Shown here one piece after another: positions 1 to 64,000 of a stretch of DNA of 64,000 bases. This stretch comes from Rhodopseudomonas sp. BR0M22. GTDB lineage: Bacteria > Pseudomonadota > Alphaproteobacteria > Rhizobiales > Xanthobacteraceae. Below the pieces are notes generated by a model. It ran no database searches. It saw only the letters and a program-made list of their open reading frames with translations, and had not been told where the DNA came from. Numbering within the stretch: the first letter of the stretch is position 1; each line of letters starts with the position of its first letter. The position numbers were made by a program, and so were the translations under genes. The stretch spans positions 1 to 64,000 of the forward strand of contig NZ_QUMK01000007.1 in NCBI RefSeq assembly GCF_010907035.1, written 5' to 3'.

Positions 1-13
1 TCGACACAGCCCG

Positions 14-46
14 TCGTCGGCAGCGTCAGATGGGTATAAGAGACAG
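14..46 (+). other. Illumina Nextera read-1 adapter / Tn5 mosaic end (artefact)
   Basis: Bases 14-46 match the 33-base Nextera transposase adapter (read 1) at 32 of 33 positions; the one mismatch is G instead of T at base 33. The last 19 bases are the Tn5 mosaic end. Bases 1-7 also resemble the end of the P5 index primer with one mismatch. This is untrimmed sequencing adapter at a contig end, not genome. True genomic sequence probably starts at about base 47. Confidence 0.95.
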
Positions 47-91
47 CCCGGCCGCTTCGGCGGCGGAACCTCAGGTGGCCCGGTCGCAGCT

Positions 92-1210
92 TCAGGACGA
101 CAGCGCGACGGTGGTTTCGCCGGCGATGATCGCGGCGGCGCGGTCGAGCCCGGAATAGAGGTCATTGCTGGCGCCGTAGCTGGCGCCGTTCTCGCTCCAT
201 GACGCGCGGCGCCCCGCTGCCGACGCCTGACGCAGCGCCTCGATCAGATTGCCGGGACCGAACGCTTCCGGCAGCACCACGCCGGCATCGGCCGCCGCAA
301 CATGGCGCGCATAGCCGCACACAGCGGTGGTGATCACCGGCAGGCCGTTGACCACCGCCTCCAGGATCACGGTGCCGGTGGTGTCGACCCGCGCCGGATG
401 GATCAGCAGGTCCGCCCCCGCCATCAATTCGGGAATGTCGCGCCGCATGCCGAGCAGCACGACGCGGTCCGACACCTTGGCGTCGTCGGCGAGCTGGCGC
501 ATCAACCGCCCCTGTTTGCTGTCGTCGGCCACCCCGGCCACCACCAGCCGAGCCTCTGGAAAGGCCGCAAGTGCCGCAACCGCTCGGTCGAGGCCCTTCG
601 TCAAAGGATGCGCCGCGACCGCCAGCCAGACGATCGTGTCGGCACCGACGCCGAACTCGCCCCTGATCCGCTCCCGCGTACCGTCTTGTCGCAGCTCCGG
701 ATGCCGCCGGCCAGGATCGATCGTCGGCGGCATCAGCGCCAAACGCTCCGGTTCGGTGCCCCAGGCCTGTTGGAAGTTGTCGAGCTGGTTCTGGCTCAGC
801 AACAGGCACTGCGTTGGTCGTCCGGGCGCAAAACTCGCGGCCTCCAGCGCAAGCTTTATCCGGCGGCGCGCGGTGAAGCGATCCGACCACCGCGAAGGCC
901 GCGCCTTGTCACAGCCATCGGCGCAGTACAGTACGTCGAGATCGGTCAGTTTGCCGAAGCCGGCGAGCCGGTCGAATGCTGATTTGCGCTGCGCCGCCGC
1001 TTCGGCAAAACCCAAATCCCGACCATGATTGCTCCAGGCGCTGACCGGCAGCAGCTCGATGTTCAGGTCGGTCGGCAACTCGCCTTGCACACGCGAGGCC
1101 AGAATGGTGACGTCGTGACCGCGCGACATCAGCCGCCGGGCGATCCCCATGCAGTCTCGCTGCAAGCCGCCGCTCGGGAACAGCGACACGATCGCCAGGG
1201 CGATCCTCAT
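92..1210 (-). CDS. Glycosyltransferase family 4 (WaaG/RfaG-like)
   Basis: A 372-residue GT-B fold glycosyltransferase. The N-terminus reads MRIALAIVSLFPSGGLQRDC, with the glycine-rich loop typical of GT4 enzymes that transfer a hexose to the LPS core or another acceptor at the cytoplasmic face of the inner membrane. The C-terminal nucleotide-sugar half has the E-x7-E style region around 'HPARVDTTGTVILEAVVNGLPVI', where the glutamates bind the donor. The start is supported by GGGGAG about 9 bases upstream. It is convergent with nothing on the left because the contig ends there. The acceptor cannot be read from sequence; a role in LPS core assembly (WaaG) is the best guess from the N-terminal match. 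Confidence 0.8.
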   Translation of the reverse strand: MRIALAIVSLFPSGGLQRDCMGIARRLMSRGHDVTILASRVQGELPTDLNIELLPVSAWSNHGRDLGFAEAAAQRKSAFDRLAGFGKLTDLDVLYCADGCDKARPSRWSDRFTARRRIKLALEAASFAPGRPTQCLLLSQNQLDNFQQAWGTEPERLALMPPTIDPGRRHPELRQDGTRERIRGEFGVGADTIVWLAVAAHPLTKGLDRAVAALAAFPEARLVVAGVADDSKQGRLMRQLADDAKVSDRVVLLGMRRDIPELMAGADLLIHPARVDTTGTVILEAVVNGLPVITTAVCGYARHVAAADAGVVLPEAFGPGNLIEALRQASAAGRRASWSENGASYGASNDLYSGLDRAAAIIAGETTVALSS

Positions 1211-1309
1211 CGGCCGAACTCCCCAGCTTCACGCGCGACGACGACTTTCGACATCGCTCGCGTGCCGACGGGGCGAACGCCAAATCCGTCGCAAAATCAA
1301 AAGGGCGGT

Positions 1310-1386
1310 TGGTCGGGGCAGCTGGATTCGAACCAACGACCTGCAGTACCCAAAACTGCCGCGCTACCAGGCTGCGCTATACCCCG
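1310..1386 (-). tRNA. tRNA-Pro(TGG)
   Basis: On the minus strand the 77 bases fold as a complete cloverleaf. The acceptor stem CGGGGTA pairs with TGCCCCG, the discriminator is A, and CCA is encoded at 1312-1310. The anticodon stem GCAGT/ACTGC encloses the loop TTTGGGT, giving anticodon TGG for proline. The T-loop GTTCGAATC is canonical. Confidence 0.95.
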
Positions 1387-1479
1387 ATCCATGCCCCCAA
1401 ATCCATGATCCGGAGGCAGACGGCCGTCGATACACGGTTCACGGCACCCCAGCAAGCCGGGCTCCGTGCGACTTGAACA

Positions 1480-1950
1480 TCAGTGCGACTTGAACAGCGG
1501 ATGCGCCACCCGGTCACCGGCCGCGATGCCCAGCTTCTTGGCGGTGCCGCCCGAGACCTCGAGCACGCCCGCGACGGGCCCGCCGGAGGCGATGATGCGG
1601 GTCGACAGCGGCTCGGTATTTTCGGCGATCCGCAGAATGGTGCCATCGCCGCGGATGAAGATCATGTCGAGCGGAATGTAGGTGTTCTTCATCCACATCG
1701 AGACTTGCTGCTCGGGCCGGAAGTCGAACAGCATCCCCTGCCCGTCCGGCAGGCTCTTGCGGTACATCAGGCCGACTTCCCGCTCCTGGTCGGTGGTGGC
1801 GATCTCAACGGTGAACACATGCACGCCGGTCTTGCCGACGATCTCCAGCGACTGCATCTGCGCCGCGACCGCGCCGTGCACCAGAAGGCCGCACAGCATC
1901 GCCGCCATCGCGAGCGCACCCAGCCACCGCAGCCGGCGGAACTTGAACAT
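1480..1950 (-). CDS. DUF192 family exported protein
   Basis: A 156-residue protein of the DUF192 family (function unknown, usually periplasmic). From the chosen ATG the N-terminus is a clear signal peptide: basic MFKFRRLRW, then a hydrophobic core, then AVAAQ as a likely cleavage point. The domain has the family landmarks 'EREVGLMYRKSLP', 'GMLFDF', 'MWMKNTYIPLDMIFI' and 'VLEVSGGTAKKLGI'. In-frame ATGs at 1965 and 1995 would add 5 or 15 residues; none has a strong ribosome binding site. I prefer 1950 because it puts the signal peptide at the N-terminus. It lies downstream of the cold-shock gene on the same strand, about 200 bases away. Confidence 0.82.
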   Translation of the reverse strand: MFKFRRLRWLGALAMAAMLCGLLVHGAVAAQMQSLEIVGKTGVHVFTVEIATTDQEREVGLMYRKSLPDGQGMLFDFRPEQQVSMWMKNTYIPLDMIFIRGDGTILRIAENTEPLSTRIIASGGPVAGVLEVSGGTAKKLGIAAGDRVAHPLFKSH

Positions 1951-2149
1951 TTCAGAAGCCTGCATGGAATCGAACCTGTGTTTCGCGGGCGCCATGGCAG
2001 CGCATCGCCGCCGGGATCATGCCGAACGCACTTACGCCGCGCAAAGAGCACACGCGGCAGGCGCCCGCCGATTCACAAATTGGCGATCAAGGATGGCCCA
2101 ATCAAGAACGCGGGGTGGGTCGCGCGCCGATACGCCGGGCCGAGCGAGA

Positions 2150-2857
2150 TCAGTGCGAGGACAATCCCGGTGCGCCGTTCTCGGGCTGGATCTCGGCCGC
2201 CATCATGCCCTTCGAGCCCGGTCCGAACCGCACCAGCACATACTGGCCCGGACGCAGCTCGGTCATGCCGTAGCGGCGCAGCGTCTCCATGTGCACGAAG
2301 ATGTCGGGCGTGCCCTCGCCGCAGGTGAGAAAGCCGAAGCCGCGCAGCCGGTTGAACCATTTCACCTGAGCGCGTTCCAGCCCGCTGGTCGGCGTCACGC
2401 TGACATGCGTGCGTGCCGGCAGCATCTGGGCCGGATGGATCGCGGTCGACTCGTCCATCGAGACGACACGGAACGCCTGATAGCCCTTCGCGCGCTGAAC
2501 GCATTCGACGACGATGCGTGCGCCCTCGTAGGCGGTCTGATAGCCGTCGCGTCGCAGCACGGTGACGTGCAGCAAGACATCCGGCCACCCATTGTCGGGG
2601 ACGACGAAGCCGTACCCCTTGGATGCGTCGAACCACTTGATGACGCCGCTGATCTCGACCAGGTTCGCCGTATCGCCGAGGCCGGCAAAGGCATCGCGCG
2701 GATTCACATCGCGGGATGTCGAGAGTTCGCGGTGCGCGCCGGCTCCGAAGTCTCGCGGCGAAAAATCGCCTGCTGGAAACTCCGCCGCTCTCGGCTTCGC
2801 AGCGCTAGCTGCGGGCAAAATACCCGGCTTCTTGGACTCAAATCCGTCCGACCCCAT
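2150..2857 (-). CDS. Tandem cold-shock-domain protein
   Basis: A protein of about 235 residues with two complete cold-shock (OB-fold) domains. The first has 'VIKWFDASKGYGFVVPDNG' and 'DVLLHVTVLRRDG'. The second has 'QVKWFNRLRGFGFLTCGEG' and 'DIFVHMETLRRYG'. Each contains RNP1-like and RNP2-like aromatic nucleic-acid-binding motifs. A low-complexity, charged N-terminal tail of about 65 residues precedes them. Most bacterial Csp proteins are about 70 residues with one domain, so the two-domain form is longer; such proteins occur in Rhizobiales. The start is uncertain: an ATG at 2884 adds nine residues, and neither has a good ribosome binding site. Expected role: RNA or single-stranded DNA binding, possibly in stress or stationary phase. 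Confidence 0.85.
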   Translation of the reverse strand: MGSDGFESKKPGILPAASAAKPRAAEFPAGDFSPRDFGAGAHRELSTSRDVNPRDAFAGLGDTANLVEISGVIKWFDASKGYGFVVPDNGWPDVLLHVTVLRRDGYQTAYEGARIVVECVQRAKGYQAFRVVSMDESTAIHPAQMLPARTHVSVTPTSGLERAQVKWFNRLRGFGFLTCGEGTPDIFVHMETLRRYGMTELRPGQYVLVRFGPGSKGMMAAEIQPENGAPGLSSH

Positions 2858-3060
2858 GACCCCGGACCCCGCGCACGTCATCAAACAATTCGCCGCGTCT
2901 GCGACGACGATGATTCGCGGAACGTCCTCTCAACTACTCTGGATTGTGCCGCCGCGAATCTGTTGATTCGAAGATAACATCGTGGCCAGAACGGCAAAGA
3001 CAAAAAAATCGTTACGCGACAACTATAAACAGCCTTGAAAGCCTGCGAATCTTACGAGGT

Positions 3061-3822
3061 TTAGTTGCCGACGAACGGTCCGAGCGTGTCGCCGATGTCG
3101 TGACGGATCACCAGATCGGCGATTTCATCCTGCTCGGTCGGTTCGTTGTTGATGATCACGAGCTTGGCGCCGCACTCTTTTGCGAGCATCGGAAATCCCG
3201 CAGCGGGCCACACCACGAGCGATGAACCGATCGCAATGAATAGATCGCAATGCTGCGCGAGCTCGGTCGCGCGACGCATCGCATCCGGCGGCATTGCCTG
3301 ACCGAACGATACCGTCGCGGTCTTCACCGGCTCGTCGCAGGCGGTGCAATGCGGCGCATGGCCGGTGCGTTGAAACCAATCGTGCACCCAAGCGAGCTCG
3401 TGACGTTTGCCACAACCGATACAGCGCGCGTAAGTCGTGTTGCCGTGGAGTTCGACGACGTCGTGTTCGGCGAAGCCGGACACCTGATGCAGATTGTCGA
3501 TGTTCTGCGTGATGATCGCCGGCACCTTGCCGGCCTTGTACAGCGATGCCAGAGCACGATGGCCGCGGCCGGGCCGCGCTTTGGCAAACGTCTGCTCCAT
3601 TGCGAAACGTCGGCGCCAGGCTTCGTCGCGCGCGTCCTGACGGGCGACGAATTCGTCGAACGGGATCGGCTGGTTGCGGCTCCACAACCCACCGGGCGAT
3701 CGGAAATCTGGAATGCCGGATTCGGTCGAAATGCCAGCGCCGGTAAAAGGCACGATCGAAGCCGCGTTTGCGATCATATCGCCGAGCTGTTCGACCCCAC
3801 TGGAGAGGCTGGGTGCGATCAT
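3061..3822 (-). CDS. cobB: Sir2-family NAD-dependent deacylase (sirtuin)
   Basis: A 253-residue sirtuin that would remove acyl groups from protein lysines with NAD as co-substrate. Visible motifs: NAD-binding GAGISTESGIPDFR at about residues 28-41, QNIDNLH at about 106-112, the catalytic histidine in ELHGN (about 126), and a structural zinc site made of CIGC (134, 137) and CTAC (159, 162). The length fits a bacterial CobB. It stands alone on the minus strand; the 490-base region upstream carries plus-strand terminators and no gene. A likely target in related bacteria is acetyl-CoA synthetase, but that is inference. Confidence 0.93.
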   Translation of the reverse strand: MIAPSLSSGVEQLGDMIANAASIVPFTGAGISTESGIPDFRSPGGLWSRNQPIPFDEFVARQDARDEAWRRRFAMEQTFAKARPGRGHRALASLYKAGKVPAIITQNIDNLHQVSGFAEHDVVELHGNTTYARCIGCGKRHELAWVHDWFQRTGHAPHCTACDEPVKTATVSFGQAMPPDAMRRATELAQHCDLFIAIGSSLVVWPAAGFPMLAKECGAKLVIINNEPTEQDEIADLVIRHDIGDTLGPFVGN

Positions 3823-4036
3823 GGTTGGATCATTTCAAGAATACCCTCTCGTCGCGCCAGAATCCGCGCGCTTCGAGCCGAAACCGTGGCACAAGGCCGC
3901 GCCCGCACCGACGCGTCAGCACCGCGACCGAGCTGATGGATCCCTTGCCCAGATTCGAAGCCACATTTTTTTGAATTGCAAGAGGGCCGCGTGGGTCGGA
4001 TAGTTGAACCCGTCTCTACGGATGACCTCCTCTGAA

Positions 4037-4071
4037 AGAGCCCCGCGCGACCTCCAAGGCGGGGCTCTTTT
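4037..4071 (+). terminator. Rho-independent terminator with no assigned upstream gene
   Basis: AGAGCCCCGC (4037-4046) pairs perfectly with GCGGGGCTCT (4059-4068) and is followed by T residues to 4071. It acts on the plus strand; an A-run before the stem would also give weak minus-strand activity. There is no plus-strand gene between here and the divergent sirtuin start at 3822, so it may end a short untranslated transcript. Confidence 0.75.
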
Positions 4072-4155
4072 CGTCGGGTATCCGGTGCGATCGGATGCGA
4101 AACCGCTGTGCTCGGTGGTCTTGTGTCCCTTCGCGGCACCTCCTCCGAGCGAGCA

Positions 4156-4193
4156 TAAGGTCTGGAGCCCCGGCTCCGGGCCTTATTGTTTTT
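4156..4193 (+). terminator. Second Rho-independent terminator before gloA
   Basis: A 13-base-pair stem (4156-4168 with 4173-4185, two G-U pairs) closes a CCCG loop and is followed by TTGTTTTT. It is plus-strand oriented and sits 120 bases before the glyoxalase start. It either ends a small RNA that begins downstream of the first terminator or acts as an attenuator in the gloA leader. Confidence 0.7.
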
Positions 4194-4312
4194 GGGGGTG
4201 GGTTCAGGAGGATCGCGCTTATTGAAGCGCCGCTTGAATGCAGCCCAGACTTTCCGTCACTGTCCTTCCATCCAAGAGCATCAGCGCTTCGCCCGAAGGA
4301 GAACAAGACCAC

Positions 4313-4762
4313 ATGCGTTACCTGCACACCATGCTGCGCGTCCGCAATCTCGACACCGCTCTGCAGTTCTTCAGCGGCGCGCTGGGCCTCAAGGAGGTCC
4401 GCCGCATCGACAACGACAAGGGCAAGTTCACGCTGCTGTTCCTGTGCGCACCGGAAGACGAGGATCTGGTGAAGCAATCGAAGGGACGCCCTGCCCCGAC
4501 GATCGAGCTGACCTACAATTGGGATGAGGAGAGCTATGGCGAGGATCGATTCTTCGGCCATCTCGCTTTCGAGGTCGACGACATCTACGCGACCTGCGAG
4601 CGACTGATGAAGCTCGGCATCACCATCAACCGTCCCCCGCGCGACGGCCAGATGGCGTTCGTGCGGTCGCCGGATCTGCATTCGGTCGAGCTGTTGCAGA
4701 AGGGCGAAGCCTTGCCGCCGCAGGAGCCGTGGGCCTCGATGCCGAACACCGGCCATTGGTGA
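4313..4762 (+). CDS. gloA: Lactoylglutathione lyase (glyoxalase I), VOC family
   Basis: A 149-residue vicinal-oxygen-chelate protein that isomerises the hemithioacetal of methylglyoxal and glutathione to S-lactoylglutathione in the cytosol. It begins [20 protein letters not shown], the standard glyoxalase I opening with a metal-ligand histidine at residue 5. It carries '[15 protein letters not shown]' and '[17 protein letters not shown]', with further metal ligands, and ends 'SVELLQKG'. The ATG at 4313 is preceded by AAGGAGA and gives the usual family length; an upstream in-frame start at 4238 would add non-homologous residues. Confidence 0.93.
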
Positions 4763-4873
4763 GGCGGGATCGCGCCGACAGAATATAGCGTCGTTCCGGG
4801 AATCGAGGCCGCCTGACGGCAAGGAACGACGCGCCGTAGCTCGCGTTGGTCGAGTAACCAACGGAGGACATCA

Positions 4874-4954
4874 ATGGCGCGAGGACTTTTGCTGTGGCTG
4901 ATCGGCGTTCCGATCCCGATCATCATCTTGCTGTGGCTGTTTTTCGGCCACTGA
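4874..4954 (+). CDS. 26-residue single-pass membrane peptide
   Basis: A very short open frame, MARGLLLWLIGVP followed by PIIILLWLFFGH, almost entirely hydrophobic with a proline hinge. Support for translation: a strong ACGGAGGA ribosome binding site 4-10 bases before the ATG, and a perfect terminator directly after the stop. Such Leu/Ile-rich peptides of about 25 residues are common in rhizobial genomes and of unknown function. It would form one transmembrane helix. Confidence 0.6.
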   Translation: MARGLLLWLIGVPIPIIILLWLFFGH

Positions 4955-4980
4955 GATCGACGACCGCTCGCCGGTCGCCG

Positions 4981-5010
4981 CGGGCTCCGCAACTTGCGGA
5001 GCCCGTTTTA
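4981..5010 (+). terminator. Rho-independent terminator
   Basis: CGGGCTCCGC (4981-4990) pairs perfectly with GCGGAGCCCG (4996-5005) around a five-base loop, followed by TTTTA. It ends the transcript of the 26-residue peptide gene. Confidence 0.85.
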
Positions 5011-5032
5011 CGTCGGCAGACGCCGCGTTTGC

Positions 5033-5290
5033 TCAATTGACGAATTTGACGCCGAGCGTCGTGCCGCTTCGCCAGACCACTTCGCAGGATCGGCCCTGAC
5101 GCGCATCTCGCGTGAATCCCAGCCGCAGCCGGGCCCCGAGCGACTCCGCCTCGCTCAGAACCAGTTTGGCCCCGGAGCTCGACAGATCGAGCACCTCGCA
5201 GGGACGAGCAGCAAAGCCACCGTCGAGCGTGATCCATCCACGCTGGCGCACAGACTTGCGCTGTTCGCGTTTGGTCTTGTCCTTGGCCAT
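5033..5290 (-). CDS. PilZ domain protein
   Basis: An 85-residue stand-alone PilZ domain, the common c-di-GMP receptor. It has the two ligand motifs: an arginine-rich stretch 'KREQRKSVRQRGW' for R-x3-R, and 'EVLDLSSSGAKL' for D-x-S-x2-G. Length is normal for a single PilZ domain. It probably reports c-di-GMP level to a partner such as a motor or polysaccharide synthase. A candidate signal source in this window is the diguanylate cyclase at 59.6 kb, but no direct link is visible. Confidence 0.85.
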   Translation of the reverse strand: MAKDKTKREQRKSVRQRGWITLDGGFAARPCEVLDLSSSGAKLVLSEAESLGARLRLGFTRDARQGRSCEVVWRSGTTLGVKFVN

Positions 5291-5629
5291 CGCTGACTCC
5301 TCGACCTGCTCCGCCGAACTTGCCGGCGAATCCGATGCGCACGACCCGCCGCATCCAGCGTTCGACGCGAGAACTGCAGCTCCGATTGCTCAGAACTGCT
5401 CCTGCTCTAGGTCCGCGGCTGTTGAAAAATCGTTGCAAGATTTAGCGAAAAGTCGGGGTATCGGCAGATCGCTCCGCAGACCGCTTGCCCCTCGGAAAAA
5501 ACGCCTCTATACGTTCGCCGCTGCTTCGCGGCGGGCCGGTTCCCCGGCCACGTTGAAGCTGCCGTTTCGGGTAAAACCGTGCGTTTCCGTCTGCTCGCGA
5601 TGTCCATGTCGCGCGCGTCCGGCGGTTAC
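5291..5629. other. Gene-free stretch before tRNA-Glu
   Basis: About 340 bases with no credible reading frame. It contains GC-rich imperfect hairpins around 5515-5560 and must hold the tRNA-Glu promoter, which I could not pinpoint. Confidence 0.5.
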
Positions 5630-5704
5630 GCTCCCTTCGTCTATCGGTTAGGACGCCACCCTTTCACGGTGGAGAGAGCGGTTCGATTCCGCTAGGGAGC
5701 GCCA
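5630..5704 (+). tRNA. tRNA-Glu(TTC)
   Basis: A complete 75-base tRNA. The acceptor stem GCTCCCT pairs with AGGGAGC, the discriminator is G, and CCA is encoded at 5702-5704. The anticodon stem CCACC/GGTGG encloses CTTTCAC, so the anticodon is TTC (glutamate). Its last 17 bases recur at 10451-10467, marking it as a site of integration. Confidence 0.97.
5688..5704 (+). repeat. Putative attL: 3' end of tRNA-Glu
   Basis: The 17-base string TCCGCTAGGGAGCGCCA is the T-arm and acceptor 3' end of tRNA-Glu. An identical direct copy lies at 10451-10467. A tRNA 3'-end duplication flanking foreign-looking genes is the standard footprint of tyrosine-recombinase integration. Confidence 0.8.
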
Positions 5705-6091
5705 CAGCTAACCTTCTGAAATCATTGAATCTGAGCCGTCTCAGCCTGTGAAAAAACACAGGATTCAACACACGATGGCTAGTCATGTATGCCGCCGCGG
5801 AGCCGGCTGGACATTCCAGCTCAACGTTCCGAGGTGAAGACGAGAGCCACCGCGCCCAACCACTGCAATAGCGGCACCGCAATGCTCTTCCGCGGAACTC
5901 GGGAGCGATCGCTTCCGGCAGCCACGATAGTCAAGCCCCTTCCAGTTTCTGCAGTGGGCTGCTCCAGCGAATGCTCCTTCAGGTTCTCCCTCAGCCAAGC
6001 CGACCCTGACTGCATGCCTGCCCAGACGTCGACAACCACAGCCACCTAAACGCCGTTCCAGACTATGCGCTTAGCCGATCGTCTTCGCGCC
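5705..6091. other. Gene-free stretch inside the island
   Basis: About 390 bases between tRNA-Glu and the end of the LysR gene. Short frames exist on both strands but none has a ribosome binding site, recognisable motifs or convincing codon use. Confidence 0.5.
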
Positions 6092-6955
6092 TTACGGCGC
6101 CCTGCTGGCAAGTGCATCGACGACCGTCTGCCGGAAGAACGTCATCGACGCATGTGAGACCGTCCTGCGATACAGCAATTCGACATCGAACTTCGAGAAA
6201 CGTCCTTGAATCTCGTGAACCCTGATCTCATCCCTGAGGCCGCCGCTCACTGACGAGTTCAAGACCAGTGACACTCCGTTTCCCTTTTTCACATTCATGA
6301 AAAGGATCGGATAGGACCCGCACTCCACCACCCGACGCGGCACGATACAGCCTTCCAAAAACAATATCTCCAGATTCCGGAATGAAGCCGACTTTTTGCT
6401 CCGCAGAAGGAAGGCACTATCGTTCAAGTCTGCGATCGAATCGATTTTCGCCGCGCTTCTCTCCGTCACGAGAACCAGCTTGTCGGAAAAAAGTGGCACG
6501 CGGACATGGTCCGCGCCGGCAAACCCCGCTCCGACGATGACCGCGTCGAGCTCGTCATTATTGAGACTGTGAATCAGACTCATCGTATTTCCGACAACGA
6601 TATTCAGCTCGACACCATCAGCATCATTCACATCCATAATCCGATCGATGATCGGCGCCGGCATACACTCGATGACGCCAAGTCGGAGAACGTCTCTCGC
6701 CAGCCCACGCCTGAACCGCCATTCGCATTCCTCGATGAGGCAGACAATCCTCTTGCCGTAGTCGTAGAGAAGTTGTCCCTCCGCCGTCGGCACTAAACCG
6801 TTGCCTCGGTCGAACAGCGTGACGCCGAGTTGCTCCTCCAGTCGTTTAATCCGTTGCGAGATGCTCGACTGGACCCGATGCAGGCGCCCGGCCGCCAGGG
6901 TCATACTGCCCGACTCGACAACTTCGACGAACGCCATCAATTCATTGATATTCAT
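6092..6955 (-). CDS. LysR-family transcriptional regulator
   Basis: A 287-residue LysR-type regulator. The N-terminal winged helix-turn-helix begins MNINELMAFVEVVESGSMTL and contains 'SSISQRIKRLEEQLGVTLF', the recognition-helix region, by about residue 55. The rest is the inducer-binding domain. I chose ATG 6955 because LysR proteins start a few residues before 'ELMAFVEVV'; a GTG at 6970 is possible. It is transcribed away from the kinase-fold gene and efflux pump in the same island and might control the pump, as LysR proteins often act on a divergent neighbour. Codon use is less GC-biased than in flanking chromosomal genes. Confidence 0.85.
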   Translation of the reverse strand: MNINELMAFVEVVESGSMTLAAGRLHRVQSSISQRIKRLEEQLGVTLFDRGNGLVPTAEGQLLYDYGKRIVCLIEECEWRFRRGLARDVLRLGVIECMPAPIIDRIMDVNDADGVELNIVVGNTMSLIHSLNNDELDAVIVGAGFAGADHVRVPLFSDKLVLVTERSAAKIDSIADLNDSAFLLRSKKSASFRNLEILFLEGCIVPRRVVECGSYPILFMNVKKGNGVSLVLNSSVSGGLRDEIRVHEIQGRFSKFDVELLYRRTVSHASMTFFRQTVVDALASRAP

Positions 6956-6970
6956 ACTCCACCATCCCAC

Positions 6971-7397
6971 GCGCCGTTGTTGTCAGGTCAGAGCTATTCC
7001 GGACGGCGATCGAAGCCTCCGGTCCACCGGCTCCTATGACGAAGCCCCGTGCTTCATTCATGAGAGGCCACCACCAACAACCGAAAAAGGTCAGACCAAG
7101 ATGAGGGAGCCATAAGTCGCCCCCTGTCTCGCAATCCCAAAATACCAACATTAAGTCGCGCAAAGCCGCGTCCTTCCCTGCGGATCAAACAACTCTGAAC
7201 GGCCGTGTCCCCCTCATCGCCGACTCAAACCGATCATTGAATAAGCAATGTCTCCAACGTCGGATCATGGAGCCAAAAAACGACAGCAGCATGCCGACCG
7301 TTGAACGTCTTGTGCTGCAGGCCCCGATATCAAGCCTCACCTGCGCTTCGCAGCCCATCGTCGCCAGCATCCCGCGGCACCTCTCCTTGCGCAAGAT
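6971..7397. other. Gene-free stretch upstream of LysR gene
   Basis: Lower GC than the surrounding chromosome. Nothing convincing is coded; the LysR promoter should lie near its left end. Confidence 0.4.
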
Positions 7398-7550
7398 TTA
7401 CTTCAAGGCGACGTCATCTTGCATGTCCATCGGCATCTCGGCGACACATCCCTCATCTTCAAACGCCACCAACTTGCAGCAGTAACGCACCTCGGGGAAT
7501 TGCGTATCGACCACGTCGATCGCGCCATCGAAATTACTCGTTTGCGGCAT
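7398..7550 (-). CDS. Possible 50-residue hypothetical protein
   Basis: A short minus-strand frame starting MPQTSNFDGAIDVVDTQ and ending with a TAA at 7398. Amino-acid composition is protein-like (acidic, with 'CCKLVAFEDEGCVAEMP'), unlike nearby frames, and a GGGG stretch precedes the ATG. I recognise no family. It may be a remnant of a longer gene, as other genes in this island are broken. Confidence 0.25.
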   Translation of the reverse strand: MPQTSNFDGAIDVVDTQFPEVRYCCKLVAFEDEGCVAEMPMDMQDDVALK

Positions 7551-7675
7551 CCGTCGGTCGCCCCTACCGATCATACTCAGCGACAAGAGACGTCGATCGT
7601 ATCATTTCGTGATCGCGGTCGACGTCGCAACGTCGCATCCATCGGGATGACAGAAATTCGCACGAGCACGACGGC

Positions 7676-8371
7676 ATGGCTGCATTCGACGCAACAATGG
7701 TCGACCTCATCCACGACGACACCTCGTTCTACCAAGACGCACTGCAGATGGCGCGGTTCTGCTTGCTGGTCTCCATCGGCTGCGCAGTACTTGCGGCCGG
7801 TGACAGCGACCGCACCAAATTGCCCGTCAACGCAACGTTTAGCAGCCACCTCGAAAGGGGTATCCCGATCATCGCCTCGCGATATCAACTCCGGCCTATC
7901 GAGACCGCCCACCTCAATTTCCACTTCGGTAATGTGCTCTACGACGAGGCAACCGAACAGGTCGCCTTTATCGACCCGGACTACTCGGTGCGCGGTATCG
8001 ACCCGTTGTTCGGCTTATCTCGCTTCGTCTTCTCGTTTTGGCATGAGCTTGCGACGGAAATTGTCGACGCCGTCAAAATCGTTCCCATGTCGAATTCGGT
8101 CTTGTTTGTGATCAGAAACGATGAGCACCGGCGGATTCTCGAGGGAATTCCGGAACTAAGAGGCATGTCCGGATTATTCGGCTGGTTGGACCCGGCGGAA
8201 ATCCCAAAATTCTATGCCCTCACTGTCTACTGCTTCCTTCGCAGTATGCGGATCAACGGAACGGGGCGGCCGTGGGTGGCGCCTGAACATCCTATGGCCG
8301 CCCGACCGGAGGATGTGTTGCTGCTCGGCTGCCTGCTGTTTCTGGAAGGCTTTCAGACGAGATCGGGCTGA
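7676..8371 (+). CDS. Kinase-fold (APH-like) protein, N-lobe missing
   Basis: 231 residues resembling the C-terminal lobe of aminoglycoside/choline-kinase-fold phosphotransferases. The catalytic loop appears as 'HLNFHFGNVLYD' (79-90), where active members read H-x-D-x4-N; here the Asp is Asn (N81). The metal-binding 'FIDPD' follows at about 98-102. The ATP-binding N-lobe is absent: the frame is closed by a stop at 7610 and no ribosome binding site precedes the ATG. It therefore looks like a truncated gene or a pseudokinase. It lies 39 bases before the efflux pump gene and may share its transcript. Confidence 0.55.
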   Translation: MAAFDATMVDLIHDDTSFYQDALQMARFCLLVSIGCAVLAAGDSDRTKLPVNATFSSHLERGIPIIASRYQLRPIETAHLNFHFGNVLYDEATEQVAFIDPDYSVRGIDPLFGLSRFVFSFWHELATEIVDAVKIVPMSNSVLFVIRNDEHRRILEGIPELRGMSGLFGWLDPAEIPKFYALTVYCFLRSMRINGTGRPWVAPEHPMAARPEDVLLLGCLLFLEGFQTRSG

Positions 8372-8410
8372 CCGACATGTCAGAATCGGCCGCAATGCAC
8401 TGAAGCTCCA

Positions 8411-9802
8411 ATGAGAACGACCATGTCATCTGCAGTAGAAACCCTGGAGACCGGTTTTGCGGCTCCGCGACGCTATTTTGCGGCGGCGGCGATTCTGATC
8501 GGCGTGCTGATGGCCGCGATCGACAGCTCGATCGTCAACATTGCGCTTCCATCGATCGCGCAAGCGCTGGAGGTCGATTCCGCCTCGGTGATCTGGGTGG
8601 CGAACGGCTATCAGGTGGCCAGCGCATCTACGATGCTGATCTTCGCTTCGCTGGGTGCCAGACTGGGCGAGCGTCGGTTTTACGCGATCGGGATGGTGCT
8701 GTTCACGCTATCCTCGCTCGGCTGTGCGGTCTCCACGACGTTTGCGATGCTCGTCTTCATGAGAGTTGCACAGGGCATCAGCTACGCGATCATGATCAGC
8801 GTCGGTCTAGGCCTGTATCGCGCGATATTCCCGCCGAGCGCGCTGGGCATGATCTTCGGCCTCAACGCGCTGGCATTCGCGATCGGCACCGCGGTCGGCC
8901 CTGCGCTTGGCGGGCTGATTATCTCATATCTGTCTTGGCCCTGGCTGTTCTACATCAACATCCCGCTCGGCCTCGTGGCGATCTATTTCTCCATCAGTTT
9001 CCTCGGCCTGGACTCGGCGAGCGAAACGGGCTTCGACTTTGCAGGTGCATTTACCTCCGCCGGGGCATTCGGCTTGCTGGTCGTGGCCGTCGACGAAATC
9101 GGACGGTGGAGTGACCTCACGGTCGGGCTGCTCCTGGCGACATCCGCGATCCTGCTCGCGATCTTCCTATTCATTCAGACCAAAGCCAAGAGTCCACTGC
9201 TGCCGCTGGATATCTTCACCCAGCGACGCTACTCGTTTGCCGTATTGTCGTCGGTCACGATGTTCGTCTCGCAGGGCATGGCACTGGTCGCGTTGCCGTT
9301 CGTGCTGCAGCACACCTATTCCTATAGCGTCCTGACCTCGTCCTTGATCTTCACGGCGTGGCCACTCGCCGTCGCAATCTGCGCGCCGCTGTCGGGAAGC
9401 CTCTCGGCCAAGTTCAACGCGACCCACATTTCGACCGCCGGAGTCGCTCTGTTTTGCATCGGCTTCGCGTCGCTCGCGGTCTTGCCTCGGGACGCCACGA
9501 TCGTCGACCTGGTTTGGCGGATCGCGATCTGCGGCGTCGGCTACGGCTTTTTCCTGCCACCGAACAACAAGGAAATGTTCTCGAACGTCGAAAAGCGCCG
9601 AGCCGTGACGGCGTCCGGCGTCCTGTCGACGGCCCGAACGGCGGGGCAATCGATCGGAGCCGCATTGGTCGCGATGATCATCGTGCTGTCGAACGGCCTG
9701 GCGGGCAGCGCCGGCGGCAGCTTCATCGCTTCGGTGTTCGGCGTCGCCTGTGCGATCTGCTCGCTATCCGCGCTGTTCAGTATGCTGCGGATCCATCGCT
9801 AG
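8411..9802 (+). CDS. MFS drug efflux transporter, DHA2 (14-TM) family
   Basis: A 463-residue major facilitator with about 14 hydrophobic segments. The N-terminal 'MAAIDSSIVNIALPSIAQAL' is the DHA2 TM1 signature (D-x-T/S-I-V-N-x-A-L-P). 'GARLGERRFYAIGMVLF' matches the TM2-3 loop motif A (G-x-L-a-D-r-x-G-r-k/r). It would export hydrophobic compounds by proton antiport across the inner membrane. No fusion or outer-membrane partner is seen nearby. It lies in the tRNA-Glu island behind the kinase-fold gene; the LysR gene further upstream could regulate it. The substrate cannot be predicted. Confidence 0.88.
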   Translation: MRTTMSSAVETLETGFAAPRRYFAAAAILIGVLMAAIDSSIVNIALPSIAQALEVDSASVIWVANGYQVASASTMLIFASLGARLGERRFYAIGMVLFTLSSLGCAVSTTFAMLVFMRVAQGISYAIMISVGLGLYRAIFPPSALGMIFGLNALAFAIGTAVGPALGGLIISYLSWPWLFYINIPLGLVAIYFSISFLGLDSASETGFDFAGAFTSAGAFGLLVVAVDEIGRWSDLTVGLLLATSAILLAIFLFIQTKAKSPLLPLDIFTQRRYSFAVLSSVTMFVSQGMALVALPFVLQHTYSYSVLTSSLIFTAWPLAVAICAPLSGSLSAKFNATHISTAGVALFCIGFASLAVLPRDATIVDLVWRIAICGVGYGFFLPPNNKEMFSNVEKRRAVTASGVLSTARTAGQSIGAALVAMIIVLSNGLAGSAGGSFIASVFGVACAICSLSALFSMLRIHR

Positions 9803-9851
9803 AAAAATGTCGCCCAAATCCGCGCCGCGATGCCCCCTTTTTCGGGGAGGC

Positions 9852-10058
9852 TCAATTCGCGCGAACTCTCAGGCTTCCATTCTTCGCGCTGGAGTCGGAC
9901 AGCAAGAGCCAATCGGAATCCGGGCCGGACTTGACGGCATAGCGATCGACCTGACCGCAGCTGCTGCATTCGAACATCCGAACCTCGTGGATCAACTCGA
10001 TCGGGGGGATTCGCGCCAGCGCGGTGCGCTCGCCGCAAGACGTACAGGAGCATCGCCA
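9852..10058 (-). pseudogene. Fragment of a Zn-ribbon protein (paralogue of 10455-10682)
   Basis: The minus-strand frame encodes 'RCSCTSCGERTALARIP', then 'MFECSSCGQVDRYAV', ending at a TGA at 9852. It matches the intact protein at 10455-10682 through both C-x2-C pairs and the segment between. No start codon remains: a stop (10059-10061) lies immediately before the homologous region, and the expected ATG is shifted out of frame. I read it as a broken duplicate. Confidence 0.6.
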
Positions 10059-10059
10059 T

Positions 10060-10338
10060 CACGGTGGTCTTGTCGCTGCCGGCTTCGACCTGACAGAGGA
10101 ATGGCCTCGGGCCGTTGAACTGGTGATGACGCCAGTGCTCCAGGAGCCGCTGGGTCGTACCGATAACTTGCCAGTCAGCAGGATTGCGCAGCGCCCGCCA
10201 GCTGTCGATATAGCCGCGGATTTCATCGATCAGAGCGTTTTCGGTGTCGGTTTCGAGGTCAAGCGCCCCCTGATCCTCGGTGGCCTTCTTCCGCGATGCG
10301 GATACCAGAACGATGAACCGCGACGGCCGGCATCTCCA
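10060..10338 (-). pseudogene. N-terminal fragment of a type III restriction-type helicase
   Basis: The minus-strand frame runs from after a stop at 10339-10341 without a start codon. It encodes 'FIVLVSASRKKATEDQGALD', 'EIRGYIDSWRALRNPADW' and 'LLEHWRHHQFNGPRPFLCQ'. From memory this resembles the region before the helicase core of DEAD/DEAH proteins annotated as type III restriction endonuclease subunit R. Homology stops abruptly after 'CQVEA', where the Zn-ribbon fragment begins. It is a relic of a larger gene; a search against that family would confirm it. Confidence 0.5.
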
Positions 10339-10450
10339 TCATGCTTGATGGTTTGTTGATGCAGTCTGCGCAACTTCAACACATCATCCAGCACATAAGC
10401 CGACGGTTGAATAACGAGTTCAGTGCGTTAAACAAATTCCTTCCTAACAG

Positions 10451-10467
10451 TCCGCTAGGGAGCGCCA
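10451..10467 (+). repeat. Putative attR: second copy of tRNA-Glu 3' end
   Basis: An exact 17-base direct repeat of 5688-5704. It overlaps the last four codons and stop of the 75-residue Zn-ribbon gene on the opposite strand, so that gene's C-terminus (DGAP) is encoded by the att sequence. Confidence 0.8.
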
Positions 10468-10682
10468 TCCTTGTTTTTCAGCGCAGCAATAATTCCCGCC
10501 AGACGCTCGTCGGCCAGAAGAGTCCAGGCAGTATTCGGGGCCGGACTAACTTCGTAATAGTCGGTTTGTCCGCAAGTCGGGCATTCGTAGATTCGCAATT
10601 CAAGTGACCGAACCGGCGAAATCCGGGCGAGGCCTGTGCGCGCTCCGCAGCGCGTGCATCGCGGTCGCATCTCTGTTCCCAT
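10455..10682 (-). CDS. Small Zn-ribbon protein, unknown function
   Basis: 75 residues, MGTEMRPRCTRCGARTGLAR at the start, then 'YECPTCGQTDYYEV'. Two C-x2-C pairs about 25 residues apart form a probable zinc ribbon. A second ATG at residue 5 is possible. A broken paralogue lies 400 bases downstream at 9852-10058. Its 3' end overlaps the right-hand att repeat, so its original C-terminus may have been replaced by the integration event. I do not recognise a named family. Confidence 0.6.
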   Translation of the reverse strand: MGTEMRPRCTRCGARTGLARISPVRSLELRIYECPTCGQTDYYEVSPAPNTAWTLLADERLAGIIAALKNKDGAP

Positions 10683-11180
10683 AACGGCACCGAACAGAAA
10701 CTGATTGGCCCGCGAGAATTTCGCGAGGACAACAATCTATGATTGAATATTTCCCAGTATATACACCTAAATTCATCATCTAAGGAATCGAATATCGGGA
10801 TAGCGGCCATGTCGACCTCGGTCCATCGTCGACAAACAAGCCCGATTTCCCGCTGCAACCGCTCGACGGCAGCCGGAGATCGCTGAGCGGCCGCGATACC
10901 GCGGGGCCGTCGCACAGACCAATCGTCAAGAAAGCCGATCAGGCGAATACAAACAGTGTGATCGCAAGTGCCAACGCGACAAGATGCAAAACGGCTGGGA
11001 TCATTGTGCCACGCCCGCCAAAGTCGTCGCAATCAAGCGCTATGATTAACCGATTCCCGCGCTGGTTCGATCGCTGTCACGCTCGCAGATGATGCAGATG
11101 AATACCGCGAAACCTTTTCCCACCGACGGGCGTTGCGCGATGTAGGTTCCTGTTCGGGAACCCTTGAAGGAGAACCTCCC
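10683..11180. other. Intergenic stretch right of the island
   Basis: About 500 bases, AT-richer at 10730-10790. The only coding candidate is the 21-residue hydrophobic peptide at 10939-11004. The upstream region of the HdeD-like gene occupies the right end. Confidence 0.4.
10939..11004 (-). CDS. Possible 21-residue hydrophobic peptide
   Basis: The frame MIPAVLHLVALALAITLFVF plus a final A is a single hydrophobic segment, similar in style to the 26-residue peptide at 4874-4954. The upstream GGCGGG is an imperfect ribosome binding site, and there is no terminator. Low confidence; it could be chance. Confidence 0.22.
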   Translation of the reverse strand: MIPAVLHLVALALAITLFVFA

Positions 11181-11771
11181 ATGTCGATGCCAGATGACGG
11201 CCTTCGTCCCGAAGATGTCGCGCGCTTGCAGGCCCGCGTCGAGGCGGCCATTCGCGATCACTGGAAGGCCTATTTGTTCGAGGGCATTCTGCTGCTGATC
11301 ATCGGCTTTGCGGCCATCCTGCTACCGCTGCTCGCCAGCCTCACCTTCACCATCATGCTGGGCTGGCTGTTCTTCATCGCCGGCGTGGCGGGCGTCGGTT
11401 TCTCGATCTGGGCGCGGAAGGGGCCTGGCTTCTGGTGGTCGCTGCTGTCCGCGGCGCTCGCATTGATCGCAGGCCTGGTGCTGATCGCGATGCCGCTGCA
11501 AGGCACGCTGACCCTCACCTTCATCGTCGGCGTCTACTTCCTCGCCGAAGGCGTTGCCACCATCATGTATGCGTTCCAGCATCGTGGCCGGATGTCGGAA
11601 CGCTGGGGCTGGATGCTCGCAGCCGGTGTCGCCGACATCCTGGTGGCGTTCATCATCATCTCGGGCTGGCCAGGCACAGCCTGGGCGATCGGACTGCTGA
11701 TCGGCATCAACCTCGTGTTCGGCGGGACCTCGTTGATCGCGATGGCCCTCGCCGCTCGCAAGGCAAGCTGA
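11181..11771 (+). CDS. HdeD family membrane protein (DUF308)
   Basis: A 196-residue integral membrane protein with six hydrophobic segments in three similar pairs, the DUF308/HdeD pattern. Segments begin at 'YLFEGILLLIIGFAAILLPL', 'LGWLFFIAGVAGVGF' and 'WSLLSAALALIAGLVLIA'. HdeD in enterobacteria is tied to acid resistance; in alphaproteobacteria the role is not established. The ATG at 11181 follows GAAGGAGA and removes 16 unrelated residues of an upstream in-frame start. No operon partner. Confidence 0.85.
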   Translation: MSMPDDGLRPEDVARLQARVEAAIRDHWKAYLFEGILLLIIGFAAILLPLLASLTFTIMLGWLFFIAGVAGVGFSIWARKGPGFWWSLLSAALALIAGLVLIAMPLQGTLTLTFIVGVYFLAEGVATIMYAFQHRGRMSERWGWMLAAGVADILVAFIIISGWPGTAWAIGLLIGINLVFGGTSLIAMALAARKAS

Positions 11772-11798
11772 TCCGATAAGCGTTGGCCGCGGCTCGCG

Positions 11799-12065
11799 TC
11801 AGCAGCCGCGGCAGATGCTCTTGATCTTGCGGTCGAGCGCAGCGTCCCGCGGATCGACCTGATCGATCGACCGCTCCGACGGCGTGTCCGACCGTCGCGG
11901 CTGCAGATGACCGATCGGTGCCTGTCTGGTCCCCGATCCGCTCGAGGCGCCCGGCGACATCGTCGAACCGGGTGACGAGGTCGAGGCTCCGCCAGAGCCG
12001 GACTGTGCGAATGCAACGCCCCCACTCAGTGTCAGGATCGCGGCTGCGATCATTACAGGTTTCAT
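11799..12065 (-). CDS. Small secreted protein, unknown function
   Basis: An 88-residue protein starting MKPVMIAAAILTLSGGVAFA, a good signal peptide with cleavage after AFA. The mature part is Gly/Ser-rich, then 'IDQVDPRDAALDRKIKSICR' and a C-terminal GC. Two cysteines near the end could form a disulfide. The start is fixed by GGAGAG seven bases upstream; a longer frame is not supported. Bradyrhizobiaceae encode many such proteins of unknown role. Confidence 0.7.
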   Translation of the reverse strand: MKPVMIAAAILTLSGGVAFAQSGSGGASTSSPGSTMSPGASSGSGTRQAPIGHLQPRRSDTPSERSIDQVDPRDAALDRKIKSICRGC

Positions 12066-12224
12066 CGGAGCTCTCCTTCCATCCAAGTTGCCGCCGCGAT
12101 GCTGGTCTGCGACGCCGCCGGCAGCCAAGCGATCGTCTTCAGCCAGCAATCCCGCGCCGACCTCGCACCAACGCATTACGCTCCGCTCAGTTGCGGTGCC
12201 TCTGGAGCGACGGTGAACCATCGC

Positions 12225-13316
12225 TCATCCCGACTGCGGCGGATACAAATGCACCTCGCCGCAATAGTCGGCGACACGATAGCGCGAATCCGCTTCAGTT
12301 CCATCTCCGTCCGACAAATAATTGGGGCCAATCGGCGCCTTGCCGTAGCCGCCAGGAATGTCGAGCACATACTCCGGCTGGCAAAGTCCGGAAACACTGC
12401 CGCGCAGTGCCCGCATCAAGGCCTGACCTTCTGCGAGCGTCGTCCGCAGATGCGCGGTACCGGGCGCGAGATCGCCATGATGCAGGTAGTACGGCTTGAT
12501 GCGGCATGCCACGAAGGCGCGCATCAGCGCCTCCAGCGTCGCCACGTCGTCGTTGACACCGCGCAACAGCACCGATTGGCTGACCATGGGAATCCCGGCG
12601 TCGACGATCCGCGCGCACGCCGCGCGCGCAGCTTCAGTCAATTCGCGCGGGTGATTGGCGTGCAGCGCAAGCCAGGTCGTTTTCCCGGGCGCACGCAGAG
12701 CCCGAACCAAATCGGGCGTCACCCGTGCTGGATCGGCAACGGGCAGCCGGGTATGAAAGCGGACGATCTTGACGTGCTCGATGTCAGCGAGTTCGCCCAT
12801 GATCTCGCCGAGCCGGCGCGGCGACAGCATCAGCGGATCGCCGCCGGTGAAAATCACCTCCCAGATCTCGTCGTGCGCACGGATGTAGTCCAGCGCCGCA
12901 GCGGTCGCCTCGCGCGACAACGCATTGTCCTTGCCGGGGCCGACCATCTCCCGGCGGAAGCAGAACCGGCAATACACCGCGCAGACGTGCACCGGCTTGA
13001 AAAGCACCCGATCACGATGGCGATGCACGATGCCTTCGACCGGCGAATGCGCGGCATCACCGATCGGATCGTCGCGCTCGACGGGCAATGTCACGAGTTC
13101 GTCGGCGCGCGGGATGTACTGCCGCGCGATCGGATCGTCGGGATCGTCGCGATCGATCAGCGCCGCCACCGCCGGCGTCACCGAAATGGCGTAGCGCGCC
13201 GAGATTTCTTCAAGCACCGCGCGATCTTCGGCAGCAGCAAGGCCTTCGTCGATCAGCTCGGCGGCCTGACGCAACGTCGCCGAAGCCGGCGTGTGCAATC
13301 GCGTGACCTTGGTCAT
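12225..13316 (-). CDS. epmB: EF-P beta-lysylation protein EpmB (lysine 2,3-aminomutase-like)
   Basis: A 363-residue radical SAM enzyme that converts (S)-alpha-lysine to (R)-beta-lysine for attachment to elongation factor P. The [4Fe-4S] motif CAVYCRFC (C112, C116, C119) binds SAM. 'VIFTGGDPLML' is the GGDP loop of the family, and the PLP-binding lysine lies in the C-terminal part near 'PGGYGKAPIG'. Its ATG overlaps the epmA stop as ATGA (13313-13316), so the two are translationally coupled. Length is normal for EpmB and shorter than a catabolic lysine 2,3-aminomutase. Confidence 0.93.
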   Translation of the reverse strand: MTKVTRLHTPASATLRQAAELIDEGLAAAEDRAVLEEISARYAISVTPAVAALIDRDDPDDPIARQYIPRADELVTLPVERDDPIGDAAHSPVEGIVHRHRDRVLFKPVHVCAVYCRFCFRREMVGPGKDNALSREATAAALDYIRAHDEIWEVIFTGGDPLMLSPRRLGEIMGELADIEHVKIVRFHTRLPVADPARVTPDLVRALRAPGKTTWLALHANHPRELTEAARAACARIVDAGIPMVSQSVLLRGVNDDVATLEALMRAFVACRIKPYYLHHGDLAPGTAHLRTTLAEGQALMRALRGSVSGLCQPEYVLDIPGGYGKAPIGPNYLSDGDGTEADSRYRVADYCGEVHLYPPQSG

Positions 13317-14368
13317 GAGCCCTCGCCCGCCGGCGGCGTCCACACCACCTGATCGATCGTCGTTGCGCCGGCAGCCAGCATCACCAGGCGGTCGAAGCCG
13401 AGCGCCACGCCGCTGGCTTCCGGCATTTCAGCGACTGCCGCGAGAAACGCCTCGTCGAGCGGATAGCGCTCGCCGTAACGCCGCTCCTTCTCGTCCATCG
13501 CCGCGACGAAACGGGCCCGCTGCTCGCTCGCGTCGGTGAGCTCGCCGAAGCCATTGGCGAGCTCAACCCCGCAGGCATACAGCTCGAACCGTTCGGCGAC
13601 GCGTGGGTCGTCGGGCTTGGCCCGGGCCAGCGCCGCTTCGGGCGCCGGGTATTCGCTGAGCACCGTCAGCCGTCCGTCGCCGAGCCGCGGTTCGACATGC
13701 TCGACCAGCACCTTGCTGAAGATGTCGGACCAAGTGTCGTCGTCGGCAATCCGCACTCTGTTGGCAGCGGCCGACGCCAGCGCCGCGCGATCCCCCTCGC
13801 CTGCAACGATTGTCGCCAGCAGGTCGATGCCGGCGTAGCGGGTAAATGCCTCAGCCACCGTCACGAGCTCGGGATCGGCCTGCGGATCGGCGCGGCGCCC
13901 CCTGAACGAGAACGCCCCGATTCCGGTGGCGTCGGCCGCGACGCGGATCAGCGCGATGGTGTCGTCGATCACCTGCCGGTACGGCGCATCGGCGCGATAC
14001 CACTCCAGCATGGTGAACTCCGGCAGATGCACCCGGCCGCGCTCACGGTCACGAAACACCCGGGCGAGTTCGAAGATTCGCGTCTCGCCGGCGGCGAGCA
14101 GCTTCTTGCAGGCGAACTCCGGCGAGGTCCGCAGATATCGGGTCCGCCGTTCGCCATCAGGGCCCTGCAGTTCGGTCCGCGGCGCGTGCAGATGGGTCTC
14201 GTTGCCTGGCGAGATTTGCAGGACGGCGGTCTCCACCTCGGTGAAATCCGCGCCCTCGAACCAGCCGCGCACGGCTCGCGTCACCGCGCCCCGCGCACGC
14301 AAAAATGGCTGACGGTCCAGATACCTATCCCTGTTCCACCAGGGCGACGGTTGGCTTGTCGCCTCCAT
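13313..14368 (-). CDS. epmA: EF-P--(R)-beta-lysine ligase EpmA (GenX/PoxA/YjeA)
   Basis: A 351-residue class II lysyl-tRNA synthetase paralogue without the anticodon-binding domain. It activates beta-lysine with ATP and joins it to a conserved lysine of EF-P. Class II motif 2 appears as 'FELARVFRDRERGRVHLPEF' and motif 3 as 'SGVALGFDRLVMLAAG'. I chose ATG 14368 (MEATSQPSPWW) as the family-like start; an upstream ATG at 14416 adds 16 residues. It is divergent from efp, 137 bases away, so enzyme and substrate genes share one intergenic promoter region. Confidence 0.93.
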   Translation of the reverse strand: MEATSQPSPWWNRDRYLDRQPFLRARGAVTRAVRGWFEGADFTEVETAVLQISPGNETHLHAPRTELQGPDGERRTRYLRTSPEFACKKLLAAGETRIFELARVFRDRERGRVHLPEFTMLEWYRADAPYRQVIDDTIALIRVAADATGIGAFSFRGRRADPQADPELVTVAEAFTRYAGIDLLATIVAGEGDRAALASAAANRVRIADDDTWSDIFSKVLVEHVEPRLGDGRLTVLSEYPAPEAALARAKPDDPRVAERFELYACGVELANGFGELTDASEQRARFVAAMDEKERRYGERYPLDEAFLAAVAEMPEASGVALGFDRLVMLAAGATTIDQVVWTPPAGEGS

Positions 14369-14505
14369 CTCAAGTCGCCCCCATCCGGCCGCGCAAAACA
14401 CTGGCATCAGCGCCACAAATCAGTATGTTGCGCCCCGAAACCGTTTCGGCCTCGGGATACCAACGCCCGGATCGGGCCCGGACCTGAACGACAGGAAACA
14501 TTCCT

Positions 14506-15072
14506 TTGAGAGTCATCGCCAGTTCTATTCGCAAGGGCAACGTCCTCGAGCAAGATGGGAAGCTTTACGTTGTCCTGTCTGCCGAAAACATTCATCCCGG
14601 CAAGGGCACGCCCGTCAGTCAGATCGAAATGCGCCGAATCAGCGACGGCGTGAAGATCTCGGAGCGCTACAAGACCACCGACCAGGTCGAAAAGGTCACC
14701 ATCGAAGAGCGCAACTACAGCTTCCTCTACGAGGATGGCGAAGGGTTCCACTTCATGGAGCCGGAATCCTACGATCAGGTCCAGGTCTCGAAGGACGTGG
14801 TCGGATCGTCCGCCCCTTATCTGCAGGAAGGCATGGTGGTGAAGCTGTCGATGCACGACACCACGGCCGTCGCGATCACCCTGCCCCAGCGCGCCACGCT
14901 TGAAGTCGTGGAGACCGAGCCGGTCACCAAGGGACAGACGGCATCGTCGTCCTATAAGCCGGCGGTGCTGTCCAACGGCGTCCGCACCGCCGTCCCTCCG
15001 CATATCGGCACCGGAACCCGCATCGTCGTACTGACCGAAGACGGCTCCTACGTCGAGCGCGCCAAGGACTAA
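14506..15072 (+). CDS. efp: Elongation factor P
   Basis: 188 residues. EF-P binds between the P and E sites of the ribosome and relieves stalling at polyproline. The three-domain beta-barrel protein starts [20 protein letters not shown]. The modified lysine lies in 'HPGKGTP' (K33). The start is TTG, preceded by AGGAAA; the family N-terminus fits exactly and no ATG alternative exists. Divergent from epmA/epmB, which modify it. EpmC, the hydroxylase of enterobacteria, is not present here. A strong terminator follows. Confidence 0.96.
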
Positions 15073-15100
15073 TTGCAATCAGCCCTGCTGACTGCCGCAA

Positions 15101-15127
15101 AGCCCGCCGCATCCCGGCGGGCTTTTT
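15101..15127 (+). terminator. Rho-independent terminator of efp
   Basis: AGCCCGCCG (15101-15109) pairs with CGGCGGGCT (15115-15123), followed by TTTT. It lies about 30 bases after the efp stop codon. Confidence 0.88.
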
Positions 15128-15139
15128 CGTTGGCGTTCT

Positions 15140-16120
15140 TCAAGGGCGCGGCGGCGGCCGTTTCGGCACGAACACGCTGACCGCGTTGCGCAATAGCTCG
15201 AACCGGGCCGGCGTAAACGTCACCAGCTCGCCATCGGCATTCACTGGACGCGGCTTACGGGTACGAATTTCAAACGACGTGCCCCGCGCGGCACGCACCT
15301 CGCGCCACAATGCGTGGCGGCCCTTGCGGAAGTCGTAGGCCACCGCCAGCAGCTTCCACACCTGCGCAAATTCCAGCGAATACAAATCGAACTGGCCGTC
15401 GTCAATTTCGGCGGTGTGCTCCACCGCCATGCCGCCGCCGTAGTAACGACCGTTGCCGACCGCGACCTGCATGGTTTTCACCCGCACCTGCTCATCGCCC
15501 GACACGATCACGGCGTGGAACGGCCGCGCCTTGCTGAGCACCTTCGCGGCGGTGAGCGCGTAGCTGAGGCGACCGAACCTGCGCTTGCTTTCGCCGCTCA
15601 GTTCGCGCGCCAAATCTGCGCTCAGGCCAACGCTTGCGACGTTGAAGAAGTTGTGGCCGTTGACGTCTCCGAGGTCGATGGTCTTGAGATGCCCCGCCGC
15701 GATCACGTCTGCGGCAGCTTCCATATCGAGCGGCAGGCCGAGCGTCCGCGCCAGATCGTTGGCGGTCCCGGCCGGGATGATGCCCAGCGGTAGCCCGGTA
15801 GTCACCAATGCAGGCGCTGCCGCGTTCAATGTGCCGTCACCGCCGGCGATCACCACGCCTGCGGCCCCTTCGGCATGGGTTTCGATCCACGGCGCGACCT
15901 CGTGGCGACTGGAAGGCGCCGAAACCATCAGGTCGAAACCCGCGGCGCTGAGCTTGGAGCCCGCCAGACCGACGGCCTGACTGCCGGAGCGGCTGCCCCG
16001 ATTGATCACCATCAGCAGCCGGCGGGTCGGCGCCCCTTGAGGAACGGCGCTGCCGAGCCCGAAGCCGCCGCTCGGCGCAGCCTCCTCGAGATCCGGCCCG
16101 ATTTCGGATTCGCGGTCCAC
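15140..16120 (-). CDS. Diacylglycerol kinase-family lipid kinase (YegS/BmrU-like)
   Basis: A 326-residue member of the DAGK catalytic domain family. It has 'VVIAGGDGTLNAAAPALV' with the nucleotide-binding GGDGT, 'LGIIPAGTANDLARTL' and C-terminal 'RPVNADGELV', all hallmark motifs. These enzymes phosphorylate diacylglycerol or related lipids at the membrane. The start is GTG (16118-16120) with GAGGAG upstream. About 35 residues precede the domain. Convergent with efp across the terminator. The exact lipid substrate is unknown. Confidence 0.88.
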   Translation of the reverse strand: MDRESEIGPDLEEAAPSGGFGLGSAVPQGAPTRRLLMVINRGSRSGSQAVGLAGSKLSAAGFDLMVSAPSSRHEVAPWIETHAEGAAGVVIAGGDGTLNAAAPALVTTGLPLGIIPAGTANDLARTLGLPLDMEAAADVIAAGHLKTIDLGDVNGHNFFNVASVGLSADLARELSGESKRRFGRLSYALTAAKVLSKARPFHAVIVSGDEQVRVKTMQVAVGNGRYYGGGMAVEHTAEIDDGQFDLYSLEFAQVWKLLAVAYDFRKGRHALWREVRAARGTSFEIRTRKPRPVNADGELVTFTPARFELLRNAVSVFVPKRPPPRP

Positions 16121-16343
16121 CTCAACTCCTCGTTGGCTGTCGGCTGTCTTGCGCCTCGAATGCCCGAGGCTGCGGAAGAAGGGTCGGTGTCACCAGTTGG
16201 GTTTCGAGCGCGGCGGTACAAGGGCACAGGCGGAGACATCGTGTCGCTGCCGGCGCAGGGAACCATGTTCGGTTCCGGTCGAGAGCATGCCCGAATGGTG
16301 CGGCGGCTTTGGGAGAGGCCGGCAATGCCGTAGACTGGCGAGC

Positions 16344-17573
16344 ATGGCCAACCACGATTCCCACGCTTCCCTCACCCGCCGTCGCCTGCTGCAAATCGGA
16401 CTCTGCGTGTCGGCGATGCTGCCGGCGGTCACGGCCGTCGCAGCGCCGGCGGGCTTCGACGAATGGCGCGACGCATTCCGGGCGAAGGCGCTCGCCAAGG
16501 GCATCTCGCCGCGCACCTGGGATCGGGTGATGGGCTCGCTCGAACCAGACATGAGCGTGTTCAAGAACTTCCAGAAGCAACCTGAGTTCAATGAGCAGCT
16601 CTGGCAGTATATCAACCGGCGGGTGTCGGACTGGCGGATCACCGCCGGCCGCGAGGCGCTGCGCAAGAACGAAGCGCTGTTCGCCCGGATCGAGCGGGAT
16701 TTCGGCGTCGAGCGCGGCACGCTGCTGGCGCTGTGGGGCGTCGAGAGCGCCTATGGCGATCCGCTGGTGCAGCAGAACCATATGCGGCCGGTATTTCCGT
16801 CCCTCGCCGCGCTGGCGTGGCGCGAGCCGCGGCGGCGATCGTATTGGGAAACCGAGCTGATCAATGCGCTGCGGATCGTCGACAAGGGCTGGTCGACACC
16901 CGAAGAAATGCGCGGCTCCTGGGCCGGCGCCATGGGCCACAGTCAATGGATGCCCGAGGTGTGGCTGAACGTCGGCATCGACTATGACGGCGACGGACGG
17001 GTGTCGCCGTTCGGCCGGCCGGACGACGCACTCGGCTCGACCGCGAAGTATCTGGTCCGGCGCGGCAAGTATCACCGCGGCGAGCATTGGGGCTACGAAG
17101 TCGAGAGCCCCGGCGGCGCGGTCAGCGGTCGCCGCACATATTCGGAGTGGTCGCGCGCCGGCGTCTCCCGCGCCGACGGCCAGCCGTTTCCCAATTCCTC
17201 GGCCAGCGCGACGATGTGGGTGCCGGTCGAGGGCGGACCGAAATTCCTGATCGGGCCGAACTTCTACGCAGTGAAGAGCTACAACCCGTCGATGAACTAC
17301 GCTCTGGCGATCTGCCACCTCGGCGACCGCATTCTCGGCGGCAGCCCGTTCATCCATCCCTTCCCCGGATCGGAGCGCGCGCTGACGCTCGCCGAGGTGC
17401 AGGAGATGCAGACCCGACTGACCCGCGCCGGCTTCGACACCGGCGGCACCGACGGCCGGGTCGGCAACGACACCATGAAGGCGATCCGCGACTTTCAGCT
17501 CAAGACCGGCCTATCGCCCGCCGACGGCTACGGCGGCCTGAAGGTGCTGGCGCGACTGCGGCAGGGTGGATAG
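16344..17573 (+). CDS. Lytic murein transglycosylase (MltB-like, GH103) with peptidoglycan-binding domain
   Basis: 409 residues. The N-terminus 'SLTRRRLLQIGLCVSAML' has a twin-arginine-like motif and a hydrophobic core ending near AVAAPA, so the protein is exported. The catalytic domain contains the acid Glu in 'LWGVESAYGD' and 'GSWAGAMGHSQWMPEVW', typical of MltB enzymes that cut the glycan strand and form 1,6-anhydromuramic acid. The last 60 residues are a PG_binding_1 domain ('MQTRLTRAGFDTGGTDGRVG'). ATG 16344 is chosen because upstream in-frame sequence has no homology. The next gene starts 17 bases after its stop. Confidence 0.9.
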   Translation: MANHDSHASLTRRRLLQIGLCVSAMLPAVTAVAAPAGFDEWRDAFRAKALAKGISPRTWDRVMGSLEPDMSVFKNFQKQPEFNEQLWQYINRRVSDWRITAGREALRKNEALFARIERDFGVERGTLLALWGVESAYGDPLVQQNHMRPVFPSLAALAWREPRRRSYWETELINALRIVDKGWSTPEEMRGSWAGAMGHSQWMPEVWLNVGIDYDGDGRVSPFGRPDDALGSTAKYLVRRGKYHRGEHWGYEVESPGGAVSGRRTYSEWSRAGVSRADGQPFPNSSASATMWVPVEGGPKFLIGPNFYAVKSYNPSMNYALAICHLGDRILGGSPFIHPFPGSERALTLAEVQEMQTRLTRAGFDTGGTDGRVGNDTMKAIRDFQLKTGLSPADGYGGLKVLARLRQGG

Positions 17574-17590
17574 AGGCCGCAGGCTGTTCG

Positions 17591-18709
17591 ATGGTTCAAC
17601 ATCACTGGACGTGGCACCGGATCAAGGCGCTGGCGCACGAGGAGTGGCGCGAGCTCGTCACCTTCAATCCCAGCGACCGGCCCTGGCAGATGCCGTTCTC
17701 GGCGGCGCTCGCCGCCGGCGTGCCGATGCTGATCGGCGCCTACTTCGATCATCTCGACTACGGCCTGATCTCTTCGCTCGGCGGCATGGCGTTTTTGTAT
17801 CTGCCGCGCACGCCGCTGCACCATCGCATGGTGTCGATGATGGCGGCGGGGTTCGGCTATGCCGCCTGCTACACGCTCGGGCTGGTGGTGCATCTGCTGC
17901 CGTGGTTGCTGGTGCCGGCGATCACCTTCACGGCGATCGTTGTCACCATGCTGTGCCGGTTCTATCGGGTGGGACCACCGGGCAGCATGTTCTTCGTGAT
18001 GGCCGCTGCGATCGCCGCCTATACGCCAGGCGACCTGATGCAGCTGCCGCTGAAGGCGGGGCTGTTCGTGCTGGGCGGCCTGCTCGCGACCCTGATTGCG
18101 ATGATCTACTCGATCGTCGTGCTGCGGATCCGCGATCCGCTGCCGGTGCCGCCGCTGGCGATCGACGATTTCGAGCACATCGTGCTCGACTCCGTGGTGA
18201 TCGGCATCTTCGTCGGCCTGGCGCTGGCGCTGGCTCAGGCCCTGCAGCTCGAGCGGCCATATTGGGTACCGGTCAGCTGCCTCGCCGTGATCCAGGGCTT
18301 GTCGGTGCGCGCGATCTGGAATCGGCATCTGCACCGCCTGCTCGGCACCGCGATCGGCCTCGGCCTCGCCGCGGTGCTGCTGGCCCTGCCGCTGGAGAAA
18401 TGGAGCATCGCATTTGCGGTGATCGCGCTCAGCTTCGTCATCGAGACGGCGGTGATCCGGCACTACGGCTTCGCAGTGATCTTCATCACGCCGCTCACCA
18501 TCTTCCTCGCCGACGCCGTCACGCTCGGCCAGGAGCCGGCGCACCAGATCATCGAAGCGCGGTTCATCGATACCGTTGTCGGCTGTGTGGTCGGCCTGAT
18601 CGGCGGCGTCTGCCTGCACCACCCGGGCTTTCGCCATATGACGGCCCGCTTGATCCGCCGGCTGATCCCGGCCTATCTGATCCCAGCCAAACACGATCGG
18701 GGCGATTGA
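17591..18709 (+). CDS. FUSC family membrane protein (aromatic acid exporter-like)
   Basis: A 372-residue protein with two sets of hydrophobic segments separated by a charged linker (around 'LRIRDPLPVPPLAIDDFEH'), the duplicated FUSC layout. 'VPVSCLAVIQGLSVRAIWNR' and 'HRLLGTAIGLGLAAVLLALP' match the conserved core of AaeB/YccS-type proteins. Family members export aromatic carboxylates or are of unknown role. It follows the transglycosylase closely and probably shares its transcript. ATG 17591 has only a weak AGGCTG in front; the frame extends far upstream in a shadow of the preceding gene, which is not real. Confidence 0.82.
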   Translation: MVQHHWTWHRIKALAHEEWRELVTFNPSDRPWQMPFSAALAAGVPMLIGAYFDHLDYGLISSLGGMAFLYLPRTPLHHRMVSMMAAGFGYAACYTLGLVVHLLPWLLVPAITFTAIVVTMLCRFYRVGPPGSMFFVMAAAIAAYTPGDLMQLPLKAGLFVLGGLLATLIAMIYSIVVLRIRDPLPVPPLAIDDFEHIVLDSVVIGIFVGLALALAQALQLERPYWVPVSCLAVIQGLSVRAIWNRHLHRLLGTAIGLGLAAVLLALPLEKWSIAFAVIALSFVIETAVIRHYGFAVIFITPLTIFLADAVTLGQEPAHQIIEARFIDTVVGCVVGLIGGVCLHHPGFRHMTARLIRRLIPAYLIPAKHDRGD

Positions 18710-18794
18710 CCGAAAGTCAGGGTTTTGCCCCGGCCAAGCCGTGGAATAATACCCTTTCCGCCCTTTCTTCAGGATGTATCGCCGGATTTGAGCC

Positions 18795-19085
18795 ATGACC
18801 GACGTGCGCCCTCAGGCCGAGACCTTTCAAGCTCCGCTCGACGAAATCGTCTGGAACACCACTTTCCGCCGCGGCTTCGCCGAAGCCCGGTCAGGTCGCA
18901 CACCGAGCTACGATGACGAGGTGATGTTTCAGGACGGACTGGCCTGGGTCTACGAATGGGGCCGTCAGTTCGCCATCCTGGCGCCGCCGGACCTGCCACT
19001 CGTGCTGCCCGACGAGGGAGCGCTCAATCCTAAAGCGGTCGAGCTGTTTCGCGAACTGGTGATGCAGGGCGAAATCTGCACCTGA
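18795..19085 (+). CDS. Conserved hypothetical protein
   Basis: 96 residues, acidic, no signal peptide or membrane segment: MTDVRPQAETFQAPLDEIVW at the start and 'AVELFRELVMQGEICT' at the end. The centre 'FQDGLAWVYEWGRQFAILAP' looks like a compact folded domain. I do not recognise a named family. It has its own terminator and is probably a single-gene unit 85 bases after the FUSC gene. Confidence 0.65.
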   Translation: MTDVRPQAETFQAPLDEIVWNTTFRRGFAEARSGRTPSYDDEVMFQDGLAWVYEWGRQFAILAPPDLPLVLPDEGALNPKAVELFRELVMQGEICT

Positions 19086-19108
19086 TCAAGATCCACGCTT
19101 GAAGTCGA

Positions 19109-19143
19109 TCCGGGACGCGAACCGGCGCGTCCCGGACCATTTT
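19109..19143 (+). terminator. Rho-independent terminator
   Basis: TCCGGGACGCG (19109-19119) pairs with CGCGTCCCGGA (19126-19136) around a six-base loop, followed by CCATTTT. It ends the 96-residue gene and separates it from the convergent MCP gene. Confidence 0.7.
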
Positions 19144-19150
19144 CCGTTGG

Positions 19151-20839
19151 TTATGCCGCGCGCACGGTATCCAGGAAGCGGCTGACTTCGCCCTTCAACC
19201 GAGAGCTGTCCTTGGCCAGCGACTGCGCCGACGACAGAACCTGCGCCGACGCCGAACCGGTCTCGGTCGCGCCGCGCTGGACGTCGATCACGTTCGAGGA
19301 GACCTGCTGGGTGCCCTGTGCAGCCTGCTGCACGTTGCGCGAGATTTCCTGCGTCGCAGCGCCCTGCTCTTCGACCGCCGCAGCGATCGTCGAGGCAATC
19401 TCCGACAACTGCTCGATCGTGCCAGTGATCTGCTTGATGGCAGTCACCGAGTCGTTGGTCGCCGCCTGGATCCCGGAGATCTGCTGACTGATTTCGCCGG
19501 TCGCCTTGGCGGTCTGCTCAGCGAGAGCCTTCACCTCGGACGCAACCACCGCAAAGCCTCGTCCCGCCTCGCCGGCACGCGCGGCCTCGATCGTCGCGTT
19601 GAGCGCGAGCAGATTGGTCTGGCCGGCGATGGTGTTGATCAGCTCGATGATATCGCCGATCCGGGTCGCCGCCTTCGACAACTCGCTGACTCGGTCGTCG
19701 GTGGTGCGCGCCTGATTGACCGCATCCGCAGCGATCCGAGCGGAGTCCTGCACCTGCCGGCTGATCTCGCTGATCGACGAGCTGAGCTCTTCGGTCGCCG
19801 AAGCCACCGACTGCACGTTGGTCGACGCCTCTTCAGAGGCAGCCGCCACCGTCGAGCTGAGATGCTGGGCACGATCGGCGGCCTGCGTCAGCGTGCTCGC
19901 CGAGGCTTCCAACTCGGTCGAGGCGGACGACACCGTGTTGACGATCTCGCCGACGGCGGCCTCGAAGCCGTTCGCCATCTTCATCATCTCGGATCGACGC
20001 TGCTCGGCCTGACGACGCTCCGCTTCCTGCTGCTCGGCTTCGAGCTGACGGACGCGGATGGCATTGTCCTTGAACACCTGAACGGCCGCCGCCATCTTGC
20101 CGACTTCGTCGCGCCGTTCGGCATGCGGGACATCGACGCTCAAATCGTTCTGCGCGAGCCGCCCCATCGCCGCCGTCATGTCGACGATGCCGCGAGTGAC
20201 CGCACGGCCGAGGAACAAAAGACCCGCAACGATGATCACCACCATCACCACGGCACTGACGATGATCGCGGTGTAAGATGACGACAGCGCCGCGGCCGCG
20301 GCCTCGGCGCGGACAGACAGCAGCGAAGCCTCGGCCGCCACGAGGGCATCGACCTCCGTGCGTATCGCGTCCATCGACTTCTTGCCGATCCCTGACGAAG
20401 CAACTGCGCGCGCCTCGTCGACATTCCGTGACTTCATCAGGCCGATTTCTCGCTCGGCGACATTCTTGTGCCATTCAGCGGCGGATGCCGCGATCTGATC
20501 GAGCCGCTTCTGCTGCGCGGGATTGTCCGAGGTGAGCCTTTTGGTTTCGTCCCACGACGCTCTGAACAGTTTATCCGAGCTGCGATAGGGATCGAGGAAT
20601 TTGTCCTCGCCACTGATCAGATAGCCGCGCAAGCCGGTTTCGGCATCGACCATGGCAGCGACAATCCCCTTGGCGTTGTCCATTACCTTGTAGGTATGGG
20701 TCGTCATCTCGTTGTTGTACGCGAGGGTCGCCAGGTTGCGGACGATCAGCCCATTGGCAGCGAGCGATACGAACGCGATCAGAAAAAAGATACCTGCCAG
20801 CTTATAAGAGGTCTTCAGGTTGAGCAGTGAAGACAGCAT
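19151..20839 (-). CDS. Methyl-accepting chemotaxis protein with CHASE3-like sensor
   Basis: 562 residues. TM1 lies at about 10-32 and TM2 at about 185-208 ('[20 protein letters not shown]'). Between them is a helical periplasmic domain with '[20 protein letters not shown]', the CHASE3 signature. A HAMP region follows, then a signalling domain with the hairpin tip around '[20 protein letters not shown]' and '[16 protein letters not shown]'. It controls CheA activity; the ligand is unknown. ATG 20839 has AGAAGGAAAG upstream; an in-frame start at 20866 is less likely. It closely resembles the MCP at 54859-56562 in the C-terminal half. Confidence 0.92.
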
Positions 20840-21343
20840 CGTCGTTGTTCTTTCCTTCTGGAGCAACTCGGCAAAACGCCTCTTTCGACACAGCCAACAG
20901 ATGGCAGATCAGCAATCACCTTGCCGTCGATACATCGAAAACAAGAGGACAGATGAGTTGATCGTCTCACAAGCAAGCCATGCCCGTACCCGCAGAACAC
21001 TAACGCGCGAGGCTTTCATCGCCATGTCGGGATCAAGTTCACCCCGCGCCTACAACAATTAGTAAACAATCCGAAATTACTTGAAATAACAGGATGTTTT
21101 CAATTCTGCATTGCGCAACTCAAGGCTCCACAACCGATTATCAAACCAGTAGACCTAGTACAAATACAGACACCCAGAGTCGTCACATCAATCGACGATC
21201 GCCACCCATCAGTTTTTATGATCACAGCGATAATAGCTACAGGCACCAACGGACTGGCGATTCTACGCAGCAGAACCGATCGAACGACTCAGCGCTGACG
21301 CGGGTAGACCGCCGAACGGAATTAGCTGCGAAATAATCGCCTG
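20840..21343. other. AT-rich gene-free stretch
   Basis: 500 bases of clearly lower GC than the flanks. Short frames (for example 21094-21336) have no ribosome binding site and look random. The MCP promoter should lie near 20860-20950. The low GC suggests acquired or degraded DNA, but no repeats or mobile-element remains are visible. Confidence 0.5.
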
Positions 21344-23185
21344 CTAACGAATCATCGCCGGCCCGGCGTCGGGCACCGCCACGTCGATGACGCGGAGCTG
21401 GACGCGCTCGGCACCTTGCCAGCGGTCGACGCTGAGGCTGCCGGCGACGTGGAGCGTCTGACCGCGGTTCTCGGTCAGGGCGTTGCCGAGCTTCTGGCCG
21501 ACGGCGCGGAACGCGATGCCATTGACGATCGCGCCATCGCCGGCCTTGAAGCGCAGCCGCAGATGGGCTTGGCCGACCTCGTCCGCATAGACGAGCTGAT
21601 GCGCCGGCAGTGCCACGATCGGCTCCGGATTGCCGGCGCCGAACGGCCCTGCCCGGTTCAGCGTCGCCGCCAGCTCTGTCGTGACACCGCGCGCCGACAC
21701 CGCACCGTCGACATACAGCTCGTTGACGTGGCGCGACTTGGCGACGTCGGCCGCCAGCGTCGTTTCCAGCCACGCACGGAATTCTGCAAGCCGCTCTTTC
21801 CGCAGCGTCACGCCGGCCGCCATGGCGTGGCCGCCGCCCTTCAGCAGCAAGCCGTCGTGCACGGCTTGGCGCACCGCCTTGCCAAGATCGACACCGGAGA
21901 TCGATCGGCCGGAACCAGTGCCGATGCCGCCGGGCTCCAGCGCGATCGCGAACGAAGGCCGCCCGAACTTCTCCTTCAACCGCGAGGCGACCAACCCGAC
22001 CACGCCGGGATGCCAGCCTTCGGACGCGGTGACGATCACCGCGCCCTTGTCCTCGAGGCCGAGCGACGCCATCGCCTCGGCTTCCGCCTGCGCCTCGGCC
22101 TTCTGCTCGATCTCGCGGCGCTCGCTGTTGAGGCGGTCGAGTTCGGCTGCGATGCGGGCCGCTTCGGAGACGTCCGATTCGAGTAACAGCCGGACGCCGA
22201 GATCGGCCCGGCCGATTCGGCCGCCGGCATTGATCCGCGGCCCCAGCATGAAGCCGAGATGCCACGCCTCCGGCGGTCCGTTCAGCCGCGCCACGTCCAT
22301 CAGCGCGGTGTGGCCGACATGGTCGCGCCGTCGCATCGCGATCAAGCCCTTGGCGACGAAGGCGCGGTTCAATCCGATCAGCGGCGCCACGTCGGCGACC
22401 GTGCCGAGCGCAACGTGATGCAGCATGTCGAGTAGGTTCGGCTCCGGCCGCTCGGTGGTCCAGAATCCGCGGTGCCGCAGCTCGCGATTGACCGCGACCA
22501 GCGTCATCAGCACCAGACCGACGGCGGCGAGATGACCGAGCCCCGACAGGTCGTCCGGCCGGTTCGGATTGATCAGCGCGTCGACCTCGGGCAGCTCGTC
22601 ACCGCATTGGTGATGATCGATCACCACCACGCCCATTCCGAGCCGCCGTGCTTCCGCCAGCGGCTCCAGGCTGGTTGTGCCGCAGTCGACAGTGATCAGC
22701 AGCGTCGCGCCTTTGCCCGCGAGCATGCGAATCGCGTCGATATTCGGGCCGTAGCCTTCGAAGATGCGGTCGGGAATGTGGATCAGAGGATCAAGCCCGC
22801 AGTGACGCAAGTGCCACGCCAGCAGTGCCGACGAGGTCGCGCCGTCGACATCGTAATCGCCGAAGATCGCGATCTGCTCGCCGCGTGAGGCGGCATCCGC
22901 GATCCGCTTGGCGCCGGCTTCCATCTGGGTCAGCGAGGCCGGATCGGGCATCAGCTTGCGAATCGTCGGATCAAGGAAGTCCTCGACCTGGTCGATCTCG
23001 ACGCCCCGCCCGGCCAGCACCCGCGCCAGCATCTCGGGCAATTGATAACGCTGCACCATCGCCTGCGCTTTGGCAGTGGCACGCACGTCGAGCCGGTCGC
23101 GCCACGCCTTGCCGGTGGCCGAGCGGGTCACGCCGAGAAATGCAGGCACGGTTTCGGGCGGCAAAATGGAAATGGGCGGCGTCAT
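21344..23185 (-). CDS. recJ: Single-stranded-DNA-specific exonuclease RecJ
   Basis: 613 residues. RecJ degrades single-stranded DNA 5' to 3' in recombination and mismatch repair. It has the DHH-family motifs: 'IFGDYDVDGATSSALLAWHL' (motif I), 'LITVDCGTTS' and 'VVIDHHQCGDELP' (DHH). The DHHA1 domain carries 'KGGGHAMAAGVTL', and an OB-like C-terminal domain follows. Length is normal. Located downstream of the HAD gene on the same strand, with a repeat element in between. Confidence 0.95.
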   Translation of the reverse strand: MTPPISILPPETVPAFLGVTRSATGKAWRDRLDVRATAKAQAMVQRYQLPEMLARVLAGRGVEIDQVEDFLDPTIRKLMPDPASLTQMEAGAKRIADAASRGEQIAIFGDYDVDGATSSALLAWHLRHCGLDPLIHIPDRIFEGYGPNIDAIRMLAGKGATLLITVDCGTTSLEPLAEARRLGMGVVVIDHHQCGDELPEVDALINPNRPDDLSGLGHLAAVGLVLMTLVAVNRELRHRGFWTTERPEPNLLDMLHHVALGTVADVAPLIGLNRAFVAKGLIAMRRRDHVGHTALMDVARLNGPPEAWHLGFMLGPRINAGGRIGRADLGVRLLLESDVSEAARIAAELDRLNSERREIEQKAEAQAEAEAMASLGLEDKGAVIVTASEGWHPGVVGLVASRLKEKFGRPSFAIALEPGGIGTGSGRSISGVDLGKAVRQAVHDGLLLKGGGHAMAAGVTLRKERLAEFRAWLETTLAADVAKSRHVNELYVDGAVSARGVTTELAATLNRAGPFGAGNPEPIVALPAHQLVYADEVGQAHLRLRFKAGDGAIVNGIAFRAVGQKLGNALTENRGQTLHVAGSLSVDRWQGAERVQLRVIDVAVPDAGPAMIR

Positions 23186-23249
23186 GGTCCGCGCAGATAA
23201 GCACGAAGGACCGATGGCGCAAACCGCCAGGAGGGTTGCCCGCTCCCCT

Positions 23250-23370
23250 GACGGTCACTGCGAGCGGAACGAAGCACTCCACCTCAGTGCACAGAACCGG
23301 ATTGCGCCGTCGCGGAGCCTGTACTCGGACGACGCGAAGGACGATCTGGGTGCTCCTCGCAGTGACGGAG
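23250..23370. repeat. Degenerate intergenic palindromic repeat
   Basis: Imperfect inverted arms around 'TCACTGCGAGCGGAACGAAG' (left) and 'GCTCCTCGCAGTGA' (right). It resembles the better-preserved element at 24148-24224 and lies between recJ and the haloacid dehalogenase gene. Boundaries are approximate. Confidence 0.5.
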
Positions 23371-23390
23371 AGGATTGACCTTCTCTCGGA

Positions 23391-24119
23391 TCAGCACCCA
23401 AGCTGGTCGGCGACGCCCGCCAGATCGTCGGCCACGATGGTCCAGTCGCCTGTGGCATCGAAGTCGATCGTCTGCAGGGGGCCGTATTCGGTCCGTCGCG
23501 GGATGAATGCCGTTTTCAAGCCCAGGGCCTGAGCGGCCTGAAGATCGTAATTGTGCGCGGCGACCAGCATCACCTCGGCCGGCTGCAGATTGAGCAACTT
23601 GGCGGCACCGAGATAGTTCTCCGCATCCGGCTTGTAGTGCCTGAAGACGTCGCTGCCGAGAACCAGATCCCACGGCAGCCCGGCGTTTTTCGCCATCCGG
23701 GTCAACAGCCCGACATTGCCGTTCGACAGCGGTGCCAGAATGTACTTGGTCTTCAGCCGCTCCAGGGCCGCGACGACGCCCAGCCACGGCTTCAACCGAT
23801 GCCAGCCGGTGACCATGTAATTGATATCGTCCTCGGTCAGTCCCTTGATGCCGAACTCGCCCACCAGCCGCTCCAGTGAGCGCCGATGCAATTCGTCGAG
23901 GGTGAGGAAGTCGGCTTGCGGATTGTTGCGCACGGCGTCCATCGACGGCACGTAGGCCTTCCGCCACCCATCGATCAATCCGGTCCAGTCGCCTTCGAGG
24001 CCACGCCCAGCCGCGTAGGCCGAGAGATCGTCGATCAGGCTGCTGCGCCAGTCGACCACGGTGCCGAACACGTCGAACAGCAGGGCTTGCACGTTTGTCG
24101 GTTCGGCTCTTCCGGCCAT
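23391..24119 (-). CDS. Haloacid dehalogenase, type II
   Basis: 242 residues of the HAD superfamily, closest to L-2-haloacid dehalogenases. Motif I 'LLFDVFGTVVDWRSSL' holds the nucleophilic Asp. Then 'PLSNGNVGLLTRMAKNAGLP' (motif II), a lysine in 'FRHYKPDAENYLGA' and 'MLVAAHNYDLQAAQALGLKT' (motif IV variant). Such enzymes hydrolyse 2-haloalkanoic acids to 2-hydroxy acids; many chromosomal copies have unknown natural substrates. ATG follows GGGAGG. It sits between recJ and the GNAT gene, flanked by palindromic repeats on both sides. Confidence 0.85.
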   Translation of the reverse strand: MAGRAEPTNVQALLFDVFGTVVDWRSSLIDDLSAYAAGRGLEGDWTGLIDGWRKAYVPSMDAVRNNPQADFLTLDELHRRSLERLVGEFGIKGLTEDDINYMVTGWHRLKPWLGVVAALERLKTKYILAPLSNGNVGLLTRMAKNAGLPWDLVLGSDVFRHYKPDAENYLGAAKLLNLQPAEVMLVAAHNYDLQAAQALGLKTAFIPRRTEYGPLQTIDFDATGDWTIVADDLAGVADQLGC

Positions 24120-24147
24120 CGTTGTCCTCCCTTGCGACGCATTTACG

Positions 24148-24224
24148 CGTCATTGCGGGCGAAGCGAAGCAATCCAGGTCCGCACACGTTACGTCTGGAT
24201 TGCTTCGCTTCGCTCGCAATGACG
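24148..24224. repeat. Intergenic palindromic repeat element
   Basis: Near-perfect inverted arms of 30 bases: 24148-24177 (starting CGTCATTGCGGGCGAAGCGA) and 24195-24224, separated by 17 bases. This would form a long hairpin. Related copies occur at 46121-46178 and, degraded, at 23250-23370. Confidence 0.85.
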
Positions 24225-24237
24225 ATAGCGTGTATTA

Positions 24238-24681
24238 CTAAAGCACCTTCCGATACTGCATGAAGCCGGAATCCTCGGCAATGCGGTCGTAGAGCAGACG
24301 TGCGGTGGTGTTGCCGGTTTGGGTCAGCCAGTGCACGCGGCTGCAGCCGTCGGCTTTGGCGCGCGCGTACACGGCTTCGATCAGCTTGCGGCCGAGGCCG
24401 AGCCCACGGGCGGTGTCGGCGACGAACAGGTCCTGCAGATAGCAGTAATCACCGACCGTCCAGCACGACCGGTGATAAATGAACTGCACGATGCCGGTGA
24501 GCGTGCCGTCGACATAGGCGCCGAGCAGATGCATCGGCTCGGCGGGATCGTGAAACCGCGCCCAGGTGACGTCGGAGACCTCGGGTGCAAGGGTCGCCTT
24601 GTAGAACTCCAGGTAGCCGGCCCACAGCGGCTCCCAGGCGGCCCGCTCGTCGGGGCCGACGGGACGAATCTCGACGGCCAT
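24238..24681 (-). CDS. GNAT family N-acetyltransferase
   Basis: 147 residues. The acetyl-CoA site appears as 'LQDLFVADTARGLGLGRKLI' with the Q/R-x2-G-x-G/A motif, followed by 'VHWLTQTGNTTARLLYDRI', typical of GNAT motif B. AAGGAGA precedes the ATG. Starts 12 bases after... it lies directly downstream of glpX on the same strand (12-base gap), so it is probably co-transcribed. Substrate unknown; possibly a small amine or amino acid. Confidence 0.86.
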   Translation of the reverse strand: MAVEIRPVGPDERAAWEPLWAGYLEFYKATLAPEVSDVTWARFHDPAEPMHLLGAYVDGTLTGIVQFIYHRSCWTVGDYCYLQDLFVADTARGLGLGRKLIEAVYARAKADGCSRVHWLTQTGNTTARLLYDRIAEDSGFMQYRKVL

Positions 24682-24693
24682 CCGACGATCTCC

Positions 24694-25698
24694 TTAATCG
24701 AGGTGGAACTTTTCGAGCTGGCGGTGGTCCGCCTTGATGTAGCGCACCGTGCCGGTGACCGACCGCATCACCACGGTTTCGGTCTGGATCACGCCCTTGC
24801 GGAACTTGACGCCGGAGAGCAGCGAACCATCGGTGACGCCGGTGGCGGCGAACAGGCAGTCGCCCTTCACCATGTCCTCGATCTGGTACACAAAGTTCGG
24901 ATCTTCGATGCCCATCGACTCGGCGCGGTTGCGCTTGGAGTGGGTGTCGAGCAGCAACCGGCACTGCATCTGACCGCCGATGCAGCGCAGCGCCGCTGCG
25001 GCCAGCACGCCTTCCGGCGCGCCGCCGGTACCCATGTAGATGTCGACGCCGGTGTTGTCCGGATCGGCGCAGTGAATCACGCCGGCGACGTCGCCATCGG
25101 TGATCAGCTGGACGCCGGCGCCGGTGGCGCGGATCTTGGCGATCAGTTCGGCATGGCGGGGCCGGTCGAGCACCAGCACGGTGATGTCGTGCACCGACAC
25201 GTCCTTGGCATTTGCCAGGCGGCGGATGTTGTCTTCGGGCGGCGCATCGATATCGATCACGTTCTTGTCGTAACCCGGACCGATCGCGATCTTCTGCATG
25301 TAGACGTCTGGCGCGTGCAGCAGCGTGCCGCCTTCGGCCATCGCCATGGTGGCGATCGAGCCCGGCATGTTCTTGGCGCACAGCGTGGTGCCTTCGAGCG
25401 GATCGACCGCGATGTCGACCTTCGGACCGGCGTTGATGCCGGCGCCGACCTTTTCACCGATGAACAGCATCGGTGCTTCGTCGCGCTCGCCCTCGCCGAT
25501 CACGATGGTGCCTTCGATCGGCATCTTATTGAGCTCGCGGCGCATCGCATCGACCGCGGCCTGGTCCGCGCCCTTCTCGTTACCGTGGCCGCGCAGCCGT
25601 GCCGCAGACACCGCGGCGCGCTCGGTCACGCGCACGATCTCCAGGGTCAGGATGCGTTCCAGCAACAATTGCGGCGGAACAGAAATGGTGGTCGACAT
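24694..25698 (-). CDS. glpX: Class II fructose-1,6-bisphosphatase
   Basis: 334 residues. GlpX dephosphorylates fructose 1,6-bisphosphate in gluconeogenesis and, in some phototrophs, sedoheptulose bisphosphate. Landmarks: 'EGTIVIGEGERDEAPMLFIG' with acidic metal ligands, 'DPLEGTTLCAKNMPGSIAT', and 'GTGGAPEGVLAAAALRCIGG'. GAGGAG lies before the ATG. Lies between hom (upstream, with a terminator between) and the GNAT gene. The order aminotransferase-hom-glpX-recJ is a familiar Rhizobiales neighbourhood. Confidence 0.95.
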   Translation of the reverse strand: MSTTISVPPQLLLERILTLEIVRVTERAAVSAARLRGHGNEKGADQAAVDAMRRELNKMPIEGTIVIGEGERDEAPMLFIGEKVGAGINAGPKVDIAVDPLEGTTLCAKNMPGSIATMAMAEGGTLLHAPDVYMQKIAIGPGYDKNVIDIDAPPEDNIRRLANAKDVSVHDITVLVLDRPRHAELIAKIRATGAGVQLITDGDVAGVIHCADPDNTGVDIYMGTGGAPEGVLAAAALRCIGGQMQCRLLLDTHSKRNRAESMGIEDPNFVYQIEDMVKGDCLFAATGVTDGSLLSGVKFRKGVIQTETVVMRSVTGTVRYIKADHRQLEKFHLD

Positions 25699-25712
25699 CG
25701 GCCCAGCTCCTC

Positions 25713-25743
25713 AAAACAGCGCCCCCGCGCTTGTGGCGGGGGC
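25713..25743 (-). terminator. Rho-independent terminator of hom
   Basis: On the minus strand GCCCCCGC and GCGGGGGC (25743-25736 with 25728-25721) form a stem with a seven-base loop, followed within three bases by TTTTG. It lies 15 bases after the hom stop and upstream of glpX, so glpX probably has its own promoter or relies on read-through. Confidence 0.75.
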
Positions 25744-25757
25744 TCGAATGTTACAAC

Positions 25758-27083
25758 TCAGTTCTTCTCGATCCGGATCACCTGCGGCCGGCCGCTGATC
25801 ACCTTGTCGCGCTGCACGGCTTGCAGCGCGCGGCGCACCGCGTCTTCCGCGGTGGCGTAAGTGATCAGGATCACCGGCACCGGAACCGACGATTTAGCGG
25901 CCTTGCCGTTGGCATCGACGCTGCGGTTCGGATGCCGCTGCACGATCGACTCGATCGAGATGTCCTGTTCGGCCAGCCGCTTGGCGATGGTCGCGGCGGT
26001 GCCGGCGTGATCGCGCGCCAACAGCCGCAAGTAATAGCCGCCTTCGTGACGCTGCATCGGCGCTTTCGCGGTCGCCTTCAGCCCGGCCACCGGCCGGCCG
26101 AACGGGACGGCACGAATACCGCGCGCCACATCGGCGATATCGGCCACCACCGCCGAGGCGGTCGCAGCAGCGCCGGCGCCGGCGCCGACCAGGGTGATCG
26201 GTGGAATGCCGTCACCATCGATCGACACCGCGTTGGTGACGCCCATCACCTGAGCGATCGACGAGGTCTTCGGCACCATGGTCGGATGCACCCGCTGCTC
26301 GATGCCCTTGGCGGTGCGGACCGCGACGCCGAGCAGCTTGACCCGGTAGCCGAGATCGTCGGCCGCGCGGAGGTCTTCCGGCGTGATCGAGCGAATGCCT
26401 TCGACGTAAACCGAACTCTCCGACACCTTGGTGCCGAATGCGAGGCTGGCCAGAATCGCCAGCTTCTGCGCGGTGTCGTGGCCGTCTATATCGAAGGTCG
26501 GATCGGCTTCGGCATAGCCGAGCCGCTGGGCGTCGGCGAGGCAGTCGTCGAACGACAGCCCCTCCTGCTCCATCCGGGTCAGGATGTAGTTACAGGTGCC
26601 GTTGAGGATGCCGTAGATGCGGTCGATGTCGGTGCCGGCCAGCCCCTCGCGCAGCGTCTTGATCACCGGGATCGCGGCGCCGACGGCGGCTTCGTAGTTC
26701 AGCGCCGCATTGTGCTTCTCGGCGAGCGACGCGAGCTTGAGGCCGTGCTTGGCGATCAGCGCCTTGTTGGCGGTGACAACGGCCTTGCCGGCAGCCAGCG
26801 CCGCCTCGATCGCCGGGCCGGCCGGATCGCCGGCGCCGCCGATCAGCTCGACGAAGCAGTCGACCTCGGGATCGGTGGCGATCGCCAGCGGGCTCTTGGC
26901 CCATTTGATGCCGGCAAGATCGAGCCCGCGCTTCTTCGCTTTAGAGCGCGCGGTGACCGCGACCACGCGCACGGGACGGCCGCAGCGAGCGGACAAGGTC
27001 CGCTCCTGCCGTTCGATGACGCGGACGACTTCGGCACCCACGGTGCCGAGACCCGCAATACCCACTCTGAGTGGCGCGACCAT
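25758..27083 (-). CDS. hom: Homoserine dehydrogenase
   Basis: 441 residues; reduces aspartate semialdehyde to homoserine with NAD(P)H on the path to threonine, methionine and isoleucine. The N-terminal Rossmann motif is 'RVGIAGLGTVGAEVV'. The catalytic core has 'YGILNGTCNYILTRMEQEGL' and 'EADPTFDIDGHDTAQKLAIL'. An ACT regulatory domain occupies about 360-435 ('YYLRLLARDHAGTAATIAKR'), so feedback control by threonine is likely. It follows the aminotransferase by 77 bases on the same strand. Confidence 0.95.
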   Translation of the reverse strand: MVAPLRVGIAGLGTVGAEVVRVIERQERTLSARCGRPVRVVAVTARSKAKKRGLDLAGIKWAKSPLAIATDPEVDCFVELIGGAGDPAGPAIEAALAAGKAVVTANKALIAKHGLKLASLAEKHNAALNYEAAVGAAIPVIKTLREGLAGTDIDRIYGILNGTCNYILTRMEQEGLSFDDCLADAQRLGYAEADPTFDIDGHDTAQKLAILASLAFGTKVSESSVYVEGIRSITPEDLRAADDLGYRVKLLGVAVRTAKGIEQRVHPTMVPKTSSIAQVMGVTNAVSIDGDGIPPITLVGAGAGAAATASAVVADIADVARGIRAVPFGRPVAGLKATAKAPMQRHEGGYYLRLLARDHAGTAATIAKRLAEQDISIESIVQRHPNRSVDANGKAAKSSVPVPVILITYATAEDAVRRALQAVQRDKVISGRPQVIRIEKN

Positions 27084-27160
27084 GACGCGCTGACCTGCTG
27101 CCGGAACCGGCGTTTCTTGGGGAAAGACCCGGAGGCCGGCGGGCGGCCTCCAATGACGGC

Positions 27161-28381
27161 CTATCGCTGAACCGCGAGAGGCACGACGTTGTGCAACGTT
27201 TCGACGCCGCTTTCAAGGAAGCGCCGGACGCCGCGCGCCGCCTGGCGGATGCGCTGCTCGTTTTCCACCATCGCGATGCGGACGAAGCCCTCGCCGTGCT
27301 CGCCGAAGCCGACGCCCGGCGACACCGCGACGCCGCACTTCTCCACCATCAGGGTAGCGAACTGCATCGAGCCGATCTCGCGGAAGGCCGGCGGCAGCGG
27401 CACCCAGGCGAACATCGAAGCGGACGGCGGCGGGATCTCCCAGCCGGCGCGGCCGAAGCTCTCGACCAGGATATCGCGGCGCTTCTTGTAGGTCTCGCGC
27501 ATTTCCTTGATGCAGTCGTCCGGGCCGTTCAGCGCCGCGGTGGCGGCGACCTGGACCGGGGTGAAGGCGCCGTAATCGAGGTACGATTTGACCCGCGCCA
27601 GCGCCGCGATGATGCGCTCATTGCCGACCGCAAAGCCCATCCGCCAGCCGGCCATCGAGAACGTCTTCGACATCGAGGTGAATTCGACGGTGACGTCCAT
27701 CGCGCCCGGCACCTGCAGCACCGACGGCGGCGGGTTGTTGTCGTCGAAATAGACCTCGGCGTAGGCCAGATCCGACAGGATCATGATCTCGTGCTTCTTC
27801 GCGAACGCCACCAGATCCTTGTAGAAGTCGAGGCTGGCCACATAGGCGGTCGGGTTCGACGGATAGCAGGCGATCAGCGCGATCGGCTTGGGGATCGAAT
27901 GGATGATCGCCCGCTCGGCCGCGGCGAAGAAATCCGGGGTCGGCTCGGACGGCACCGAACGGATCACGCCGCCCGCCATCAGGAAGCCGAAAGCGTGGAT
28001 CGGATAGCTCGGGTTCGGGCACAGCACCACGTCGCCGGGCGCCGTGATCGCCTGGGCGACGTTGGCGAAGCCTTCCTTGGAGCCGAGGGTCGCGACCACC
28101 TGGGTGTCGGGATTCAGCTTCACGCCGAAGCGGCGGTCGTAATAAGCGGCCTGGGCCTTGCGGAGACCGGTGATACCGCGGGAGGCGGAGTAGCGGTCGG
28201 TCCGCGGCTTGCCGAGGGTGTCCTTCAGCTTGTCCAGGACATGCTGCGGGGCCGGCAGGTCCGGATTGCCCATCCCGAGATCGATGATGTCGGCTCCGGC
28301 GTTGCGCGCGGCGGCCTTGGCCCGGTTGACCTGCTCGAACACATAAGGCGGCAAACGGCGGATGCGGTAAAATTCTTCCAT
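27161..28381 (-). CDS. PLP-dependent aminotransferase (AlaC / LL-DAP aminotransferase-like)
   Basis: 406 residues, class I/II fold-type I aminotransferase. PLP lysine in 'TSMSKTFSMAGWRMGFAVGN'; 'CYPSNPTAYVA' is the N-P-T substrate loop; the C-terminal arginine region is 'GEGFVRIAMVENEQRIRQA'. Family members include alanine transaminase AlaC and LL-diaminopimelate aminotransferase; sequence alone does not decide. Directly upstream of hom, so a role in aspartate-family or alanine metabolism is reasonable. Start supported by GAGGACC. Confidence 0.88.
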   Translation of the reverse strand: MEEFYRIRRLPPYVFEQVNRAKAAARNAGADIIDLGMGNPDLPAPQHVLDKLKDTLGKPRTDRYSASRGITGLRKAQAAYYDRRFGVKLNPDTQVVATLGSKEGFANVAQAITAPGDVVLCPNPSYPIHAFGFLMAGGVIRSVPSEPTPDFFAAAERAIIHSIPKPIALIACYPSNPTAYVASLDFYKDLVAFAKKHEIMILSDLAYAEVYFDDNNPPPSVLQVPGAMDVTVEFTSMSKTFSMAGWRMGFAVGNERIIAALARVKSYLDYGAFTPVQVAATAALNGPDDCIKEMRETYKKRRDILVESFGRAGWEIPPPSASMFAWVPLPPAFREIGSMQFATLMVEKCGVAVSPGVGFGEHGEGFVRIAMVENEQRIRQAARGVRRFLESGVETLHNVVPLAVQR

Positions 28382-28565
28382 GGTCCTCGACTCCGGGTAA
28401 CGGTGGGATCGTTACCGCGTTCTTGATCGGAGGGGAATCCGATAAACGTGCAGCAACGCCCTGATTCGTTCGAATTTACGGCTGTTTTCGGCGAAGCTGA
28501 CATGCAGCCTGCGCGCGGTCGTCACCTGCCCCGGCGGCGGGTGGTCAATGGCGGCGTCGGTCCGG

Positions 28566-28913
28566 CTACTTCGACGCCGCCGTTCTGGCGGCCGCGGTAG
28601 CCGCCGGCGGCGTGGTGCCGGCATTTGCATTTGCCTGGCGTTCGCGCGCCGCAATCAATTCCTGCTCGATCTTGTTGCGCTCGGCCGGGGCCAGTACGGC
28701 CTCGTCACGGTTGGCCGGCAAATCGTTCACGGCCGGAAAGGCGTCGGCTTGCTTGGCCTTGGCGGGGGCGTCGCTGCTCCCGACCAGCGGCATATCCGAC
28801 AGCGAAACCGAGCAGCCGCCGAGAGCGCAGCCGGCCGCGACCAGCCCGGCCGCCACAGCAGCCCGCATGCCAAGTCGCACCCATCCACCCGTGCCTGCCA
28901 CTCGCTTCACCAT
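28566..28913 (-). CDS. Putative small lipoprotein
   Basis: 115 residues. After MVKRVAGTGG a hydrophobic segment 'AAVAAGLVAAGCALGGCSVS' ends in a lipobox-like LGGC, suggesting lipid attachment at that cysteine. The mature part has 'NDLPANRDEAVLAPAERNKI' followed by an alanine-rich tail. ATG 28913 has AAGGCGAG upstream; ATG 28868 or 29015 are alternatives. No named family recognised. Stand-alone on the minus strand, about 180 bases upstream-side of the aminotransferase start. Confidence 0.65.
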   Translation of the reverse strand: MVKRVAGTGGWVRLGMRAAVAAGLVAAGCALGGCSVSLSDMPLVGSSDAPAKAKQADAFPAVNDLPANRDEAVLAPAERNKIEQELIAARERQANANAGTTPPAATAAARTAASK

Positions 28914-29194
28914 GCTCGCCTTCACGCGGCCCGCCTTCTCGACCGTCGCCGGCCGCAACAATCGTCGCACTCGCGGATTAGACCCTAGCTCAATTCGCCT
29001 CGAAGCGGCCAGCACCGAACAGCGACATTGACCGACCCGACCGCCTCAGTGGGATGTCAATGTGGCTAAATCAAGCGCAATTTGTCGCACTGCAGCACAT
29101 CGAAATCAGCGGCGTTTCCAGAACTATGCCATCATCCGGTGGCCGCGACGACAAATCTCAGTGGAATTTTCATACTGGACTGTAGTGTTGTTTC

Positions 29195-31000
29195 ATGACC
29201 GACAAGCTCGCTGACCCCCAGGCTACCCCGAAATTCGATCCTGACGCGTTCGCCCGGAACCTGACGCAAGCGATGGAGAGCGGCAGCCAGGCCCTCGCGA
29301 CGATGATGAAGTCGCAAAACGGCGCCGTACCGCCGGACGGTCATCCGCCCCCAGGCCTGACCGAAATGGTGCGGAGCTTCTCCAGCGTCGCCAATTACTG
29401 GCTGTCCGATCAGGGCCGCGCCAACGAGCTGCAGCAGCGGCTCGGCAAGTCGTATCTCGAGCTGTGGGGCGCGGCCTCGAAGCGTCTCGCCGGCCAGCAG
29501 GCCGAACCGACGATCGCGCCCTCGCCGCGCGACAAGCGGTTCGCGGCGCCGGAATGGAAAACCAATGCGTTCTACGACTTCCTGATGCAGGCCTACCTGC
29601 TCACCACGCAATGGGCGGACGAGCTGGTGAAAAACGCGGAGATCGACCCGCACACCAAGCGCAAGGCTGCTTTCTACGTCCAGCAGCTCACCACGGCGCT
29701 GGCACCGTCCAATTTCGTGATGACCAATCCGGAACTGACGCGTCAAACGCTCGAATCCAGCGGCGACAATCTGCTGCGCGGGATGAAGATGCTGGCCGAC
29801 GACATCCAGTCGGGCCGCGGCCATCTGAAGATCCGCCAATCCGACCCGGCCGGGCTCGAGGTCGGCGTCAACATGGCGGTGACCCCCGGCAAGGTGATCT
29901 TCCAGAACGAGATCATGCAGCTCATCCAGTACGAGCCCGCCACCGAGACGGTGCAGCGGACGCCGCTGCTGATCGTGCCGCCGTGGATCAACAAGTACTA
30001 CATTCTCGACCTGAAGCCGGAGAAATCGTTCATCAAGTGGTGCGTCGACCAGGGCCTCACGGTGTTTGTGATCTCCTGGGTCAATCCGGACAAGAGTCTC
30101 GCCGACAAGGACTTCGCCGATTACATGAAGCTCGGCCCGCTGACCGCGATGGACGTGGTCGAGAAGGTCACCGGCGAGATGAAGGTGCACACGCTGGGCT
30201 ACTGCGTCGGCGGCACCCTGCTCGCCTCGACGCTGGCCTGGCTCGCCGAGCGCCGCCGGGTGCGCGTCACCTCGGCGACCTTCCTGACCACGCAGGTCGA
30301 TTTCACCCACGCCGGCGACCTGATGGTGTTCGTCGACGAGGAGCAGATTTCCGCGGTCGAACGCGAGATGAAGGTCACCGGCGTGCTCGAAGGCGCCAAG
30401 ATGGCGATGGCCTTCAACATGCTGCGGCCGAACGACCTGATCTGGTCCTACGTCGTCAACAACTACCTGAAGGGCCAGCCGCCGCAGGCGTTCGACCTGC
30501 TGCACTGGAATTCCGACGCCACAAGGATGCCGGCGGCGAACCACTCCTACTACTTGCGCAACTGCTATCTCGACAACAAGCTTTCGGCCGGCACCATGGT
30601 GCTGGACAACACGGCGCTCGATCTCGCCAAGGTCAAGGTGCCGATCTACAACCTCGCCACCCGCGAGGACCACATCGCGCCGGCGGAGTCGGTGCTGTAC
30701 GGCTCGCAGTTCTTCGGCGGTCCGGTGAAATTCGTGCTGTCGGGCTCCGGCCACATCGCCGGCGTCATCAATCCACCTGCGGCGAACAAGTACCAGTACT
30801 GGACCAACCCCGATATCCTCGCCGGTTCGGTCGCCAATTGGCTCAGCGGCGCCGAGGAACACAAGGGATCATGGTGGCCGGATTGGCGTGCCTGGATTGG
30901 CCAATTCGACGACGAGCAGGTCCCTGCCCGCACGATCGGCAACGAAGCCTACCCACCGCTGGAAGACGCGCCGGGCAGCTACGTCAAGGTACGGTCGTAG
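29195..31000 (+). CDS. phaC: Poly(3-hydroxyalkanoate) synthase, class I
   Basis: 601 residues, the normal length of class I PhaC. It polymerises (R)-3-hydroxyacyl-CoA into PHA granules. The lipase-like box is GYCVGG with catalytic C337. The catalytic Asp is in 'TREDHIAPAESVLYG' and the His in 'VLSGSGHIAGVINPP'. The N-terminal domain contains 'FLMQAYLLTTQWADELV'. PhaA, PhaB and PhaR are not in this window. The gene stands alone, divergent from the lipoprotein gene. Confidence 0.96.
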   Translation: MTDKLADPQATPKFDPDAFARNLTQAMESGSQALATMMKSQNGAVPPDGHPPPGLTEMVRSFSSVANYWLSDQGRANELQQRLGKSYLELWGAASKRLAGQQAEPTIAPSPRDKRFAAPEWKTNAFYDFLMQAYLLTTQWADELVKNAEIDPHTKRKAAFYVQQLTTALAPSNFVMTNPELTRQTLESSGDNLLRGMKMLADDIQSGRGHLKIRQSDPAGLEVGVNMAVTPGKVIFQNEIMQLIQYEPATETVQRTPLLIVPPWINKYYILDLKPEKSFIKWCVDQGLTVFVISWVNPDKSLADKDFADYMKLGPLTAMDVVEKVTGEMKVHTLGYCVGGTLLASTLAWLAERRRVRVTSATFLTTQVDFTHAGDLMVFVDEEQISAVEREMKVTGVLEGAKMAMAFNMLRPNDLIWSYVVNNYLKGQPPQAFDLLHWNSDATRMPAANHSYYLRNCYLDNKLSAGTMVLDNTALDLAKVKVPIYNLATREDHIAPAESVLYGSQFFGGPVKFVLSGSGHIAGVINPPAANKYQYWTNPDILAGSVANWLSGAEEHKGSWWPDWRAWIGQFDDEQVPARTIGNEAYPPLEDAPGSYVKVRS

Positions 31001-31052
31001 GAGACGTTACGGCTTCGCAGGCCTATCGCCCGACCTGCCGGGACCTGATGGT

Positions 31053-31415
31053 TCAGGTCCCCGACACCCAGGCCAGCAGCAGCGCGAAACCGGCGAGACC
31101 GACGGTGACGTGCGTGCCGAGTAGGACGTTGGCGCCGACCGGCGAACGCCGCGCCAGCGCGGCGATGAAGCCGGAGAAGGCCGATACGGCGAACAGACCG
31201 GCCGCAATCTTGCCGAAAGAGACGCTATCCGTCGTCGAAGCTCCATCCGGCGTGCCGTGCAGCAGCATCACGAGGGTCTCGAGCCCGCCAAAGCCGAGCA
31301 GCATGTGCAGCGCGACCAGCCCCTGCTTGCGGTCACCGCGCAGATACAACAGTCCGAGATAAAGCCCCAACGCCGTCGCCGCGCCGAGGATCACCAGCAC
31401 AGGAGCTGTCGTCAT
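31053..31415 (-). CDS. Four-TM hypothetical membrane protein
   Basis: 120 residues with four hydrophobic stretches, starting MTTAPVLVILGAATALGLYL. A histidine in 'LVALHMLLGFGGLETLVML' and one in 'LLGTHVTVGLAGFALLLAW' occupy equivalent positions in the two halves, hinting at an internal duplication or haem/metal ligands; this is inference. GGAGGCGGC precedes the ATG. Convergent with phaC. Confidence 0.7.
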   Translation of the reverse strand: MTTAPVLVILGAATALGLYLGLLYLRGDRKQGLVALHMLLGFGGLETLVMLLHGTPDGASTTDSVSFGKIAAGLFAVSAFSGFIAALARRSPVGANVLLGTHVTVGLAGFALLLAWVSGT

Positions 31416-31504
31416 GCCGCCTCCGAAACCGTTTCAATGCAACGGAGCGATTTAAGCATGACGGCGGGACCTTGAGAACAGATCCGAAAGAGCGTCGCCT
31501 GGCC

Positions 31505-31644
31505 GTCATTCCGGGGCGCGAGCGCAGCTCGCGAACCCGGAATCTCGACGTGCTTGTCACGGCGCCCGCCGCGCACCTTGCGGCATCTTCCTTGGCGACA
31601 ACCGCGAGATTCCGGGTTCGCGCTGGCGCGCGCCCCGGAATGAC
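31505..31644. repeat. Long intergenic inverted repeat
   Basis: Left arm 31505-31547 (starting GTCATTCCGGGGCGCGAGCG) and right arm 31605-31644 (ending CGCCCCGGAATGAC) are near-perfect inverted repeats separated by 57 bases. Similar 'GTCATTCCGGGGC' palindromes are scattered through Rhodopseudomonas and Bradyrhizobium genomes. It lies between two minus-strand genes and could fold in RNA as a processing site. Confidence 0.8.
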
Positions 31645-31663
31645 GGAGACAAGCAGCAGCCGC

Positions 31664-33460
31664 CTACGCCACTGATTTGGCGTGGGTGAGCTGGTTGATC
31701 TTGCGGATGTGCTCCACGGCGTCCTGGGCGGCCTGGCTGTGGGTGAACAGCTCGAGCTCCTCGACCTCGTGGTCGCCGACCGGGGTGATCGCGGCGTCGG
31801 TGTAGCTCATCCGGTTGGGGGCGCTGCGGATCTTGCGGCGCAGGCCGTCGATCCAGAACCAGTGCCGGACGTTCTGCACCAGCTTGCGGGCCCCCTCGGC
31901 GATCAGCTTCGGATAGAACACCAGCGCCGGCTCGACCGGCAGCGGCGGGCGGCGGTCGAGCCGATATTTCAGCCGGATGATGCCACCCTGCAGCGGGTGC
32001 ACCTTCTCGATCCGGACCATCGACGAGAACAGGAAGATCATCGACGCCAGCCGCGACACGCCGACACCGGTCGCGGCGGCGCGGCGCATCATCCGTTCGA
32101 TGTGCTCGGCCGAATAGTACAGCTCCCAAGCCTTGAGATAAGCGCCCTGCCACTCCTGTCGGCTCATCTTCGGATGCGGCGTGACGACGTGCTCGATGTC
32201 GAACCGGTTGAGATCGCTGTCCATCGCCACGCCCTGATTGAACAGGCGCTGGTGATCCTCGGAGCCCGGCAACGGCGTCAGGCAGAAGAACTCGAGGATA
32301 TCGAGCGGCAGCTCCTTCTGGATGATCGCAATATCTTCGGCGATGCTCTCCGGCGTGTCGTGCGGAAAGCCGAGGATGTAGCCCGCATAGGTGATCACCC
32401 CGGCCTTCTTCCAGGCCAGCAGCATCTGCCGATACTCGGTGATCTTGTTCTGACGCTTCTTCGCCGAAGCGAGATTCTGCGGGTTGATACTCTCCAATCC
32501 GAGGAATGTACGGACCACGCCCGCAGCCCGCGCCTTCTCGATGAAGCCGTCGATCTTGTGGCACAGCGTGTCGACCTGGATGACCAGCTTGATGTCTTTC
32601 TGCCCGGTCGCAGCAAATTCGCGGCGCAGCGCGGCGAGCCGGTCGAGGATCACCTCCCAGTCCTTGTTGCGGGCGAAGTTGTCGTCGGTCATGAAGAACC
32701 AGTTGACGCCCTGCGCCATGTTGGCGCGCACCAAGCGCTCGATATCGTCGGCGCTGCGGCCGCGCGACTTGCGGCCCTGCACATTGATGATGGTGCAAAA
32801 CGAGCACTGATACGGACAGCCGCGGCCGGCATCGAACGAGGTCTGCAGGCTGAACGTACCCTTGAGGAACTTGCGCGGCAGCACCGGCGTCGGCGCGCCT
32901 TCCAGGCATGGCAGGTCGTTCAGGTAGTTGTAGAGCGGCTTCAGCGCGCCGCTGGCGGCGTCGCGCAGCAGCTCGTCGCATCGGCCTTCAAGCTCGCCGG
33001 CATACAGGGTGACGCCGAGGTCGAGCGCCTCCTGCAGATCGGGCTGAATTCCGGGAAGCATCGCGATGCAGCCGGAGACGTGGAAGCCGCCGATCGCCAC
33101 CGGCACGCCGGCGGCCCGCAGCGGGCGGGCGATATCCATCGCGCGCGGAAACTGATTGGACTGCACCCCGACGATGAACACGAGCCCGAAGAAGTCATGG
33201 GCCCTGAACCGCTCGATGATCTGCGGCATGCGCGTTCGGGTGTTGATCTCGTCAGCAGCGGTAATGTCGATCTCAACGTCGCCCATCGCGCGGCGCTGCC
33301 GGGCGTCCTCCACCAGGCTGTAAACCACCGCGAGTGAATTGGAGGGAATGAAGGATCTGAACCACTGAATGACGTAGCCGTCGTCGTCGTAATGCGACGG
33401 TTTGATCAGTGCGATCTGGAACCGCTTCGACGGCCGCGCCGCCGGTTGCACACTCGCCAT
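31664..33460 (-). CDS. B12-binding radical SAM protein
   Basis: About 598 residues. The first 190 form a cobalamin-binding-like Rossmann domain ('VYSLVEDARQRRAMGDVEID', 'FGLVFIVGVQSNQFPRAMDI'). The radical SAM domain has 'DAGRGCPYQCSFCTIINVQG' with the C-x3-C-x2-C cluster ligands. A C-terminal extension of about 150 residues follows. The fold belongs to class B radical SAM enzymes, often methylases acting on unactivated carbons; substrate unknown. ATG 33460 chosen because the region upstream is low-complexity; it has GGTGAGG in front. No pathway neighbours. Confidence 0.85.
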   Translation of the reverse strand: MASVQPAARPSKRFQIALIKPSHYDDDGYVIQWFRSFIPSNSLAVVYSLVEDARQRRAMGDVEIDITAADEINTRTRMPQIIERFRAHDFFGLVFIVGVQSNQFPRAMDIARPLRAAGVPVAIGGFHVSGCIAMLPGIQPDLQEALDLGVTLYAGELEGRCDELLRDAASGALKPLYNYLNDLPCLEGAPTPVLPRKFLKGTFSLQTSFDAGRGCPYQCSFCTIINVQGRKSRGRSADDIERLVRANMAQGVNWFFMTDDNFARNKDWEVILDRLAALRREFAATGQKDIKLVIQVDTLCHKIDGFIEKARAAGVVRTFLGLESINPQNLASAKKRQNKITEYRQMLLAWKKAGVITYAGYILGFPHDTPESIAEDIAIIQKELPLDILEFFCLTPLPGSEDHQRLFNQGVAMDSDLNRFDIEHVVTPHPKMSRQEWQGAYLKAWELYYSAEHIERMMRRAAATGVGVSRLASMIFLFSSMVRIEKVHPLQGGIIRLKYRLDRRPPLPVEPALVFYPKLIAEGARKLVQNVRHWFWIDGLRRKIRSAPNRMSYTDAAITPVGDHEVEELELFTHSQAAQDAVEHIRKINQLTHAKSVA

Positions 33461-33717
33461 TGCCGCCCTCACCTGCTCTCGCAACCGAAAGCGACCCGCC
33501 TTCGGCCTCCCGCTTGGAGCTTGGCTCAGGTCGCCGGGCGCTGGCAAGGACGCCCGGCACAACTCACTCAATTATCACCGAGGGCTAATCTCAGACTATT
33601 ACTTCCTTGGTACTAACCGTTCGCTAACTGAACAAGCGACCGGCTTGGTGAGACGCAACAGCAACACTGTGTCTCACTCTGCACAGTCGCCCCCCAGAAT
33701 TGAGTGACGGTAATCCG

Positions 33718-34317
33718 TCACTCCGGCTTCCGTACCGTGACATGAAGGAACTGAGCAAGTTCCTGGTCGAACCCCTTGCCTTCGCTGGTCTCGATCCCGA
33801 CCGACGCCCAGCTCCCAGCTTCCGCGTAACGCCCGCGAAGCCACTCCTCGGACGGGTAATTGTAGTAGCGGGCGAGCTTGTCCCGCCCCTCGCTGTCGCC
33901 GGACTTGTAGCTGGCGTAGAACAGGCCGCCGGGCTTCAGCGCCCGCCAGATCAGTTTCAGCACGTCGGCAAGCTCATCGCGCGGCACGTGCAGCAGGCAG
34001 GCGTGCGCCCAAACAGCGTCGTAAGCGTCGATCGCGTCGAGCTGATGGAACAGCATGGTGCGAACCGGCCGCCCAAGCCGGCGCGAGGCTTCCGCCGCGA
34101 GTTCCGGGGAGCCGTCGGTCGCATCCACATCGAAGCCGGCCGCGAGCATCGCTTCGGCCTGGTAGCCGGCCCCGCAGCCGAGCTCGAGGATCTTGGCGCC
34201 CGCCGGCAGTTCGCCCAGGAACTGGGTCAGCGTCGCGCTCCGCGGCTGGCGCTCGGCGTAAGCGGTGGCATTGCCGCGATAGAACCGCAGCGTGTCGTCG
34301 TCGAAAGCTTGGGTCAT
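33718..34317 (-). CDS. Class I SAM-dependent methyltransferase
   Basis: 199 residues. Motif I is 'KILELGCGAGYQAEAMLAAG', followed by 'VDATDGSPELAAEASRRLG' with the acidic ribose-binding residue and 'ALKPGGLFYASYKSG' (motif III/post-III). The start MTQAFDDDTLRFYRGNATAY fits the family; an in-frame start at 34365 adds 16 unrelated residues. Related proteins are annotated as tellurite-resistance-like or ubiquinone/menaquinone-type methyltransferases; substrate not determinable. Follows argC after a terminator. Confidence 0.82.
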   Translation of the reverse strand: MTQAFDDDTLRFYRGNATAYAERQPRSATLTQFLGELPAGAKILELGCGAGYQAEAMLAAGFDVDATDGSPELAAEASRRLGRPVRTMLFHQLDAIDAYDAVWAHACLLHVPRDELADVLKLIWRALKPGGLFYASYKSGDSEGRDKLARYYNYPSEEWLRGRYAEAGSWASVGIETSEGKGFDQELAQFLHVTVRKPE

Positions 34318-34330
34318 GTCAGGTTCCAAA

Positions 34331-34363
34331 AATGACGCGGCTCCCGCCCAGAGGACGGGAGCC
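34331..34363 (-). terminator. Probable Rho-independent terminator of argC
   Basis: GGCTCCCG (34339-34346) pairs with CGGGAGCC (34356-34363). On the minus strand the hairpin is followed by GCGTCATTTTT, so the T-run begins about six bases after the stem. It lies just after the argC stop and before the methyltransferase ATG. Confidence 0.6.
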
Positions 34364-34385
34364 ACTCCACAGCAAAGCGGGGCCG

Positions 34386-35381
34386 TTAATCGACCCCGCC
34401 AGTATCAGGCAAGCCGAGCATCAGTCGCATGTTCTGCACGGCGGCACCGGAGGCGCCCTTGCCGAGATTATCGAGCCGCGCCACCAGCACCGCCTGGCGG
34501 TGCGTGTCGCTGCCGAACACGTAGAGTTCGAGCTGGTTGGTGTCGTTCAGCGCTTCCGGCTCGATCCGGCCGCCCGTGTAAGGCGCAGCATCCAGCGGCG
34601 GCACCGACACATAGGTGCTGCCGGCATAACGCTGCGCCAGCGCGGCATGCAGCTCGGCGACCGCAGGCTTGCCCGGCAGCGTGTCGAGATGCAGCGGCAC
34701 CGACACCAGCATGCCCTGCCGGAAATTGCCGACCGAGGGAATGAAGATCGGACGCCGCGACAGGCCTGCGTACTTCTGGGTTTCCGGCAGATGCTTGTGG
34801 GCGAATCCGAGGCCGTACAGCTCGAACGCCGGTGCCGTACCGGCCTCATAGGCCGCGATCATGGACTTGCCGCCGCCGGAATAGCCGCTGACGGCGTTGA
34901 TCGTCACCGGATAGTCGGCCGGCAGCAGGCCGGCGTCGACCAGCGGCCGCAGCAGCGCGATGCCGCCGGTCGGGTAGCAACCGGGATTGGCGACCTTCCT
35001 GGCGGCGCGGATCTTGTCGGCCTGATCCGGCGCCAGCTCGGCGAAGCCATAGACCCAGTCCGGAGCGACACGGAACGCGGTCGAAGCGTCGAGCACCTTC
35101 GGGCCCGAAGCGCCGAGGTCGTCGATCAGCGCCACCGTCTCCTTGGCGGCATCGTCCGGCAGGCACAGGATGACGAGATCGACTTCTGCCATCAGCGCCC
35201 GCTTGGCGCCGGCGTCCTTGCGCTTGTCGTCGGGTATGTCCTTGACGGTGACCTGGCCGTGGCGCGCCAGCCGCTCGCGAATGCCGAGGCCCGTGGTGCC
35301 GGCGGCGCCGTCGATGAACACCACCGGCTTGCCGCTAGCAGCCTGCGCCTGGCCTGGATTGGTGCTGTCGGTCAGGGTCAT
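34386..35381 (-). CDS. argC: N-acetyl-gamma-glutamyl-phosphate reductase
   Basis: 331 residues; third step of arginine synthesis, reducing N-acetylglutamyl phosphate to the semialdehyde with NADPH. N-terminal 'VFIDGAAGTTGLGIRERLA' is the nucleotide-binding glycine loop and 'VANPGCYPTGGIALLRPLV' holds the catalytic cysteine. This is the shorter (type 2) ArgC. The ATG at 35381 has AAGGAG 6 bases upstream; the TTG six codons earlier overlaps that ribosome site and is rejected. Fifteen bases separate it from the paiB stop, so both may be co-transcribed. Confidence 0.94.
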   Translation of the reverse strand: MTLTDSTNPGQAQAASGKPVVFIDGAAGTTGLGIRERLARHGQVTVKDIPDDKRKDAGAKRALMAEVDLVILCLPDDAAKETVALIDDLGASGPKVLDASTAFRVAPDWVYGFAELAPDQADKIRAARKVANPGCYPTGGIALLRPLVDAGLLPADYPVTINAVSGYSGGGKSMIAAYEAGTAPAFELYGLGFAHKHLPETQKYAGLSRRPIFIPSVGNFRQGMLVSVPLHLDTLPGKPAVAELHAALAQRYAGSTYVSVPPLDAAPYTGGRIEPEALNDTNQLELYVFGSDTHRQAVLVARLDNLGKGASGAAVQNMRLMLGLPDTGGVD

Positions 35382-35395
35382 TTGAAGCTCCTTGA

Positions 35396-36061
35396 TCAAG
35401 CGGGTTCACCGGCGAGTGCCGGGACGGTGTAATCCAGATGCGGCCGCAGCGCGACCATCTCGGCGGCGATTTCCTGCGAGCCAGCGTCGGGCTGGCGCGC
35501 CAGCGCGGCGGCGATCGCGACATGATCGGCATCGGACTTGTGCTGGTTGAGCTTGAAGCTGCCCACCACCGCATCGACCCGCATCATCACCCCGACGATC
35601 GCCTGCTTCATCGCGTTGCGCCGTCCGGCCGCCATTTTGGCTATCGTCCAAGGCGGCTTCGGCTCCAGCGCGTTCTCGAACAGGGCGCTCACGTCGTCGA
35701 GCTGCGCATCCAGTTCGGCCGCCGACATCACCGCCGCCGGCCCGCTCAGCTGCACGCTGCGATACAGCCAGGTCGGCACCTGGTCCGGCGACGCGTACCA
35801 GTCGGCCGACACATAAGCATGACCGGCGGTCACCGCCATCAGCCACGGAGTGCGGGCATCGGCGCAGCCGGCGAGCGGATTGTTGCGCGCGATGTGAAAC
35901 GACAACAGCGGGGTGCCGTCGCTGGCATATTGGATCGCGAACGGCAGCGGGGAAGCAACCGGCCCAGCGGCGTCATGGGCGCAAGCGAGGCCGAAACCGC
36001 GCGCCGCCGCAAAGGCAAGGCAGGCGGACCGGTCGGGCTTGAACTGGGGTGGCGCGTACAT
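35396..36061 (-). CDS. FMN-binding negative transcriptional regulator (PaiB family)
   Basis: 221 residues, PaiB family: split-barrel flavin-binding proteins. It starts MYAPPQFKPDRSACLAFAAA and has 'SFHIARNNPLAGCADARTPW' and 'WYASPDQVPTWLYRSVQLSG', the conserved flavin-site region. The C-terminus carries 'MMRVDAVVGSFKLNQHKSDA', typical of the family. In Bacillus PaiB acts with PaiA in sporulation and protease control; in alphaproteobacteria the role is unclear. CCAGGAGT precedes the ATG. Upstream of argC by 15 bases. Confidence 0.88.
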   Translation of the reverse strand: MYAPPQFKPDRSACLAFAAARGFGLACAHDAAGPVASPLPFAIQYASDGTPLLSFHIARNNPLAGCADARTPWLMAVTAGHAYVSADWYASPDQVPTWLYRSVQLSGPAAVMSAAELDAQLDDVSALFENALEPKPPWTIAKMAAGRRNAMKQAIVGVMMRVDAVVGSFKLNQHKSDADHVAIAAALARQPDAGSQEIAAEMVALRPHLDYTVPALAGEPA

Positions 36062-36285
36062 CGGTAAAGACTCCTGGTTTGAACGGGAGCCGTCGGATCG
36101 ATGCGCGTAAGGGGATTTTCGAAGCTCACCTGCCGCGGACCGTAACCGGCGGCAGGGACAACGCTGTCAGACGCGCGCGTCAACCCATGCCGCGGGAATG
36201 CGGCGGCGGGCTTTGGCGGTGGTGAGCGCGTTGAGCATGAGAGGTTTGATAAGGTCAGAACGACGGAGCGTCAAGTCGCGCGCCG

Positions 36286-36314
36286 GGAGCAAGACAATCC
36301 TGGAGCAAGACAAT
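36286..36314 (+). repeat. Short tandem duplication
   Basis: GGAGCAAGACAAT occurs at 36286-36298 and again at 36302-36314, a 16-base period. It lies in the gap between the paiB and amidohydrolase genes. Possibly a replication-slippage product; no function is visible. Confidence 0.6.
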
Positions 36315-36376
36315 GCAGCGACCGCGGCTGCCTCAGGCCGGCCGCAACCTGAGGGACATGCCGATGCTGCCGTCCC

Positions 36377-38695
36377 TCAGCGCCACTGTTTCTCTTCGGC
36401 CGACCAGGCCCAGCCGGGCAGCCTTCCAGGCTTGCTGAATGCCGAGACGACATTGGCAAGAAGGCGCGAAACGTTGTTGTCGAAATTTCGATACGGTAGC
36501 GACTGACTGAAGGCGATCGACCCGGTCGAGAACACCGCGCCGTCGTTCGGAGCGGTGAAATACACCATATCGGCGCGCACGCGATAGTCGTGCGATCCGG
36601 ACAGGCCCGGATAGGGATAGAGCACCTCCTCGACCACCGTCTGATAATTGTCGCTGTGCCCGCCCGAGGACGCGACGATCAGCGAGTGCGGCGGCGTGCC
36701 GAGCGTCAAGTCATAGCGATCGATCTCGATGCCGCCGGCCGCGCCCTGCGCGAGACCGAAATCACCGATGATTTCGCCTTCGATGCCCTCCATGATCCAG
36801 GACACGCGGCGATGCCAACTGTCGGGCATCCGTCGGAACGGCCGCGCAGAGTCGAACCCTTCCGAAATGAAGCCGACGCCGAACACCTTCTGGGGCGGGC
36901 GTCCGAGGTCCTTCCAGAGTCCGCTCTTCTGCCCCGTCGTCGCCAGATAGTATTCGCCGGGCCGGGCCTGCCAGGCGCGCATGCCGGAGTTCAGCTTGCG
37001 CACCTCCATGCACCAGGGATCTTCGCTGTGGTACCCGACATTCCAGTAATATCCATTGCCGCCGAGATAGACGAACCGGCCGCCGGAGGCGATGTAGTCT
37101 TCGGTGGCATCGAGAATCTGCTCGGAAACGTACTCCGGATGCGTTCCGCTCAGCACCACATTGTACGGCTTCAACGCCTCGATGCCGTCGCGATGCAAAT
37201 CCTCGTCCGTCGTCACGTCGTAGTCGTAGCCCATGTGGTCGAGCCAGGCGATGATCGACAGGTCCGCCGGAAACTGCCACGTCACACCCATCGACGACAT
37301 CCGGGCTTTCGGGCGCATGTTCAAGATCGGCCGTCGATAGGTGCTGTAGCAGACCCCTGCCCCATCGCCGTGATGATCGTAAAGCGACAGACCGAACTCC
37401 GCAGTCTGATACAGCTCGATGTCGACTTCCGAGAGAATTGGCGACTGGCCGGCGAGCGGTTGCATGATCTCGGCATCGAAACTGAGATGTTCATTCGCAT
37501 AGGCAAGATAGCTTCCGGTCGGCACCAGGAAGAGAATCGGCGCTTTCGGCCTGACGGGGCGCACGAAAAACACGATATACTCTTCGCGCATTCCTTTCGC
37601 GTCGCCCGTTCGTAAGCGGAAGGCGTAGGCGCCGCTCCTGACGTCGGGCACCTTGATCGAGCGCGTCAGCTCCCATCTGCAATCGATGATGGCGTCGTCG
37701 TGAAACTCGATGCCACCGTACTGCTGTGGCGCGAGCCGGAAGCAGTCGTCCCGCCCCTGCCAGTTGAACCCCGTCTGCGCGCGGACCGGACGGTTGTAAC
37801 CCGTCGCATGCAGACCATATGGGCCGGCATCGACCACCCGGTCGCCGATGCCGCGCTCGGTATAGCCCTGCGTGGTGTCCCAGAATGCGACCAGCCCGTC
37901 CTGCGGCGGCACCCCGCTGTCGCGGTAGCTGTCGAGCTCGGTCCGGGTCAGGACACGCTCGAACACGCCGGGACGATCGAGCTTGCCATTCAGACACTGG
38001 GTAACGAAGTCGCCGCGTAGCGTATGGTGATCCCGCGCTCCGGCGAGCAGGAATGGCAGCTCCGGCGGGTTCGCCGGACGGAAGCGCAGCGTCTCACGCA
38101 CATGCGACCGGAAGTCGACGTTGGCGACCTTGCTGAGCAGTGAATTGTAACGGGTCGAGACACCTTCCTGGTATAGCGTCGCGACCCCGGTGGTGGCATC
38201 GAATGTCGCCGCGACGAAATACCAATTGTTCTTCAACACGGGCACTTCGGCGTCGAGGTAATCGACTTCGCCACCGTCGCCGAACCCGAATTCGAGAAAG
38301 CCGTCCGGATTGAGCCACAATCCGTACCCGCGATTGCCGAACGCGTCCCACCGTCCGAGCAGACACTGCCGCCGGCCGCCCCCCGGATTGTTCGGATACA
38401 CGAAGGTGCAAAGGCTGAAGCTGCCGCCGAGGGCCAGACGCCGATCGGGATCGGCAACGGTCAGAAAGGATCCGACCTGGGTGAACTGCTTGCGGACTCG
38501 CCACACGCCATTCGCCTCGGAAGCGATCTCTTCCTCTCGATAGCCCGGACCAGCCGGATGAGCATCGCCGTGAATCAGCCTCACCAATTGCGCATCGACG
38601 ACGTCGGTACCGTCCGCGTGCACATAGAACGAGATGTCATCGCCGGGTTTGACCGAAATCTTGTCCGCGTATCCGAATATCTTCTTCTCGGCCAT
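36377..38695 (-). CDS. N,N-dimethylformamidase-type amidohydrolase, large (beta) subunit
   Basis: 772 residues, close in length to the large subunit of Paracoccus dimethylformamidase (about 760). The enzyme hydrolyses N,N-dimethylformamide to dimethylamine and formate at a mononuclear iron held by two tyrosines and a carboxylate. Residues about 90-290 form a LamG/concanavalin-like domain ('LLGRWDAFGNRGYGLWLNPD'). The C-terminal catalytic domain has 'LYDHHGDGAGVCYSTYRRPI' and 'YLGGNGYYWNVGYHSEDPW', Tyr-rich stretches typical of the family. Iron ligands were not assigned individually. GGAGAAG lies before the ATG. It follows the small-subunit gene by 36 bases at the end of the transporter operon. 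Actual substrate may be another small amide. Confidence 0.85.
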   Translation of the reverse strand: MAEKKIFGYADKISVKPGDDISFYVHADGTDVVDAQLVRLIHGDAHPAGPGYREEEIASEANGVWRVRKQFTQVGSFLTVADPDRRLALGGSFSLCTFVYPNNPGGGRRQCLLGRWDAFGNRGYGLWLNPDGFLEFGFGDGGEVDYLDAEVPVLKNNWYFVAATFDATTGVATLYQEGVSTRYNSLLSKVANVDFRSHVRETLRFRPANPPELPFLLAGARDHHTLRGDFVTQCLNGKLDRPGVFERVLTRTELDSYRDSGVPPQDGLVAFWDTTQGYTERGIGDRVVDAGPYGLHATGYNRPVRAQTGFNWQGRDDCFRLAPQQYGGIEFHDDAIIDCRWELTRSIKVPDVRSGAYAFRLRTGDAKGMREEYIVFFVRPVRPKAPILFLVPTGSYLAYANEHLSFDAEIMQPLAGQSPILSEVDIELYQTAEFGLSLYDHHGDGAGVCYSTYRRPILNMRPKARMSSMGVTWQFPADLSIIAWLDHMGYDYDVTTDEDLHRDGIEALKPYNVVLSGTHPEYVSEQILDATEDYIASGGRFVYLGGNGYYWNVGYHSEDPWCMEVRKLNSGMRAWQARPGEYYLATTGQKSGLWKDLGRPPQKVFGVGFISEGFDSARPFRRMPDSWHRRVSWIMEGIEGEIIGDFGLAQGAAGGIEIDRYDLTLGTPPHSLIVASSGGHSDNYQTVVEEVLYPYPGLSGSHDYRVRADMVYFTAPNDGAVFSTGSIAFSQSLPYRNFDNNVSRLLANVVSAFSKPGRLPGWAWSAEEKQWR

Positions 38696-38731
38696 GGTGG
38701 TGGGCTTCTCCGGCGACTGAACAGAACGGCT

Positions 38732-39097
38732 TCAGGTTTCGAGTAGATCCTGCACACGGCGCAGGAACAGCGCGTGATAGGCCTCGTCGGGCGTTTCGTA
38801 GTTGCGATCTTCGACCATGCGCGGCGCGGTGCCGCGATGCCCCGACAGCGCGACGATGCGATAGGCCTTGAATTCTTCCAGCACCATGATCGCATATTTG
38901 TCGACCTGCCCCTGGCGCCGGAAATAGATCAACAGGCGTTCGAGCGCTTCACTGTGCTGGCCGAGCGGCTTGGATTTATGCTCGGCGATCACCGCGTCGG
39001 ACACCAGGCGCTTGAGAAAGTCTCGCTGCATCTTGTCGAAGCGGCGGAAATAGACCTGATCCTTGTCTTCCACCTCGGTGGCTTCTTCGGGCAACAT
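38732..39097 (-). CDS. N,N-dimethylformamidase-type amidohydrolase, small (alpha) subunit
   Basis: 121 residues from an internal ATG: MLPEEATEVEDKDQVYFRRF. The C-terminal half 'RLLIYFRRQGQVDKYAIMVL', then 'KAYRIVALSG' and 'DEAYHALFLRRVQDLL', follows the pattern of the Paracoccus small subunit (Y-F-R, K-Y-x-I, A-Y-R-I, E-A-x-H-A-x-F-L-R-R), as recalled. A perfect AAAGGAGG lies six bases before the ATG. The same frame is open upstream into livM, so the product may be made free, fused, or both. The large subunit gene follows by 36 bases. Confidence 0.78.
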   Translation of the reverse strand: MLPEEATEVEDKDQVYFRRFDKMQRDFLKRLVSDAVIAEHKSKPLGQHSEALERLLIYFRRQGQVDKYAIMVLEEFKAYRIVALSGHRGTAPRMVEDRNYETPDEAYHALFLRRVQDLLET

Positions 39098-40387
39098 CTC
39101 GCCTCCTTTCTCGGCTCGGGTTGATCGTCTCTCGCTCTTTTTCTTGTCGCGCCACGCCCGAAACTGAGACTTGATGCCGAAGATGCCGCCACGCAGGAAC
39201 AGCACCACGCCGAGCATGATCGCGCCGATCAGCACGAAGCGTAGTGGACCGAGATCGATCAACACTCGATCGATGAAAACGACGATCAACGTGCCGGCAA
39301 CCGCGCCCTCGGCGCGCCCGATGCCGCCGATCACCAGCATCGCCAGCGACAGCAGCAGCGTGTCGAACGAGAACAGGTTCGGCGAAGCGCCGCCGAAATG
39401 GGTCGCATAGAAACCGCCGATGAAGCCGAGCGCGGCGGACGAGATCAAAAACACCATGATGCGAGCGCGAATGAAATCGACGCCGCAGGCTTGTGCGAAG
39501 CCCTCCTTCTTCTCTTGGGCCATCCGCAGCAAACGGCCGAGTCGCTTGCCATCGACGAACCGATACAGGAACAGCGCAAGGATCATCACGAACAGCGCGG
39601 CGTAATAGCCGAGCAGCAGACGGTTGGTCTGCGAAAGCCCTGCCGGCAGATAGCTCGGCGCGCCGTATAGACCGCCGGTCGCCGAGCCGAACTGGCGCGA
39701 CTGCACCACATAAACGCGACACAGCTCGACGACACCGAGCGTCAGCAGCGCGTAATAGAAGCCGTCAAGCCGCATCGCCGGCAGTGCGATCAGGAGACCG
39801 AAAGCGAGACCGATCAGCACCCCCGCAAGCGGCAGCAGCCACCACGGCAATCCCAGCATAATCGCCATATAGGTGGTGCCGTAAGCCGCCGCGCCGACGA
39901 CCGCATAGGTTGCCAGCGAGAAGATGCCCGCGGTGCCGACCACCAGCATCCAGCACAGATTGATGGCCGCATAGATCGCGAAGACCGAGGCTGCGGACAT
40001 CGCCGTGTTGAAAGAACTGGCCGGCACGAAAAGCGGCATGATCAGGAACGCCGCGAGCGCCAGTACCCACCAGATCGGCCGCTTGTCGACGATGGTCTTT
40101 TCGCGGCGCATCGTCTTGGGATTGTATTCGCCATGGATGTTCAGCACGCGCCGGCGCGTCGGCCAGTAGCGCGTCCGCGTCCACAACGCTCCGCCGTGGC
40201 CGGGCCATTTGTAGTAATAGCGCAGCCGTCCGACGAGATACATTTTCGGACGAAACCGCGTGGTCTCGTCCCAGGTCACCTGATGCGACAGAAACGGATT
40301 GGTCACGACCTCCCGCGCCGGGGTCTCCGGATGCTGGGAGTCGGTCGGATCGATCCAGATCGGAGCGGTCGTGTCGGTCATCGTCAT
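38732..40387 (-). CDS. Liv-type ABC permease (LivM) in frame with amidohydrolase small subunit
   Basis: A single open frame of 551 residues. Residues 1-103 are an unusual soluble N-terminal extension. About 104-400 are a LivM-type permease with about nine hydrophobic segments ('LCWMLVVGTAGIFSLATYAV', 'MLVIGGIGRAEGAVAGTLIV'). A basic linker 'DKKKSERRSTRAEKGGE' leads at residue 431 into the amidohydrolase small subunit. The start ATG 40387 overlaps the livH stop as ATGA. Either the permease stop was lost, giving a permease-enzyme fusion, or ribosomes start anew at the internal ribosome site. A sequencing error removing a stop is also possible. Confidence 0.75.
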   Translation of the reverse strand: MTMTDTTAPIWIDPTDSQHPETPAREVVTNPFLSHQVTWDETTRFRPKMYLVGRLRYYYKWPGHGGALWTRTRYWPTRRRVLNIHGEYNPKTMRREKTIVDKRPIWWVLALAAFLIMPLFVPASSFNTAMSAASVFAIYAAINLCWMLVVGTAGIFSLATYAVVGAAAYGTTYMAIMLGLPWWLLPLAGVLIGLAFGLLIALPAMRLDGFYYALLTLGVVELCRVYVVQSRQFGSATGGLYGAPSYLPAGLSQTNRLLLGYYAALFVMILALFLYRFVDGKRLGRLLRMAQEKKEGFAQACGVDFIRARIMVFLISSAALGFIGGFYATHFGGASPNLFSFDTLLLSLAMLVIGGIGRAEGAVAGTLIVVFIDRVLIDLGPLRFVLIGAIMLGVVLFLRGGIFGIKSQFRAWRDKKKSERRSTRAEKGGEMLPEEATEVEDKDQVYFRRFDKMQRDFLKRLVSDAVIAEHKSKPLGQHSEALERLLIYFRRQGQVDKYAIMVLEEFKAYRIVALSGHRGTAPRMVEDRNYETPDEAYHALFLRRVQDLLET

Positions 40388-41265
40388 GCCTCGCGGGCCT
40401 TGTCGAGAATTCCGGAGATGCCGCGCGGACGGATCAGGAGAACCACGATGATGAGCAGGAACTGGGTGATCAGGACGTATTGACCGCCGAGAAAGGTCAA
40501 AGTCAGCGACTCGTTCACGCCGAGCATGATCGCACCGATCACCGCACCCGGAATGCTGCCGAGGCCGCCGACCAGCGCGATGCTCAGCCCCTTGATCATC
40601 GGCGTGATGCCGCTGAACGGCGCGACGTAGTAGGTCTGAGCCAGCAGCACAGCCGCCAACCCCGCGAGCGATCCGGTCAGCGCCATCACATAGATGCTGG
40701 TTCGGCGGACGCCGATGCCGACGATCGACGCCGCATGCGGGTTCATCATCATCGCGCGGATTTCGAGACCGCGGCGGCTGGAGCGCATCCAGAGCAGGAT
40801 CAGAGTGAGCAGCAGGATCGCCGACAGCGACGCCCCGAGCTTGTCGGACGTCACCACGACGCCGAGGATATCGGCGTTCCAGCTGCCGAACAGCCGCGGC
40901 AGAGACTTGGCCCGTGGGCCGAACCACCACAGCAGGATCTGGTTGCCGACCAGGCTGATGGCGAGCGTCGCGATCAGCGCGCGCAGCGGAAAATTCGGCT
41001 TGTCGTGGATCGGAATGAAGGCGAGCAGGCAGACGATGAGTCCGCCGATCGCACCGGTCAGAATTCCCGCGATCATCACGACCACCGGAAACGGGCCGAT
41101 ATACACGCTCGCCAGCCACGCACCGTAGCCGGACAGCGCGAAGATGAATCCGTAGGCCATGTTGACGAGACCCAGGCTCGACCAGGTGACGGAAATGCCG
41201 ATCGCCAGGGTGCCGTAGATGCAGGTCAGCGTGATCGCATTGGTGACGATGAAGCCCCAGTTCAT
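40384..41265 (-). CDS. Branched-chain amino acid-type ABC permease (LivH-like)
   Basis: 293 residues, about eight hydrophobic segments, LivH family. Typical elements: 'LGLVNMAYGFIFALSGYGAW', 'LEIRAMMMNPHAASIVGIGV' and 'GITPMIKGLSIALVGGLGSI', ending near the cytoplasmic EAA-like loop that contacts the ATPases. Start ATG overlaps the livF stop (ATGA at 41262-41265) and its own stop overlaps the next ATG, so translation is coupled on both sides. In this operon it probably carries small amides or related compounds rather than leucine. Confidence 0.88.
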   Translation of the reverse strand: MNWGFIVTNAITLTCIYGTLAIGISVTWSSLGLVNMAYGFIFALSGYGAWLASVYIGPFPVVVMIAGILTGAIGGLIVCLLAFIPIHDKPNFPLRALIATLAISLVGNQILLWWFGPRAKSLPRLFGSWNADILGVVVTSDKLGASLSAILLLTLILLWMRSSRRGLEIRAMMMNPHAASIVGIGVRRTSIYVMALTGSLAGLAAVLLAQTYYVAPFSGITPMIKGLSIALVGGLGSIPGAVIGAIMLGVNESLTLTFLGGQYVLITQFLLIIVVLLIRPRGISGILDKAREA

Positions 41266-42005
41266 CGGTTGCGCTCCATCGACAGGGTCTTAGACGCCGA
41301 AGCCTCGCCCTTCAGCTTGCCGGCATGCATTCCAATGATGCGGTCGACGCTGCCTTCGAGCAGCGCGACGTTCTGCTCGGCGATGACCATCGCCGAGCCG
41401 CCGAGTTCGACCGCCATCAAGGCCTCGACGACCGAGCGCCCGATCTTCGGGGCGAGCCCGAGCGACGGCTCGTCGACGAGAAACAATTCGGCATCGGACA
41501 TCAGGCCACGACCGATCGACACCATCCGGCGTTCGCCACCCGACAGGCGGCCGACCGGCGTCTTCATCAGCTTCTCCAGCGGCGGAAAAATCTGCAGGAT
41601 GCGCTTCTTGCGCAGCGCGCGTTCGGCCCAGGCCCGCTTGGTGAAGGCGCCGCTGTCGAGATGCTCCTCCACCGTCAGGCCGTGAAAGATCTCGTCGCCT
41701 TGCGGGATCAGCGCCAGGCCGCGCCGAACGATCAGATGCGTGTAACGTCCGGGCCCCTGGCTGCGGGTGCGACCGACCTCGTAGCCGTTGAGCTTAATCG
41801 AGCCGCGCTGCCAGCCTGTCAGCCCTGCGATCGCCTGAAACAAGGTCGACTTGCCGTGCCCGTTGAGGCCGACGAGGCCGATCCGCTCGCCGGCGAACAC
41901 CGTGAGGTCGAGGTCGTGGATCACCCGCATCGGTCCCCACCCCGCGGACAGTCCTTGGACATCGAGCACAGCCGGGCGGGTCGAGACGGTTTCGGGGGCA
42001 GCCAT
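41262..42005 (-). CDS. ABC transporter ATP-binding protein (LivF-like)
   Basis: 247 residues. Walker A 'GLNGHGKST', signature 'RLSGGERRMVSIGRGLM' and Walker B 'AELFLVDEPSLGLAPKIG' are intact, as is the H-loop region further on. It lacks the long insertion of LivG, as expected for LivF. ATG 42003-42005 overlaps the livG stop; a longer in-frame start upstream is only a shadow of livG. Pairs with LivG as the motor for the LivH/LivM permease. Confidence 0.92.
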   Translation of the reverse strand: MAAPETVSTRPAVLDVQGLSAGWGPMRVIHDLDLTVFAGERIGLVGLNGHGKSTLFQAIAGLTGWQRGSIKLNGYEVGRTRSQGPGRYTHLIVRRGLALIPQGDEIFHGLTVEEHLDSGAFTKRAWAERALRKKRILQIFPPLEKLMKTPVGRLSGGERRMVSIGRGLMSDAELFLVDEPSLGLAPKIGRSVVEALMAVELGGSAMVIAEQNVALLEGSVDRIIGMHAGKLKGEASASKTLSMERNR

Positions 42006-42742
42006 CAGTGCAACCCTCCGCCTGCTTCCGTCTCGAAATACGCCGCCTTCACCCGTGGATTTTCCAGGATCTCCGAGAGCAGCCCCTCGGCGATCGTCTC
42101 GCCGGCATCCATCACCAGCACACGATCGGCGATCGTATCGAGCAGCTCCATTCGATGCTCGATCAGCACGATCGCGATGTTGAGCTCCTTCGCCAGCACT
42201 CGCATGATGTCGTCGAGTTCGTCGATCTCGGAGTTGATCAACCCCGCCGCCGGCTCGTCCATCAACAGCACCGATGGCCGCCGCATCAACAGGCAGGTCA
42301 TCAGCAGCTTGCGTCGGTTGAGAGTGTCGAGCCGATCCGCCATCGTCCCGCCGGGGGTCCGAAAGCCGACCAGCCCCGCGCCCCATTCGGCATCATCCGG
42401 CGTCAGATATGGCCGATAGGCCTGGCGAGCAGCTTTCAAAACCTGTGCGACGGTCATGTCTTCCGGCACGATCGGCGTTTGGTAGGTCCGGCCGATGCCG
42501 AGCCGGGCCCTTTGATGCAACGGCAGACCGGTGACGTCCCGACCGTCATAGGTCACCGTGCCGCTCTTCGGCGAAATTCGGCCGGACAGCACCTCGAACA
42601 AGCTGGTCTTGCCCGCACCGTTAGGTCCGATGATCCCCATCACCTCGCCCGGCTTCACGTCGAGGGAGATCTCACGCAGGATCGACCGGCCACCGAGATC
42701 GAGCGCGATCCGGTCACAGGAGAAGATCGGCGACGGCGTCAT
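42005..42742 (-). CDS. ABC transporter ATP-binding protein (LivG-like)
   Basis: 245 residues. Walker A 'IGPNGAGKTSLFEVLSGRIS', Walker B 'SVLLMDEPAAGLINSEIDEL' and the H-loop 'IVLIEHRMELLDTIADRVLV' are present. The signature region is atypical: 'DRLDTLNRRKLLMTCLLMRR' in place of LSGGQ-x-R, so the canonical LSGGQ is degenerate. LivG proteins normally keep 'LSYGQQR'. The ATPase may rely on LivF for the composite site. It lies 16 bases after the binding-protein gene. Confidence 0.88.
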   Translation of the reverse strand: MTPSPIFSCDRIALDLGGRSILREISLDVKPGEVMGIIGPNGAGKTSLFEVLSGRISPKSGTVTYDGRDVTGLPLHQRARLGIGRTYQTPIVPEDMTVAQVLKAARQAYRPYLTPDDAEWGAGLVGFRTPGGTMADRLDTLNRRKLLMTCLLMRRPSVLLMDEPAAGLINSEIDELDDIMRVLAKELNIAIVLIEHRMELLDTIADRVLVMDAGETIAEGLLSEILENPRVKAAYFETEAGGGLH

Positions 42743-42758
42743 CGTTATCGCCCAGGCA

Positions 42759-44054
42759 TCACCACCACGGCGCTTTCTGGAGCTTGTTCTCGACGAGAAC
42801 GTCCGGATAGATGATCTTGTGCTCGTTGTTCTGGACCTGGAAGAACAGCTGGGCCATGCCCTTCTCGAGGTCGGCAGCGCCGATCGCGTCGCCCGTGTCC
42901 GGATAGTGCGCGCACTCCTGGTACGGATTATCCATGCTCATGAAGCCGCAAACGCCACGATACGAGTTCTTGCGGATCCAGTCGCTCACGCCCTTGAAGT
43001 TCGACGGATCACCGACCGCCTCCCATGCCGCCTTGAGATAGTAGGTCGTGTCGTAGCCGTTGCCGGTGTAGCAAAGCCCCATGATGCCGGGAAAACGTTT
43101 CTTGTACTTGGCCCGGAACGCCTTGCCCTTGTCGTCGGCATAGACGCCGAGCACGGTGCTCCAGACGAAGCCTTCGGCGGCGGGGCCGGCCAGTTCCAAA
43201 AACTCCGGCTGCGACGGTCCGTATTGCAGATAGACCAGCGCCCCCTTCAGCGGATCGGCACTGTACTGCTTGACGAAGGCCGCATATTCGGCCGCCACCC
43301 AGTGGTCGATCATCACCGCGCCGGCGCCGATCTTCTTGATCTCCTGAATCACCGGCCCCCAATCCTGGACCGGGTATTGGATGTCCGTGATACCCGCCAG
43401 CTTGAACTCACTCTTGGGCAGCGAGGCCTGCAGCGCCTTGGAGATCGTCTGGTTGTAGGCGATCTGCTCCTGGACGATATGAACGCCGTTATTCAGAGGC
43501 TTCCATGTGCCCTGGTCCTTCATTGCCTTGAGAAACACCGGGAATGTGTGACCATAATGCACTTCGGACGGGTCGGTCTGAAATACGTGCGAGTATTTGT
43601 CCGGCTGCTTGACGACCAAGTCGGTCATATTGCGCTGCGTCAGTCCCCACAGCAGCGGCGCCTTGTAGCGCGCCGAGACGTCCGCGACCGGGATCGGCGT
43701 GAATACGAAGGCGCAGGACATCGCATGCACCTTGGCGTCGATCAGTTTGTTGATTGCAACCTGACCGCTTTCCGGGGACAGCGGATCGATGTCGACCACG
43801 ACCGGTTTGACCTGACGCCCGAGCACACCGCCGGCGGCGTTGATTTCCTCAAGCGCCAGCGTAGTTCCATTGAGATAGTCCTGGTGATCAGCAACCCCAG
43901 CTTGCGCAGTTTGGGCCGTCGGAACGCCGAGCAGGATCGGGTCGGCCGAGGCGGCGCGCGTCACGCTGGCGACGAAAGGGGCTGGAAACGCAGCAGCAGC
44001 CGTGCCGGCTGACGCAAGTTGAAGCAGTTTGCGACGCGAGACCTTGCCGACCAT
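42759..44054 (-). CDS. Periplasmic ABC substrate-binding protein (amide/urea/branched-chain amino acid type)
   Basis: 431 residues, type I periplasmic binding fold. The N-terminus 'KVSRRKLLQLASAGTAAAAF' has a twin-arginine motif, so export is probably by Tat. The mature protein starts near 'ADPILLGVPTAQTAQAG' and contains 'EEINAAGGVLGRQVKPVVVD', the usual Liv/Urt/Fmd-type segment. First gene of the seven-part operon ending in the amidohydrolase, so it should capture the compound that the enzyme hydrolyses or its product. Divergent from the AraC gene across 208 bases. Confidence 0.88.
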   Translation of the reverse strand: MVGKVSRRKLLQLASAGTAAAAFPAPFVASVTRAASADPILLGVPTAQTAQAGVADHQDYLNGTTLALEEINAAGGVLGRQVKPVVVDIDPLSPESGQVAINKLIDAKVHAMSCAFVFTPIPVADVSARYKAPLLWGLTQRNMTDLVVKQPDKYSHVFQTDPSEVHYGHTFPVFLKAMKDQGTWKPLNNGVHIVQEQIAYNQTISKALQASLPKSEFKLAGITDIQYPVQDWGPVIQEIKKIGAGAVMIDHWVAAEYAAFVKQYSADPLKGALVYLQYGPSQPEFLELAGPAAEGFVWSTVLGVYADDKGKAFRAKYKKRFPGIMGLCYTGNGYDTTYYLKAAWEAVGDPSNFKGVSDWIRKNSYRGVCGFMSMDNPYQECAHYPDTGDAIGAADLEKGMAQLFFQVQNNEHKIIYPDVLVENKLQKAPWW

Positions 44055-44137
44055 AAGACCTCTCCTGACAAGCGTCCCCCTCGGAGGAGCGCTGTTTCAA
44101 CAACGAGGGCATCTTAGGTGACTGATCGGAGTTAGGT

Positions 44138-44179
44138 CTTTCACTGCAGGGTACTGTCTCTGCAAGATCAGTGCACTGC
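44138..44179 (-). promoter_or_regulatory. Candidate operator: three GCAG-type direct repeats at 16-base period
   Basis: On the minus strand GCAGTGC, GCAGAGA and GCAGTGA begin at 44179, 44163 and 44147, exactly 16 bases apart. The array lies centrally in the 208-base divergent region between the transporter operon and the AraC-family gene, the expected place for the regulator to bind. AraC proteins bind direct repeats, though 10-11 or 21 base spacing is more usual. This is inference. Confidence 0.35.
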
Positions 44180-44262
44180 TAATACAAGAGCGCTCGGAGC
44201 CGCCGATGATCGGCATACTTCTTGCCTGAGACAGGTCTGCACGTTCCGGCGAGGTCACCGCG

Positions 44263-45282
44263 ATGAGTCAGAGGAACCACTACTCGACCGCCTCCCTATC
44301 CGCGGCGGACAGCATCGCCGCATGGCGCCAGGCGATGGCGGAGGTCTACTATCGACTTGATATCCAGGCCCGGCAGGACGATCGCGTTGTCGGCGAACTG
44401 ATCGACGTGCAATTCGCGGCAATGGGGGTGTCCAACTTCAGGGCGGATGCCCAACGGGTGATCAGGCGCAAGGAGTCGGCCAAAATCGACCAGTCCGAAG
44501 ACTTCGTATTCCTGTTTCCGACCCGGAAAGCCCTGCAATTCGAGCAACGGGGGCGCTCGGGTCTCGCCATGCCCGGTGCTGTCTTTCTCCTCAACTCCGC
44601 TGAAGACTACGTCGTCGACGTGCCCGACGGCTCCGAGAACATCACGATCAAGATCGACCGCGAACTGCTGATCGATCGTGTCAAAGGCATCGACGGTCTT
44701 TGCGCGACGATGAATATCGGGAACTCAAAACTCGTCCCGGTCGTCGCAACCCTGGGCACGCAACTTCTGAGCCTTCCACCCGGCGAGCACGCCGACAGGT
44801 TGCAGCAGTCGGTCATCGATCTGATTTGCCTGATGCTCGACTTGCGGGAGGAGCCGCAGGACGGCGCGTTCATCCGGCAGCGGCTGGCTTCCTCGTTGTT
44901 CAGCCGGATCGATCACTATCTCCAGCACAACCTGAAGGATCACGAGCTCACCCCGGATCAAGCGGCGCGTGAGCACAAGATCTCGGTCCGCTACCTGCAC
45001 AAGATCTTTCACTATCACGGCACGTCGTTCGGGCAGCGGTTACTTGAACTCCGGCTGCAGCGCGCCCGCCAACTGATCGTTCGGCACGGCGGGGCCAACC
45101 ACGTCAACCTCGGCCAGGTCGCCTACGAGTGCGGCTTCACCAGCCAATCTTACTTTTCGACCTGTTACCGCCGACGCTTTGGTCTGACGCCGCGTCAATC
45201 CGGACAGCTTGTCACGACTGGCGAGAACGTCGCGCAAGCCGAACGGATCGACATCAGGCCCCTCGACGACGACGCCGAGTGA
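44263..45282 (+). CDS. AraC-family transcriptional regulator of the amide operon
   Basis: 339 residues. The N-terminal 180 residues are an AraC-binding-like sensor domain ('DFVFLFPTRKALQFEQRGRS'). The C-terminal double helix-turn-helix contains 'EHKISVRYLHKIFHYHGTSF' and 'VAYECGFTSQSYFSTCYRRR', a standard AraC pair. Divergent from the binding-protein/Liv/amidohydrolase operon and its likely activator in response to an amide. No other candidate regulator is adjacent. Confidence 0.88.
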   Translation: MSQRNHYSTASLSAADSIAAWRQAMAEVYYRLDIQARQDDRVVGELIDVQFAAMGVSNFRADAQRVIRRKESAKIDQSEDFVFLFPTRKALQFEQRGRSGLAMPGAVFLLNSAEDYVVDVPDGSENITIKIDRELLIDRVKGIDGLCATMNIGNSKLVPVVATLGTQLLSLPPGEHADRLQQSVIDLICLMLDLREEPQDGAFIRQRLASSLFSRIDHYLQHNLKDHELTPDQAAREHKISVRYLHKIFHYHGTSFGQRLLELRLQRARQLIVRHGGANHVNLGQVAYECGFTSQSYFSTCYRRRFGLTPRQSGQLVTTGENVAQAERIDIRPLDDDAE

Positions 45283-45525
45283 GCAACGAGATCTCGCCCA
45301 GAGAGCGCCACACACCGGCGGCGCCGTCCATACAAGCTCTGCTTGCAAACACTTCATCGAGAGTGTATCTCCCCGCGCACTGGTCGGCAGTTCACCAAGG
45401 CGTCGCTGTCCCGCAAGGGGAGCTAAACCTGCCTGTTTTCCTGATCGGCTGACACTTGTCCCGTGCCGCCGTCGTAAGTCAGCGACCAACGACATTCATC
45501 GTTCGGCACGATCGAGGATGAGGTC

Positions 45526-46071
45526 ATGACCAGAACTGCTTTCCCCTTCGCCACCCAGGATGTGTCCGCGCTGGCGCGTGCGCTCAACCGCGAGCTCGAC
45601 GCCCAGGGCCACAAGCTCGGCCATGTCGAGATGCTGAACCTGCTGGCACGCTCGGCCGGCTATCGCAACTTCCAGCATTTTCGCGCCCAGTTCGACGCCG
45701 AGGACATGCTGCAACGCCAGCCCGAACCGGAGCCGGCGCCCGATCTGCAGAAGGTCGCGCAGGCGACGCGCTACTTCGATACGACCGGCGTGCTGACGCG
45801 GTGGCCGAAGAAGGCCAGCCATCGCCTGCTGTGCCTGTGGGTGATGTGGTCGCGGGTGCCGGCGGGCGGCGAGCTCAGCGAGAAACAGCTCAACGAGCTG
45901 CTGCTCGGCCATCACGGCTTCGGCGATCACGCGCTGCTGCGCCGCATGATGTGCGACACCGGCCTGATGACCCGCACCCGCGACGGCCGGGTGTATCGCC
46001 GGGTCGAGCAGAAGCCGCCGCCGGAAGCCGTGGCGCTGATCCGCCACCTCGCCCCGCGGCTCGCGGCCTGA
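45526..46071 (+). CDS. DUF2087 domain protein
   Basis: 181 residues. The C-terminal 90 residues match DUF2087: 'GVLTRWPKKASHRLLCLWVM', 'LLLGHHGFGDHALLRRMMCD' and 'RTRDGRVYRR', a winged-helix-like domain often found in regulators. The first 70 residues ('LARALNRELDAQGHKLGHVE') form a second helical segment. GAGGATGAGGTC lies in front of the ATG. No close partner; role unknown, possibly DNA-binding. Confidence 0.8.
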   Translation: MTRTAFPFATQDVSALARALNRELDAQGHKLGHVEMLNLLARSAGYRNFQHFRAQFDAEDMLQRQPEPEPAPDLQKVAQATRYFDTTGVLTRWPKKASHRLLCLWVMWSRVPAGGELSEKQLNELLLGHHGFGDHALLRRMMCDTGLMTRTRDGRVYRRVEQKPPPEAVALIRHLAPRLAA

Positions 46072-46120
46072 GCCCTGATTATCGAGGCGCCCCCGGATCG
46101 GCGCCCACAGGCTCCGCGAC

Positions 46121-46178
46121 AAAGCAATCCAGCTCTCAGAATTGAGCCCTGGATTGCTTCGCTGCGCTCGCAATAACG
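46121..46178. repeat. Partial intergenic palindromic repeat
   Basis: Right arm CTGGATTGCTTCGCTGCGCT onward (46149-46178) is related to the arms at 24148-24224; the left arm survives only as AAAGCAATCCAG (46121-46132). Located between the convergent DUF2087 and hydrolase genes. Confidence 0.75.
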
Positions 46179-46203
46179 GGACGCCGGAGTATCGGGGACG
46201 GTC

Positions 46204-47193
46204 TCAGATGACCGGGCTCCACGGCGTCGGCACCAGCCGGTAGCCGTCGGCGGTCTTTTCGACGTGCCCCATCGCCGGGAACGGGAAGTGGAAGCCCTGC
46301 ACCCGCATCTTCTCGGCGGCGAGCATGTCGTAGGTCTTGCGGCGGGTGGTCTCCGCCATCGCCGGATCCTGATCGAACATCAGGTGCCAGCCCGGATGGG
46401 TGACGAACAGCGCCGGCAGATTGGTGACGTCGGACTGGATGAACACCTTGTCCGATCCGGACGACAGCACGAACGAGGTGTGGCCCGGGGTGTGACCGCG
46501 GGTCTCGACCGCCAGCAGACCGGGCGCGACGTCCTTGCCCCACTCGTAGGGCGTGACCTTCTTGTTCAGCCCGGTGTCGAACACTTTTCGCGCGGTCTGG
46601 AACACGCTCTGCATCCGGCCCGACGGCGCGCGGCTCATCTCGCCGTCGTCCATGAAGTACTTCCACTCGGCGGCGGGCACCAGCACCTCGGCGTTCGGGA
46701 ACGCCGGCTTGCCGGACGCATCGAGCAGGCCGTTGATGTGGTCGCCGTGGAAATGCGAGATCACCACCAGGTCGACCGCCTTCGGATCGAACCCGGCCGC
46801 GGCCATGTTGCCGGCGAACTGCCCGACATTGCCCTTGCTCGACGCGAACGCGCCGGGACCGTTGCCGGTGTCGACCACCACCAGCTTGCCGCCGGTGTTG
46901 ATCACCAGCGGCGCGAACTGGATCGAAACCTTGTCCTTCGGCAGAAACGAGGCTTCCAGCGCTTCGCTGACCTCCTCCTTCATGACGTTGGTGACGAAGC
47001 CGTCGGACAGCGGGAACGTGTTGATGCCATCGGAGATCACGTTCACCTGGGCGTCGCCGACCCGGTAGCGGTAGTAACTCGGCGCCTGCTTGTCGGCGAC
47101 CGGCGCCGCGGCATGGGCGGGCGCATTGCGCAACAGCGGTGCCGCCGCGAGCGCGGCAGTCGCAGTGAGGGCGTGACGTCGGGTCAGATCCAT
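46204..47193 (-). CDS. Exported MBL-fold metallohydrolase
   Basis: 329 residues. The N-terminus 'MDLTRRHALTATAALAAAP' is Tat-like and ends in 'AHAAAP'. The metallo-beta-lactamase motif is 'VVISHFHGDHINGLLDASGK' (H-x-H-x-D-H), with later metal ligands in 'ETRGHTPGHTSFVL' and near the C-terminus. This is the quorum-quenching-lactonase/alkylsulfatase-like branch of periplasmic hydrolases; substrate unknown. ATG 47193 with GAGGACACGCC is chosen over the in-frame ATG 47253. Confidence 0.85.
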   Translation of the reverse strand: MDLTRRHALTATAALAAAPLLRNAPAHAAAPVADKQAPSYYRYRVGDAQVNVISDGINTFPLSDGFVTNVMKEEVSEALEASFLPKDKVSIQFAPLVINTGGKLVVVDTGNGPGAFASSKGNVGQFAGNMAAAGFDPKAVDLVVISHFHGDHINGLLDASGKPAFPNAEVLVPAAEWKYFMDDGEMSRAPSGRMQSVFQTARKVFDTGLNKKVTPYEWGKDVAPGLLAVETRGHTPGHTSFVLSSGSDKVFIQSDVTNLPALFVTHPGWHLMFDQDPAMAETTRRKTYDMLAAEKMRVQGFHFPFPAMGHVEKTADGYRLVPTPWSPVI

Positions 47194-47291
47194 GGCGTGT
47201 CCTCGCTGGTGATTTGGGGTGCAGTCTAAGCGGCAACTCATGGCGCGTTTCATGGCGCGATCACGTCATGACGTGCATTTGATCGGGATCG

Positions 47292-47822
47292 TCAGACCGA
47301 CCGTAGCATCCAGCCGAGCCCGATCGACAGGCCGTCGCCGAACAGCAGCAGCACCGCCGACCAGACCAGCGCCGACACCACATTGGCGATCTGGAACGAC
47401 CAGAACGGCATCTCGAAAATGCCGGCCGCCAGCGGCACCGAGGCGCGCAGCGGCCCGAAGAACCGGCCGATGAAGATGCTGGGAACGCCCCATTTGCGGA
47501 CGAAGTCCTCGCCGCGCGCCAGTAGCCCAGGGTATTTCGACAGCGGCCAGATCCGGGTGACGTTGTCCTTGTAGCGGTAGCCGAACCAATACGACACCCA
47601 ATCGCCGAGCGCGGCGCCGACGCCGCCGGCGATCCACACCGGCCAGAAGCTGACGCCGGACACGCCGATCAACGCGCCGATCGCAACCAGCGCGCCCCAT
47701 GCCGGGATCAGCAGCGAGATGAACGCAAGCGACTCCCCGAACGCCAGGATCAGGACGACGGGTGCGGCCCACGCCTGATGCTGGCGCACGAACTCGGCGA
47801 TGTCGTGGATATAGGCTTCCAT
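47292..47822 (-). CDS. DedA family membrane protein
   Basis: 176 residues with the DedA (SNARE-associated) core: 'VVLILAFGESLAFISLLIPA', 'GVGAALGDWVSYWFGYRYKD' and 'KWGVPSIFIGRFFGPLRASV' with the conserved F-x-x-R-x-x-P-x-x-R pattern. DedA proteins are inner-membrane lipid flippases or transporters needed for envelope integrity. Length is slightly short for the family (about 200). Minus strand, unlinked to neighbours. Confidence 0.88.
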   Translation of the reverse strand: MEAYIHDIAEFVRQHQAWAAPVVLILAFGESLAFISLLIPAWGALVAIGALIGVSGVSFWPVWIAGGVGAALGDWVSYWFGYRYKDNVTRIWPLSKYPGLLARGEDFVRKWGVPSIFIGRFFGPLRASVPLAAGIFEMPFWSFQIANVVSALVWSAVLLLFGDGLSIGLGWMLRSV

Positions 47823-48275
47823 TGTCTTTCAGGTGGCCGCCATCCCCCGACGCGGCCTTCATAGGGCTGTCGCAATAGCACGGACCATGGCGGGTCCAAC
47901 ATGCGACACGCCTTCCCGACCAGACCCGCGTGGCCGCAATGCGGCCGGCCGGCGCGACCTCACGCCTCAGCGCAGAAGATTGATCCGGCACAAGCCATTG
48001 CCGGTATTAAGGTATCCCGCGACGCAGGGTCACGCGGCGCGTCGGCTCTATTCAACCCTGCCGGAGGAGCCTATATGGCCTCACGGTGGTCAGTCGGCAC
48101 CGGCTTGGGGGGTGCAAATTCTCGTGCATCCGCCCGGCCCCCCGCCCCTGTCGGCGCCTGCGCCGGCCGGGGCTCGCCCCAGCGTCACACCCGTAGCCCT
48201 TCCATGGCATAGTGCAACACAGCGATTCGCACGGCCTCGGCCGTTCGCACGACATCAGAACAGACTCCAGGACTC
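47823..48275. other. Intergenic region upstream of parE
   Basis: 450 bases between the divergent dedA and parE genes. One short plus-strand frame (48075-48212, 45 residues) has a strong GGAGGAG ribosome site but an Arg/Pro/Ala-rich, random-looking product, so I do not call it. The parE promoter should lie here. Confidence 0.4.
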
Positions 48276-50327
48276 ATGGCCAAGGCATTGAAGGCAAGCT
48301 CGAAATCGAAATCCGGCAACGACCTGTTCGAAGGCGCGCCGAAGTCTGCCGCGCCCAAGACCCCGGCCAAGCCGAGCGGCGCCGAGGACGGTTATACCGC
48401 CGCCGACATCGAGGTTCTGGAGGGGCTGGAGCCGGTCCGGCGCCGGCCCGGCATGTATATCGGCGGCACCGATGAGAAGGCGCTGCACCACCTGTTCGCC
48501 GAGGTGATCGACAACTCGATGGACGAAGCGCTGGCCGGCCACGCGACCTTCATCGAGGTCGAGCTGTCGGCCGACGGCTTCCTCACCGTCTCCGATAACG
48601 GACGCGGTATTCCCATTGATCCGCATCCGAAATTTCCGAAGAAGTCGGCGCTCGAAGTGATCATGTGCACGCTGCACGCCGGCGGCAAGTTCGACAGCAA
48701 GGTGTACGAGACCTCGGGCGGTCTGCACGGCGTCGGCGTCAGCGTCGTCAATGCGTTGTCGTCTCGTCTTGAAGTTGAAGTGGCGCGAGGCCAGCAGCTC
48801 CACCGCATGGTGTTCGAGCGCGGCCATCCCAAGGGCAAGCTGGAAAACCTCGGCAAGGTCAACAACCGCCGCGGCACCCGGGTGCGCTTCAAGCCTGACA
48901 CCGACATCTTCGGCGCCAAGGCGTCGTTCAAGCCGCAGCGTCTGTTCAAGATGGCGCGGTCGAAGGCGTATCTGTTCGGCGGCGTGAAGATCCGATGGAA
49001 GTGCGACCCCGAACTGCTGAAGGGCATCGAGGACGTTCCGGCCGAGGATGAATTCCATTTTCCAGGCGGCCTGAAGGACTTCCTTGGCGCGGCGATCCAC
49101 AACGACACGCTGGTGCACCCGGACATCTTCGCGGGCAAATCCGGTCGCAACGGCGCGCACGGTGCGTGCGAATGGGCGGTGGCCTGGACCGCCGATGCCG
49201 ATGGCTTCCTGTCGTCGTACTGCAACACCGTGCCGACGCCCGACGGCGGCACTCACGAGTCCGGCCTGCGCAGCGCCCTGCTCCGCGGCCTGAAGGACCA
49301 CGCCGAGCGCGCCGGCCAAGGCAAGCGCGCCTCCTCGATCACGTCCGAGGACGTGATGGTCGGCGCCGCGATCATGCTCAGCGTGTTCGTCCGCGAACCC
49401 GAGTTCCAGGGCCAGACCAAGGACCGCCTCGCCACCGCCGAGGCGCAGAAGATCGTCGAGCAGGCGATCAAGGATCCGTTCGACCACTGGCTGTCCGGCA
49501 ATCCGGTGCAGGCCAACAAGCTGCTCGACTTCGTCATCGAGCGCGCCGAGGAGCGGCTGCGCCGCCGCCAGGAAAAGGAAATCTCGCGCAAGACCGCGGT
49601 CAAGAAGCTGCGGCTGCCGGGCAAGCTCGCCGACTGCACCTCGACCGCTGCCGAAGGCTCCGAACTGTTCATCGTCGAAGGCGACTCGGCCGGCGGCAGC
49701 GCCAAGCAGGCGCGCGACCGCAAGACCCAAGCTGTGCTTCCCTTGCGCGGCAAGATCCTCAACGTCGCCTCCGCCGGCAAGGACAAGGTGGTGGCGAACG
49801 CCCAGCTGTCCGATCTGATCCAGGCGCTCGGCGCCGGCACCGGGGTGAACTACCGCGAGGAAGACCTGCGCTATTCGCGCATCATCATCATGACCGACGC
49901 CGACGTCGACGGCGCCCACATCGCCTCGCTGCTGATCACCTTCTTCTATCGGCAGATGCCGAAGCTGATCGACGAGGGCCACCTCTATCTTGCCGTGCCG
50001 CCGCTGTACCGCCTGACCCACGGCGCCAAGACGGTGTACGCCCGCGACGACGCCCACAAGGAAGAGCTGCTGAAGAAGGAATTCAACGCCAACGCCAAGG
50101 TCGATGTCGGCCGCTTCAAAGGCCTCGGCGAGATGATGCCGGCGCAGCTCAAAGAGACCACGATGGATCCGGCCAAGCGCACGATGCTGCGCGTCGTGCT
50201 GCTCGCCGACGACCGCGACGGCACCGCCAATTCGGTCGAGCGGCTGATGGGCACCAAGGCCGAAGCCCGCTTCGCCTTCATCTCAGAAAAGGCCGAATTC
50301 GCCAGCGAGGAGATGCTGGACGTGTAA
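48276..50327 (+). CDS. parE: DNA topoisomerase IV subunit B
   Basis: 683 residues. GHKL ATPase motifs: 'VIDNSMDEALAGHATFIEVE', 'VSDNGRGIPIDPHPKFPKKS' and 'TSGGLHGVGVSVVNALSSRL'. The TOPRIM domain has 'EGDSAGGSAKQARDRKTQAV' and the D-x-D 'IIIMTDADVDGAHIASLLIT'. Together with ParC (not here) it decatenates daughter chromosomes. Length and lack of the GyrB-specific insert favour ParE. Downstream neighbour is the convergent HigBA pair, 12 bases after the stop. Confidence 0.94.
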   Translation: MAKALKASSKSKSGNDLFEGAPKSAAPKTPAKPSGAEDGYTAADIEVLEGLEPVRRRPGMYIGGTDEKALHHLFAEVIDNSMDEALAGHATFIEVELSADGFLTVSDNGRGIPIDPHPKFPKKSALEVIMCTLHAGGKFDSKVYETSGGLHGVGVSVVNALSSRLEVEVARGQQLHRMVFERGHPKGKLENLGKVNNRRGTRVRFKPDTDIFGAKASFKPQRLFKMARSKAYLFGGVKIRWKCDPELLKGIEDVPAEDEFHFPGGLKDFLGAAIHNDTLVHPDIFAGKSGRNGAHGACEWAVAWTADADGFLSSYCNTVPTPDGGTHESGLRSALLRGLKDHAERAGQGKRASSITSEDVMVGAAIMLSVFVREPEFQGQTKDRLATAEAQKIVEQAIKDPFDHWLSGNPVQANKLLDFVIERAEERLRRRQEKEISRKTAVKKLRLPGKLADCTSTAAEGSELFIVEGDSAGGSAKQARDRKTQAVLPLRGKILNVASAGKDKVVANAQLSDLIQALGAGTGVNYREEDLRYSRIIIMTDADVDGAHIASLLITFFYRQMPKLIDEGHLYLAVPPLYRLTHGAKTVYARDDAHKEELLKKEFNANAKVDVGRFKGLGEMMPAQLKETTMDPAKRTMLRVVLLADDRDGTANSVERLMGTKAEARFAFISEKAEFASEEMLDV

Positions 50328-50339
50328 GGAAACGATCGG

Positions 50340-50627
50340 TCAGGCGGCGTCCGCCGGCCGCACCTGACGGTCGATCTCCGCGCCCTTGTCACGCTCGATG
50401 ACGGCGATGTCGTACTGGCTCTGCAGATCGAGCCAGAACTGCGGAGCATTTCCGAAATAACGCCCCAGCCGCACCGCGGTATCCGCAGTAATCGACCGAC
50501 GACCGTTGAGAATGTCGGTGATCCGTCCAGACGGAACGCCTATGTCCAGCGCCAGCCGGTTGGCGCTGAGTTTCCGCGCCGCCAGTTCTCGCTTCAGCAG
50601 CCGGCCGGGATGGGAAACAGGAGCCAT
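50340..50627 (-). CDS. higA: HigA family antitoxin
   Basis: 95 residues with a Cro/C1-type helix-turn-helix: 'SANRLALDIGVPSGRITDIL' and 'ITADTAVRLGRYFGNAPQFW', the standard HigA-VapI pattern. It neutralises HigB and represses the operon. ATG 50627 has AAGAGGAC in front; a longer in-frame start overlaps higB and is rejected. Toxin gene comes first in the transcript, the usual HigBA order, 13 bases before. Confidence 0.9.
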   Translation of the reverse strand: MAPVSHPGRLLKRELAARKLSANRLALDIGVPSGRITDILNGRRSITADTAVRLGRYFGNAPQFWLDLQSQYDIAVIERDKGAEIDRQVRPADAA

Positions 50628-50640
50628 GGTCGTCCTCTTT

Positions 50641-50928
50641 TCACCCTTTGTGATAGTCGACGATCTCGACTTCGAACGCATCACCTTTGCGAAACTCGAA
50701 ACAAATCCGCCACCGGTCGTTGACCGTCATCGCCCATTGGTTCCTGCGCACGCCCTTGAGTTTGTGTAATCCTACGCTCTGTAGAGGACTGAGATCTTGC
50801 AGCGACTTGGCGGCATTCAAAGCCAGCAACAGATCGATCGCGGCCTCGACATCAAGGGCGCGGAATTGGTCGAACCGGCTGCCGTCCCATAACTTCCGGG
50901 TGGCAGCATTGCGCCATGACCGGATCAT
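50641..50928 (-). CDS. higB: HigB/RelE-type toxin (mRNA interferase)
   Basis: 95 residues, RelE/ParE fold of the HigB type: 'RKLWDGSRFDQFRALDVEAA', 'LQSVGLHKLKGVRRNQWAM' and 'DRWRICFEFRKGDAFEVEIV'. The pattern L-K-G-x-R-x-x-x-W and R-I-C-F are family hallmarks; such toxins cleave ribosome-bound mRNA. First gene of the pair, with higA following. Confidence 0.9.
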   Translation of the reverse strand: MIRSWRNAATRKLWDGSRFDQFRALDVEAAIDLLLALNAAKSLQDLSPLQSVGLHKLKGVRRNQWAMTVNDRWRICFEFRKGDAFEVEIVDYHKG

Positions 50929-51069
50929 GGCAAATTCATACTACGGCAAACGGCGAACCTCAAGCCGCTCGGCTTGAGCGGTTGGCGAAGATGCGGCAGG
51001 CTCCCTGATCTTTTGCCTTCGCAACCTTGACGGCGCGGCGGCGTTTGCAGCGACTGCCGGAGACCGCTG

Positions 51070-51448
51070 ATGAAACCACACGCGCTGATCGCCGCCGCTA
51101 TCACCCTCGTCCTGACCTGGCCCACGCCCAGCCGCGCTCGCTCGACTGGCAGCGTTACAAAGTCGCCGCCGGCTCGGCGGCCGCCGACGTGCCGCGCGCG
51201 ATCTCACCGTGCAGGCGGTGCCCAATCCCGACGGCGCCTCCCCGGCCGCGTTCCTGGCGGCGCGCAACCCGCCATCGGGCATCATCTATCGCCGCGTCAC
51301 CCCGCGGTTCTTCGCGTTGTCGAGCATCCGCAACGGCCGCATCTGTTACAACCGCTGCAACCGCGGCCGTGCCGTGATGAATTGCGTGCTGATCAAATAT
51401 CCGGCCGCCGAGAAGCGCAAATGGGACAGCCGCTCGCTTAGCGGCTAG
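51070..51448 (+). pseudogene. Broken gene for a small secreted protein
   Basis: Three reading frames carry pieces of one protein. Frame 1 gives a signal peptide from ATG 51070 (MKPHALIAAAITLVLTWPTP). Another frame then gives 'SLDWQRYKVAAGSAAADVPR' (to about 51195). A third gives 'QAVPNPDGASPAAFLAARNP' and 'RRVTPRFFALSSIRNGRICY' to the stop at 51448. The order and 'CVLIKYPAAEKRKWD' match a secreted family common in Bradyrhizobiaceae, as I recall it. About 20 residues are also missing at the second junction and the C-terminus is short. Frameshifts and a deletion have inactivated it, unless the assembly is faulty. Confidence 0.6.
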
Positions 51449-51490
51449 CGCTGCCCGATCCTCGCCGGGCTTGAACGGGCGCGCAAAAAG

Positions 51491-51694
51491 ATGCCTAATT
51501 GGCTCATGCGCACACTTTTTCTCGTTATCGGCGTCATCGCCCTTCTCGTGGGCCTGGTCTGGACCGGCCAGGGCGCCGGCCTGATTCAGTGGCCGGCCCA
51601 GAGTTTCATGATCAACCAGTCGCAGTGGATGTGGTACGGCGCCTCGACTGCGTTCGGCGGGCTATTGCTGATCTTCGTTTCGCGACGGTCGTAG
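51491..51694 (+). CDS. Small two-TM membrane protein
   Basis: 67 residues: MPNWLMRTLFLVIGVIALLV opens the first hydrophobic segment, and 'WYGASTAFGGLLLIFVSRRS' closes the second. Between them is 'GLIQWPAQSFMINQSQWMW'. The ribosome site is weak; ATG at 51506 (residue 6) is an alternative. It lies 18 bases before the DUF6880 gene and is probably its operon partner. Family unknown; related small proteins occur in rhizobia. Confidence 0.65.
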   Translation: MPNWLMRTLFLVIGVIALLVGLVWTGQGAGLIQWPAQSFMINQSQWMWYGASTAFGGLLLIFVSRRS

Positions 51695-51712
51695 CCGCCG
51701 GAAGCGTCGACC

Positions 51713-53149
51713 ATGGCCCCGAAATCAACGTTGACGGCTCGCCAACTGGAAGCACTCGGCGCGCCGCGTCTGGCCGAACTGCTGTTGGCGATCACCGCCA
51801 ACGACGCTCCAGCAAAACGGCGGCTCAAGCTGGAGATCACGGCCCTCACCTCGCCGAAGGCGGTCGTCGGCGAAATCGGCAAGAGGCTGGGCCAGATCGC
51901 CCGCGCGCAAAGCCTGCTGGAAGGGCCCAAAGTCAAGGAGCTCGCCGCAGACCTGGAGGCGCAACGTCGCACGATTGTCAACCACGTCGCCGCCAACGAT
52001 CCCGCGGCGGCACAGGATCTGATGTGGCAGTTGGTCGACATGGCAAACGATGTCTTGCAGCGCAGCTACGACAGCAACGGCCTCCTGTTCCAGATCTTCG
52101 TCGATGCGATCCGCGATCTCGGGCCACTCGCACAAGCCACACAGTCCGATCCGATCGCCTTGGCCGAACGAGCTTTCAAGACACTCGAAGAGAGCCTCTA
52201 CGACCAGGAGGAGGATCTGATCGAGTCGCTCGGCCCGGCGCTCGGGAGAGCCGGTCTCGACCATCTGAAGCAGCGGCTGATCGAGCTGTCAAAACAGCCT
52301 GTGCAACTGCCTGCCGACGAGGACCGGACGGTGATCGGCTTGGGATCAGGGGGCCCGATCTACCTCGATCAGATCATGTCCTCCCGCCGTGAACAGATGA
52401 TCGCCGCGAGCCTCCGAACCGTCGCCGATGTCCAGGGCGATGTCGACTCCTACATTGCCCAGTACAGCATCGAAGCGCGGAAGAGTCCCGGGATCGCCGC
52501 GGAGCTCGCGCGGCGGCTGCTGGCCGCCGGTCGTGCCGACGAGGCGCTGAGGATCGTGGACGATGCGAAGTCGCGTCCATCCAGATTTCCCGATTTCGAT
52601 TGGGAGGATGCGCGGATCGAAGTCCTCGACGCACTGGGCCGGCACGACCAAGCGCAGACCGCGCGGTGGTCGTGTTTCGAGCGGTTCCTGAGCGTCGACC
52701 ATCTGCGCGCTTATCTCAAACGCCTACCGGATTTCGACGACGTCGAAGCCGAACGACGCGCGCTGGACTATGTCGAGCGGTTCGATCATTTGCTGCCGGC
52801 CCTGGACTTTCTCGTGGCGTGGCCCGCGCTGGATCGCGCCGCCCGACTGGTGACCCGGCGCGCCAAAGAACTCGACGGCAATCACTACGAACTTCTCTCC
52901 CCGGCAGCCGATGCGCTCGCCGGCAAATATCCGCTCGCCGCGACGCTGGCGCTGCGGGCGATGATCGACTTCACTTTGGTCCAGGGCCGCTCAGCCCGCT
53001 ACCGCCATGCCGCGCGGCATCTGTTGGAATGCGAGAGCCTGTCCGGCGCAATCTCGGACTTCAGCGGCTTCGAAAGCCACGTCACCTACAAGACTCGCCT
53101 GCGAGCGGAGCACAGCCGCAAGACCGGCTTCTGGAGCCTTCTCTCCTGA
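51713..53149 (+). CDS. DUF6880 family protein
   Basis: 478 residues, cytosolic, largely alpha-helical with repeat-like segments ('SPGIAAELARRLLAAGRADE', 'DYVERFDHLLPALDFLVAWP'). It starts 'LTARQLEALGAPRLAELLLA', followed by a lysine/arginine-rich helix. It fits the DUF6880 family, of unknown function; the helical-repeat architecture suggests protein-protein interaction. The name is from memory of the family's opening pattern. Preceded by the 67-residue membrane protein and convergent with the caspase-like gene. Confidence 0.7.
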   Translation: MAPKSTLTARQLEALGAPRLAELLLAITANDAPAKRRLKLEITALTSPKAVVGEIGKRLGQIARAQSLLEGPKVKELAADLEAQRRTIVNHVAANDPAAAQDLMWQLVDMANDVLQRSYDSNGLLFQIFVDAIRDLGPLAQATQSDPIALAERAFKTLEESLYDQEEDLIESLGPALGRAGLDHLKQRLIELSKQPVQLPADEDRTVIGLGSGGPIYLDQIMSSRREQMIAASLRTVADVQGDVDSYIAQYSIEARKSPGIAAELARRLLAAGRADEALRIVDDAKSRPSRFPDFDWEDARIEVLDALGRHDQAQTARWSCFERFLSVDHLRAYLKRLPDFDDVEAERRALDYVERFDHLLPALDFLVAWPALDRAARLVTRRAKELDGNHYELLSPAADALAGKYPLAATLALRAMIDFTLVQGRSARYRHAARHLLECESLSGAISDFSGFESHVTYKTRLRAEHSRKTGFWSLLS

Positions 53150-53176
53150 GACGGGGCCGGCGCGGCGACGTCGCAA

Positions 53177-54679
53177 CTACTTCCGGAACGTCTTGATCTC
53201 CGACACGCTGCCGTCGCGGTAAGTCAGCTCGACTGAGACCGACTTCACGGTCGACGGCAGCTTGAAATACGGCGTAGCGCTGCTCGGGATCGCGATCGGG
53301 TCGCGCATGTCGCAGGCCGGCATCTTCAGCACCTTGTCGGGCACTGCGCTGTCGATGCCGATCCGCGCCTCACGGATCGCGCAGCGATACGACATCAAAT
53401 GCGTATAGTAGACCAACAGGCCGTTGTAGTCGCGGAACGACAACCAGCTCGTCGCGGTCATGTCGAGGATCTTGCGCTGGTCGCGTAGCAACGCCGCTTC
53501 GGGCTCGAACTTGATCGGAAACGGGCCCTGCAATTCGCCGTTGGCATCGACGTAACGCACTTCGATGGTCGACGCCGGGGCGTCCGCTGGCAGTTGGATC
53601 GACGGGTTCGGCAATCGCTTGCGGGTGCGCGGGTCGAGCGCATCCATGAATCCGGTTTCGCGGAACTCGCTTTCGCCAACCATCCGCCATGAGATGCCGA
53701 GCGTCGGATCGGCGATCGAGAAAACCACGGTCCAGCCGCCATTGTGCCGCGAGAAGCTGGCGATCGGCGCATTCAGGCTTTCGGAGGTCGGCGGTTTCAG
53801 AGGCGCCACCGGCGGCAGCGCGGCAACCTTCTCGGGCACCTGACTCGGTTGAGCCAAGCTGTTGGCGGCCGCCTTGGGCGGTCCGTTGAGGAACACGTCA
53901 TCGACCATCTGGTCGAAATACACCGGCACCTGCTTGTGCCCGATCTGCTCGGCCAGTTCACTGACAGTGCGACGGGTGCGTTGCGCGACCTGCACCAGGT
54001 TCTCACCGGGATCGAGCAACTGCTTGACGAAGACACGGGTGAACACCGAGTTCGGGTTACTATCTGTGTCCGACAGCCGATCGAGCGCGGTCTGGCGCGG
54101 ACCGGCGGAGAAGATCGAGAACACGCCCTCCGGCAGCGCTGTCATCGGCGCCAATCCGCCGCGCCCGGCCAGCGCGCGCACGCCGCGACGCTCGAACGGA
54201 TTGTTGCGGCAGGCGTCGAGCACCAGAATGGCGGTCCGGGCGCCGCGGTTCTGCAACCGGTCGACGATGCGATCGGCCATGATCGAGGCGTCGCGTACCA
54301 GCTCCTCCTGCCCTTCCGTTGCGGCCGGCACGTCGACCGGCAGCAGGAAATTCTGACCGGCGATCTCGAATCCGTGGCCGGCATAGAAGAAGAACGCGGT
54401 GTCCCCCGGCTCGATCATGGAATCGAATGCCAAAAGGCTCTGGCTGAAACCGGCACGCGTTTGGTTCTCCGCCACCATCACCTGAAAGCCGAGCGTCCGC
54501 AGCGCATCGCCCATGGCGCGCGCGTCGTTGACCGCCTTCTGCAGTTTGGGAACCTTGCGATAATCGTCATTGCCGATCACCAGCGCGACCCGCTTGGCAG
54601 CCTCGGCCGGCGCACACCAGATCAGCACCGCGGCGATCAGACCGACCGCCGATATCCCGCGCGCACGCAGCGATCGCAT
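53177..54679 (-). CDS. Exported caspase-like (peptidase C14) protein
   Basis: 500 residues. A signal peptide ('GLIAAVLIWCAPAEA') is followed by a caspase p20-like domain: start 'KRVALVIGNDDYRKVPKLQK', catalytic His in 'AFFFYAGHGFEIAGQNFLLP' (H102) and catalytic Cys in 'ILVLDACRNNPF' (C157). The C-terminal 220 residues are a separate beta-rich region. Such exported orthocaspases are frequent in Rhizobiales; substrates are unknown. ATG 54679 with GGGGAA is chosen; an in-frame start at 54862 runs through the upstream terminator. Confidence 0.87.
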   Translation of the reverse strand: MRSLRARGISAVGLIAAVLIWCAPAEAAKRVALVIGNDDYRKVPKLQKAVNDARAMGDALRTLGFQVMVAENQTRAGFSQSLLAFDSMIEPGDTAFFFYAGHGFEIAGQNFLLPVDVPAATEGQEELVRDASIMADRIVDRLQNRGARTAILVLDACRNNPFERRGVRALAGRGGLAPMTALPEGVFSIFSAGPRQTALDRLSDTDSNPNSVFTRVFVKQLLDPGENLVQVAQRTRRTVSELAEQIGHKQVPVYFDQMVDDVFLNGPPKAAANSLAQPSQVPEKVAALPPVAPLKPPTSESLNAPIASFSRHNGGWTVVFSIADPTLGISWRMVGESEFRETGFMDALDPRTRKRLPNPSIQLPADAPASTIEVRYVDANGELQGPFPIKFEPEAALLRDQRKILDMTATSWLSFRDYNGLLVYYTHLMSYRCAIREARIGIDSAVPDKVLKMPACDMRDPIAIPSSATPYFKLPSTVKSVSVELTYRDGSVSEIKTFRK

Positions 54680-54800
54680 TCCCAGTTCCCCGATGAGCCA
54701 TACGGCCGGATCGGGCCGCCTGCCCCATAGTCGACCAAAATGCGGGCCGGGTTCAACCCGCTTCGCCAGTGCGGCCAGCGATGCGAGACGACTGAATGAC

Positions 54801-54837
54801 AAAAAGAAAGCGCGGGCCCCATCGAAGAGGCCCGCGC
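54801..54837 (-). terminator. Rho-independent terminator of the second MCP
   Basis: GCGCGGGCC (54810-54818) pairs with GGCCCGCGC (54829-54837); on the minus strand the stem is followed by TTTCTTTTT (54809-54801). It lies 22 bases after the MCP stop and separates it from the caspase-like gene. Confidence 0.88.
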
Positions 54838-54858
54838 CGGTTCGAATGGATGCGCCGC

Positions 54859-56562
54859 TCAAGCCGCGCGTACAGTTTCGAGGAACTTGCCGACTTCCAT
54901 CTTCAGGCGATTGCTGTCGTTGGCGAGGGATTGCGCTGCCGACAACACCTGCGTCGATGCGGAGCCGGTCTCGCTGGCGCCGCGCTGCACGTCGACCACA
55001 CCCGAAGAGACCTGCTGGGTGCCGAGCGCCGCCTGCTGGACGTTGCGGGAAATCTCCTGGGTCGCAGCCCCCTGCTCCTCCACCGCGGAGGCGATCGTCG
55101 AAGCGATCTCAGACATCTTGGCGATGGTGGCGCCGATCTCGCGGATCGCATTCACCGACTCGTTGGTCGCAAGCTGGATGCCTCCGATCTGCTGACTGAT
55201 TTCGCCGGTCGCCTTGGCGGTCTGCTCGGCGAGCGCCTTCACCTCCGCCGCGACCACGGCAAAACCACGGCCGGCCTCGCCGGCGCGCGCCGCCTCGATC
55301 GTAGCGTTGAGCGCCAGCAGGTTGGTCTGGCCGGCGATGGTGTTGATCAGTTCGACCACATCACCGATCCGCGTGGCAGCCTGCGACAGCTCCGCGACCC
55401 GCTCGTTGGTGCGTTGCGCCTGGGTCACCGCCTCCTGTGCGATGCGCGCAGAATCCTGAACCTGACGGCTGATCTCGGTCACCGAAGAGGCCATCTCCTC
55501 AGTCGCGGACGCAACCGACTGGACATTCGCAGATGCCTGCTCCGAAGCCGCCGCCACCGAGGTCGTGACCTCCTGCGAGCGGTGGGCGTTCGAGGTCAGT
55601 GTCGTGGCCGAGGCTTCAAGTTCGGTGGAGGCCGACGACACGGTCTGGATCACCTCGCCCACGGCGGCCTCGAAGTTGTGAGCGAGCCTCTCCATCTCCT
55701 GCTTGCGCTGCGCGGCGAGCGCACGGTCCTGCGCGGCCTTGGCGGCTACATCCTGACGCGTCTTCTCCTCGAGCATCAGCTTGATGCCCTCGACGGCGCG
55801 CGCGGTTTCGCCAATTTCGTCCTTGCGGTCGACGCCTGTCATCTCGACGGACTCGCCCTTCGCCATCCGCTGCAGCAGCCCCACCAGCGACCCCATCGGC
55901 TTGGCGACACCGTACTGGCCGACGACGAAGCCGAGCAACAGGCCGAAGACCACGCCGACCGCGGTGACCGTCATCATCATCCGCGACGTCTGATCGTAAA
56001 GAACGCTTGCGTCCTTGGCCATTCCGTCGGCGCGGACCGTCAGACGGTTCGCGACTTCACGCATCGCAGTCTGCAGTTCGTTCGACTTCTCGACGCTGCG
56101 CATCATCGAATCGAGCAGCATCTCGCGCGACTGCTGCTTTCCGGAAATGACGGCATCGACCATTCGCAGCGTGTCCTCAGCCTCGCTCCGATAAGCCTTC
56201 AATTTCGCCAGCACGTTCGGGATCATCGCACGCGCTTGCTCGTCGCGCGTCTTGCCGAGCTCCTCGACCCGCTCGGTCAGCGTGGCGAGGTTCTCATCGA
56301 CGACCTTGCGCGCACGGCGGAGCGACTCGGCGTTCGGATCAATCGCCGCGATGAATTCGCCGCGGCTGATCGCAAGCACGTTCTGATTGGCGCGGGCCGC
56401 CAGCAGCGCGCGCTTGGAGGCCCGATTCATATCGTCCGAGCCGGCGTTGAGCGTCTCCATCGCGCTCATCGCCACCCAGGTCAGCGAAACCGCAACCAAT
56501 GACAGCAGAACCACGATGAACAGTATCTTTGTAATGATCCGAAATCGCGCCAGGATGGCCAT
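54859..56562 (-). CDS. Methyl-accepting chemotaxis protein
   Basis: 567 residues. TM1 at about 10-32 ('[20 protein letters not shown]'), a helical periplasmic sensor, TM2 at about 190-212 ('[20 protein letters not shown]'), HAMP, then a signalling domain with tip '[20 protein letters not shown]'. The C-terminus ends KFLETVRAA, like the RFLDTVRAA of the MCP at 19151-20839; the two share a near-identical signalling half and differ in the sensor. ATG 56562 with GGGGGAC is chosen. Confidence 0.92.
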
Positions 56563-56743
56563 GATGTCCCCCGTTTTCGTCGCTCCCCGCCTGGCGAAAG
56601 CCAGCCCCCAGACGAGCGACGCGGGCATTGTTCCTCGAAAATGGTAATATGGTGTATGTACATTCCAGTGCAGAACGGACGATAGTGAGCAGCCCACCTC
56701 GGGGTTTTCTCGAGATGAGAACTTTTTCCTGCTCTTCGATTCA

Positions 56744-57778
56744 TTGGCCTTTGCAGATCATTTGCGAGAGTGGATGGCGCCCGAAGACCCAAGACGATTG
56801 TTGCAAGGCTTCGAGATTCAACATGCCGATGATCCGGCGACCGCTTACGAGATCGCGCGCGAACACTACGGCTGCGAACTCGGCACCTCGCCGCGCGAGG
56901 GGTTCCGGACCAGCACGACTTGCGCGCAGCTCCCGAACCTCTTGTTGCTGGTTTCAGCCACATCGCTGCCGGTCCGGCTGCTCACCAAGAGCAGCAGGAT
57001 GCTGCACTTACATCTGTGCCGAAGCGGCCACTGCACCCTGACTGACGGCGAGCGCCGGTTCGAGATCGGCAAAGACCAAGCTCTGATATGCTCGCCCGGG
57101 CGACCGGCTCTGCTCGACTTCAGCGCCGACTACGAAGAGTTGGTGTTGCGCGTTCCACCGGCCATGCTGAAGCGCGTACTCGCTTCGCTGCTGGGCTTCG
57201 TACCTCGTGGCCACCTCGTCTTCGAGCCGAACGTTGCGACCGACACCCCGCACTTTTCAGGTCTGCGAGAATTGCTGATGCTGCTGGCCGGCACGCTCGA
57301 TCCGGAGTTCTCGGTGTGGCCGAGAGCCGCCCTCACCCGGCTGGAGCAAGCCTGCGTCGTGTCACTGCTGTACTGCAGCCAGCACAATTTCAGTGACCTG
57401 CTGACCAGCCCCGCGACCAAAGCCGTTCCGAAGATCATCCTCGACGCCGAGCATCTTGCCGATAGCGCTGCCGAATCCCGCGTCGACGTCGAACAGATGG
57501 CAAAGACCGCCGGCGTGAGCACATCCACCCTGACGCGGGCCTTTCTGAAATCGCGCGGCTACACGCCGGCGGCCTACGCCAAACGTGCCAAGCTCAATCA
57601 CGCCAAGATGCTGCTGGAGACCGGCGCAGCCACCACGCTGATCGGGGTCGCGCTCCGCTGCGGGTTCGCCAATTCCAGCCGTTTTGCCCAGGATTACCGG
57701 GAAACATTCGGGGAATCGCCGATCGAAACGCTGCGCCGGAGCCGCCCCGGCCGCAGCCCCGACCCGCAGAAACATTAA
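56744..57778 (+). CDS. AraC-family transcriptional regulator
   Basis: About 344 residues. N-terminal AraC-binding-like domain with '[20 protein letters not shown]'; C-terminal helix-turn-helix pair '[20 protein letters not shown]' and '[20 protein letters not shown]'. The start is uncertain: TTG 56744 has no clear ribosome site, ATG 56774 is in frame, and the frame stays open upstream. Divergent from the second MCP, but a regulatory link is only a guess. Confidence 0.82.
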
Positions 57779-58049
57779 GCTATTTCAGCCGTTTCATGCG
57801 CCAGCGCATTGACTTTGGCCGATTCCGGCCTATGTTCCGCCCGTGATGCGGCCCTGTATTGCGACGAGCAATACCCGATTGAGCCGCCTGTCCGCGATCC
57901 GACTTCCCCGTGCACGATTGCTAGCCGCTCCGGGGTTGAGCTGGACAGTGATTTTCGAAGAATCCATGCGGCGGTTCGATTTAGTGGCGTGCCCCCGAGT
58001 TCCGGCCGAAGGCGTTAGGACCAGGCCGCGCCCCGACAACAGAGGCTCG

Positions 58050-59450
58050 ATGTCTTTTTCCAATCTGGGACTTTCCGAGAAGGTCCAAGCCGCCGTCGCC
58101 GCCGCCGGTTACGTTTCGCCCACTCCCATTCAACAGCAGGCGATCCCCCACGTCCTCGCCCGCAAGGACGTCCTCGGCATCGCCCAGACCGGCACCGGCA
58201 AGACCGCCGCGTTCGTGCTGCCGATGCTGACGATGCTGGAAAAGGGCCGCGCCCGGGCGCGGATGCCGCGAACGCTGATCCTCGAACCGACCCGCGAGCT
58301 CGCCGCCCAGGTCAAAGAACAATTCGACAAATACGGCGCCGGCCAGAAACTGAACGTGGCGCTTCTGATCGGCGGCGTATCGTTCGGCGATCAGGATCTC
58401 AAACTGACCCGCGGCGTCGATGTGCTGATCGCCACTCCGGGCCGCCTGCTCGACCACACCGAACGCGGCGGCCTGCTGCTCACCGGCGTCGAGATGCTGA
58501 TCATCGACGAAGCCGACCGGATGCTCGACATGGGCTTCATCCCGGACATCGAGCGGATCTGCAAGCTGGTCCCCTTCACCCGGCAGACCCTGTTCTTCAC
58601 CGCGACGATGCCGACCGAAATTCGGCGCATCACCGAAACCTTCCTGCACAATCCTGAAAAGGTCGAGGTCAGCAAGCCGGCCTCCACCGCCGTCACCGTG
58701 ACGCAGTCACAGGTGCCGTGCGGCCGCGAGCCGCACGAGAAGCGCGAGACGCTGCGCCGGCTGATCCGGGCCGCCACCGATCTGAAGAACGCGATTATCT
58801 TCTGTAACCGCAAGCGCGAGGTCGCTCTCCTGGCGAAGTCGTTGCAGCGTCACGGCTTCAGCGTCGGCGCACTGCACGGCGACATGGACCAGACCGCCCG
58901 GACGGCCGCCCTTGAGGCGTTCCGCAAAGGCGACCTGCCGATCCTGGTCGCTTCCGACGTCGCCGCCCGCGGCCTCGATATTCCGGAAGTGAGCCACGTC
59001 TTCAACTTCGACGTCCCGCATCATCCGGACGACTACGTTCACCGCATCGGTCGCACCGGCCGCGCCGGCCGCACCGGCACCGCGATGACCATCGTCGCGC
59101 CGTCGGATCAGAAATCGATGGCTGCGGTCGAAAAACTGATCGGTCAGGCGATCCCGCGCGCCGAGGCCGACTCTGCGGTGGACGCCGAACTCACTGCCGA
59201 GCCCGAGACCGAACGTCCGGCACGTTCGCGCCGCGCCGCGCCTGAAGGCCGCCATCGTGAGCCGCGCCGCGAGAACCGCGAACCGCGCGAACGCAAGCCG
59301 CGGCGCGAACCGCGGAGCGCCCCCCCTGCTGCACCGGCCACCCACGCCTCGTTCGGCTCGGCGCCGCCGGCCCGCGACACGTCGTCTGAAGCTGGCGATC
59401 ACTCGCACCTGCCGGCGTTCTTGTTGCGCCCCGTGCGCGCGCGGGGCTGA
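58050..59450 (+). CDS. DEAD-box RNA helicase (RhlE-like)
   Basis: 466 residues. Q motif 'GYVSPTPIQQQAIPHVLARK', Walker A 'AQTGTGKT', DEAD box 'IIDEADRMLDMGFIPDIERI', TAT motif 'LFFTATMP', and helicase C motifs 'VASDVAARGLDIPEV' and 'HRIGRTGRAGR'. A basic, disordered tail of about 90 residues rich in R-E-P-R follows, as in RhlE-type helicases. It unwinds structured RNA, in ribosome assembly or mRNA decay. ATG 58050 with AGAGG is preferred to an in-frame upstream start at 57843. Confidence 0.93.
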   Translation: MSFSNLGLSEKVQAAVAAAGYVSPTPIQQQAIPHVLARKDVLGIAQTGTGKTAAFVLPMLTMLEKGRARARMPRTLILEPTRELAAQVKEQFDKYGAGQKLNVALLIGGVSFGDQDLKLTRGVDVLIATPGRLLDHTERGGLLLTGVEMLIIDEADRMLDMGFIPDIERICKLVPFTRQTLFFTATMPTEIRRITETFLHNPEKVEVSKPASTAVTVTQSQVPCGREPHEKRETLRRLIRAATDLKNAIIFCNRKREVALLAKSLQRHGFSVGALHGDMDQTARTAALEAFRKGDLPILVASDVAARGLDIPEVSHVFNFDVPHHPDDYVHRIGRTGRAGRTGTAMTIVAPSDQKSMAAVEKLIGQAIPRAEADSAVDAELTAEPETERPARSRRAAPEGRHREPRRENREPRERKPRREPRSAPPAAPATHASFGSAPPARDTSSEAGDHSHLPAFLLRPVRARG

Positions 59451-59557
59451 CCTGCGCTTGGAACCTGAAGGCGTTTAACCACGCCTTCACCCACCGACCT
59501 TAGGTTCACGCCGTTTCAGGGCGATGCGTTGAGAAACGCCGGATCGGAGGGTGGCTG

Positions 59558-60625
59558 GTGGCCGCTAAGCAGGACGACCACAACCGCACCATGGCCTATG
59601 CCGAGGTCGCTCTCTCCCAGATCAAGGCGCTCCGACAAAGCGCGGCTCCGCGCAACTACGAGATCTGGTACATCTACGCAACCGGCCATAATCCGGCGCT
59701 GAACAAGGCGATCAACGACACGCTGACACAGCGCGGTCGCCTCAGCGACGCCGATCTCGACCAACTCTACGACGATTACTTGTCGCAAGGGCAGACGACC
59801 GACCGGATCGACCGGATCGGCGAACGGGTCGCCAGCGAGGTCGACGACATCATGGTGTTGCTCGCCGAGACGCTCGGCAGCACAGCCAGCTTCGGCGAAA
59901 ATCTCCGCGGCGAAAGCGACAAGCTGTCGACCGCTACGGACAACGACCAGATCAAGGCGATCGTCGAGCGACTGGTGTCGGCGACCCGCGAGATGCAGCG
60001 GACCAATACTGCGCTGGAAGAGCGGCTGTCGCATTCCAAGCAGGAGATCGCCAACCTTCAGGTCAGCCTGGAAGCGATCCGCGCCGAGAGCCTGACCGAT
60101 CCGCTGACCGGCCTCGGCAACCGCAAGCATTTCGACCGCGCCGTCGCAGAGGCGATCCGCAGCGCGACTGCCGGCAGTCAACCGTTGTCGCTGCTGATGA
60201 TCGATATCGATCACTTCAAGTCGTTCAACGACACCTACGGTCATCTCACCGGCGACCAAGTGCTGCGACTGGTCGGGACGACGTTGAAGCAGAGCATCAA
60301 GGGACAGGACTTCACGGCACGCTACGGCGGCGAAGAGTTCGCGGTGGTGCTACCGAATACGCCGCTGCGGCAGGCGATCATCGTGGCCGACAATATCCGC
60401 CGGCTGGTGATGTCGAAGGAGCTGAAGAAGAAGTCGACCGGCGAAAACCTCGGCCGGGTGACGCTGTCGGTCGGGGCATCGACACTGAAGCCGGGCGACA
60501 ACGCCGAAGCGCTGATCGAACGCGCCGACGCGTGCCTCTACGCCGCCAAGCGCAACGGCCGCAACCGCGTGATCTGCGAGACCGATCCGGAATTCTGCAA
60601 TGTCGACTCCGCGAAGGTTGCGTAA
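59558..60625 (+). CDS. Diguanylate cyclase (GGDEF)
   Basis: 355 residues. Two GTP are joined to c-di-GMP by the GGDEF domain, here GGEEF (257-261) after 'LTDPLTGLGNRKHFDRAVAE' and 'LMIDIDHFKSFNDTYGHLTG'. The product-inhibition I-site, R-x-x-D five residues before GGEEF, reads KGQD, so the key Arg is a Lys. A helical N-terminal domain of about 175 residues, with a coiled coil at about 145-178, precedes it. No membrane segment. GTG start with GGAGGG upstream. The PilZ protein at 5 kb is a potential receptor. Confidence 0.9.
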   Translation: MAAKQDDHNRTMAYAEVALSQIKALRQSAAPRNYEIWYIYATGHNPALNKAINDTLTQRGRLSDADLDQLYDDYLSQGQTTDRIDRIGERVASEVDDIMVLLAETLGSTASFGENLRGESDKLSTATDNDQIKAIVERLVSATREMQRTNTALEERLSHSKQEIANLQVSLEAIRAESLTDPLTGLGNRKHFDRAVAEAIRSATAGSQPLSLLMIDIDHFKSFNDTYGHLTGDQVLRLVGTTLKQSIKGQDFTARYGGEEFAVVLPNTPLRQAIIVADNIRRLVMSKELKKKSTGENLGRVTLSVGASTLKPGDNAEALIERADACLYAAKRNGRNRVICETDPEFCNVDSAKVA

Positions 60626-60717
60626 CCAACCTCCGAGTCTGGCGGTCGATTCCTGTGCATCGAGAGCTGTCATCGTCGGATAGCGCCGACGATGACGCTC
60701 CCTATACTTTCCCAGCG

Positions 60718-62127
60718 CTAGGCCGGCGTGGCCGCGGCCGCGGCGACCGCCGGCTTGCGGCTGAGCACGAGGTAGAGACCACCGGCGACCAGCGTGCCGA
60801 CAAGCCAACTGAGGTCCGCGCCGCCGAGCAGGTGGACCGCGATCGGTCCCTTGAAAGCGGGCAGTAACCCGTTCTGGAACAGCCAGCCGGCGATCAGGCC
60901 CACGAAAAACGACGCGATGCCGGGCCAGTTCACGTCACCATAGACGCTGGTCGTCGGCGATTTGTAGAGTTCGGCAACGTCCACCACGCCTTTGCGCCGG
61001 ATGTAGAAATCGGCCAGGACGACTCCGGCGAACGGGCTCAACCACATGATCAGGCCGATCATCCAGTGGTCGAAGGCCTGAGCGAAGTTCGGCGCAAACA
61101 CGAAGTAGAACGTGACGAGATAGCCCGCCCCACCGACGATCAAGGCGAGCACGATACGCGGCACCCGTAGCCCCATGCTGAGCAGAGCGAGCGATGCGGA
61201 ATAGACGTTGAGAATGTTAGTGGCGATCGGCCCGTGCAGCACGAGGGCGAGCACAAGGACCGCCATCGGGCCACCGAACACCGCGCTCACCATCTTGGCG
61301 GGATCGGCATCATTGGTGACGCTGGAGATCGTCGCACCGAGAATGCCGAGCCAGACCACCGGCAGATACATGCCGGCGAAGCTGTACCAGAAGACAGCGG
61401 TCGACGATTCGGTGGTTCGCACGAAGCGCGAATAGTCCGACGCCCAGGTGACCCAGGAGATGCCCCAGCCGACCCCGATGGCGGCCGTCAGCAACGTCAT
61501 CATCGCGTAGCGCTCGCCCGGAGCCAGCGGGCTCGCGAGGTTCCAATTCACCACTCCTGGCTGCGTCCACGCAGCGACACTGATCACGACCATGATCACC
61601 ACAGTCGCCGGAACGGTGTACTTCTCGAAGGTCCGAATGGCGTAGAAGCCGTAAGTGCCGATTCCGATCTGCAGCGCCATGATGATCGTCATCACGATGA
61701 GGTTCGGAGCCGCGGTGTCCGGAACGCCGAACTGGCCGAGGATGCCCATCGAGATCTTCACCGGGAAGTAGGTGTTCACTCCGATCCAGCCAAGCGTCAT
61801 CAGAAAAACCAGCGCTGCCGGCAGATAAGCCCCGCGCCGGCCGAACGCGGCGCGGCTGAGGACCATTTGATTGACACCCGTCTTGTGCCCCATCACCGTG
61901 AACAAGGCGAACAGCGCGCACCCGACGAGATTGCCGAGCACAATGACGCCAATGACGTCCCAGATGCCGAGCTTGAGGATAATTCCGAGCGCACCGAGCG
62001 CCCAGTTAATCGGAGCGATGTTGGCGCCCGCCCAGATCCACATCTGTTGAGCGCCGGTCGAATCCCGATCAGCAGCCGGGATCGGCTCGATCGCATGATC
62101 GTCAAGTCGTAGTTCGGTTTTCGCCAT
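60718..62127 (-). CDS. NCS1 family permease (cytosine/purine/hydantoin-type)
   Basis: 469 residues with about 12 hydrophobic segments. NCS1 features: 'MWIWAGANIAPINWALGALG', 'HKTGVNQMVLSRAAFGRRGA' and 'VGWGISWVTWASDYSRFVRT', all matching CodB/PucI-type carriers that import nucleobases or related compounds with cation symport. ATG 62127 has GAGGGAAAG upstream; a 90-residue in-frame extension upstream is not credible. A sigma-54-type promoter 313 bases upstream suggests nitrogen control, which fits a nitrogenous substrate. Confidence 0.88.
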   Translation of the reverse strand: MAKTELRLDDHAIEPIPAADRDSTGAQQMWIWAGANIAPINWALGALGIILKLGIWDVIGVIVLGNLVGCALFALFTVMGHKTGVNQMVLSRAAFGRRGAYLPAALVFLMTLGWIGVNTYFPVKISMGILGQFGVPDTAAPNLIVMTIIMALQIGIGTYGFYAIRTFEKYTVPATVVIMVVISVAAWTQPGVVNWNLASPLAPGERYAMMTLLTAAIGVGWGISWVTWASDYSRFVRTTESSTAVFWYSFAGMYLPVVWLGILGATISSVTNDADPAKMVSAVFGGPMAVLVLALVLHGPIATNILNVYSASLALLSMGLRVPRIVLALIVGGAGYLVTFYFVFAPNFAQAFDHWMIGLIMWLSPFAGVVLADFYIRRKGVVDVAELYKSPTTSVYGDVNWPGIASFFVGLIAGWLFQNGLLPAFKGPIAVHLLGGADLSWLVGTLVAGGLYLVLSRKPAVAAAAATPA

Positions 62128-62700
62128 CTGCTTTCCCTCGGTCTTTCGCCGCGAACACGCAATGTGGGCGCGGTGCCCCTCTGTCCCGCTGGCGCTCTCG
62201 TGCCGGCAAGGCTCCGTTCCGTTGCAATGGAAGCACCTGGTATCCGAGCCGGCGCGTAATCCACGCGTCTGCTCAGTCAGTTTCTGGCGCGAGGAACTGC
62301 CACGCGCCCTCAGTCGCTGGTCTCGATGCCGATGAACGGCATATCGGTTCGTGCGTGATGGTGCGGTCGCAAATGCCACCTCGGGCGGCAACTCCACCCT
62401 CCGCAAATGGGAAGTACACTTCGTATCCCCCCCTCCACTTGCACGGTTCGTGCCAGACGCGGAGAGGGCTTGAACAGCGGTGATTGCCCCGGCGCATGCC
62501 GGATTCCTGCCCGCCGTGAAGGCAAGTGCTGCCCGCCTGTGCGGGCGAGGCCACAGAACTGTCCGGAACTAATTCACCGCAGCCATCGGGCCGATCGCGG
62601 CGTGCATTCGAGGTAAGAATGATCCAAAAAGATGTAGCTGCCCGGAGCAAGCCCTTTCACGACGGGCTGTTGGCGACATCACCGCGGAGCTAACCGCCGC
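62128..62700. other. Long leader/promoter region of the NCS1 permease gene
   Basis: 570 bases without a credible gene. The minus-strand frames here are Arg/Cys-rich and lack ribosome sites. It contains the sigma-54-type promoter (62440-62455). The leader of about 300 bases between it and the ATG has several GC hairpins but matches no riboswitch I know. Confidence 0.45.
62440..62455 (-). promoter_or_regulatory. Sigma-54 (RpoN)-type promoter
   Basis: On the minus strand the sequence TGGCACGAACCGTGCA fits the -24/-12 consensus TGGCAC-N5-TTGCA with one mismatch (GTGC for TTGC). It faces the NCS1 permease gene, about 313 bases upstream of its ATG. RpoN control is typical for nitrogen-source uptake genes. 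Confidence 0.5.
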
Positions 62701-63225
62701 TTACTTCTGCGGCATGCGCTTCGATGCACCAGGAGCTCCCAGCCTTTTGCTGTCGGCGGCTCGGCTGACAGATCGCCTCGCTGTCCCGGTGGGCGCGGCC
62801 GTGGTGGTCTTCGCTTTCGTCTTGGCCGTCTTGGTCTTCTTTTTCTCGAGCACCGTGCTCTTGGCGGAAGATGTCGCCGCGCGCCTCTTCGGCTTCCGCA
62901 GCTTGGCCAGCGCGGCGCGCTCGGCTGCGGCCAGCGCGGCGCGGGACCATTCAGCCAGTTCGTCGGGCTCGTCGAGCAGCCGTTCCGGCAACCGCCAATA
63001 CGAGGCGACCGTCACGGTCCGCTCGCGGGTCGTATAAGAGAACGGTTGCGAGCCTTCGCCCTCGAACCTTGCGATCGTCGCATCGTCCGTGCGCAGATAG
63101 ATCGCGTCGCGGATCACCAGCGCGAAGGTGACGCCGTCCGCCGAGATGCCGAAGCCGGAGAACATTCGGCGGATCGTCACCGGGCCGAACGGCGCGAACA
63201 GGTCGGCGAGAAATTCACGGTCCAT
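62701..63225 (-). CDS. TfoX N-terminal domain protein
   Basis: 174 residues. The first 100 residues are a TfoX_N domain: 'LFAPFGPVTIRRMFSGFGIS', 'FALVIRDAIYLRTDDATIAR' and 'VTVASYWRLPERLLDEPDEL'. It is followed by a long Lys/Ala/Thr-rich tail ('KKKTKTAKTKAKTTTA') of histone H1-like composition. TfoX/Sxy controls competence in gammaproteobacteria; here the lone domain has no known role, and the basic tail suggests nucleic-acid binding. ATG 63225 or 63282. Confidence 0.82.
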   Translation of the reverse strand: MDREFLADLFAPFGPVTIRRMFSGFGISADGVTFALVIRDAIYLRTDDATIARFEGEGSQPFSYTTRERTVTVASYWRLPERLLDEPDELAEWSRAALAAAERAALAKLRKPKRRAATSSAKSTVLEKKKTKTAKTKAKTTTAAPTGTARRSVSRAADSKRLGAPGASKRMPQK

Positions 63226-63305
63226 GGCGGCTCGCAGCGCTGACGGATCTGGCGGCGCGCCTGGCGCGCCGCCGACCAGCATAGCCGTGAACGCGCCGGA
63301 TGCGC

Positions 63306-63782
63306 TTACTTTTTCGCCGGCGCGTAGAACGTGCCGTCGATCTCGGCAATGTCGCCCTGGTCGAGCGCCGGCACCTGCAGCACGGTGCGCGGCGGATACG
63401 GGCCGTCGCCCCAGATGTCCTTCTGCACCTTGTTGACCACCGGCCGATACTTGGCGACGTCGGTCACGAACACGGTCAGCCGCACCGCATCATGCTTGGT
63501 CGCACCGGCCGCTTCGGCGGCCGCCAGCATATTGTCGAACATCTGCCGGACCCGCGCCTCTTCGCCGTCCACCATCTTGCCGGTGACGCGGTCGGTGCCA
63601 CGCATGCCGCCGATGAAAACGAAATCGCCGGCACGCGCGCCGATGCTCCAGGTGCCGCTCGGCGTGATCGTCTTGTCGGTCGGCGCGATGATCTTCACCG
63701 CGCTGGATTCGGCGAACGCCAGCGACGGCATGGCAACGGCGAGGACGGCGGCAGCGAACAACGTGCGCGTAGAGCCCTTCAT
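63306..63782 (-). CDS. Secreted RidA-family protein
   Basis: 158 residues. A signal peptide 'TLFAAAVLAVAMPSLAFAES' precedes a Rid/YjgF domain: 'GARAGDFVFIGGMRGTD', 'VFVTDVAKYRPVVNKVQKDI', and the conserved Arg in 'PPRTVLQVPALDQGDIAEID'. Cytosolic RidA deaminates reactive enamines/imines; exported members have unknown substrates. AAGGAGA precedes the ATG. Its ATG overlaps the stop of the upstream gene (ATGA), so the two are co-translated. Confidence 0.88.
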   Translation of the reverse strand: MKGSTRTLFAAAVLAVAMPSLAFAESSAVKIIAPTDKTITPSGTWSIGARAGDFVFIGGMRGTDRVTGKMVDGEEARVRQMFDNMLAAAEAAGATKHDAVRLTVFVTDVAKYRPVVNKVQKDIWGDGPYPPRTVLQVPALDQGDIAEIDGTFYAPAKK

Positions 63783-64000
63783 GGCAGAATCTCCTTTTGA
63801 GGGTGGGACGATGGGGCAGTACGACGGCGCTGCCAGAACGGCGCATCGGAAAAGCGCGGCTCGGCGGCGTACATCGCCTGTTGGGTGACGAGGTGCTGCG
63901 CGATTCCTTGCAAGTAATCGCGTTCGTAGGCATCGGCGCGCTCACGCTCGCCATTGGTCAGCGTCAGCGCGGCCTCGGCGGCCGCTATCCCGCTCCACAG
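63779..64000 (-). CDS. C-terminal end of a probable FAD-dependent oxidoreductase (partial)
   Basis: 73 codons running off the right edge; only the C-terminus is seen. It reads 'LWSGIAAAEAALTLTNGERE', then 'AYERDYLQGIAQHL', 'MYAAEPRFSDAPFWQRRR', ending at a TGA overlapping the ridA-like ATG. The 'SGI-A-AEAAL' followed by 'YAAEPRF...PFWQRR' pattern resembles the tail of FAD-dependent monooxygenase/halogenase-type proteins; this is a tentative family call. Translational overlap suggests it works with the secreted Rid protein. Confidence 0.55.
   Translation of the reverse strand: MWSGIAAAEAALTLTNGERERADAYERDYLQGIAQHLVTQQAMYAAEPRFSDAPFWQRRRTAPSSHPQKEILP

Follow-up and report, generated by a model that had tools for sequence, protein, structure and literature searches.

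The Paracoccus N,N-dimethylformamidase (DmfA1/DmfA2, structure 6LVB) is a described enzyme to which the present locus can be compared. As far as its account in PMC7686228 goes, it is an α2β2 enzyme or the dimer thereof, its large (β) subunit is inactive alone and the N-terminus of its small (α) subunit is wedged between two large subunits; Y399, Y440 and E521 are named there as iron ligands, H519 as the catalytic residue and F693 as a residue of the pocket. In P. aminophilus (plasmid pAMI2) the two genes are adjacent in the order α-β, α is a free gene under a LuxR-type activator (PMC4543880), and no transporter is annotated in the stretch examined. The homologous locus of Methylobacterium DM1 has a free α gene as well, again with no transporter annotated nearby. 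The second point of reference is the family of LivFGHMK and UrtABCDE importers, with a binding protein, two ATPases and two BPD_transp_2 permeases.

The window, a stretch of 64,000 nucleotides from Rhodopseudomonas sp. BR0M22, carries on its minus strand an operon predicted to encode a branched-chain-type ABC importer together with an iron-dependent amidohydrolase that belongs to the N,N-dimethylformamidase family. It begins with a periplasmic substrate-binding protein (42759..44054, Peripla_BP_6), followed by an ABC ATPase of LivG/UrtD type recognized by profile matches (42005..42742), a second one of LivF/UrtE type (41262..42008), a first permease of LivH/UrtB type (40384..41265), the fused gene treated below (38732..40387, 551 aa), which overlaps the first permease by a 4-nt ATGA, and the large subunit (36377..38695, 772 aa, DMFA2_C). 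The start of the second ATPase is approximate: its longest open reading frame extends about 126 codons further upstream (42008-42386, minus strand) and there overlaps the first ATPase gene, which is read in a different frame; the true start probably lies near 42008. A divergent AraC-family, FeaR-like gene, found by profile matches at 44263..45282 on the plus strand, is a possible regulator of the operon. The genes for the importer components thus stand in the order known from LivFGHMK and UrtABCDE, but here the second permease bears an enzyme subunit. That permease contains BPD_transp_2 and is accompanied by a binding protein, a second permease and two ATPases, as a LivM/UrtC-type permease should be. 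Its scores lie far under the NCBIfam cut-offs (70.6 vs 366 bits for LivM, 50.2 vs 296.2 bits for UrtC), and it is best classed as a relative of LivM and UrtC, neither LivM nor UrtC proper.

Translation of 38732-40387 (minus strand) gave 551 codons with a sole stop at the end, which confirmed the preliminary description in its claim that no stop separates the permease from the small subunit. The permease part (residues 1-403, 39179..40387) comprises eight hydrophobic segments by hydropathy, with BPD_transp_2 at residues 131-394. It is followed by a conserved basic linker (residues 404-430, 39098..39178) ending in QFRAWRDKKKSERRSTRAEKGGE, for which alignment of 10 Rhodopseudomonas/Bradyrhizobium-type loci gave a dN/dS of 0.063. 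The small subunit (38732..39097, 121 aa) was assigned to the N,N-dimethylformamidase family by sequence and fold: fused residues 435-548 matched the Paracoccus small subunit 6LVB_B (E 6.5e-10), as did the predicted structure of the domain in Foldseek (E 3.1e-5, TM 0.78 on target). At the boundary, the ribosome site and ATG that had been described were found as AAAGGAGG-CGAG-ATG, with the in-frame Shine-Dalgarno (SD) sequence AAAGGAGG at 39102..39109 and the ATG, the proposed start of a free α, at 39095..39097. The product sizes suggested earlier, about 60 and 14 kDa, agree with calculated masses of 62.0 kDa for the fusion and 14.4 kDa for free α.

Past the last hydrophobic segment comes a strongly positive tail, with 10 K/R against 4 D/E in residues 403-431. 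Positively charged segments of membrane proteins are cytoplasmic (positive-inside rule), so α would reside in the cytoplasm. An AF2 model of the whole fusion was weak (pLDDT 62.5, pTM 0.45) and could not place the domains relative to each other, and the fold search with the predicted structure firmly confirmed the α domain only. The large subunit, encoded by the next gene, matched 6LVB_A with an E value of 1.6e-186. In this alignment all three iron ligands and the catalytic histidine are the same residue, and F693 of the pocket reads as a tyrosine in the window.

Scanning the genome collection with α alone yielded 22 loci, and in all of them α lay in frame behind the permease. The junction stop codon that the preliminary description had proposed to look for in homologous operons was absent from every one. 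The small subunit was thus found fused in the window and in 22/22 loci, not encoded solely as a separate gene as in the characterised dimethylformamidases; what differs is the gene arrangement and not the homology. The α of P. aminophilus is 31% identical to that of the window. In two distant relatives (L151, L152), reading of the frames showed LivM-like and α genes that are separate and adjacent. A base-calling error is an unlikely cause of the open frame because other Rhodopseudomonas assemblies share it (L036, L037 and genome G1194), the first two being R. palustris assemblies and the nearest named relatives of the window. More generally, conservation of the fused frame across loci ruled out a sequencing error or a chance stop loss.

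For a broader comparison, overlapping samples of 397 genomes from the order, 385 from the class, 398 from the phylum and 296 from the family were searched. Any α match was found in 42, 27, 10 and 25 of these genomes, respectively, many of them distant free α subunits. A plasmid search matched 32 records; phage records gave no match. We kept 50 non-redundant loci in which α and permease profiles occurred on one open frame, so that all of them are fused by virtue of the criterion. Not implied by it, the junction residues occurred at the same offset in 50/50. The fused loci span alpha-, beta- and gammaproteobacteria, the latter two classes according to labels of metagenome-assembled genomes, and include Rhodopseudomonas, Tardiphaga, Bradyrhizobium, Methylorubrum, Hansschlegelia, Aestuariivirga, plasmids of Rhizobium and Aminobacter and an uncultured Pelagibacteraceae genome. 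The fused frame is, judged from this distribution, old. In the alignment, few parts of the fused protein are as conserved as the linker and the stretch EKGGE-x-LPEEATE.

Several other sequences came up in these searches. An 'inner-membrane translocator' of Halalkalicoccus, a candidate fusion outside the proteobacteria, turned out to be a short free α with stops upstream; on H. jeotgali plasmid 2 (L058:5800-8673) it forms a haloarchaeal pair of free α and β, and its name has perhaps spread from fused homologues. Locus L137 (genome G682) was rejected as a fusion, as it offered an open frame only: there was no permease profile match, Pfam was blank and its 5' part was read as spurious. Weak α-like matches (E about 1e-4 to 1e-3) inside frames of 370-540 codons in other alphaproteobacteria (L082-L090, L154-L159) recurred at similar query positions.

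We sorted the 50 loci by downstream genes and clade into four groups. Group G1 (29 loci, including the window) has one fused α followed by β, with two β genes in L064; G4 (9 loci) has the same organization but forms a clade of its own, in which the permease N-terminus is shorter. Group G2 (6 loci) carries a fused α, a tandem free α and β, and G3 (6 loci) a fused α, β, a free α and a second β. We refer to G1 and G4 together as single-α loci (38) and to G2 and G3 as free-α loci (12). The available flanks of the G1 and G4 loci showed no second α, those of L023 and L065 being cut by contig ends. In the tree, G2 and G3 formed two separate clades inside a large, otherwise G1 clade, some inner branches of which are weak, indicating that the free α appeared twice. 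The window's genome contains one α-like sequence at E<=0.001. The genomes of three G1 loci (L010-L012), by comparison, hold a free α elsewhere (50-53% identity) and still keep the junction site, and R. palustris 2.1.18 carries one G1 and one G3 locus; the link between a free α and loss of the site thus applies at the level of the operon and not of the whole genome.

Some individual operons deserve mention. On plasmid pMDW2 of Aminobacter sp. MDW-2 (L064:4711-11183), one fused α precedes two different large-subunit genes, so that one α source may serve two β subunits; the strain appears in parts of the literature on methomyl and carbamate degradation. The operons L054, L132 and L140-L142, arranged as fused α-β1-free α-β2, combine two enzyme pairs with one importer and perhaps give a mixed enzyme. 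In a single locus (L138:5355-6645, genome G1063), about 1.3 kb lie between fused α and large subunit.

The junction letters distinguish these groups. In G1 they read GAR AAA GGN GGN GAR ATG in 28/29 loci, the exception being L052 with GAA AGA GGA GGA GAA ATG. In G4 the ATG comes one codon later in 7/9, with TTG there and no ATG in L018 and L020, and the lysine codon is AAA in 5/9 only. A junction ATG is thus present in 36/38 single-α loci, the remaining two having TTG only, and absent in 8/12 free-α loci: an alanine codon occupies its position in all six G2 loci (in L015 and L109 the codon after it is TTG, as in L018 and L020), and in G3, where AAGG is kept, CTG is found in two loci and ATG in four. 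The Lys-Gly-Gly codons are AAG GGC GGC in 6/6 G3 and 2/6 G2 loci, and among the other G2 loci AAG GGC GGG in two and AAA GGC GGC in two. The difference between groups resides in synonymous letters, as the residues EKGGE are identical in all 50 loci but L052: the codons are on the whole unusual and compatible with an SD sequence in single-α loci and ordinary in free-α loci.

The codon-column and window tests on these letters, like the mRNA-openness test below, were chosen after the junction letters had been seen. The junction lysine codon was AAA in 28/28 G1 sequences, while the 13 other conserved lysine columns in G1 were mainly AAG in 11 cases, mainly AAA in two and all AAA in none. Five of the eight most codon-anomalous columns, out of 237 conserved ones in G1, fall at −10 to +1. 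Among the 507 windows of G1, those at the junction took ranks 1-6, and among the 473 of G4 the junction came first; in G2 and G3 the junction windows were unremarkable. The median codon anomaly was z = 2.48 in single-α vs −0.21 in free-α loci, values above 0 occurring in 36/38 (not in L052 and L065) and 4/12, respectively; rank tests overstate such differences since the loci are related. The start-like signature shows in most of the 38 single-α loci; the aligned ones among these go down to 48% identity to the window. Apart from the lysine codon, the junction letters are not frozen and vary within rare codons: pS at −8..+2 was 0.609, as compared to 0.400 in the permease core of the Rhodopseudomonas/Bradyrhizobium set.

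The SD motif alone proves little, and the case is carried by the comparative evidence. SD energy compared with synonymous resampling was weak (median P 0.148 in G1, 0.084 in G4), partly because bulges are permitted in the duplex calculation and the final 3 nt had been trimmed off. The pattern AAAGGAGGN{3,7}ATG occurred once in the window vs 0.04 times expected from shuffles, and 7 times in the 5.29-Mb genome vs 4 for a reversed control; of the other six genomic motifs, one marks the start of an ABC ATPase frame, three the starts of frames with 133-277 codons, and the remaining two those of frames with 2 and 7 codons. A conserved SD-like sequence with a start codon at a domain boundary, as in dual-product genes with an internal in-frame start, was observed here.

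Openness of the mRNA at the junction pointed in the same direction. Its median z was 1.38 in the 38 single-α vs −1.39 in the 12 free-α loci, and it was positive in 37/38 (the exception, L007, at −0.24) and, slightly, in 2/12. The β start codons, taken as real starts, had an openness of 1.66 (n=50), and other in-frame internal ATGs of G1 one of 0.05 (n=345). Since the 90th percentile of the latter is 1.20, as compared to a junction median of 1.25, about one in ten of these ATGs is as open as a typical junction, which therefore does not stand out by openness alone. Four genomes contain both locus types, which removes host differences: in all four pairs the single-α locus had the higher openness, and in three of them also the higher codon anomaly, genome G1200 being reversed; genome G1300 also holds the G3 locus L055, which was outside this comparison. 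An independent-pairs sign test on the tree has two contrasts only and cannot reach significance.

These observations bear on what the fused gene produces. The preliminary description had proposed that one frame yields both a membrane-tethered and a free enzyme subunit, with the hydrolase at the transporter exit. The fused frame is plainly present; the two products we infer from a comparison of loci, where the conserved frame, the selected linker and a start-like signature tracking single-α loci speak for them. We consider it likely that one gene provides membrane-tethered α and free α and that the hydrolase is thereby docked on its own ABC importer. A free α is very likely made from the conserved internal start in addition to the fusion.

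The alternatives are less probable to different degrees. The junction start might be a relic, α's old SD sequence and ATG having predated a stop loss in LivM, in which case only the fusion would matter now. The tightly adjacent, separate LivM-like and α genes of L151 and L152 would be a natural starting point for such a history, and the junction as a whole does not stand out by a low synonymous change. Against it, the start-like signature is seen in most of the 38 single-α loci, down to the identity given above, and is missing in most of the 12 free-α loci; we regard this explanation as unlikely. Conversely, free α might be the working subunit and the fused form a by-product with no role at the importer, in line with the P. 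aminophilus enzyme and the homologous DM1 locus, which have a free α gene only. Purifying selection argues against it: the linker gave dN/dS values in chosen pairs of 0.063 and 0.085 in G1, 0.022 in G2, 0.010 in G3 and 0.063 in G4, and the fused α 0.042-0.100 in the G2/G3 pairs, where the linker has 0.010-0.022. In the pairs tested the linker thus appears to be under purifying selection even in groups that possess a free α, and we regard a fusion without a role at the importer as unlikely too.

Two further explanations do without a free subunit or without internal initiation. An SD-like sequence sitting exactly between the membrane and the soluble domain might slow ribosomes and aid folding, no free subunit being made. 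The ATG a few bases downstream and an openness near that of β starts would then be left unexplained, as would the missing signature in the two clades that gained a free α while keeping the same domains, and we find this quite improbable. Proteolytic cleavage in the conserved linker might instead release the free subunit, in line with the high conservation of the linker and of EKGGE-x-LPEEATE. Cleavage, however, gives no reason why AAA should be preferred to AAG or why an ATG and open mRNA should be selected, and EKGGE is kept in free-α loci though the nucleotide features are mostly lost there; of the explanations considered, we give this one the least credence.

Synthesis of tethered and free α could proceed as follows. 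Ribosomes starting at the permease start and finishing the frame would give a permease with α on its cytoplasmic tail, a product that is apparently kept, judging from the selection on linker and α. A second initiation at the junction would give free α, as suggested by the start-like signature being missing where a separate α gene lies downstream. β would then bind tethered and free α, resulting in an enzyme docked where the importer opens to the cytoplasm. Placing the hydrolase at the transporter exit is reasonable because the gene for the partner large subunit comes next and the last membrane span is followed by a positive tail. Channelling of the imported amide, which the preliminary description also proposed, would be a conjecture beyond that.

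Why both forms of α should be needed may follow from stoichiometry. An importer of the LivH/LivM type carries one LivM. Given that the characterised enzyme is α2β2, that its β alone is inactive and that there is one LivM per importer, the tether would account for one α and a second, free one would be required. One tethered α of two would explain why the loci examined show a start-like site within the frame or else a separate α gene downstream, and why G2 has two α for one β. We therefore propose, tentatively and with less than even confidence, an importer-docked hydrolase with one α per permease tail and the second from the internal start or a tandem gene, in which an asymmetric α-tethered/α-free/β2 enzyme receives the emerging substrate and one gene determines how much of the enzyme is docked relative to free. 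The position of the α N-terminus between large subunits in Paracoccus may make an attached permease hard to fit; it could be an obstacle to this arrangement or the reason for the asymmetry of the enzyme.

The enzyme probably acts on a small N-substituted amide. AceAB, the acetamiprid amidohydrolase, presented in the relevant part of PMC11573777 as a two-subunit dimethylformamidase relative, and the N-acetyl-(R)-β-phenylalanine acylase 8HUY, which matches the window's large subunit with an E value of 6.8e-111, act on other substrates, so N,N-dimethylformamide cannot be assumed; it would be a guess from the family. On Rhizobium plasmid pMK-2 (L060:11107-14091) the fused operon is adjoined by fghA and gfa, formaldehyde detoxification genes for S-formylglutathione hydrolase and S-(hydroxymethyl)glutathione synthase, and by a metal/formaldehyde-sensitive repressor, which may be a hint to a methylated amide. 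Among the 30 largest ORF clusters from 37 loci, many antisense and from flanks of a few kb, no clue beyond the operon was found.

A search of the open-access literature returned no description of such a fusion. The enzyme subunit is invisible in databases, since matches are annotated merely as branched-chain amino acid permease: 24 of the 25 best plasmid matches bear this name and the remaining one is unannotated, the fusion having been checked in two of the 25 (L060, L064). If our reading is correct, nature has built an ABC importer with the enzyme that consumes its cargo, the docked amount being set by an internal start, and the two lineages with a separate α gene and an eroded start seem to provide a natural control. 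Coupling between transporter and enzyme would become directly testable with silent mutations.

In conclusion, the locus shares homologous subunits, gene adjacency and the order α-β with the N,N-dimethylformamidase of P. aminophilus, but differs in having α fused to a permease, an importer operon and an AraC-type gene alongside. In producing two proteins it would resemble Cas8b/Cas11b, and also cas10 of type I-D and cas8 of type I-C, where, as reported in the pertinent parts of PMC11899642, one frame encodes a C-terminal small subunit that is also made from an internal methionine. There, both products join one soluble complex, as demonstrated experimentally; here, the long product would be a membrane permease and the short one an enzyme subunit, both predicted from sequence. 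The same source describes Cas types with the small subunit from an internal start and others with a separate gene for it, and the experimental change of ATG to GCG reported there for Cas8b/Cas11b resembles the alanine codons of G2.
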